From Flavobacteriales bacterium (GTDB lineage Bacteria; Bacteroidota; Bacteroidia; Flavobacteriales_F; PHOS-HE28), in NCBI GenBank assembly GCA_019912395.1, contig JAIOIH010000084.1, positions 1-32,752 on the forward strand: a DNA stretch of 32,752 nucleotides, in the 5' to 3' direction. Position 1 is the first letter of the stretch, and each line of letters begins with the position of its first letter. Below, piece after piece: positions 1 to 32,752 of this stretch. The translations under genes and the position numbers were made by a program. The notes beneath the pieces were generated by a model, which saw only the letters and a program-made list of their open reading frames with translations, was not told the origin of the DNA and ran no database searches.

Positions 1-607
1 GTGGCACCTGAGGCAGTTGAGGTTCGACGAATAGAGGCCAAAACAAGGGTTTAGTATGACAAATAGAAGGCAAAAACCTTCGCAAACCCTTGTCATTGCT
101 CAAAACCCGTTTTCAAACTTAACAGTTGGCAGAAAACAGGAAGTGCATCTTCCGTACCGGGCTCATAATCGAACATCAAGAGTTGCTCGATCCTGTCGAT
201 CCGGACCTTCAGTTCCGTGGTTGGTGATCCCCTGTGCATGTTCCCTGGGCTTTGGTACCCGGTCGTTGGTACGCCAGGGAGGGCCAAAGGTTCCGGGCAC
301 CGGGGCTGGACTTAGTTCCCGAGGTCGTTGAAGATCCAATCGCTGGCGGTCGCAAGGAGGGGGGAGTAGCCGTTCTTCATGATCAAGGAGGTGTTGGTCC
401 TGCACGAAACTATTCCCGTTCGCCGGTAGCCATGCACGCCCAACGAGCAACGGCGCATTCCGTTCCGGAAGCGGAAAGCACGACCTCTTTCACCAGGGAG
501 GACCAAGCCCATACTTCCGTACCGTCCCTTGATCCGGAGCCACCGTTCGTGGCTTTGCAAGTCTTCATCGTCATACCTTGTCCTACTTTCCGATCGATCC
601 TGAGAAC
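1..607. other. Intergenic stretch without a convincing gene
   Basis: About 600 bases upstream of the response regulator hold no reading frame that looks like a real protein. Open frames overlap one another on both strands and have the Arg/Pro/Gly-rich look of chance frames in GC-rich DNA. The two least unlikely pieces are both on the minus strand: a 48-codon frame at 93-239 with a helix-like middle (ELKVRIDRIEQLLM), and the tail of a frame ending at 312 (LLATASDWIFNDLGN). They are in different frames and neither has a recognisable domain, so they may be remnants of a decayed gene or chance. The stretch also carries the nested inverted repeat at 43-93. Confidence 0.5.
43..93. repeat. Nested inverted repeat (hairpin within hairpin)
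   Basis: The arms ACAAGGGTTT (43-52) and AAACCCTTGT (84-93) are perfect 10-bp complements. Between them lies a second hairpin, GAAGG (66-70), loop CAAAAA, CCTTC (77-81). A competing pairing TGACAA (57-62) with TTGTCA (90-95) is also possible. This could be the transcript end of a gene lying left of the window, an attenuator-like structure or a small RNA. No run of T follows on either strand, so a standard intrinsic terminator is not well supported. Confidence 0.5.
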
Positions 608-1366
608 ATGGCCATACGCGCGTTGATAGTGGACGATGAGGCGGATGCCCGCGATAACCTTCGCCTGATGCTGAAGGAACACTGCCCCCAAGTGGAGGTG
701 ATCGGCATGGCGGCAACGGCGGAAGAGGCCCGGAAAGTGATCGCCGAGGGAAACCCGCAAGCCCTTTTCCTGGACATCAAGATGCCCGGCGAGGATGGGT
801 TCTCCCTGCTTCGTTCACTACCCGTCCCCCACATTCCGGTGGTCTTCACCACCGCATACGATGAGTTTGCCCTGCGCGCCTTCAAGGAGAATGCGCTGGA
901 TTATTTGGAAAAGCCGATCGATCCGGAGGAGTTGGACCGCGCCGTGGGTAAGCTGATGCACACCTTGGGCGACCCGGCCGAGACAAGGCGCCACAGCGAG
1001 GGCCTGCAAGCGTTGATGAACGATCCGGCATCGCCCTTGAGCACCCGCATGGCCGTCCCCGGCCGGGATGGCCTGGTGCTGCTCCGGCATGAGGACATCC
1101 TCTATCTGGAGGCGAGCGATAGCTACACCGTGGTCCATGTGAAAGGCGGAAAGAAGACCGTCAGCAGCAAGCACATCCGGGTGTTCGAGGTCAACCTGGA
1201 CCCCAAGAAGTTCTTCCGGGTACACAAATCATACATCATCAACCTGGAGCACCTGCAAAGCTTCAGTCGTAGTGAAGGCAACATGGCCGTGCTGGACAAT
1301 GGTGCGCTGGTGCCGGTGAGCCGCCGCCGCCTGCCGGAGCTCCTGGCGATGATCAATACCTTTTGA
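608..1366 (+). CDS. LytTR-family response regulator
   Basis: A 252-aa cytoplasmic two-component response regulator of the LytR/AlgR type. The receiver domain (about residues 1-120) has the acidic pocket D9-D10, the phospho-acceptor D56 in LFLDIKMPG, T81/T82 in VFTTAYDE and K102 in LEKPID. A LytTR DNA-binding domain follows (about 150-250), with the typical LYLEASDSYTVVH and FFRVHKSYIINL blocks. The start at 608 was chosen because the receiver domain begins directly with MAIRALIVDDE; an in-frame start at 578 would add ten unrelated residues. The last four bases overlap the start of the sensor kinase gene, so the two should be co-translated and form a pair. Target promoters are unknown. Confidence 0.95.
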   Translation: MAIRALIVDDEADARDNLRLMLKEHCPQVEVIGMAATAEEARKVIAEGNPQALFLDIKMPGEDGFSLLRSLPVPHIPVVFTTAYDEFALRAFKENALDYLEKPIDPEELDRAVGKLMHTLGDPAETRRHSEGLQALMNDPASPLSTRMAVPGRDGLVLLRHEDILYLEASDSYTVVHVKGGKKTVSSKHIRVFEVNLDPKKFFRVHKSYIINLEHLQSFSRSEGNMAVLDNGALVPVSRRRLPELLAMINTF

Positions 1367-4300
1367 ACGTGGTGAACGCGGCAGGTTCCGATCGGTCGCA
1401 GGGCCGGGATCCGGGCTTCGCCATCGTGCTGTGCTCAGCTCTGCTCCTGCTCGCTACGCTGCCCCTTCATGCCCAGCAGTTCGGATTCACGCAGTTCGCG
1501 CCCCGCGATGGCCTTGCCCAAAGCCAAGTGCGTTGCATGGCACAGGACAAGGCGGGGTACCTCTGGTTCGGTACACTGGGCGGGGCCAGCCGTTTTGACG
1601 GGTTGGATTTCATCAACTTCGGGTTGCGCGATGGCCTGCCGGACCCGCAGGTGAACGCGCTGCTGGCCGCATCGGACGGTACGGTATGGCTGGGTTGCGG
1701 CTCCTTCCTCGTGCATTTTGATGGCCATGACATGCGCAACGTGCCCTTGCCCGCCCAAGCCACGGAGGTCCGTGTGCTAGCCTTGGCGGAAGGTCCGAGC
1801 GGCACGATATACGTGGGAACGGACGGTGCCGGGCTGCTCGAATTGAAGGGAGGTCGGGTCTCCCCCGCCGATGGCTGGCCTTCCGACACCGCGCAGAACG
1901 TGCGGTCGCTGCTCACCCTGCCCGATGGCAACCTCTTGGTGGGCCTGCGGAACGGCCTGCTGCGCGGGGGCATCGGTAGCTGGTCCGCAGTTCCGCTTCC
2001 GTTCCCGGCATCCATCAGCTCCTTGGCCCTCGGGCGTGATGGAACGATATGGGCGGGCACCTTCGGCGACGGTTTGATCGGACTTCCGCGGAACGGGCCA
2101 CCCCTGCTTTATGACGAGACCAAAGGGCTGCTGCAGAACAACGTGCGCGCCGTGCTCGTCGACCGCCGGGACCGCCTTTGGGTGGGCACCAAGTTCGGCA
2201 TCGACCTGCTGGACGAGGGACGCCTGCGCGCATACACCGTACACCAAGGGATGCCCAACGACAACGTGTGGTGCCTCTTCGAGGATGATGGCGGGAGCCT
2301 GTGGTTTGGCACCGATGGAGCCGGTGTGCTGCGCTACGCCGGTGCATCCTACGTCACCTATACCGTTACCGAAGGGCTGTGCAGCGACCTGGTGATGACC
2401 GCCCTCAGCGACAAGGCCGGCGACATCTGGCTGGGCACTTACGGCAACGGCGTATGCCGGATGGACGGCATGGCGCAGATCACCACCTTGGACGGCCTGC
2501 CCAACAACACCGTGTGGTGCGGGCTGGTGGACGCGGACAGCTCCCTGTGGTTCGGCACCAGCGATGGCCTCTGCCACATCGTGAACGGGATCGTGATGCC
2601 GCTGGACCGAATGCAGGCCCTGACGGGTCAGCGGGTGCTCTCCCTGTACCGCAACCCCTCGGGCGATCTCTGGTGCGGCACCCGGGACGGGATCTCCGTG
2701 CTCTTCCGCGACGGCAGGGTGGAGCACCACGGCGAGATGGACGGCATGGCGCTGCGCGGGGTGAGGAGCATCAAGGGTGGCGGGGCCGATACGATCTGGT
2801 TGGCCACGGACATGGGCATCGTGAAGATCGAAGAAGGCAAGGCCAAGCGATTTACGACCATGGACGGCCTGAGCCACAACACGGTCTTCTGCCTACTGGC
2901 CGACGCGAAGGGAAGGCTATGGATGGGCACGTCCAACGGCTTGACCTGCCATGACCAGGGACGGTTCACCAAGATCGACCTGGGGATGGACTTCGGGTCC
3001 AACTATGTGGGCCTGCTGCTGCGCGACGGGGAGAACAACCTCTGGGCCGGCACCAACAACGGGCTGTTCCATTTCAATCCCGACAGCCTGTTGGCGGATC
3101 CCTCGGCCAAGGAGCACATCACCGAGGAGGACGGTCTGCGCGGCTTGGAATGCAACCTGAACGCGGGCTTCATGGACCGCCAAGGGCGGCTCTTCTTCGG
3201 CACCAATGCCGGCTTGGTCATGCATGATCCGCAGCGCTCCCCCCTGCGCGCCAAGCTTGCCCCGCCCGTCACCCACATCACCGGGATCAGCAGCTTCCTG
3301 GAACCCATCGCGGGCTCGGACAGCATCGGCATCGGCACCGGACCCGTGCTGCCGTTGGAGGTGGGCTATCGCAGGAACCATCTCCTCTTCACCTATACCG
3401 CCATCGCACTGGCTTACGGGCGGCACGTGCGCTTCCAGTACCGCCTGGCGGGTTTCGACACGGATTGGCTGCCACCCACGGAGGCACGTTTTGCCAGCTA
3501 TTCAAATCTGCCCCAGGGGGCCTACACCTTTGAGGTGCGTGCCGCCGATCGTCAAGGAAACTGGGGACCCGCGGCGGAGGTGGCCTTCACCATCACGCCG
3601 CCGTTCTGGCTGCGCTGGTGGTTCTTCGCCCTGTGCGCCGCAAGCATTGCCGGCATCCTGTTGGCCACGGCACGCTACCGCAGCCTTCGCCGCCGACGGA
3701 AGGAAAAAACGCGCCACCTTATCCTGCGCTCCCGCATGCTGCAGCTGGAACAACAGGCGCTCAACGCGAACATGAACCGGCACTTCATCTTCAACGCGCT
3801 CAACAGCATCCAGTACAGCATCAACCGCCAGGACAAGGCCATGGCGAACAAGTACCTCACCAGCTTCGCGAAGCTGATCCGCAAGAACCTGGATGCGAGC
3901 CAGAGCGACACCACCAGCCTGGCCGAGGAGCTCGACCGCTTGGAACTGTACCTGGAGCTTGAGCACATGCGCTTCAAGGACAAGTTCCGGTACGCCATCA
4001 ACATGGCGCCCGATGTGGACCCCCATGCGGTGAAGATCCCCGCGATGATGCTGCAGCCCTACGTGGAGAACAGCATCTGGCACGGCATCCTGCCCATGGC
4101 CCATGCCGGGCGGGTGGACATCACCGTGGAACGCACTGCCGAGGGCCGCACACGGATCCGCATCACCGACGATGGCATTGGGATCGAGCGTAGCGTGGAC
4201 GGCAAGGCCGGCCGGATCGGGGACCACATCTCCCGGGGCATCGAGATCACCAAGGGCCGTGCAGAGATCCTCCGCAAGCTCAACCTTGCGGACATCCGCA

Positions 4301-4377
4301 TCCAAGGACCCGAACAGCTCAGCGAACCGGGGAAGGCGGGCACACAGGTGATCGTGGACCTGCCAACCCCGGTGTAA
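1363..4377 (+). CDS. Propeller / Y_Y_Y / LytS-type sensor histidine kinase
   Basis: A protein of about 1004 residues. It has an N-terminal signal or anchor segment (about 20-37, ending LPLHAQQ), then about a dozen repeats of the two-component propeller type with the core LWFGT/WLGT (about 40-620), a Y_Y_Y domain (about 672-745), one transmembrane helix (about 747-772) and a cytoplasmic His_kinase/HATPase module. The phospho-acceptor is H807 in MNRHFIFNALNSI; the N box is at about 897 (LQPYVENSIWHG) and a glycine box at about 936 (DDGIGI). The usual proline before the histidine (NPHF) is arginine here. The propeller domain is expected to sense a periplasmic ligand, which cannot be named. The start is the TTG at 1363, giving a TTGA overlap with the regulator stop; GTG at 1369 or 1372 is also possible. 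Confidence 0.92.
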   Translation: MNVVNAAGSDRSQGRDPGFAIVLCSALLLLATLPLHAQQFGFTQFAPRDGLAQSQVRCMAQDKAGYLWFGTLGGASRFDGLDFINFGLRDGLPDPQVNALLAASDGTVWLGCGSFLVHFDGHDMRNVPLPAQATEVRVLALAEGPSGTIYVGTDGAGLLELKGGRVSPADGWPSDTAQNVRSLLTLPDGNLLVGLRNGLLRGGIGSWSAVPLPFPASISSLALGRDGTIWAGTFGDGLIGLPRNGPPLLYDETKGLLQNNVRAVLVDRRDRLWVGTKFGIDLLDEGRLRAYTVHQGMPNDNVWCLFEDDGGSLWFGTDGAGVLRYAGASYVTYTVTEGLCSDLVMTALSDKAGDIWLGTYGNGVCRMDGMAQITTLDGLPNNTVWCGLVDADSSLWFGTSDGLCHIVNGIVMPLDRMQALTGQRVLSLYRNPSGDLWCGTRDGISVLFRDGRVEHHGEMDGMALRGVRSIKGGGADTIWLATDMGIVKIEEGKAKRFTTMDGLSHNTVFCLLADAKGRLWMGTSNGLTCHDQGRFTKIDLGMDFGSNYVGLLLRDGENNLWAGTNNGLFHFNPDSLLADPSAKEHITEEDGLRGLECNLNAGFMDRQGRLFFGTNAGLVMHDPQRSPLRAKLAPPVTHITGISSFLEPIAGSDSIGIGTGPVLPLEVGYRRNHLLFTYTAIALAYGRHVRFQYRLAGFDTDWLPPTEARFASYSNLPQGAYTFEVRAADRQGNWGPAAEVAFTITPPFWLRWWFFALCAASIAGILLATARYRSLRRRRKEKTRHLILRSRMLQLEQQALNANMNRHFIFNALNSIQYSINRQDKAMANKYLTSFAKLIRKNLDASQSDTTSLAEELDRLELYLELEHMRFKDKFRYAINMAPDVDPHAVKIPAMMLQPYVENSIWHGILPMAHAGRVDITVERTAEGRTRIRITDDGIGIERSVDGKAGRIGDHISRGIEITKGRAEILRKLNLADIRIQGPEQLSEPGKAGTQVIVDLPTPV

Positions 4378-4397
4378 GACCATGGCCGAACCGACCA

Positions 4398-4429
4398 TTT
4401 GCGATCCGGCGTCCGATCCATTACATTTG
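4398..4429 (+). promoter_or_regulatory. Bacteroidota-type promoter (TTTG-N20-TACATTTG)
   Basis: A -33 element TTTG (4398-4401) and a -7 element TACATTTG (4422-4429) are separated by 20 nt. This fits the Bacteroidota primary sigma consensus TTTG / TAnnTTTG exactly. It is the best complete promoter in the window. The predicted transcription start falls at or within a few bases of the ATG at 4436, so the lipoprotein mRNA would be almost leaderless, unless translation begins at the in-frame ATG at 4460. Confidence 0.75.
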
Positions 4430-4435
4430 TTGTCC

Positions 4436-4693
4436 ATGAACTACTCCGGAAACAGAACGATGGTCGGCAGTGCGGTGCTCTTCGCGCTGTTCCTGCTCGT
4501 TTCCACCGGCTGCACCAAGGAAGAGGTGGTTGCGCCCAACACGCCGACCCCCATGATGCAGACCAAGGCGGGGAAGGTTGACGGCAACGGAACCGTTGGC
4601 ACTGGCACGTCGGGAAACAATGCCATTTCCCCCATCTCGGATGATGGCGATGACCTCGGTGACAGCGAGCGGTCCAACCGCCCGAAGAACTGA
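4436..4693 (+). CDS. Small secreted lipoprotein, hypothetical
   Basis: An 85-aa protein with a short basic N-terminus, a hydrophobic core and a lipobox-like VSTGC with the lipidated Cys at residue 26. The mature part is only about 60 residues, rich in Gly, Asn, Asp, Thr and Pro and probably disordered. No domain is recognisable. The start at 4436 lies 6 nt after a perfect -7 box; ATG 4460 would give a shorter signal peptide without its arginine, and ATG 4382 lies upstream of the promoter. It is separated from the sensor kinase by its own promoter and followed by an intrinsic terminator, so it is a single-gene unit. Confidence 0.7.
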   Translation: MNYSGNRTMVGSAVLFALFLLVSTGCTKEEVVAPNTPTPMMQTKAGKVDGNGTVGTGTSGNNAISPISDDGDDLGDSERSNRPKN

Positions 4694-4715
4694 TCCCGTA
4701 ACACTTCGCAGGTTC

Positions 4716-4739
4716 AGCCCGGCATCGCCGGGCTTTTTT
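4716..4739 (+). terminator. Intrinsic terminator after the small lipoprotein
   Basis: A perfect 8-bp GC-rich stem AGCCCGGC (4716-4723) / GCCGGGCT (4727-4734) with an ATC loop is followed by six T (4734-4739). It lies 22 nt after the stop at 4693. It is the clearest intrinsic terminator in the window. Confidence 0.9.
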
Positions 4740-4845
4740 CATGTTCTTGCCGTTGCTGTCCCCCAAGGCGCCGTTCCCCGCATCGGGCATGCGCAGGCCG
4801 CAGGAGCATCCCTAGCTTACGGAATGCCATCAATACCCTGCTGCC

Positions 4846-6444
4846 ATGCCCAAGCTTGTTCAAGACCACCTGCACCGATTGATCCAGTCCATGACCCGGG
4901 CGGAGAAGCGGTACTTCAAGCTCTACACCTCGCGCCATCTGGTGGCGGGCCACAGCAATCATCAGGCTCTTTTCGATGCCATCAGCGCCATGCCCACCTA
5001 TGACCTGAAGACCTTGAAGGAACAATTCGCGGGCGAACCCTTCATGCGGCGCTTCTCCATCACCAAGCGGCGCCTTTACGAAGCCGTACTGGACAGCCTG
5101 GACGCCTTCCACGCGGAAAGCTCCATTGATGATAAACTGCGGCGAATGCTCCACCATGTGGAACTGCTCCATCGCCGGGCGCTCTATGCCGATGCCTCCA
5201 AAGTGTTGCGCGGTGCGCGCGCACTGGCACGTGCCAACGATAGGCAGGCGCTGCTTTTACAGGTGGCGGAATGGGAGCGGCGGGCCATGGAGCGTTGCAA
5301 TTATTCAGGCATCACTGCCGCCGATCTCGCAGTCCGGGCGGGATCCGTGGCGGGCGTGGCGGATGAATGGAAGGAGGTGGACCGGCTGTGGCAGATCAAG
5401 AGCGCCTCCTTCCTATTGATCTACCGCAGTGGCCAAGCCCCCGGCCCCAAGGAGCTGGAGCAACTGGAGGCCCTTGCCCACGAGCCGCTGCTGGCCGATG
5501 GCGCCGGACTGCACAGCGCCCGTGCGCGCTATTTGCACCACCATGTGCGCAGCGCATTGGCCTACGCGCAAAATGACCTGGTCGCGTGCGAACAACAGTT
5601 GACCGCCTGCACCGATGTGCTGCGCAAGGAGCAGAAGCACTTCCTGGAAGAGCCGGACCTGGTGCTCGGCGCGATGGGCAATCTGGCCCATGTGCGCATG
5701 CGCTTGGGGAAACACGATGAGGCCTTGGACGGCTTCCGTGAATTCCGCAAGATCCCGCTCATGCTGGCCACCGCCCCCAGCCCGGACCTGGAGATGAAGC
5801 TCTTTGTGATGGGAACCAGTTTGGAGCTCTCCGTGCTTTCCGCCAAGGGGGATTTCGGCGCGGCTGTTAAACGCTTGCCCGCACTGGAGGAGGGCCTGAA
5901 CAAATATGGCGACCGCGCCAGTGCTGTGCGCCGGGCGGAACTGGCCCTTCAGGCCGCCTATGTCTCATTCGGGGCAGGTGAGGCGGACCGGGCCTTGCGT
6001 TGGTGCAATCGCCTGCTGAATGAGAAAGGCATTGAAGCCCATCGGGAGATCCACGCCTTGGGCCGAATGATGAACGTGATGACCTTGGTGGAGCTGGACA
6101 AGGACGAACTCCTGAGCTATCTCTTGCGGAACAACCAGCGATTCCTGAAACAGCACGGCTCCCCCTTCACCATGGAGCAGGACCTGCTGGAGCATGTGCG
6201 GGTACTCTTAAAAGGTCCACGGAAGGTCCGACAGATGCGCTGGCGTGCGCTCGCGGAAAAGCTGGCCGAAGCCGCAATGGATCCGCGCGAGGCTACGGTG
6301 CTGGACCACATTGACCTGTTGGGTTGGGCACGCGCAAAGGCCACGCTCACGAACTTCGGTGAACTGGTCCGCGAGAAATGGCGCAACTCCGTCCTCCCGG
6401 CCGGAAGGCCCTCCATCAAGGCGAAGGCGAAGCGGGCTGCTTGA
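4846..6444 (+). CDS. Conserved hypothetical helical (TPR-like) protein
   Basis: A 532-aa protein with no signal peptide or membrane segment, so cytoplasmic. It begins with a charged block (DHLHRLIQSMTRAEKRYFKLY) resembling the start of unannotated Bacteroidota proteins, then continues as paired amphipathic helices rich in Ala, Leu, Glu and Arg through most of its length, suggesting a TPR/SEL1-like superhelix. The C-terminus is a lysine-rich tail (KAKAKRAA). The start ATG at 4846 follows the terminator of the previous gene; no good promoter box was found. It stands alone: the next gene begins about 130 bp downstream with its own leader. The role is unknown; a scaffold function is only a guess from the fold. 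Confidence 0.8.
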   Translation: MPKLVQDHLHRLIQSMTRAEKRYFKLYTSRHLVAGHSNHQALFDAISAMPTYDLKTLKEQFAGEPFMRRFSITKRRLYEAVLDSLDAFHAESSIDDKLRRMLHHVELLHRRALYADASKVLRGARALARANDRQALLLQVAEWERRAMERCNYSGITAADLAVRAGSVAGVADEWKEVDRLWQIKSASFLLIYRSGQAPGPKELEQLEALAHEPLLADGAGLHSARARYLHHHVRSALAYAQNDLVACEQQLTACTDVLRKEQKHFLEEPDLVLGAMGNLAHVRMRLGKHDEALDGFREFRKIPLMLATAPSPDLEMKLFVMGTSLELSVLSAKGDFGAAVKRLPALEEGLNKYGDRASAVRRAELALQAAYVSFGAGEADRALRWCNRLLNEKGIEAHREIHALGRMMNVMTLVELDKDELLSYLLRNNQRFLKQHGSPFTMEQDLLEHVRVLLKGPRKVRQMRWRALAEKLAEAAMDPREATVLDHIDLLGWARAKATLTNFGELVREKWRNSVLPAGRPSIKAKAKRAA

Positions 6445-6492
6445 TCGGAGTGCCATCCGCTCCGCGGCACCTCTCCGTATCCGGACAAAACC

Positions 6493-6500
6493 TACCTTTC
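6493..6500 (+). promoter_or_regulatory. Possible -7 element for the mannosidase gene
   Basis: TACCTTTC matches TAnnTTTG at all but the last position. No -33 TTTG is present at the right distance. If used, transcription would begin near 6505-6508 and the leader would be about 68 nt, starting directly with the hairpin at 6510-6545. Confidence 0.4.
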
Positions 6501-6509
6501 GATCAGCGT

Positions 6510-6545
6510 GAGCATCCACCTCCGAGTTGCGAGGTGGGCATGCTC
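6510..6545 (+). promoter_or_regulatory. Strong hairpin in the leader of the mannosidase gene
   Basis: Left arm GAGCAT+CCACCTC (6510-6522), loop of 8 nt (6523-6530), right arm GAGGTGG (6531-6537), a 2-nt bulge (6538-6539) and ATGCTC (6540-6545) give 13 base pairs. There is no T run after it, so it is not a typical terminator for the upstream gene. It fits better as an mRNA-stabilising or regulatory 5' structure. Confidence 0.6.
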
Positions 6546-6574
6546 CGGGTCCTGTGACCCTGCCACAAAATTCC

Positions 6575-8596
6575 ATGAACAACTCCACCAAGCAGCGGCC
6601 CGTATTTTTCCGGTCCGAGAAGAAGGTGGCCGTGTCGATCTATTGCATGCTGGTTGCAGCTACGTTGATCCAGGCCCAGGAGCGGGACATTCCCTTGTTG
6701 GACGGATGGGCGTTCCGCCAAGCAGGCACGGAGCAATGGCATTCCGCGGAAGTGCCGGGTGTGGTGCATACGGACCTCTTGCGACACAGCCTGATCCCGG
6801 ACCCGTATGTCAACTTCAATGCGGACAGTGTACAGTGGATCGAGAGCGAGGACTGGGAATACACCCGTACGATCAACGCGGACAGCGCATTGCTACAGAA
6901 CGAACACGTCGACCTCGTCTTCAAAGGGCTGGACACCTTCGCAGAGGTCTACCTGAACGATGAACTGCTTGGCAACGCGGACAATATGTTCCGCTCGTGG
7001 GAGTGGCCGATCAGGGAGAAGCTGCGGCGCGGTGCCAATGCGTTGAAGGTGGCCTTCCGAAGCCCGGAAGCGGTAGGGGGAAAGTTGCGAGAGGCATACG
7101 GGCTGCAGTTACCGCATGACAGTGACCCCAGTGGCGAAGGACCGTACATCCGAAAAGCAGCTTACCAGTTCGGCTGGGACTTTGCGCCCCGGTTGGTGAG
7201 TTCAGGCATCTGGCAACCGGTGGAATTGCGTTGTTGGAGCGGAGCGCGCATCACTTCCTTTCAGCTGGATCAGCAGTTTGATACCGATAGCATTCGTGCG
7301 ACCATCCATGCCCGCGTTCGTGGTGATGCCCGTTCGTCAATTCAGTATTTCATGGACGACCGGCTGATCGGCGAACGAAATGTTGAACTCTCTTCCTCGG
7401 ACACGGTCGACGTTCCATTTCATTTTGCAGTGGACAAGAAGAGCCTGTGGTGGCCTGCAGGATCCGGTAAGCAAGTGCTGCATAGCGTCCGCGTGGAAGT
7501 GCGCAACGCCAAAGGCAAGTTGCTCGACGAAATCCAACGTAGCATCGGTTTCCGCAGTGTGGAACTACGCCAAGAGAAAGACAGCATTGGCCGCTCCTTC
7601 ACCTTCGTGATCAATGGTGTGCCCACCTTCATGAAAGGCTGCAACATCGTGCCGCCGGACATGTTCCCATCGCGCGCCGGGGATTCCGCTTGGGTCGTGT
7701 TGGTGGCCGATGCACAACGTGCGCACATGAACATGATCCGCGTCTGGGCCGGTGGCATCTACCCTCCCGATGCGTTCTTCGAAGCGTGCGACACCGCAGG
7801 CATCCTCGTGTGGCAGGACCTGATGTTCGCAAACCTCGTCCCTGCGGAAGGCGGTTTTCTGAACAACATCAAAGCGGAGGTGAAGGAGCAGGTCGCGAGG
7901 CTTTCGAAGCACCCAAGTGTCGCGGTGATCTGCGGCAACAACGAGCTGGATATCGCGTGGAGCAATTGGGGCTGGCAAGCGAAGTACGACCTGCACGGCG
8001 CTGATTCCGCGCGGGTGATAGACAGCAATCGCACGCTGTGGAAGGATGTGTTCAGAGTCCTTGCAGCCGATGCCGGTGTGGCATACACGTGGACCAGTCC
8101 GCTCAGCAACTGGGGCAACGCCGCCGGTCTCCAAAGCGGCGACCTGCATTATTGGGGTGTGTGGCACGGAGATGAACCCATCGCGGCTTTGGCGGACAAC
8201 GTGGGCCGCTTCGTGAGCGAGTACGGCTTCCAGAGTTGGCCGGACAGCGCGCTACTCGCGAAGTACATCGATCCCCAGCAGCTTCATCCGGGAAGTGCCG
8301 CAGTGCGATACCGCCAACGCAGCTACAAAACGGATGCACCGATCTGGAAGGCGATCGAACAGGAATTAGGCGACGAGCCGAAGACCTTAGGCCGCTTTAT
8401 CGAAGACAGCCAAACGGTTCAGGCGAAGGTGTACCAATTGGCGATCGAGGCACACATGACCGCCCAGCCAAATTGCATGGGCACGCTTCTTTGGCAGTTG
8501 AACAATTGCTGGCCGGGACCGAGCTGGAGCCTGATCGACCATGAGGGCAATTGGAAGCCGGGGATGTACGAAGTGCAGCGGTTGTATGGGCGCTGA
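6575..8596 (+). CDS. Glycoside hydrolase family 2 beta-mannosidase, short form
   Basis: A 673-aa exported enzyme predicted to release terminal beta-linked mannose from oligosaccharides. A signal peptide (about 1-36, ending TLIQAQE) precedes the GH2 jelly-roll domain (PGVVHTDLL, SEDWEYTRT), the Ig-like middle domain and the TIM barrel. The acid/base E457 is seen in CGNNELDIAW and the nucleophile E549 in SEYGFQSWP, about 90 residues apart as in characterised family members. The protein stops just after the WQLNNCWPGPSW block and so lacks the C-terminal beta-sandwich domains of typical 800-890-aa beta-mannosidases. The start at 6575 gives the only sensible signal peptide. No other carbohydrate-use gene is nearby. 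The stop lies one base from the end of a convergent gene. Confidence 0.9.
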   Translation: MNNSTKQRPVFFRSEKKVAVSIYCMLVAATLIQAQERDIPLLDGWAFRQAGTEQWHSAEVPGVVHTDLLRHSLIPDPYVNFNADSVQWIESEDWEYTRTINADSALLQNEHVDLVFKGLDTFAEVYLNDELLGNADNMFRSWEWPIREKLRRGANALKVAFRSPEAVGGKLREAYGLQLPHDSDPSGEGPYIRKAAYQFGWDFAPRLVSSGIWQPVELRCWSGARITSFQLDQQFDTDSIRATIHARVRGDARSSIQYFMDDRLIGERNVELSSSDTVDVPFHFAVDKKSLWWPAGSGKQVLHSVRVEVRNAKGKLLDEIQRSIGFRSVELRQEKDSIGRSFTFVINGVPTFMKGCNIVPPDMFPSRAGDSAWVVLVADAQRAHMNMIRVWAGGIYPPDAFFEACDTAGILVWQDLMFANLVPAEGGFLNNIKAEVKEQVARLSKHPSVAVICGNNELDIAWSNWGWQAKYDLHGADSARVIDSNRTLWKDVFRVLAADAGVAYTWTSPLSNWGNAAGLQSGDLHYWGVWHGDEPIAALADNVGRFVSEYGFQSWPDSALLAKYIDPQQLHPGSAAVRYRQRSYKTDAPIWKAIEQELGDEPKTLGRFIEDSQTVQAKVYQLAIEAHMTAQPNCMGTLLWQLNNCWPGPSWSLIDHEGNWKPGMYEVQRLYGR

Positions 8597-8597
8597 T

Positions 8598-8756
8598 TCA
8601 AGGCTTCAGCCCCACGATCTTCCCGTCGATCGTCACCCACACCTTGGTGCCGTGGATCTTGGCTTGGCGGCGGGCTTCCTTGGCGGCCTCTTTCAAGGCC
8701 TTGGTCACCGCCTTCACAAAGGCGTCCTGTTCCTTCTTGATCAGCGCTTTGGTCAT
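8598..8756 (-). CDS. 52-aa lysine-rich protein, putative partner/antitoxin of the zeta-like kinase
   Basis: A small protein whose ATG (8756-8754) overlaps the TGA of the upstream zeta-like kinase by four bases (ATGA), so it should be translated with it. Residues 1-35 are a strongly basic amphipathic helix (MTKALIKKEQDAFVKAVTKA and on); residues about 36-52 look like a beta hairpin (KVWVTIDGKIVGLKP). The pattern helix, small beta hairpin with a DGK turn, and terminal Pro resembles the small proteins often found beside COG4185-type kinases, but no named family could be assigned. An antitoxin role is inference from size, charge, position and overlap. The gene runs convergent to the mannosidase, with stops one base apart. 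Confidence 0.7.
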   Translation of the reverse strand: MTKALIKKEQDAFVKAVTKALKEAAKEARRQAKIHGTKVWVTIDGKIVGLKP

Positions 8757-9283
8757 GGGTGCTTCTCTAATAGGACGGGTGTGGACCCGGAGTTGTCATA
8801 GACCGCCGAAACATGCGCGAGTGAACGGTAATGTTCAACAAAGTTAGGCCATCCGCGCTCAAACCGGCGCCTGACATCTTCCGCCGGAACATGGTGACCA
8901 CCTTGCTTTACTCGGTGGGCCACACGTTTCATGGCAAGCTCCGGACTGCTCAGTTTGAGAAACACGATCTCAACCCAATAACCAGCTTTCTTCAAGTTCC
9001 GAACCCTTTCCAAGTAGGTCTTTCCGCTCAAGGTAGATTCCAAAGCAAAGGATGTCCGCTCCTTGGTCAAGCGATCCAACTCAGAAAGCAGTACGCGCCC
9101 AGCAGCACGAGCGGCCAATTCAGGATGCAACGGCGACAATCCGGACGCGATCAGATCCGCGTTCACGAACCGCAGGATACCCTTGTCCTTCGTAAGGAAT
9201 TTGCGCGCAAACGTGGTTTTCCCCGCACCATTTGGCCCGGCGATTATGATGCACTTCGGCTGCAACATTTTGCTACGAGCCAT
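8753..9283 (-). CDS. Zeta-toxin-like P-loop kinase (COG4185 type)
   Basis: A 176-aa cytoplasmic P-loop protein. The Walker A motif GPNGAGKT is at residues 16-23; FVNADLIASGLSP holds the Asp expected to contact the phosphate acceptor, and FALESTLSGKTY and RVKQGGHHVPAEDVRRRF (conserved basic residues of the family) follow. Zeta toxins phosphorylate UDP-N-acetylglucosamine and block cell-wall synthesis; COG4185 members are shorter relatives whose substrates are mostly unknown. The ATG at 9283 overlaps the dxs stop in TGATG, and the gene's own stop overlaps the start of the 52-aa gene in ATGA. The placement as a fully overlapping passenger of dxs is unusual. Family assignment is firm; toxicity is inference. 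Confidence 0.88.
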   Translation of the reverse strand: MARSKMLQPKCIIIAGPNGAGKTTFARKFLTKDKGILRFVNADLIASGLSPLHPELAARAAGRVLLSELDRLTKERTSFALESTLSGKTYLERVRNLKKAGYWVEIVFLKLSSPELAMKRVAHRVKQGGHHVPAEDVRRRFERGWPNFVEHYRSLAHVSAVYDNSGSTPVLLEKHP

Positions 9284-11223
9284 CAAGCACTCGCCCGATT
9301 CCCTTTGCTCACCGCGGGCAACATCTCCTTCACCGCAGCAACCAGCGCGACATCGTCAAAGCCGCATTCGGTGTAAAGCTCCTTCTGCGTGCCGTGCTCT
9401 ATGAAATGGTCCGGGATACCAAGACGCTTTACTTGGGCCTGATATCCATGGTCCGCCATGAACTCCAGTACGGCACTGCCCATACCGCCCATGATGCTGC
9501 CGTCCTCGATGGTGATCACATGCTTGAACTTGCCGAAGACCTCGTGCAAGAGCATCTCGTCGATCGGCTTCGCGAAGCGTATGTCGTAGTGCGCCACGCT
9601 GTAGCCCTCGGCCTGTAGCGCGTCGATGCCCTTGGCGGCGATGTTGCCGATGTGCCCGATGCTCAATACGGCGATGTCGTTACCGGAGCGCAGTTTGCGG
9701 CCTGTGCCGATGGTGATCTCGCGGAAGGGCGTTTTCCATTCCGTCATCACGCCTTCGCCACGCGGGTAGCGGATGCTGAACGGGCCGTTGTCGCGGAGCT
9801 GCGCGGTGTACATCAGGTTGCGCAGTTCCTCTTCGTTCATCGGTGCGCTCACGATCATGTTCGGGATGCAGCGGAAATAGGCGATGTCGAAGGCGCCGTG
9901 GTGCGTGGGGCCATCGGCACCCGCTAATCCCCCGCGATCGAGGCAGAGCACCACGTGCAGGTTCTGCAGGGCCACATCGTGCACTACTTGATCATAGGCG
10001 CGCTGCATGAACGAGCTGTAAATGTTGCAGAACGGGATCAGCCCCTGCGTGGCCATGCCGGCGCTGAAGGTGACGGCGTGCTGCTCGGCGATGCCCACGT
10101 CGAACGCGCGGTCCGGCATCGCCTTCATCATGATGTTCAGGGAACAGCCACTGGGCATGGCGGGCGTTACGCCCACGATCTTCGGGTTCTTTTCCGCCAG
10201 CTCCACGATCGTGTGGCCGAAGACGTCCTGGTATTTCGGCGGCTGTGGGCTCTTGGGCAGCACCTTGATGATCTCGCCGGTTTCCTTATTGAACAAGCCG
10301 GGTGAGTGCCACACGGTGGGGCTGCCATCCTCGGCGGGTTTGTAGCCCTTGCCCTTCATCGTTACGGCATGCAGGATCTTGGGGCCGGGGATGTCCTTCA
10401 GGTCGCGGAGCACCTTCACCAAGCGTTCCACATCGTGACCGTCCACCGGGCCGAAGTAGCGGAACTGGAGGCTTTCAAAGAGGTTGCTTTGCTTGAGCAG
10501 AGCGGCCTTCACGGCGTTTTCCACCTTTTGGGCAATGGCCTGCGCATTGGGTCCGAATTTGCTGACCTTTCCGAGCAGCTTCCACACCTCGTCCTTCACC
10601 TTGTTATAGCTCTGGCTGGTGGTGATGTCGGTGAGGTATTCCTTGAGCGCGCCCACGTTGGGGTCGATGCTCATGCAATTGTCGTTCAGCACCACGAGCA
10701 GGTCGCTGTTCGCGGTACCGCCGTGGTTGAGCGCCTCGAAGGCCATGCCGGCGGTCATCGCACCATCACCGATCACAGCGACGGTGTGACGGTCCAACTC
10801 GCCTTTCAGCTTGCTGGCCACGGCCATGCCGAGCGCGCCGCCGATGGAAGTGCTGCTGTGGCCCACGCCAAACGTATCGTACTCGCTTTCGCTGCGTTTG
10901 GGGAAGCCGCTCAAGCCTTTGTACAACCGGTTGGTGTGGAAATTCTCGCGCCTTCCGGTAAGGATCTTGTGCCCGTATGCTTGGTGACCGACATCCCACA
11001 CTAGCTGGTCATAAGGCGTGTTGAACACGTAATGCAACGCCACCGTAAGCTCCACTACGCCCAGACTGGCGCCGAAGTGGCCGCCCTTCACGCTCACCAC
11101 GTCGATGATGAAATCCCGCAGCTCCTGGCACACTTGATCAAGCTGTGCCTCGGGGATCTCACGCAGGTCCGAAGGGACGATGATCCGCTCGAGCAGCGGG
11201 TAGGGGCTGGTGGTCTGGCTCAC
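9283..11223 (-). CDS. dxs: 1-deoxy-D-xylulose-5-phosphate synthase
   Basis: A 646-aa thiamine-diphosphate enzyme that condenses pyruvate and glyceraldehyde 3-phosphate to DXP, the first step of the MEP isoprenoid pathway and also a source for thiamine and pyridoxal phosphate. The length is normal. The TPP/Mg motif GDGAMTAG is at about 152-159; GHSSTSIGGALGMA, the FGPVDGHD block, the pyrimidine-binding region (DVGIAEQHAVTFSAG) and the C-terminal transketolase domain (GSIMGGMGSAVLEF) are all present. The start is a GTG at 11223, 22 nt after a perfect -7 box; frames further upstream lack family similarity. It is the first gene of an overlapping trio with the zeta-like kinase and the 52-aa gene. 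Confidence 0.97.
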   Translation of the reverse strand: MSQTTSPYPLLERIIVPSDLREIPEAQLDQVCQELRDFIIDVVSVKGGHFGASLGVVELTVALHYVFNTPYDQLVWDVGHQAYGHKILTGRRENFHTNRLYKGLSGFPKRSESEYDTFGVGHSSTSIGGALGMAVASKLKGELDRHTVAVIGDGAMTAGMAFEALNHGGTANSDLLVVLNDNCMSIDPNVGALKEYLTDITTSQSYNKVKDEVWKLLGKVSKFGPNAQAIAQKVENAVKAALLKQSNLFESLQFRYFGPVDGHDVERLVKVLRDLKDIPGPKILHAVTMKGKGYKPAEDGSPTVWHSPGLFNKETGEIIKVLPKSPQPPKYQDVFGHTIVELAEKNPKIVGVTPAMPSGCSLNIMMKAMPDRAFDVGIAEQHAVTFSAGMATQGLIPFCNIYSSFMQRAYDQVVHDVALQNLHVVLCLDRGGLAGADGPTHHGAFDIAYFRCIPNMIVSAPMNEEELRNLMYTAQLRDNGPFSIRYPRGEGVMTEWKTPFREITIGTGRKLRSGNDIAVLSIGHIGNIAAKGIDALQAEGYSVAHYDIRFAKPIDEMLLHEVFGKFKHVITIEDGSIMGGMGSAVLEFMADHGYQAQVKRLGIPDHFIEHGTQKELYTECGFDDVALVAAVKEMLPAVSKGNRASA

Positions 11224-11245
11224 GATAGGGCAGTTTGAAGACGAG

Positions 11246-11253
11246 CAAAGGTA
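11246..11253 (-). promoter_or_regulatory. -7 element of the dxs promoter
   Basis: On the minus strand this reads TACCTTTG, an exact TAnnTTTG match, 22 nt before the GTG start of dxs. The -33 position has only TTAA at N20 spacing, a poor TTTG. Expected transcription start about 11240. Confidence 0.6.
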
Positions 11254-11316
11254 GAATGTGCAGCGCGGAGGAGTTAACGGACCTGGAAAGCAACAATTAT
11301 GTACATTCCTGACCGG

Positions 11317-11326
11317 GGGTCGACCC
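11317..11326. repeat. 10-bp perfect palindrome between dxs and the haem lipoprotein gene
   Basis: GGGTCGACCC lies in the 120-bp divergent space, directly before a TAACTTGG box (11332-11339) that could serve the lipoprotein gene. It could be an operator half-site pair, but a single short GC palindrome is weak evidence in GC-rich DNA. Confidence 0.3.
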
Positions 11327-11343
11327 GACCGTAACTTGGCTGC

Positions 11344-11841
11344 ATGGAAGACCGATACAAAAGCTTCATGGCCGTTGTCATCATCGGACTGTTCTCTAGC
11401 TGTGCCACCTCGCCCGAAGTGGATGAGCTCAATGAAAAAATGGAAACCTTGCAGCAGCAGGTGGCGGACAGCTACAAGCCGGGGTTCGGTGAGTTCATGT
11501 CCATTGTGCAAGTCCATCATGAAAAGCTGTGGTTCGCCGGCACGAACGCCAATTGGCCGCTGGCCGATTTCGAGGTGCATGAGATCGAGGAGATCTTCGA
11601 GGACCTCAAGCAATTCCATGCGGAACGCAAGGAATCCGAATTGCTGGGGATGATGGATCCCGCACTGGACAGTATGGATGCAGCCATCGGGCAGCAGGAT
11701 ACAGCCATGTTCCGGGCCAGCTACCTATTGCTCACGAACACGTGCAATAGCTGCCATATCGCCACTGAACACGGCTTTGTCGTGATCAAGACCCCCGATA
11801 CGCCTCCGTTCAGCGGTCAAGTGTTCCTGCCTGAAAATTGA
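11344..11841 (+). CDS. Single-haem c-type lipoprotein, hypothetical
   Basis: A 165-aa protein with a lipoprotein signal (GLFSSC, lipidated Cys20), a short heptad-like helix (EVDELNEKMETLQQQV), and a helical body. Near the C-terminus is a haem c attachment motif CNSCH (residues 134-138), in NTCNSCHIATEHGFV, followed by a Pro-rich stretch that could supply an axial ligand. It is probably a periplasmic or outer-membrane electron carrier or sensor, of a kind with the helical cytochrome-c-like lipoproteins found in Bacteroidota; no partner enzyme is adjacent. A TAACTTGG box ends 4 nt before the ATG. It diverges from dxs and converges with thiL across 48 bp. Confidence 0.8.
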   Translation: MEDRYKSFMAVVIIGLFSSCATSPEVDELNEKMETLQQQVADSYKPGFGEFMSIVQVHHEKLWFAGTNANWPLADFEVHEIEEIFEDLKQFHAERKESELLGMMDPALDSMDAAIGQQDTAMFRASYLLLTNTCNSCHIATEHGFVVIKTPDTPPFSGQVFLPEN

Positions 11842-11889
11842 GGCCTGAGGTGCTTCTCAGTCGGGGCCAACAGACCCGGCCGAGTTTGG

Positions 11890-12933
11890 CTATTTTCTCA
11901 ACAGCGCATCCCAACCTTGGGCCTTCAACTCGTGCTGGCCGCCTTGGCGGTCCACCAGTTGGTAACCACTCGCTTGGTCCATCATATGGCCCACCACGGT
12001 GAAGTGCGGTGATCCCTTCACCTTGTCGAAATCGCTTTGGGCAATGGTGAAGAGCAGTTCGTAATCCTCGCCGCCATTGAGCGCACAGGTGGAGGGGTCC
12101 AGGTTGAAATCCCGGGCAGTGCGATAGGTCACGGGATCGATGGGGATCTTCTCATCGTAGATCCTCACGCCCAGTTCGGAGCGGCGTGCAATGTGCATCG
12201 CCTCGCTGGCCAGACCATCGCTGACGTCGATCATCGCGGTGGGCTTCAGTTTCATCTCTTGGAACATGGCGATGATGTCCTTGCGCGCTTCCGGTTTCAG
12301 TTGCCGCTCCAGGATATAGTCGAAGCCCACGAGGTCCGGTTGCACATTGGGATCCTGCTTGAAAACGGCCTTCTCGCGTTCCAGCACTTGTAATCCCATG
12401 TATGCGCCGCCAAGGTCGCCGCTCACCACCAGCAGATCGTTCTCCTTCGCGCCGTGGCGATATACAATGTCCTCCTTTCGCACCGCACCGATGGCGGTAA
12501 CGGAGATCACCAAGCCACTGGTGGAGGAAGTGGTGTCACCACCGACGAGGTCCACGCCATACGCACTGCAAGCAGCCAGCATTCCTGCATACAGCTCGTC
12601 CACGGCTTCCAACGCAAAGCGGTTGCTGATGGCGATGGCCACGGTGACCTGCTTTGGCACCGCGTTCATGGCATACACATCGCTGAAGTTGACGATCATC
12701 GCCTTGTAGCCAAGGTGCTTCAACGGCACATAGCTCAGGTCGAAGTGGACGCCTTCCACCAGCATGTCGGTGGTGACCACCTGCATCATGCCCTGCGGAT
12801 CGATCACGGCAGCATCATCACCGATGCCCTGCAGCGAGCTTGGGTTGACAAGTTCAACCGCAGCGGTGATCCGATCGATCAAACCGAACTCGCCGAGGTT
12901 GGAGAGTTCCGTGCGTTGTTGGGTGTCTGCCAT
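11890..12933 (-). CDS. thiL: Thiamine-monophosphate kinase
   Basis: A 347-aa cytoplasmic enzyme that phosphorylates thiamine monophosphate to thiamine diphosphate with ATP. It belongs to the PurM/ThiL fold: the ATP/Mg motif GIGDDAAV is at 36-43, then DMLVEGVHFDL, GGDTTSSTSG, the glycine-rich VVSGDLGGAYMGL, IDVSDGLASE and GGEDYELLFT. The start at 12933 (MADTQQRTEL) gives the family-typical N-terminus; the longer frame upstream to 13107 overlaps the toxin gene and has no similarity. A near-perfect -7 box (CACCTTTG, 12941-12948) ends 7 nt before the ATG. Its product is the cofactor of Dxs, encoded nearby in a separate unit. Confidence 0.95.
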   Translation of the reverse strand: MADTQQRTELSNLGEFGLIDRITAAVELVNPSSLQGIGDDAAVIDPQGMMQVVTTDMLVEGVHFDLSYVPLKHLGYKAMIVNFSDVYAMNAVPKQVTVAIAISNRFALEAVDELYAGMLAACSAYGVDLVGGDTTSSTSGLVISVTAIGAVRKEDIVYRHGAKENDLLVVSGDLGGAYMGLQVLEREKAVFKQDPNVQPDLVGFDYILERQLKPEARKDIIAMFQEMKLKPTAMIDVSDGLASEAMHIARRSELGVRIYDEKIPIDPVTYRTARDFNLDPSTCALNGGEDYELLFTIAQSDFDKVKGSPHFTVVGHMMDQASGYQLVDRQGGQHELKAQGWDALLRK

Positions 12934-12940
12934 GGGGTTG

Positions 12941-12948
12941 CAAAGGTG
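12941..12948 (-). promoter_or_regulatory. Possible -7 element of thiL
   Basis: Minus-strand CACCTTTG differs from TAnnTTTG only at the first base and ends 7 nt before the thiL ATG. No -33 TTTG is present at 19-21 nt. Part of the series of boxes lying very close to start codons. Confidence 0.4.
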
Positions 12949-13048
12949 GGGGTTCAGTTGTTCGGCATGATCCTGTTGTCTCCAGATCACGCAAGTCAAC
13001 GGTAATTGCAGGAAATTTTCATCGTCAGGGTTGCTCGTGGAAACAATG

Positions 13049-13414
13049 CTATCCCAAAGGCAACCTACGAACGCGCGCCACATGCCTGCCCATGGAATTG
13101 AGCGCACCTTCGAGTAATTCCGCCTCGAATTGGGCGAGAACCCGAATTATTGGCTGTAGAATGATCTCCGGTGCTGTATCCTGCTCACGAACTATTACCA
13201 CACTTGGTCCGGCACCGTTCGAATTGTACAGCAATGTGTTGAAGTCCAAGTCGTGGGTCAATAGCACTCTGCCCTCGGTGAAGGCCCACTCCATGATCAC
13301 CGCATCAAGTGCGCGCACATTACCAACCTGTGACCAATGATCTGCTTCATGCCCTGCGTTCCTAAGACCTTGAATGAGAGCCGGGGACAAACACATGTCC
13401 ACAATGAGCTTCAT
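13049..13414 (-). CDS. DUF5615-family PIN-like toxin
   Basis: A 121-aa PIN-like nuclease domain protein of the DUF5615 (Mut7-C-related) family, expected to be the toxin of a type II toxin-antitoxin pair with DUF433. Acidic residues that should form the metal site are seen: D6 in LIVDMCLSP, and the Asp pair in LLTHDLDFNTLL. Family members more often have DMNLSP or DENLSP, so the Asn is replaced by Cys here. The ATG at 13414 overlaps the antitoxin stop by four bases (ATGA). RNA cleavage is predicted for the family, not shown here. Confidence 0.9.
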   Translation of the reverse strand: MKLIVDMCLSPALIQGLRNAGHEADHWSQVGNVRALDAVIMEWAFTEGRVLLTHDLDFNTLLYNSNGAGPSVVIVREQDTAPEIILQPIIRVLAQFEAELLEGALNSMGRHVARVRRLPLG

Positions 13415-13641
13415 GCGCGTTCGAAGGGCACGTTCCGATCATTGGCCAGCAAAGTGGCATAGTTCAACGCCGCTGTGATGTCTGCATCTTCCAGATAGGG
13501 ATGAAGCGACAGGATCTCTTCCCGGGTCCTTCCTGCTGCCAAGAGGCCGGTAATGGTTGCCACCGTAATGCGAAGCCCACGGATACAGGGGCGTCCTCCC
13601 ATTTTACCCGGTTCGATCGTGATGCGCTCTGTGATATTCAT
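13411..13641 (-). CDS. DUF433-family antitoxin
   Basis: A 76-aa DUF433 protein (winged-helix-like, VapB45 type). The family pattern is complete: ITIEPGKMGGRPCIRGLRITVATI, then ILSLHPYLEDADITAALNYA. It is the likely antitoxin and autorepressor of the downstream DUF5615 gene, with antitoxin first and an ATGA overlap. A perfect -7 box (TATCTTTG) ends 7 nt before the ATG, so the mRNA may be leaderless. Confidence 0.9.
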   Translation of the reverse strand: MNITERITIEPGKMGGRPCIRGLRITVATITGLLAAGRTREEILSLHPYLEDADITAALNYATLLANDRNVPFERA

Positions 13642-13648
13642 GCTTCAC

Positions 13649-13656
13649 CAAAGATA
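13649..13656 (-). promoter_or_regulatory. -7 element of the DUF433/DUF5615 operon
   Basis: Minus-strand TATCTTTG is an exact TAnnTTTG match, 7 nt before the antitoxin ATG (13641). A TTG sits 17 nt upstream, slightly too close for the usual -33 spacing. Confidence 0.6.
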
Positions 13657-13699
13657 ATGAAAAGAGATCCCGGCAACGGATCATAGCACGCCAAATACA

Positions 13700-13730
13700 A
13701 GAAGGTCCCCACAAAACGTGGAGACCTTCT
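13700..13730 (-). terminator. Hairpin terminator after the M13 peptidase gene
   Basis: Arms 13700-13712 and 13718-13730 pair over 13 bp with one G-T wobble and a 5-nt loop. On the minus strand the hairpin comes 25 nt after the peptidase stop (13756) and is followed by the T-rich tract TGTATTTGG. It also insulates the toxin-antitoxin promoter from read-through. Confidence 0.6.
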
Positions 13731-13755
13731 TCCTCGCCAGAGAAGTACTTCGAAT

Positions 13756-15813
13756 TCACCAGATCACCACACGCTCCGAATCCGGAACGAGCATCGTGCC
13801 CTTTCCATCGGGACACCAAGCTTCTTGGAAAGGCTTGAACTGGCCAAGTGCCGCATTGATACGGAAATGCGCGGGGCTGTGCGGATCGCGTTCCACACGC
13901 ATGCGCAAGGCTTCCGGGCGGATGTTGTCCCGCCACACTTGCGCCCAACCCAGGAAGAAGCGTTGTTGCCAGGTGTAGCCGTCGATCAACGCATGCTCGG
14001 GCTTGCCTTCCAAGGAGCGCTGCAGGGCGGCATAGCTGAGCGTGAGGCCGCCCAGGTCGGCGATGTTCTCGCCTACAGTAAGCGCTCCCTTGATATGGAG
14101 CCCGGGCATTACCTCCATGCCATCGAAGTAGGTGATCATCCGCTGAGCGAGCGCGTCGAAGTTGGCCTTGTCGCTGTCGGTCCACCAGTTCACCAGATTG
14201 CCGTGGCCATCGAATTTCGCGCCTTGGTCATCAAATCCGTGCGTGAGCTCATGGCCGATCACCGCGATGATTCCGCCGTAGTTGATGGCATCATCCGCAT
14301 CGGGATTGAAGAACGGCGGTTGCAGGATCCCGGCGGGGAACACCACTTCGTTCATGCTCGGATTGTAATAGGCGTTCACGGTCTGCGGTGTCATGCCCCA
14401 TTCCTTCGGATCCACCGGTTTGCCGATGCGCACCAGGTTATCGTTGGAGCGCCATGCGATCAGGTTCATGGTGTTCTGCATCAAGGTGTTCGGATTGATC
14501 TCCACCATGCTGTAGTCCTTCCACGTATCGGGGTAGCCGATCTTGGTGGTGAAGAGGGCGAGCTTTTCCTGAGCCTTCCTTTTGGTCTCCTCACTCATCC
14601 ACGTGAGCGCATTGATGTGCTCCTTGTATACGGCGCGCACATTCTCGATCATGTCCTGCACCTTCTTCCGGGAGGAAGCGGGGAAGTATTTCTCCGCGTA
14701 CAGCTTTCCAACCGGCTCGCCCAGCAAACCGTCCGTCGCACGCAAGGCGCGCAGTTCCCGGGATTTTTGTTCTTCGGTTCCGCTCATCACGGTGCCATGG
14801 AAATGGAAGCTTTCCTCATTGAGCGCCTTGTTGAGCGTGTTGGCATAGGTGTCCAGGAACTGCCATTTCATCCACGTTTTCAAGGTGGATAGCGGTGTGC
14901 CAGCGATATAGGCGGAAGCAGTGGTCACGTAGTTCTTGTCCTCCAGTAACAAGGTGTCCGTCACCACGCCCATCGAGCTTACCATCAGCGTGAGGTCGTA
15001 CTTCGGTGCGAGCTTCGCGAATTCGGCGAACGTGATCTTCTTGTAGATGCTCGGGTCGCGGCGCTCCACATTGGTGAGCTGGAGCTTGGCGAGGCCTGTT
15101 TCGAAGTCGAGGATGGTCTGTCCGGCACCGGCCTCAGGCAATCCAGCCAGCTGGAACATCTTGTCCACATGCTGCACGAATTCCTTGCGGATGTTCACCA
15201 TGGCGCTGTCGGTCTTCTCGTAATAGCTGCGCTCACCCAAGCTCAGGCCATCCTGCCCGGCATAGAGGATGTTCATTTTGCTATTGTGCATATCGGCCTC
15301 CGCTTGGAGACCGATGAAGGATGAGGCTCCGATACGGGCGTACTCGCCGGTAAGGGCAGCTTGTTCCTCCAAGCTCTTGAGCGCATCGATACGCTCCATC
15401 CATGGTTGCAAGGGAGAAGCACCGAGCTGCTCCAAGGTGGTCGTGTCCATGTAGGAGCGATAGAAATCGCTTACCAATTGGGCAGGCGATCCCTTGGGCG
15501 CATCCTTTTTCGCCATCAGTGTGTCGATGATGCTCTTCACTTTCACCTCCAGGTTCTCCTTGGCCAGTATGCCGAACGCGCCCCAACGTGACTCGGTACT
15601 GGGGACCGGGTTCTTGTCCTTCCAAGTGCCGTTGGCGAAGCGGTCGAAATCGTCGCAGGGCTTGGCTGTGGTGTCCATCCCGTCCACGTCGAAGGCATCC
15701 ACCTTCGGGGCTGTTGCTGTTTCAGGCATATTAGGTTCAGGCGTGCAAGCCGTGAGGCTGACGAGGGCGATGAGCAATAAGCTGCTGACGGTTCCGGTAG
15801 CGCTGACGGGCAT
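13756..15813 (-). CDS. M13-family (neprilysin/PepO-like) zinc metallopeptidase, lipoprotein
   Basis: A 685-aa exported oligopeptidase. A lipoprotein signal (LIALVSLTAC) is followed by the Peptidase_M13_N domain (KPCDDFDRFANGTW) and the catalytic M13 domain. Zinc-site residues are H521, E522 and H525 in VIGHELTHGFDD and E582 in GENIADLGG. The substrate motif NAYYNP, the DPHSPAHFRIN block and the C-terminal VVIW are present, so the enzyme looks complete and active. Members cut short peptides of up to about 40 residues. The start at 15813 places the signal peptide at the N-terminus; the frame extends further upstream but overlaps the divergent gene. A TACATTTG box lies 24 nt before the ATG. Confidence 0.95.
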   Translation of the reverse strand: MPVSATGTVSSLLLIALVSLTACTPEPNMPETATAPKVDAFDVDGMDTTAKPCDDFDRFANGTWKDKNPVPSTESRWGAFGILAKENLEVKVKSIIDTLMAKKDAPKGSPAQLVSDFYRSYMDTTTLEQLGASPLQPWMERIDALKSLEEQAALTGEYARIGASSFIGLQAEADMHNSKMNILYAGQDGLSLGERSYYEKTDSAMVNIRKEFVQHVDKMFQLAGLPEAGAGQTILDFETGLAKLQLTNVERRDPSIYKKITFAEFAKLAPKYDLTLMVSSMGVVTDTLLLEDKNYVTTASAYIAGTPLSTLKTWMKWQFLDTYANTLNKALNEESFHFHGTVMSGTEEQKSRELRALRATDGLLGEPVGKLYAEKYFPASSRKKVQDMIENVRAVYKEHINALTWMSEETKRKAQEKLALFTTKIGYPDTWKDYSMVEINPNTLMQNTMNLIAWRSNDNLVRIGKPVDPKEWGMTPQTVNAYYNPSMNEVVFPAGILQPPFFNPDADDAINYGGIIAVIGHELTHGFDDQGAKFDGHGNLVNWWTDSDKANFDALAQRMITYFDGMEVMPGLHIKGALTVGENIADLGGLTLSYAALQRSLEGKPEHALIDGYTWQQRFFLGWAQVWRDNIRPEALRMRVERDPHSPAHFRINAALGQFKPFQEAWCPDGKGTMLVPDSERVVIW

Positions 15814-15837
15814 GAGTAGAACGAATGTTGAGGCAGG

Positions 15838-15845
15838 CAAATGTA
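15838..15845 (-). promoter_or_regulatory. -7 element of the M13 peptidase gene
   Basis: Minus-strand TACATTTG, an exact TAnnTTTG match, 24 nt before the ATG at 15813. No TTTG at the -33 position. Confidence 0.55.
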
Positions 15846-15981
15846 TCCTCCGCTCAGGGGAACTTTCCGGAGGCCGTGATGAATGGTGCAGGTGATGGAT
15901 GAATGCGTGGCTGCATCGGGATGCTCCGCGCCGGGCGTGGGAAGTACTGCCACGAAAGACCGTACCGCCTATCATTGGAGC

Positions 15982-17136
15982 ATGAAAATGCTCATAGCCG
16001 GGACCATGGCCGCGCTGTTCCTCGGATCGCTGAAACTTCACGCTCAACGATCCGATACGCTCCGCTTCCATTCCGAAGCATTTCGCAGCGAGCGAAGCGT
16101 GGTCGTTCACCTGCCCGAGTTCCATCGCTACGCCAGCGCCGAGGTCCGCATGCCGGTGATCATCCTGCTGGATGGCCAGCATGACTGGTTCATCGATCCA
16201 GTGCTGAACGACATCCGCTTTTTACAGTACACGCATGAAGTGCCTCAGGCCATCGTGGTCACCGTGCCGCATGAAGACCGGGTACGGGAAAGCGCCACGG
16301 ACAGCATCGCACAAACCGGCATGCCGCTGCTGGAATTGCTGACCGTGGAACTGCCACCCCTGCTTGCACCCTACAACCCGGGCGACCTCACAGTGCTGGT
16401 GGGACATTCCTTCACGGCCAGCTTTGCGCTGTACGCGTACCTCCAAGCACCGGGTGCCTTCGATGCGGTGATCGCGCTCTCGCCGTTGCACCAGGTGGAC
16501 AGGTCCCTACCGCTGGTGGTGGAGCGCTTGGCAAGCGACCCCGATCGGCGCGTTCTGCTGGCCGTTGGGGGTGCCGATCGGACCAAGGATGGGAGCCATA
16601 ATTCGGGCCTTGTGAATGCCGTGAACGCCGCTGATCCCGAGCGTGCGGAGGGACGGCTCCTGTTCCGTGAATACCCGAGCGCAGGTCACACCTCACTGCC
16701 CATCATCGCCTTCCCCGAAATGCTTGGCACGCTCTTCATGCCCTATGCCCTGCGTGACAGCTTGGCACCGGTGGATGACAACTATCAGATGATCACGGCA
16801 CCCCCACCGGTGGATGCCTTCGTCCGTGAACTGGAAACGAGTTGGGGCTTTCCGGGAACCTCGCTTCCTTGGGACCTGGCCGAGATCAACGGCCTGCTAT
16901 CGCGCTTGGCGAACAGCGGCTACAACGAGCATGTCACTGCACTGCTCCGGCTCGCGATCGAGCTGTATCCGAACTATTTCGGTTTCCATGCGTGGCTTGG
17001 CGAAGCGCTACTGGAACATGACCCCGACGCTGCACAGGCTGCTTTCCGCAAAGCCCTTGCCGTGTTGGAGGAAAACGAGGGCAACGATACCGAGCATACC
17101 TTGATCAAGGCGGAGTTGGAGGGGATGCTGAAGTGA
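15982..17136 (+). CDS. Secreted alpha/beta hydrolase (esterase-like) with TPR-like tail
   Basis: A 384-aa exported protein with a signal peptide (MKMLIAGTMAALFLGSLKLHAQ). The alpha/beta hydrolase domain (about 25-260) resembles the putative esterase family of ferri-siderophore esterases and esterase D: the nucleophile S143 is in VGHSFTASF, D199 in VGGADRTKDG and H236 in AGHTSLP, in proper order. A C-terminal part (about 290-384) has paired helices (LLRLAIELYPNYFGFHAWLG, then a FRKALAVLEENEG block) typical of one or two TPRs. Such hydrolase-TPR proteins are common in Bacteroidota but their substrates are mostly unknown. A TATCATTG box (15970-15977) ends 4 nt before the ATG. It diverges from the M13 peptidase and converges with the TIMP-like gene at 18 bp. 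Confidence 0.88.
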   Translation: MKMLIAGTMAALFLGSLKLHAQRSDTLRFHSEAFRSERSVVVHLPEFHRYASAEVRMPVIILLDGQHDWFIDPVLNDIRFLQYTHEVPQAIVVTVPHEDRVRESATDSIAQTGMPLLELLTVELPPLLAPYNPGDLTVLVGHSFTASFALYAYLQAPGAFDAVIALSPLHQVDRSLPLVVERLASDPDRRVLLAVGGADRTKDGSHNSGLVNAVNAADPERAEGRLLFREYPSAGHTSLPIIAFPEMLGTLFMPYALRDSLAPVDDNYQMITAPPPVDAFVRELETSWGFPGTSLPWDLAEINGLLSRLANSGYNEHVTALLRLAIELYPNYFGFHAWLGEALLEHDPDAAQAAFRKALAVLEENEGNDTEHTLIKAELEGMLK

Positions 17137-17154
17137 GATCGCTTGTAGCCCTTC

Positions 17155-17670
17155 TCACTGGCAGGGCTTGTCAATCGGCATCTCGTCCACCCATCGGTGG
17201 CCTGAGCGCACATACTCCAAACTATCCGAGAAGCTGCGGCCCACGGTATCCATGGCGCGGGTGGGCGTGCATCGGTCGGTGAGCATCAGGTCACCATCCT
17301 TGTGGGCGAAGACAAGGTAGCGTTGCCCCATGATGAAGCGGAACGCACAATTGTCGTCCTTGAACGATGTGGAGATCACAGTAGTGGTGTTTGCCTGCCC
17401 CTTCAGCGAACGGTTCACCCGGAACAAAACCGACACATGGTCGATGGGGTTCTTGGGATAGCGTAGCTGGGCACCCACTGAAAATACAGTGTCAGAGGAG
17501 ATCGGCACCCCCTCGAAGACCAAGGCGGAGGCACAATAGGCATCATCCAAGCGCACAGTGGGGCAATCACACCCTGAAAGTGGTGCACTGTCCTGTGCCA
17601 ATGCGGTGACCGGCACGAACAAGCCGAGGTTGAACAACACCGCCAAGGCAGCAGTTTTCATTGAGTTCAT
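17155..17670 (-). CDS. Secreted TIMP/NTR-like cysteine-rich protein
   Basis: A 171-aa exported protein with a signal peptide ending VTALAQ. The mature part has the pattern of the tissue-inhibitor-of-metalloproteinase-like OB fold: paired cysteines CDC at its start, YCASALVFEGVP, a FRVNRSLKGQ strand, DNCAFRFIMGQRYLVFAHK, and TDRCTPTRAM. The cysteines should form disulfides in the periplasm or outside. Bacterial members have no established role; protease inhibition is only suggested by the eukaryotic family. ATG 17670 was chosen; ATG 17661 (MKTAAL) gives an equally good signal peptide and ATG 17697 is less likely. It diverges from the S8 protease gene across 336 bp. Confidence 0.78.
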   Translation of the reverse strand: MNSMKTAALAVLFNLGLFVPVTALAQDSAPLSGCDCPTVRLDDAYCASALVFEGVPISSDTVFSVGAQLRYPKNPIDHVSVLFRVNRSLKGQANTTTVISTSFKDDNCAFRFIMGQRYLVFAHKDGDLMLTDRCTPTRAMDTVGRSFSDSLEYVRSGHRWVDEMPIDKPCQ

Positions 17671-18006
17671 CGGTACGGCTTCATGACGTGGTTTCATTTC
17701 ACAAGCAGCTTTTCGGGGAAAACACGAAAGCCCCATGCAAGGTTCACGCGGAAGGGTGCTGCGTCGCGGAGGTCCTCGAAAAGTCGCCACGATCGTCAGG
17801 GCTCAGCTGCGGCACCATCGCGGACGACCCTTCCGCGTACCGCAGGACCCGTGGTGGATCCCCGGTCCTTCGGTGCATGCGGCCATCCACGTGCCGGACG
17901 GAGTTTGCTTCGCGGTTGACCCGGACAACGCTCGCCCTGAGCAGGGACGAATGGAACAACAGGGACTACGGATCAAACCCCGACATTCGTGGCCCAACCC
18001 GAGCCC
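17671..18006. other. Divergent intergenic region, no gene seen
   Basis: Open frames here have no protein-like composition and none was accepted. The region should hold the promoters of the TIMP-like gene and the S8 protease, but no clear TAnnTTTG box was found; GACATTCG (17982-17989) is a poor match. It contains the 12-bp inverted repeat described separately. Confidence 0.6.
17746..17838. repeat. 12-bp perfect inverted repeat with a 69-nt spacer
   Basis: ACGCGGAAGGGT (17746-17757) and ACCCTTCCGCGT (17827-17838) are exact reverse complements. The spacer also contains TCGCGGA twice in direct orientation. Transcribed, this would form a long stem-loop; as DNA it could be a pair of distant operator sites. 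A 12-bp match at this distance is not expected by chance in so short a region. Confidence 0.6.
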
Positions 18007-20193
18007 ATGAACCGCCTCCTGCTCTTCCTTCCATTCCTGTGCACAACGGCGCTCCACGCCCAAACACCCATGCCCGCTGAAACGCGGGTGGGCATCGCCG
18101 AATTGCAGGTATTGGCCTTGCACCAGCCCGATCCGCATAAGCTCACTGCCGAGGCCCAAGGGAAATATCCCGTGGGGCTGATGGGCGGCAAATGCATGGT
18201 GGGCTTCCTGGGGAAGGTGAATTCCGCTTTCAACGCGGATGCCATCGATCCCGCCGTGGTGCATGTGGGCACGCGGATCGGAGACGTGCTCTCCTTCCGG
18301 GTGAACGCCTATGAACTGGACGTGGCTGCCTCCATCCCGGGTCTGGTCCATGCGGAACTTGCCGGGATCGCGAAGCCCACGTTGGACAAGCTGGTGACCA
18401 CGATCCACGCGGACAGCGTGCAACAGGGCATCAACCTGCCACAGCCCTATACCGGTGAAGGCGTGCTGATCGGTAACCTCGACTGGGGCTTCGACTACAC
18501 GCACCCGATGTTCTACGATACCGCAATGACCACCTACCGTGTGCGTGCCGCGTGGGACCAGTTCCGCCAAGCGGGTCCGGCACCGGCCACCTACGGTTAT
18601 GGCGCTGAATACACCACGCCGGCCGCGCTCCTGGCCGCGCAGGGCGACACCGCGAACATCTACAGTTACGGCACCCACGGCACGCATGTGGCGGGCATCA
18701 TGGGGGGCGGCGGCGCGGGCACCATGTATCGTGGCGTGGCCTTCGACGCCCAGTTCCTGTTCTGTTCCTTCCTCATCGATGCCGCCGCCGCCATCGACGG
18801 AGTGGCGTGGATGCAGCAGGTCGCGCAGCAGGACGGCAAGCGACTCGTGGTGAACATGAGCTGGGGGCTCTACTACATGGGCACGCTGGACGGTAATTCG
18901 CTGATCAGCCAGGCGCTGGACCAATTCTCCGCCGAGGGGGTCGTCTTCTCCATCTCCGGTGGCAACAACGGGGATATTGCCTTCCACATCGGCAAGACGT
19001 TCGCCGGCGACACGCTCCGCAGCCGCGTGCAGTTCTATCCCTACAGCGCCAACCCGCACATGTACGGCCAGAGCCTCACCATGTGGGGTGCTCCGAGCGA
19101 ATCCTTTTCCGCCAGTTTCAAGGTGCTCAACAGCAGCAACACCATGGTGATGGAGACCCCTTGGTACCACACTGCCACGCAGGCCACCTATATCGATTCT
19201 CTCCTCATTGCAGGCGGCGACACCGTCTTCTTCAATCTCACTGCCGATGCTGCGGACCCGCTGAACGGCCGTCCGCACTTCCGCTTGCGCATCAAGAACA
19301 CCAACACCGCATTGCGCGTGGTGATGCAGGCCACGGCACCCTCCGGAACCGTCCACTTTTGGAACGTGACCGAGCTCACCAATGAGGTGGGCAACTGGGG
19401 CCAGGCCTTCCAAACCGGAGTGCCCGGGGGAACTGCAGGCGACAACCAGTACGGTATCGGGGAACCGGCTTGCACGGAAAGCGCCATCACCGTGGCCGCG
19501 TGCAGTTCGGTGGTCGGCTATTCCCCTACTGGCACGCCCATCGGCGGGAACATCGCGAGCTTCTCCTCATTCGGTCCCACCCTGGACGGACGCATCAAGC
19601 CGGACATCACGGCCCCGGGGGTCAACGTGGCCTCCTCCGTCAGTTCCTTTACGGACTATGGCTATTCGCCGGTGCTCACGGTGCCCTTCCAAGGCCGCGA
19701 CTATTCGTTCGCACGCTTCAGCGGCACCAGCATGTCCGCACCCGCCGTCACCGGTACCGTGGCCCTGATGCTACAAGCCGACCCCACGTTGACGCCGGAG
19801 GAGATCCGCGGCATCATTCGGCAGACGGCGATCACGGACAGCCAAACCGGCACCATACCACTTGGCGGCAGCACGCGCTGGGGCATGGGCAAGTTGAACG
19901 CGTACCATGCAGTGGCCCAAGTACTGGGAACCGTCGCCATTGATGAACATTCCGCTGCCACACTTTCGATCTGGCCCACCCCGACCGCCTCCACGGTTTT
20001 CGTAGCCCCCTCGTTCCCCGCGGACGGTGCCAAGCTGCACGTGACGGATGCCTTGGGCCGGACCCTGCTTTCCCGGATCATTCAAGGCAATGCCCCGTTT
20101 TCCGTGGACATGAACCACTGGCCCAGCGGGGTATATTTCCTCCGGATCAGCCTGGATGGGACCGGTACGATCGGAAAAGTGGTGAAGGAATGA
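18007..20193 (+). CDS. S8 (subtilisin-like) serine protease with T9SS sorting domain
   Basis: A 728-aa secreted protease. The signal peptide ends ALHAQ; a prodomain-like segment (about 20-130) precedes the S8 catalytic domain. The triad is D159 (LIGNLDWGFDYTHP), H224 (YGTHGTHVAGI) and S575 (FSGTSMSAPAVTG), with the oxyanion Asn in ISGGNNGD. A large insertion (about 330-480) between the Asn and Ser blocks is beta-rich (SASFKVLNSSNTMV), as in S8 enzymes with an inserted sandwich domain. The last about 80 residues (LSIWPTPTASTVFV, ALGRTLLSRI, WPSGVYFLRIS, IGKVVKE) form a type A T9SS sorting domain, so it is exported through the outer membrane. The ATG at 18007 starts the signal peptide; GTG 17989 is less likely. 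Confidence 0.95.
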   Translation: MNRLLLFLPFLCTTALHAQTPMPAETRVGIAELQVLALHQPDPHKLTAEAQGKYPVGLMGGKCMVGFLGKVNSAFNADAIDPAVVHVGTRIGDVLSFRVNAYELDVAASIPGLVHAELAGIAKPTLDKLVTTIHADSVQQGINLPQPYTGEGVLIGNLDWGFDYTHPMFYDTAMTTYRVRAAWDQFRQAGPAPATYGYGAEYTTPAALLAAQGDTANIYSYGTHGTHVAGIMGGGGAGTMYRGVAFDAQFLFCSFLIDAAAAIDGVAWMQQVAQQDGKRLVVNMSWGLYYMGTLDGNSLISQALDQFSAEGVVFSISGGNNGDIAFHIGKTFAGDTLRSRVQFYPYSANPHMYGQSLTMWGAPSESFSASFKVLNSSNTMVMETPWYHTATQATYIDSLLIAGGDTVFFNLTADAADPLNGRPHFRLRIKNTNTALRVVMQATAPSGTVHFWNVTELTNEVGNWGQAFQTGVPGGTAGDNQYGIGEPACTESAITVAACSSVVGYSPTGTPIGGNIASFSSFGPTLDGRIKPDITAPGVNVASSVSSFTDYGYSPVLTVPFQGRDYSFARFSGTSMSAPAVTGTVALMLQADPTLTPEEIRGIIRQTAITDSQTGTIPLGGSTRWGMGKLNAYHAVAQVLGTVAIDEHSAATLSIWPTPTASTVFVAPSFPADGAKLHVTDALGRTLLSRIIQGNAPFSVDMNHWPSGVYFLRISLDGTGTIGKVVKE

Positions 20194-20269
20194 GCCGGGT
20201 TTTGATCGATCCCGACCGGCAGCCGATAAATCAAAAGCCGACCTCGCTTCCCCATTCCCCCGCAGCGTT

Positions 20270-20277
20270 TACTTTCG
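20270..20277 (+). promoter_or_regulatory. Possible -7 element for the nuoJ-N cluster
   Basis: TACTTTCG matches TAnnTTTG except at position 7 and lies 26 nt before the nuoJ ATG. No -33 TTTG at the right distance. It is the only candidate in the 110-bp gap after the S8 protease. Confidence 0.35.
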
Positions 20278-20303
20278 CCGACGTTCCCACATCGGGGTAA
20301 GGC

Positions 20304-20867
20304 ATGCAATACCTCTTCTTCCTCCTCGCCGCCATCTCGGTCATCACCGCTCTGGTGGTGGTCGCGGCGAAGAGCCCCATCAACAGCGTGATCGCGCTGG
20401 TGCTGTGTTTCCTCAGCATCGCCGGGCACTACATCCTGCTGAACGCGCAGTTCCTGGCCATGGTGCATGTGATCGTGTACACGGGTGCCATCCTCGTGCT
20501 GATGCTCTTCGTGATCATGCTGCTGAACATGAACACGATCGTGGAGGTGCGCAAACCCGTGATCACGCGGATCCTCGCGGTGGTGACGGGCGGCCTCCTC
20601 TTCCTGGTGCTGCTCGCCGCCACCAAGCAGGGCCTGAGTGTTGACGTGCCAACCGGCTTCGACCCCGGCGTCGGTCTGGTGAAGCGGATCGGCATGTCCC
20701 TTTTCCAGGACTTCCTCCTGCCCTTCGAGGTCAGCAGCGTGCTCTTCCTCTCGGCCATGGTCGGGGCCATGATGCTTGCCAAGAAGGACGGTACCGAGAA
20801 CGTGAACCTGCCGCCCAGCAGCGAGCCTGACCTGCGGCAGGCAGGCCCTAACGACAGCGCCGCCTGA
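20304..20867 (+). CDS. nuoJ: NADH-quinone oxidoreductase subunit J
   Basis: A 187-aa membrane subunit of respiratory complex I with five predicted helices. The conserved stretch MVHVIVYTGAILVLMLFVIMLLN marks helix 3, which contains the pi-bulge important for coupling. The C-terminal tail is soluble and charged. The start at 20304 gives the family N-terminus (MQYLFFLLAAIS). Its TGA shares one base with the nuoK ATG (TGATG). This is the first gene of the cluster here: the preceding gene is a protease, not nuoI. Confidence 0.96.
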   Translation: MQYLFFLLAAISVITALVVVAAKSPINSVIALVLCFLSIAGHYILLNAQFLAMVHVIVYTGAILVLMLFVIMLLNMNTIVEVRKPVITRILAVVTGGLLFLVLLAATKQGLSVDVPTGFDPGVGLVKRIGMSLFQDFLLPFEVSSVLFLSAMVGAMMLAKKDGTENVNLPPSSEPDLRQAGPNDSAA

Positions 20868-21189
20868 TGGAGAACGTGATGACCGCCATCCGCGTAGTGC
20901 CGCTGGAGCATTACCTGATCCTCAGTTTCCTGCTGTTCAGCATCGGAATGGTCGGGGCCTTGGTGCGCCGGAACATCATCATCGTGATCATGTGCCTCGA
21001 ACTGATGCTCAACAGCGTGAACCTGCTGTTGGTGGCCTTCAGTGCATACCACAGCGATCCCGGCGGACAGGTGATGGTGTTCTTCATCATGCTGGTGGCC
21101 GCTGCGGAAGTGACGGTGGGCTTGTCGATCCTGGTGCTGATGAAACGCAATACGGACGGCGTGGACATGAATATCTTGAACCGCCTGAA

Positions 21190-21196
<7 letters not shown>
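20867..21196 (+). CDS. nuoK: NADH-quinone oxidoreductase subunit K
   Basis: A 109-aa, three-helix MrpC-like subunit of complex I. The two buried glutamates essential for proton transfer are E45 (IMCLELMLNSVNL) and E81 (VAAAEVTVGLSILV), 36 residues apart as in Escherichia coli NuoK. Full length for the family. Its end overlaps the start of nuoL by 7 bases. Confidence 0.97.
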
Positions 21197-23075
<1,879 letters not shown>

Positions 23076-23076
<1 letters not shown>

Positions 23077-24521
23077 TGGAGCTGCTCGCATTGGTCCTCA
23101 TCCCCTTCATCGCAGCCATGCTGCTGCTGGCGTTCCGCCCTGCGGCAATGGCGCGCGGCATCGCGCTGGTGTCCACCTTGCTCTCCTTTGCGCTGGTGCT
23201 CTGGCTCTGGTATTCGTGGAACGGCTCCATGGTGATCGGCGTCTCGCACGATTGGGTGCCTGCCTGGGGCATGCGCTTCGTGCTGGGCTACGGCGGCATC
23301 GGCCTGCTGATGCTGATCCTCACCGGACTGCTCTTCCCCTTCATCATCGGCACCGGTTACAAGCAGCCCGTGGGCGACCCTTCCCTGGTGAACGCCCTGC
23401 TGCTCTTCTGCCAGTCGGCGCTCTTCGGGGTCTTCCTCGCGCAGAACGCCTTCCTCTTCTACGTCTTCTTCGAGTTGTCACTGATCCCCATATTCTTCCT
23501 GTTGATGTTCTGGGGCGGCGCACACAAGCGCTCCATCACCATCCGCTTCTTCCTCTACACGCTGCTGGGCGGCTTGGCATTGCTTTTCTCCGTCGCCTAC
23601 GTGACCCTGCAGACGCCCGTGCCGCACAGCGCCGACTTCACCGCACTGGCCGCGCTGGACCTGCCGATGAACGTGCAGGTATGGCTCTTCTGGACGATGT
23701 TCCTGGCCTTCGCGATCAAGATGCCGATCTTCCCCTTCCACAGCTGGCAGCCGGAGACCTACACCATGGCGCCTACGCAGGGCACGATGGTGCTGAGCGC
23801 GGTGATGGGCAAGATGGGCCTCTACGGCATCGTCGTTTTCCTCTTCACCATCGTGCCCGAAGGAGCGCTGCACTGGTCGAGCTGGGTGATCGGCATCAGC
23901 CTCTTCGGCGCGCTGTACGCTGCGGTGATCGCCTTCCGCCAGAACGATTTCAAGCGCATGATCGCGTATTCGTCCATGAGCCACTTCGGCCTGATGTGCG
24001 CCGCGCTCTTCACGTGGAACGCGTACGGCATCAGCGGCACGCTGTACCAAACGCTCGCGCACGGCGTGCTGATGGTCTGCCTGTTCTACATCGTCGGCGC
24101 GGTGGCGCAACGCACCGGCAGCACCGACTTTGCCGGCATGGGCGGCTTGAAGACGAAGATGCCCCGGATGGCACTGCTCTTCATGTTCGTGACGGCCAAT
24201 GCCATCGCGTTGCCGCTCACGCAAAGCTTCGTGGGCGAATGGCTGATGTACAACGGCCTCTGGCAGTGGAACAACTGGACGGCCTTCGCGGGCGTGGCGC
24301 TGATCGTGCTCGGTGCCATCTACATGCTCTACGCCTACCAGCGTGTGATGCTCGGCCCGGACCGTGCGATCGACGTGACCGATGCCGACGACGAAGAGCA
24401 CTTCTTCCTGGTGCCTTTGATCGCCATCACGTTGCTCGTGGGCATTTTCCCGAACGTTATCCTGCACGTGGTGGACGGTCCCGTGCAGCAGTTGTTGAAC
24501 TCATTCACCTCCCTGCCTTGA
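23076..24521 (+). CDS. nuoM: NADH-quinone oxidoreductase subunit M
   Basis: A 481-aa antiporter-like subunit of complex I. Key residues are E133 in VFFELSLIPIFFLLMFWG and K215 in FAIKMPIFPFHSWQPETYTM, with the APTQGTMVLSAVMGKMGLYG helix next. The length is normal. The start ATG at 23076 sits in a TGATG overlap with nuoL, and the gene ends one base before nuoN begins. Confidence 0.97.
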
Positions 24522-24522
24522 G

Positions 24523-25902
24523 ATGAGCGCGCTGATCCTGATCTCCGTGCTGGCCGTACTGGTCCTGTACCTCGGGCTGTTCGGGAATAAGTCCTGGTTG
24601 GCACCGATCGGTGTCCTCGGGCTACTGGGCGCCATCGCGCTCTTCGCGAGCGGCTGGCACATCGACCACCACCTGATGGGCGGCATGGTAAAGTTCGACC
24701 GCTTCAGCATCGGCTTCAACATCGCCATGGTGGCGATCACGGTGTTGATCTTCCTCTTCGGCCCGGACTACTACGCTCGCGCCAAGGACAACGTGGCCGA
24801 GCAGTACGCGCTGATGCTGTTCTCCTTGGTGGGCGGCTTCCTGCTCTCCTCCTACACGAACCTGTTGATGCTCTTCCTCGGCATCGAGGTGTTGAGCATT
24901 CCGCTTTACATCCTCGCCGGAGCGAAGAAGAACAGTCTCCGGAGCAACGAGGCCTCCTTCAAGTATTTCCTGCTGGGCTCGTTCTCCACGGCCTTTTTGC
25001 TGATGGGCATCGCGTTGCTCTACGGCCTCACCGGCTCCTTCGAGCTCACCGTGCTGGGCGAGCACATCGCCAATGCGGGCAGCTCCGACATGCTGCTGAA
25101 CTTCGGGCTCTTCTTCACCGTGACGGGCCTGGCCTTCAAGATGGGTGCGGTGCCGTTCCACTTCTGGAAACCCGATGTGTACCAAGGCGCACCCACGCTG
25201 GTCACCATCTTCATGGCCACCGTGGTGATGATGGCGGCCACCGCCGGCTTCTTCCGCCTGATCGACGTTACCGGCATGCCCGGTATGCTGGCGCAGATCA
25301 TGGTGCTGCTGGTGCTGGCCACGCTGCTGGTGGGCAACGTGATCGCGCTGCGCCAAACGAACTTCAAGCGCCTGATGGCCTATTCCAGCATTGCGCACAG
25401 CGGCTTCCTGCTGCTGGCCCTGCTTACGGATGAAGGGCTGGTCGAAGGGCACGGTACTGCGGTTGGCCGGACGTTGCTCTACTACACCTTCACCTATTCC
25501 TTGGCCACTACCGGCCTGTTCATTCTCTTCACCATCGCGAAGCGCGCCAACAACGGGGCGGAGCACAACGACATCTTCCGGGGCCTCTTCGCCGCGAAGC
25601 CTTGGCTTGCCTTGTGTGCCCTGGCGATGCTGCTCTCGCTGGCGGGCATCCCGCTCACGGCCGGCTTCATCGCGAAGTACCAGGTGTTCCTGCTCGCGAT
25701 CGGCGCGGGCTGGCTGAAGGTGATGGGCTTCGGCGTGCTGATGGCCCTGCTGGGGATCTACTACTACTTCATGGTGGTGCGCGAGCTCTTCGTTCGCCCC
25801 GATCAACCGGTGACCTTCGTGGTTTCACCGCTGAATTGGCTGGTGGTGAGCGTGTGCGCGGTGGCGGTGCTGGTGCTGGGTGTCTGGCCGTCGCTGATCT
25901 GA
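24523..25902 (+). CDS. nuoN: NADH-quinone oxidoreductase subunit N
   Basis: A 459-aa antiporter-like subunit, the third of the NuoL/M/N set, located next to the J/K/A helices in the complex. E122 in LGIEVLSIPLYILAG and K206 in LAFKMGAVPFHFWKPDVYQG are the expected channel residues; the later Lys in LRQTNFKRLMAYSSIAHSG is also present. Full length. It is the last nuo gene; a long palindrome begins 27 nt after the stop. Confidence 0.97.
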   Translation: MSALILISVLAVLVLYLGLFGNKSWLAPIGVLGLLGAIALFASGWHIDHHLMGGMVKFDRFSIGFNIAMVAITVLIFLFGPDYYARAKDNVAEQYALMLFSLVGGFLLSSYTNLLMLFLGIEVLSIPLYILAGAKKNSLRSNEASFKYFLLGSFSTAFLLMGIALLYGLTGSFELTVLGEHIANAGSSDMLLNFGLFFTVTGLAFKMGAVPFHFWKPDVYQGAPTLVTIFMATVVMMAATAGFFRLIDVTGMPGMLAQIMVLLVLATLLVGNVIALRQTNFKRLMAYSSIAHSGFLLLALLTDEGLVEGHGTAVGRTLLYYTFTYSLATTGLFILFTIAKRANNGAEHNDIFRGLFAAKPWLALCALAMLLSLAGIPLTAGFIAKYQVFLLAIGAGWLKVMGFGVLMALLGIYYYFMVVRELFVRPDQPVTFVVSPLNWLVVSVCAVAVLVLGVWPSLI

Positions 25903-25929
25903 GCGCGGTGGTTGATACCACGGTTTTTT

Positions 25930-26036
25930 ATACCGCTAAGGGCACGAAGGACACGAAGGGGTTCCCGCAGGTGAGGTTGGGATGGCCGCTCAACCGTTCA
26001 ATGCATTCTTGGTGACCTTCGTGCTCTTCGTGGTAT
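25930..26036. repeat. Long imperfect palindrome with CACGAAGG tandem units
   Basis: The left arm (25930-25958) and right arm (26008-26036) pair over 29 positions: 24 Watson-Crick matches, two G-U wobbles and three mismatches, with a 49-nt loop. The left arm includes a tandem CACGAAGGA CACGAAGGG. Similar CACGAAG-type palindromes are known to me as dispersed repeats in environmental bacterial genomes; copy number here cannot be judged from one window. It may act as a transcript end for nuoN, since TTTTC follows (26040-26044). Confidence 0.75.
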
Positions 26037-26130
26037 CCCTTTTCTAGGCGGTCCACCCTTTCAGGACGTTGCGTTCCCGTTGCGCCGTAGCGTCGTTGCG
26101 GTTCAACCCCATTCCCGGAAGACCATGTAT

Positions 26131-26138
26131 TAAGTTTG
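26131..26138 (+). promoter_or_regulatory. -7 element of the transglutaminase-like gene
   Basis: TAAGTTTG, an exact TAnnTTTG match, ends 7 nt before the ATG at 26146. No TTTG at the -33 position. The transcript would be leaderless or nearly so. Confidence 0.55.
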
Positions 26139-26145
26139 AAGGACC

Positions 26146-26751
26146 ATGGAATTGCTATTGGAATCGGAACGGTTGGAGGATTACCTCCGTGAAGTGCCGC
26201 CCATTGTTGTCTTCAACACCCCTTTGGTCCGAGCGAACATCAAGGCCATCGAAGCCGAGGCTTCCACAGCGGAGGAGCGCGCCAAGCTGGCTTTTCTGGT
26301 CGCCCGCGATATGGTCCATCATTCATTCGACACGAAGAACAGCACCGTAACGATCAATGCGGAGGATGCCCTTGCACAGCACGAAGGGATCTGCTTCGCG
26401 AAATCCCATGTGCTGGCCACCTTGCTCCGTGGCATGGGGATCCCGGCGGGGTTCTGCTACCAGCGCGTGCTGCGCAAAGGGACCGTCGAATCCGGGTACG
26501 CGCTCCACGGCCTGAACGCAGTGTACCTTCCGCAGGTGGGCTGGTTCCGTGTGGACCCCCGAGGGAACAAGCCCGGCATCGATGCGCACTTCTCCGCGAC
26601 GGAAGAGCAGTTGGCGTATCCGATCCGCGAAGAGCTCGGCGAGGTGGACTACCCCAACGTGTTCACCGCCCCGCTGCCCGCCGTCATCGAGTCGATGGAG
26701 GGATCGAAGGACAGTTTCGAGTTGTTCTTCAAGCGACCGCAGGCGTTGTGA
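26146..26751 (+). CDS. Transglutaminase-fold (papain-like) protein
   Basis: A 201-aa cytoplasmic protein of the transglutaminase-like superfamily. The triad is seen in order: C83 in HEGICFAKSHVLATLLR, H121 in YALHGLNAVYLP and D137 in GWFRVDPRGN. Such small stand-alone bacterial members may be cysteine proteases or amidases; a true transglutaminase activity is not implied. There is no signal peptide. It follows the palindrome after nuoN, has its own -7 box and converges with murF-alr across 134 bp. No partner gene suggests a substrate. Confidence 0.87.
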   Translation: MELLLESERLEDYLREVPPIVVFNTPLVRANIKAIEAEASTAEERAKLAFLVARDMVHHSFDTKNSTVTINAEDALAQHEGICFAKSHVLATLLRGMGIPAGFCYQRVLRKGTVESGYALHGLNAVYLPQVGWFRVDPRGNKPGIDAHFSATEEQLAYPIREELGEVDYPNVFTAPLPAVIESMEGSKDSFELFFKRPQAL

Positions 26752-26885
26752 ACCGCACGGCCCCTGCCGACCCTTCCGCCAGATCCCACGGCCGCTTTTG
26801 GACCAAGCGTCCTCCTATCTGATCGTGAACCTGCGCGTCCGTCAACGCCCATGCAGTTCGAACGGAACGAAGCATCGCTGTTCAC

Positions 26886-29342
26886 CTAACCCCCATGCAC
26901 GAACACCCGCTTCACCCGAGGGCTTATCGCAGTGAGGGCCTCGTAGGGGATGGTGCCGAGGTCGCGGGCATAGTCCTGTAGCGGGTGCTCGGGCGAGAAG
27001 ACGAAGGCGTCATCGCCTGCCCTGCAGTGGATGTCGGTGATGTCCACCAGGCACATGTCCATGCAGATGGCACCGACGGTGCGGGCCTCCTTGTTGTGGA
27101 TCCAGACGCGGCCGCGGCCTTCGCCCAGGCGACGGGAAAGGCCGTCCGCGTACCCGATGGGGAGCACGGCGATGCGCATGGGGGCGGTGGTGCGTGCCTT
27201 GCGGCCGTAGCTGATGCTGTCTCCGGCGGGGATCTCCTTCACTTGGGCGATCACCGTGCGGAGCGTGCCGGTGGGGATCAGTTGGGCGGTCTCCTTGGCG
27301 TCCGCGCCGATGCCGTGCAGGCCGATGCCGAGGCGCACCATGCTGAAGCGGGCCTCGGGAAAGCGGGTGGCCCCGGCTGAATTTGCGATGTGCAACAGGG
27401 GTTCATAACCGAGCACCTCGATGATGGCGGAGGAAAGCGTCCTGAAGAGCGTGATCTGTTCGCGGGTGAAATCGTCGTGCGCGGGGTCCTCGCTGGCGGC
27501 GAGGTGGGAGAGGATGGAGGCCACGCGCAAGGTGCGGTTGCCGCGCAGGGCTTCCAGCAGTTCGGGCACGTCAGCGGGCATGAAGCCGAGGCGGTGCATG
27601 CCGGTGTCCAGCTTGATGTGTACGGGCGGGGCATCGGGCACGTGCGCCGCGAAGTCCATGGCTGCCTTCAGTGATCGTGCGTCGTAGACCTCCGCCTGCA
27701 GTTGGTGGCGGTGCAGCGTTTCCATCGGCACCGGCTCGGGGTTCATCACCAGTACGGGCGTGCGGATGCCATGCCGACGCAGCTCGATGCCCTCATCGGC
27801 GTAGGCCACCCCGAGCCAGGCCACCTGCTCATGCGCGAAGAATCGGGCCAGCTCCACGGCACCGCTGCCATAGCCGCCGGCCTTCACCATGGCCATGATG
27901 CGCACCTTGGGGCCGCAGCTTTCGCGGTAGTGGTTCAGGTTGTGCCGCATTGCCTCCAGGTCCACCTCCATCACGGTGCCGTGGCTGCGTTCCTCCCAGC
28001 GCTCCACCACGCGTTCCAGCCCGAAGCGGCGCGCACCCTTCACCAGCGTCACCGCTCCGTTCACCGGCGGTTCCGGAAGGGCTTGCAGCAAGTGCTCGGC
28101 ATCGCGGAAGAAGCGCGCGGACCCGTTGAACAATGCGGCATGTGCCTGCATCTCCGGACCCACGGCGATGAGCTGTTCCACTTCCGCGGCGCGCAACAGG
28201 CCCGCGATGCGCGCATAGAGCTGCGCCGGCGCCTCGCTGCTTTCGGCGATATCCGAGAGCACCACCGTTTTCGGCCTGCCCGTGGCCATGCGGGCGAGCT
28301 GTGAGAGGGCGATTGTGAGCGAGGCGAGGTCGTTGCTGTAGGCATCGTTCAGCAGGGTGCCGTTGTTGATCCCGGGCAGCATCTCCAGGCGCATGCTCAC
28401 GGGGCGGAGCTGATGGATGGCCTCTGCGATGGTCTTCGGCGTGCGGCCCAGCACGGTGAGCAGCGTGATGCAGTGCAGGGCGTTCTCCACGGAAGCGCTG
28501 TCCGGGAAGGGGATCAGCACATCGAAGTCGGTCCCGTCGCAGCGAAGCGCTAGGCGCGTTGCCGTGCCGTCCGTGGTCTCTTGGAGGATGCGCAGGTAGG
28601 CCTCCTCCTTCCGCGACCATGCACGCAGCGCGGGGCCGTCCAGTGCGGAGAGTACGGCATGCACGGCGGGATGATCGCGGCAGTAGACCACGGTCTTCGC
28701 ATCGTGGAAGAGCTTCGCCTTTTCCGCGGCCTTGGCCTCATCGCTGATGAAGTTCGCGCTGTGCGCCGGGCCGATGTTGGTGAAGATGCCGATGTCCGGG
28801 GCGATGATGCGGGCGAGGACCTGCATTTCGCCGGGCTCGCTGATGCCCGCCTCGAAGATGCCGAGGCTGTCCTCCGCTCCGATCTCCCACACGCTGAGGG
28901 GCACGCCCACCTGGCTGTTCCAGCTGCCGGGGCTGCGCACGATGCGTTCCTCCGGGGACAATAGCTGGTTGAGCCACTCCTTCACCACCGTCTTTCCGTT
29001 GCTGCCGGTGATGCCGATGACGGGCAGATGGAATTGCGCCCGGTGCCAAGCGGCCAGGTCTTGCAGGGCCGCGAGGGTATTGTCCACTTCGATCAGGCTC
29101 TCTCCCTCCCCGGGGACAACGGAACCGCGCCGTACGACGAAGGAGCGCACGCCGCGCTGCCGCAGCTCGGCGATGTAGCGGTGACCGTCGTGGTGCTTGC
29201 CGCTGAGGGCGATGAAGAGCGTGCCCTCCGGCGGGAAGGGCTGGCGCGTATCGATGGAAAGATGGCCGATGAGGCGGTCGGGCCCGTGGAGGCTTCCGCC
29301 GGTGGCGGCGGCGATCCCGCTGAGGAGCGCGCCTTGGGGCAT
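26886..29342 (-). CDS. murF-alr: Bifunctional MurF ligase / alanine racemase
   Basis: An 818-aa fusion typical of Bacteroidota. The N-terminal part (about 1-450) is UDP-N-acetylmuramoyl-tripeptide:D-alanyl-D-alanine ligase, with the ATP loop TGSNGKT at 112-118, the FEAGISEPGEM block and NDAYSND. The C-terminal part (about 455-818) is a PLP alanine racemase: K487 in MVKAGGYGSG binds PLP, Y712 in SISYGRKAR is the second catalytic base, and GIGLHGIG, PIGYADGLSRRLG and GAICMDMCLVDIT are present. One protein thus makes D-Ala and adds D-Ala-D-Ala to the peptidoglycan precursor. The ATG at 29342 overlaps the tdk stop (TGATG), so the two are co-translated. Confidence 0.96.
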   Translation of the reverse strand: MPQGALLSGIAAATGGSLHGPDRLIGHLSIDTRQPFPPEGTLFIALSGKHHDGHRYIAELRQRGVRSFVVRRGSVVPGEGESLIEVDNTLAALQDLAAWHRAQFHLPVIGITGSNGKTVVKEWLNQLLSPEERIVRSPGSWNSQVGVPLSVWEIGAEDSLGIFEAGISEPGEMQVLARIIAPDIGIFTNIGPAHSANFISDEAKAAEKAKLFHDAKTVVYCRDHPAVHAVLSALDGPALRAWSRKEEAYLRILQETTDGTATRLALRCDGTDFDVLIPFPDSASVENALHCITLLTVLGRTPKTIAEAIHQLRPVSMRLEMLPGINNGTLLNDAYSNDLASLTIALSQLARMATGRPKTVVLSDIAESSEAPAQLYARIAGLLRAAEVEQLIAVGPEMQAHAALFNGSARFFRDAEHLLQALPEPPVNGAVTLVKGARRFGLERVVERWEERSHGTVMEVDLEAMRHNLNHYRESCGPKVRIMAMVKAGGYGSGAVELARFFAHEQVAWLGVAYADEGIELRRHGIRTPVLVMNPEPVPMETLHRHQLQAEVYDARSLKAAMDFAAHVPDAPPVHIKLDTGMHRLGFMPADVPELLEALRGNRTLRVASILSHLAASEDPAHDDFTREQITLFRTLSSAIIEVLGYEPLLHIANSAGATRFPEARFSMVRLGIGLHGIGADAKETAQLIPTGTLRTVIAQVKEIPAGDSISYGRKARTTAPMRIAVLPIGYADGLSRRLGEGRGRVWIHNKEARTVGAICMDMCLVDITDIHCRAGDDAFVFSPEHPLQDYARDLGTIPYEALTAISPRVKRVFVHGG

Positions 29343-29950
29343 CAGGTCCGGGGCGTGTTCGCGGCATCCGCCTGTTCCGTGCGGGCCGCGTTGAAGCACG
29401 TGCGGCACAGCGGCTCGTAGCTGTCCGTTTCGCCCAGTAGGATCAGGTCCTTGCTGGCGTTGATGCGGTGGCTGTGGTTGGCGAGGTCGCCGCAGCGCAT
29501 GCAGATCGCGTGGACCTTGGTGACGAACTCGGCCATGGCCGTCAGCTGCGGCATGGGTCCGAAGGGACGGCCTTGGAAGTCCATGTCCAGGCCGGCGACG
29601 ATCACGCGCACGCCTTGGGAAGCGAGCTGTTCGCATACATCGGGCAGGCCGGCATCGAAGAACTGGGCCTCGTCCACGCCCACCACCTCGATGTCGTTGG
29701 CGAGCAGCAGCAGATTGGCGCTATTGGGCACGGGCGTGCTGCGGATGGTGTTCCTGTCATGGCTCACCACATCGGTCTCGTGGTAGCGGGTATCGGTGCC
29801 GGGCTTGAAGATCTCCACGCGTTGTTTGGCGTACTCCGCACGGCGCAACCGGCGGATCAATTCCTCGGTCTTTCCGGAGAACATGCTGCCGCAGATCACC
29901 TCGATCCAGCCCTTCCTCCGGGAGCGGCTACCGTTGTGTTCCAGGAACAT
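29342..29950 (-). CDS. tdk: Thymidine kinase
   Basis: A 202-aa type II thymidine kinase for the salvage of thymidine to dTMP. The P-loop GSMFSGKT is at 21-28, the Walker B-like block is [11 protein letters not shown], the lasso region has [14 protein letters not shown], and zinc cysteines are in ICMRCGD and EPLCRTCF. The start at 29950 ([15 protein letters not shown]) gives the usual short basic leader; the longer frame to 30571 runs antisense through the next gene. It overlaps murF-alr downstream. Confidence 0.96.
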
Positions 29951-29986
29951 GGATCGGAAACGCTTGACGGACGGGGAGAATGGCCA

Positions 29987-30018
29987 TTTGGGAAGCGGCA
30001 CGAAATTAGCGAATTTCG
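29987..30018 (+). promoter_or_regulatory. Candidate promoter and palindrome between tdk and the divergent operon
   Basis: TTTG (29987-29990) is followed at N20 by GAATTTCG (30011-30018), a two-mismatch -7 box, 20 nt before the ATG at 30039. The -7 box is also half of the palindrome CGAAATT-AGCG-AATTTCG (30001-30018), whose other half reads TAATTTCG on the minus strand, a one-mismatch -7 box facing tdk. One palindrome may thus supply back-to-back promoters or an operator for both sides. Confidence 0.45.
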
Positions 30019-30038
30019 CACGCACCGTATCCAACGCC

Positions 30039-30788
30039 ATGCCCCAGCAGAAAGCCTCCGACCGCATGAACGAGTTGATCCATTCGCTGCAACAGGCCAT
30101 GGGCAGGTTGGAGGCGGGGAAGCTCAGCCTGCCCGAACTCGAGCGATCCACCGATGACGCGCGCGCGATCTTCGAGCGGCTGGTCGTGCTGCGGCACAAA
30201 GCACGGGAGGCCGCCGTGAGCGCCGGGAAGCAAGTGGCGGCCAGCGAACCGACCACCAGCCCGCCCACCACCGTTGCACCCGAGGATGCAAAGGAGGAGG
30301 AGTCCGCCCCGATCCGTTTGGACACGCGACCTCCGGAAGTCACCGCGCAGCAGACCTCCCTGATCGATGCGATCGCCGAAACGGAGAACAGCACCGAGGA
30401 GAAGCCCTCGCCGGTTGGCCCCAAGCCCCCCGCCCAGGCCTCCTCCGTGCTTCCGGCACCCGCCGCGCCCAAGCCACCGAAGGCAAAGCCCGCTGCCGCG
30501 AAGGAACCCGCCGAGCGCCCGCTCACCGTGGCCGACAAGATGGAACATGCGCCCGTGGCCGATCTGCGCAAGGCGATCGCGCTCAGTCAGAAGTTCTGGT
30601 TCGTCGCGGAACTCTTCGGGGGTGACCGCAAGCGGTACGAGGAGGCCATCGATGCGCTCAACGCCATGAACAACCTCGCCGAGGCCCAGGCCTACATGCA
30701 CCGCGAGGTGACCTCCAAGCAGCCGAAGCCACCGGGCGAGGAGGTTGCCGCCACTTTCATGGACCTGTTGCAACGCCGATTCAGCTAA
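30039..30788 (+). CDS. Conserved hypothetical protein with Pro/Ala/Lys-rich linker
   Basis: A 249-aa soluble protein in three parts: an N-terminal coiled helix (about 1-62, [20 protein letters not shown] onward), a low-complexity linker rich in Pro, Ala, Lys, Glu and Thr (about 65-165), and a compact helical C-terminus (about 168-249) with [20 protein letters not shown] and [13 protein letters not shown]. The C-terminal block recalls unannotated Bacteroidota proteins with a K-F-x-F/V-x-x-L-F-x-G-D signature. No catalytic motif is visible. Its stop overlaps the M28 peptidase start (TAATG). Function unknown; a tethered adaptor is a guess. The start at 30039 is preferred because the long upstream frame lies antisense to tdk. 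Confidence 0.8.
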
Positions 30789-32056
30789 TGCGCATCCCCT
30801 TATTTCTCCTGCCGTTGCTGCTGGCCGGCAGCCTTGCCGCACAGGACATCCCTTCCGTGAAGGAGCAGGCCAAGCGCTATGTGGACACGCTGGCCGGGCC
30901 TGCCTTCCACGGGCGCGGATACGTGCTGGGCGGGGACAGCCTTGCGGCGGAATGGATCGCCGGGCAGTTCGACCGCATCGGCCTGGAAAAGCTCAACGGG
31001 AAGCGCTTTCAGGCCTTCACCTTTCCGGTGAACAGTTTTCCGGACAGCGTATCGGTCCGGGTTGATGGTAACCTGCTGGAACCCGGTGTGGACTATCTCG
31101 TGGATCCCTCCTCGGGCCCGTCCGAAGGCACGTACGAACTGGTACACCTCACCCTGCGGGACCTGGCCACGCCGGAACGCAAGGCCATGACCATGGGCGT
31201 GGTGATGGGCCATGCGGCCGTGCTGCGCTTCACGCCCAGCACCAACAGCGATACGCTGGCGCTGTACGCGGCGCTGGAGCACGAGCTCTCGCGCTACGTA
31301 CCGGTGATCCGCCAAGGGGGAAAGAAGCTCACATGGAGCGTCTCCGGTACTCAAGCACGCAATGCCATTATTGAAGTACGTGAAGGCGTGCTGTCCGATT
31401 CGGCCCGAACCGCCATCATCCGAGTGAACAACCACTTTATCCCTCGGCACAACGCGCGCAACGTATGGGGCGTGGCAAAGGCCAAGGGCGGCAGCAAGGA
31501 TTGGCTGATGGTGACGGCCCACTATGACCATCTCGGCATGATGGGCCAGGCCCTCTTCCCCGGTGCGAACGACAATGCCAGCGGCGTGAGCATGCTGCTG
31601 TGCCTCGCGGAATGGTTCCAAAAGCATCCCCCGAAAGTGAACATCCTCCTTGTGGCGTTCGCCGGCGAGGAGGCCGGGTTGAAGGGCAGTGAATGGTTCG
31701 TGGTGGACCGGCCGATCGACATGACCCGCATCCGCATGCTGATCAACCTGGACCTGAATGGCACGGGCGAGGAGGGCATTACCGTGGTGAACGCCACCGC
31801 GCAGCAGGCGGTGTACGACAAGCTCGTCGCGATCAATGAACAAACGAAGGACCTGCCGCAGGTAAAGGCGCGCGGACCCGCATGCAACAGCGACCATTGC
31901 CCGTTCGCGCAGAAAGGCATCCCGGCCATCTTCATCTACACCATGGGCGGCGTGAGCTACTATCACGACGTGATGGACCGCCCGGAAACGCTGCCGCTCA
32001 CGAAGTTCGATGGTCTCCACCGCACGCTGGTCACGCTCCTGAGCACGTTGAAATGA
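30788..32056 (+). CDS. M28-family zinc aminopeptidase, secreted
   Basis: A 422-aa exported peptidase with a signal peptide ([19 protein letters not shown]). The M28 catalytic domain holds the expected di-zinc residues: H245 and D247 in TAHYDHLG, D262 in GANDNASG, E294/E295 in FAGEEAGLKGS, D322 in NLDLNG and H370 in SDHCPFAQKGIP. The N-terminal part (about 25-215) carries a PA-like insert. The late YYHDVMDRPETL block is typical. It is probably an aminopeptidase for periplasmic peptide use. It overlaps the upstream hypothetical gene (TAATG) and downstream rsmI (ATGA). Confidence 0.94.
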   Translation: MRIPLFLLPLLLAGSLAAQDIPSVKEQAKRYVDTLAGPAFHGRGYVLGGDSLAAEWIAGQFDRIGLEKLNGKRFQAFTFPVNSFPDSVSVRVDGNLLEPGVDYLVDPSSGPSEGTYELVHLTLRDLATPERKAMTMGVVMGHAAVLRFTPSTNSDTLALYAALEHELSRYVPVIRQGGKKLTWSVSGTQARNAIIEVREGVLSDSARTAIIRVNNHFIPRHNARNVWGVAKAKGGSKDWLMVTAHYDHLGMMGQALFPGANDNASGVSMLLCLAEWFQKHPPKVNILLVAFAGEEAGLKGSEWFVVDRPIDMTRIRMLINLDLNGTGEEGITVVNATAQQAVYDKLVAINEQTKDLPQVKARGPACNSDHCPFAQKGIPAIFIYTMGGVSYYHDVMDRPETLPLTKFDGLHRTLVTLLSTLK

Positions 32057-32739
32057 GCGGGGGGCCAGTCGGCGGAAGGCTCTTCCTGGTACCCACGCCC
32101 ATCGGCAACCTGGAGGACATCACGCTGCGGGCCAAGCGCATCCTGGCCGAGGCCGATGCGGTGATCGCCGAGGACACCCGTGTGAGCGGAAAGCTCCTGC
32201 AACTGCTCGGCATCAAAAGGCCATTGATCGCCTTCCATGCCCACAACGAGCATCAGGTAACCGACCGGCTGGTGGAGCGCTTGGTTGCCGGAGAACGATT
32301 CGCCCTGGTCTCCGATGCGGGCACCCCGGCGATCAGCGACCCCGGCTTTTTGCTTGTGCGCGCTGCGGTAAAACAGGGCGTACCGGTGGAATGCCTGCCC
32401 GGCCCCACGGCCTTCGTGCCTGCGCTGGTCAATAGTGGCCTGCCCTGCGACCGCTTCACCTTCGAGGGCTTCCTCCCGGTGAAGAAAGGCCGCAGAACGC
32501 GCATCACCGAACTGCTGAACGAAGGGCGCACCATGGTCTTCTACGAAAGCCCGCACCGCATCGTGCGTACCCTGCGCGAACTGGCGGAAGCCTTCGGCGC
32601 GGACCGGCAAGCCAGCATCTCGCGGGAGATCAGCAAGCTCCACGAAGAGACTGTGCGCGGCACCTTGCAGGAGCTCCATGCGCATTTCGAACAGCACCCG
32701 CCGAAGGGGGAGTTCGTGTTGTGCGTGGCGGGGGCATGA
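32053..32739 (+). CDS. rsmI: 16S rRNA (cytidine-2'-O)-methyltransferase RsmI
   Basis: A 228-aa tetrapyrrole-methylase-fold enzyme that uses S-adenosylmethionine to methylate the 2'-O of C1402 in 16S rRNA. Signature blocks are LFLVPTPIGNLEDITLRA, IAEDTRVSGKLL, LVSDAGTPAISDPGFLLV, PGPTAFVPALVNSGLP and FYESPHRI. It ends at GEFVLCVAGA, slightly shorter than longer family members with a C-terminal extension, but complete for the Bacteroidota form. The start at 32053 overlaps the M28 stop by four bases. The frame running up from 31882 has no similarity before this point. Confidence 0.96.
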   Translation: MSGGPVGGRLFLVPTPIGNLEDITLRAKRILAEADAVIAEDTRVSGKLLQLLGIKRPLIAFHAHNEHQVTDRLVERLVAGERFALVSDAGTPAISDPGFLLVRAAVKQGVPVECLPGPTAFVPALVNSGLPCDRFTFEGFLPVKKGRRTRITELLNEGRTMVFYESPHRIVRTLRELAEAFGADRQASISREISKLHEETVRGTLQELHAHFEQHPPKGEFVLCVAGA

Positions 32740-32752
32740 GGGTCGGGAGGAG

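What the first reader, a model, noticed from the sequence alone, without database searches (positions are those of the whole stretch)
8598..11223. Zeta-toxin-like kinase and a 52-aa partner fused by overlap onto dxs
The three minus-strand genes are joined by TGATG (dxs to kinase) and ATGA (kinase to 52-aa gene) overlaps, with the perfect -7 box only before dxs. A potential cell-wall-targeting kinase is therefore apparently expressed with an essential isoprenoid gene, which feeds undecaprenyl carrier lipid synthesis. The putative toxin precedes its putative antitoxin, the reverse of the usual order. This may be an addiction module fixed by an essential promoter, or a domesticated kinase with a metabolic role. 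Overlaps and motifs are seen directly; toxin/antitoxin roles are inferred.
Basis: partly seen in the sequence, partly recalled or inferred. Interest (0 to 1): 0.6.

Follow-up and report, generated by a model that had tools for sequence, protein, structure and literature searches.

The report
Likely kinase toxin-antidote pair behind dxs
Directly behind an isoprenoid-making gene sits a small kinase with a 52-residue partner, a two-gene unit seen in several bacterial phyla that looks like a poison-and-antidote pair, though no growth test has been done.

Summary
The chain is real: dxs (11223-9283), a 176-aa zeta-family kinase (9283-8753) and a 52-aa gene (8756-8598), joined by TGATG and ATGA. The promoter claim is weak: the -7 box occurs six times on that strand. 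Of 69 intact close kinase relatives, 67 have a 45-90 aa gene at their stop and 2 carry it fused; in a second sample, 25 separate and 3 fused of 28. Kinase-first order is the family's rule. The partner matches no family in four libraries. In the genus the partner is in 20 of 45 genomes; beside it the kinase is intact in 11, broken in 6, absent in 3; no kinase was found without partner. The published toxin-first pair AvrRxo1:Arc1 shows the same pattern. The UDP-GlcNAc motif GTxR is missing in 25 of 25 relatives, so a cell-wall target is unsupported. Linkage to dxs is confined to this genus and loose, so 'fixed by an essential promoter' fails; elsewhere the pair often follows other housekeeping or restriction genes. 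Toxicity and substrate are untested. Best reading: a toxin-antitoxin module, a new variant of a known kind.

The parts
9283..11223 (-). dxs, 1-deoxy-D-xylulose-5-phosphate synthase, GTG start, 646 aa
   Evidence: TIGR00204 779 bits; 43 of 45 genus genomes match it
11246..11253 (-). TACCTTTG, possible -7 box 22 nt before the dxs start; one of six on this strand
9281..9285 (-). TGATG: dxs stop and kinase start share one base
8753..9283 (-). zeta-toxin-family P-loop kinase, 176 aa; proposed toxin
   Evidence: PF06414 E 8e-15; fold of the fused homologue L028 nearest zeta/PezT and polynucleotide kinase; dN/dS 0.08-0.13 in 8 of 9 compared pairs, the ninth saturated
9215..9238 (-). Walker A motif GPNGAGKT of the kinase (residues 16-23)
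9155..9157 (-). invariant Asp43 (NAD motif), candidate catalytic base
   Evidence: invariant in 25 of 25 rows; equivalence to zeta Asp67 is inferred
9026..9040 (-). E-S-T-L-S (residues 82-86), in place of the E-G-T-x-R stretch of UDP-GlcNAc kinases
   Evidence: GTxR absent and E-x-T-x-[SA] present in 25 of 25 rows; the register against zeta is recalled
8753..8756 (-). ATGA: kinase stop and partner start share four bases
8598..8756 (-). 52-aa partner, long helix plus C-terminal hairpin with DGK turn; proposed antitoxin
   Evidence: model pLDDT 84, pTM 0.48; such an ORF follows 67 of 69 intact kinases and is fused to the other 2; no library family

Best explanation
The kinase and the 52-aa protein form a two-gene toxin-antitoxin module of the zeta-kinase kind. 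The kinase (toxin) is translated first and, if unopposed, phosphorylates a small metabolite or nucleotide that is probably not UDP-GlcNAc. The 52-aa protein (antitoxin) is made by coupled translation right after it and binds the kinase, as the natural fusions suggest, holding it inactive. In this genome the pair probably rides on the dxs transcript, but dxs is only its landing place in this genus. Shown: genes, overlaps, family, constant pairing and order in the loci read, fusions, purifying selection on both in close pairs, kinase decay with partner intact, better codon adaptation of the partner in the genus. Inferred: toxicity, neutralisation by binding, co-transcription. Unknown: substrate.
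For: Pairing: 67 of 69 intact high-scoring kinases have a separate 45-90 aa ORF starting -25 to +10 nt from their stop, the other two (L007, L152) are in-frame fusions; lower-scoring zeta-family kinases have such an ORF in 2 of 14. Second sample, the phylum of L031's genome: 25 of 28 separate, 3 of 28 with a C-terminal extension, the one in L218 weak. Viral contigs: 3 of 5 separate, 2 of 5 fused. Asymmetric loss: partner in 20 of 45 genus genomes; beside it the kinase is intact in 11, broken in 6, absent in 3; no kinase without partner. Outside the genus 11 of 11 broken or partial kinases keep a downstream ORF. dxs matches of the same genomes hold no stops. Selection: kinase dN/dS 0.08-0.13 in 8 of 9 pairs; partner 0.08-0.47 in 17 pairs, including pairs whose kinases are broken or missing. 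Partner codon adaptation exceeds the kinase's in 11 of 11 genus genomes. Precedent: PMC4938570 (passages): AvrRxo1:Arc1, antitoxin downstream of toxin, arc1 intact downstream of all avrRxo1 homologues including pseudogenes.
Against: No growth, binding or enzyme data. The partner has no detectable match to PezA, epsilon or Arc1 in sequence or by Foldseek. The partner is a smaller target than the kinase (52 against 176 codons), so 9 to 0 is only suggestive: about 0.1 by chance if hits scale with length; and the lone partner of G004 may never have had a kinase there. Over all pairs the partner is less constrained than the kinase (median pN/pS 0.61 against 0.32), with no difference between genomes with intact and without intact kinase (0.61 and 0.62), and past selection may predate kinase loss. 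The named relatives are all MAGs and most genus genomes are fragmented, so some frame breaks may be assembly errors. Kinase constraint also fits an ordinary enzyme. The model gave no coordinates, so docking was not seen.
Confidence: 0.72

Rival explanations
1. A domesticated metabolic kinase with a small obligatory regulatory subunit; the partner activates or stabilises the kinase, and the dxs linkage reflects a role in isoprenoid or nucleotide metabolism.
For: Both genes are under purifying selection in close pairs. The nearest folds include polynucleotide, gluconate and shikimate kinases. 16 of 17 genus copies lie downstream of dxs.
Against: No dxs match at any of the 89 non-genus loci tested; neighbours there differ in function. 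The kinase is broken or absent while the partner stays, the reverse of what a subunit without its enzyme would predict. Patchy distribution: 17 of 45 genus genomes have the kinase or a broken copy.
Confidence: 0.15
2. Not exclusive of the best explanation: a defence (abortive-infection-like) module in which the kinase is released on phage infection and depletes a nucleotide or cofactor, the partner being the inhibitor that is titrated or degraded.
For: In other genomes the pair overlaps restriction genes: HsdS (L127), MmeI (L033), HsdR (L171, L200). It lies on Synechocystis pSYSG, where PMC4963859 describes a potential defence island (passages), and on five viral contigs.
Against: Only weak P-loop matches in PADLOC (best E 0.001). 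In this window the genes scanned nearby are housekeeping or enzyme genes and a DUF5615 pair; not every gene of the window was scanned.
Confidence: 0.3
3. The 52-aa frame is a chance ORF and the kinase acts alone.
For: Small, and without any family match.
Against: Conserved over phyla at the same junction; dN/dS 0.08-0.47; fused to the kinase in several lineages.
Confidence: 0.02

Closest known systems
AvrRxo1:Arc1 (zeta-like kinase and downstream antitoxin, plant-associated bacteria)
   Same: zeta fold (4z8u_A Z 13.8, 3.1 A over 172 residues); toxin gene first, antitoxin second; antitoxin stays intact behind toxin pseudogenes (PMC4938570, passages)
   Different: The kinase here is 176 aa, with only a kinase domain; partner 52 aa with no sequence or fold match to Arc1 found; substrate unknown
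epsilon/zeta and PezAT
   Same: P-loop kinase of Pfam PF06414; best Foldseek hits 2p5t (E 1e-8) and 1gvn (E 5e-8) for the fused homologue
   Different: Order reversed; no epsilon or PezA match in the partner; GTxR UDP-GlcNAc motif absent
M. tuberculosis Rv0366c-Rv0367c, 'non-canonical PezAT-like' pair
   Same: Short zeta-like kinase (197 aa) lacking the GTxR motif (PMC6362051, passages)
   Different: There the putative antitoxin is upstream and predicted to hold an RHH domain; the paper reports it largely confined to Corynebacteriales
EzeT of E. coli
   Same: Single polypeptide joining a zeta kinase and its antitoxin domain (a passage in PMC4963859), like the natural fusions found here
   Different: EzeT's antitoxin domain is N-terminal; in the fusions here the partner-like domain is C-terminal
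Synechocystis PCC 6803 pSYSG zeta gene and 59-aa gene
   Same: Same kinase subfamily (48% identity) and an overlapping 59-aa partner
   Different: On a plasmid. PMC4963859 mentions five neighbouring genes as TA-related but below its criteria; that these include this pair is my inference from gene order

Membership tests
Zeta toxin kinase superfamily (PF06414) | Score above the Pfam gathering cut-off | tested here: met
   55.2 bits against 22.3
Zeta toxin kinase superfamily (PF06414) | Walker A motif and catalytic Asp | tested here: met
   GPNGAGKT; D43 invariant in 25 of 25; Asp equivalence inferred
UDP-GlcNAc-phosphorylating zeta/PezT | GTxR substrate motif | tested here: not met
   0 of 25 rows; role of the motif from PMC6362051
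epsilon/zeta, PezAT operon | Antitoxin gene upstream of the toxin gene | tested here: not met
   Upstream is dxs; partner downstream
epsilon/zeta, PezAT operon | Epsilon or PezA homologue as antitoxin | tested here: inconclusive
   No match in a profile search of PDB sequences or by Foldseek; a missing match does not exclude it
AvrRxo1:Arc1 | Toxin first, antitoxin directly downstream | tested here: met
   (order; activity untested)
AvrRxo1:Arc1 | Arc1 homologue as partner | tested here: inconclusive
   No hit to AvrRxo1-ORF2 chains
Type II toxin-antitoxin | Two small adjacent co-directional genes, usually coupled | tested here: met
   67 of 69 plus 2 fusions
Type II toxin-antitoxin | Toxin inhibits growth and antitoxin protein neutralises it by binding | not testable with these tools
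   needs expression assays
dxs operon component | Stable adjacency to dxs across genomes | tested here: not met
   Gap -4 to 4556 nt in the genus; 23 of 43 dxs-bearing genus genomes had neither gene at the limits used; no dxs match at 89 non-genus loci

The most novel reading that the evidence does not exclude
A promoterless toxin-first kinase and antidote module that repeatedly settles on the 3' ends of housekeeping genes in many phyla (dxs here; genes for IMP dehydrogenase, adenylosuccinate lyase, quinolinate synthase, aldolase, SAH hydrolase, UvrC, glycine decarboxylase elsewhere), borrowing their promoters and ribosomes. It solves the toxin-first problem by translational coupling and, in this genus, by much better codons in the antidote than in the toxin, and its antidote outlives the kinase as an anti-addiction gene.
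Probability: 0.3. Interest if true: 0.66.

Novelty: new variant of a known kind. Interest (0 to 1): 0.5.

Why it matters
Zeta kinases are best known as UDP-GlcNAc kinases with an antitoxin encoded upstream. This is a subfamily spread over several phyla without the UDP-GlcNAc motif, with the putative antidote gene second and an antidote family absent from the four curated libraries searched, so genes now named 'zeta toxin family' and 'hypothetical protein' could be paired and tested. The natural fusions and broken-kinase genomes give ready controls. If the 3'-end habit is real, it shows a selfish module living on essential genes without a promoter of its own.

Tried and rejected
Considered and rejected: (a) chance 52-aa ORF, rejected by conservation and position. 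(b) dxs-specific metabolic operon, rejected by the neighbour survey. (c) UDP-GlcNAc kinase, motif not met. (d) A unique -7 box controlling all three genes: boxes are not much commoner than chance and not unique. (e) Codon asymmetry as a property of the whole family: clear in the genus, weaker elsewhere, with partner GC3 above kinase GC3 in 16 of 20 GC-rich, 15 of 34 middle and 19 of 28 AT-rich loci. Within the genus the best kinase stretch of equal length reaches the partner's value in 3 of 11 genomes (G039, G034, G024).

Led nowhere: literature searches COG4185, 'novel antitoxin' (54), 'zeta-like ... gene order' (55), 'Verrucomicrobia ... fusion' (95; one general paper listed, not opened), 'reverse order' (96; two papers listed, not opened). 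A plasmid search with the 52-aa protein found nothing, not even the Synechocystis partner. Foldseek with the partner alone found no match better than E 2. An alignment of the fusion with partner-only rows misplaced those rows and was not used. The second-look search covers only model residues 6-177, so the partner domain was barely tested there. A profile search of PDB sequences with the kinase alignment reached Pnkp1 but not zeta or PezT at E 1e-5.

Rows dropped before counts: only intact kinases were counted (86 of the 114 loci, recounted); 3 of these had less than 180 nt downstream (L040, L043, L173). The 69 include near-duplicates (for example L136 and L138) and 11 loci of one genus. Upstream-gene scans covered 40 ORFs chosen for length and closeness, not all; of the 34 close upstream ORFs L049, L133, L135, L157 and L214 were not scanned. 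No baseline was computed for how often any gene follows a housekeeping gene.
Full report
Observation. The minus strand of the window carries dxs (11223-9283, GTG start), a 176-aa P-loop kinase (9283-8753) and a 52-aa gene (8756-8598); stops and starts overlap as TGATG and ATGA. dxs is a clear DXP synthase (TIGR00204, 779 bits). [quoted passage not shown] The 52-aa protein matches nothing in Pfam, NCBIfam or PADLOC worth naming (two NCBIfam matches at E 0.1-0.2) and nothing in PHROGs; 25 aligned relatives give no consistent Pfam or NCBIfam match. The 'perfect -7 box only before dxs' is not unique: TAnnTTTG occurs six times on this strand (about 2.5 expected), also inside dxs and inside the kinase, and the dxs copy lacks a TTG at 17-23 bases. 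A single promoter for all three genes is plausible from the overlaps but not shown.

Pairing. I searched by kinase similarity, so the partner was not selected for. In one search, 114 loci were examined; 86 have an intact kinase (recounted). Of the 69 of these that score at least 160 bits against the family profile and have at least 180 nt downstream, 67 have a separate 45-90 aa ORF starting between -25 and +10 nt of the kinase stop, and the remaining two are in-frame fusions with a C-terminal partner-like domain (L007, the same contig as L028, and L152). Among 14 lower-scoring zeta-family kinases 2 have such an ORF, one of which (L166) may be a true partner. In a second sample, the phylum of the genome of locus L031, 68 of 288 genomes have a match; of 29 loci read, 28 have an intact kinase, 25 with a separate partner ORF and 3 with a C-terminal extension (L198 and L211 partner-like, L218 weaker). 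On viral contigs 6 relatives were found; of the 5 longer ones, 3 have a separate partner and 2 a fused one. Partner groups from different clades align as profiles (hhalign probability 94-97% for A-B, A-C, A-E, B-C and C-E; 35-81% for pairs with the small group D). In every pair read the kinase is first.

Genus survey. In 45 genomes of the same genus the subfamily kinase or a broken copy of it is in 17 (19 matched; G010 and G040 match only through a divergent subfamily), the partner in 20, dxs in 43. Among the 20, the kinase is intact in 11, broken in 6 (G006, G028, G030, G031, G032, G042) and absent in 3 that keep the partner (G023, G005, G004). G023 is close to the window's species (dxs 97% identical) and has only 20 nt between dxs stop and partner. 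G005 keeps a short kinase remnant with an internal stop. The lone partner of G004 lies away from dxs and may never have had a kinase. No genome was found with the kinase but without the partner. The dxs matches of these genomes contain no stop, though that of G006 ends at residue 624 of 646 and those of G022, G028 and G031 are cut by contig ends. The neighbouring glycosidase gene aligns in one piece in five genomes including G030 and G042, so sequencing error is not the general cause. The lesions differ between genomes. Outside the genus, 11 of 11 broken or partial kinases kept a downstream ORF. A caution: the partner is a smaller target than the kinase.

Linkage to dxs. Sixteen of the 17 genus copies lie downstream of dxs on the same contig and strand, but at very different distances: overlapping or within 10 nt in G000, G039, G024, G009 and G028; 143-334 nt in G017, G033, G020 and G022; 1.3-4.6 kb in G034, G032, G021 and G018. 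Twenty-three of 43 dxs-bearing genomes had neither gene. None of 89 loci outside the genus has a dxs match (the 29 loci were not tested for it). Of 95 non-genus loci scored, 34 have a same-strand ORF of 90 aa or more ending at most 65 nt before the kinase, and 61 do not. Of the 34, 16 are housekeeping or metabolic genes by Pfam domain (IMP dehydrogenase twice, adenylosuccinate lyase, class II aldolase, SAH hydrolase, M3 peptidase in L136 and, by 95-99% identity to it, L137 and L138, aldose epimerase, class III aminotransferase, NadA, UvrC, glycine decarboxylase, glycogen debranching enzyme, a pyridine nucleotide-disulphide oxidoreductase, SpoU methylase); six are restriction or mobile-type genes (MmeI, HsdS, HsdR twice, a helicase, RhuM); seven had no family and five were not scanned. 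I computed no baseline, so this habit is a lead, and most loci do not show it.

Selection and codons. Among intact genus copies dN/dS of the kinase is 0.08-0.13 in 8 of 9 compared pairs (the ninth is saturated, some others nearly so); that of the partner is 0.08-0.47 in 17 pairs, including pairs with broken or missing kinases. Over all genus pairs median pN/pS is 0.32 for the kinase and 0.61-0.62 for the partner, alike with and without an intact kinase. Relative to the window's long genes, the partner has higher codon adaptation than the kinase in 11 of 11 genomes (window: 0.78 against 0.40). Recoding the partner with the kinase's codon usage reaches the observed value in at most 17 of 2000 trials in 9 of 11 genomes (105 in G024, 276 in G034); in 3 of 11 some kinase stretch of equal length does as well. 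The genomes are relatives, so these are not independent. Outside the genus the difference is weaker. I read it as one way to keep antidote above toxin despite the order; other causes are possible.

Structure and substrate. The natural fusion L028 was predicted with pLDDT 87.9 and pTM 0.73. Foldseek ranks PezT (2p5t, E 1e-8) and zeta (1gvn, E 5e-8) first; VIA-align places polynucleotide kinase (Z 16.9, 2.9 A, 156 residues) and zeta (1gvn_B Z 15.8, 2.6 A, 167 residues) about one Z unit apart, AvrRxo1 at 13.8 (3.1 A, 172 residues). The partner alone is a long helix plus hairpin (pLDDT 84, pTM 0.48) without a Foldseek match better than E 2. The GTxR motif that binds UDP-GlcNAc in zeta and PezT (PMC6362051, passages) is absent in 25 of 25 family members, which have a conserved E-x-T-x-[SA] (that this is the same place is recalled). 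A cell-wall target is therefore not supported; the papers on AvrRxo1 and Rv0366c argue likewise for their kinases (passages).

Mechanism. The most likely reading is a toxin-antitoxin module: kinase as toxin, partner as antidote by direct binding. Constant pairing, fusions, plasmid and viral occurrence, patchy presence and one-sided decay support it. The published pair AvrRxo1:Arc1 shows the same order and the same intact-antidote-behind-pseudogene pattern (PMC4938570, passages). Toxicity, neutralisation and co-transcription are inferred; the substrate is unknown.

Novelty. The kinase belongs to a known superfamily and the toxin-first order has a precedent. I found no description of this partner family in ten literature searches of one open-access library; I saw listings, and passages of three papers only, so this cannot show absence from print. 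PMC4963859 (passages) lists five pSYSG genes as TA-related but below its criteria; from gene order they appear to include the Synechocystis pair. I rate it a new variant of a known kind.

Noticed in passing
window 13049-13641 (-): A conventional TA-like pair: 76-aa ORF (13641-13411; DUF433-like from recall, not scanned) first, then a DUF5615 PIN-like protein (13414-13049, E 2e-22), with a four-base overlap and the only full TTG-N17-TATCTTTG site of this strand at 13676. It lies about 1.8 kb upstream of the dxs start and just upstream of a thiL-like gene; low codon adaptation like the kinase.
   Followed up: partly
window 26886-29636 (-): Mur ligase and alanine racemase domains in one frame (Mur_ligase_M plus Ala_racemase N and C), a cell-wall fusion enzyme.
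   Followed up: no
window 6527-8596 (+): A glycoside hydrolase family 2 type gene runs convergently, with one base between its end and the partner's stop; it aligns in one piece also in two genus members with a broken kinase, G030 and G042.
   Followed up: partly
L115 (G004 C10) 1557-1700: A lone partner-like gene away from dxs, with no kinase seen in the 3.5 kb read.
   Followed up: partly
L116 1218-3522 (Synechocystis pSYSG): A nucleotidyltransferase gene, the zeta kinase with its 59-aa partner, a DUF4433 gene and a macro-domain gene follow each other in one run, looking like stacked TA pairs.
   Followed up: no
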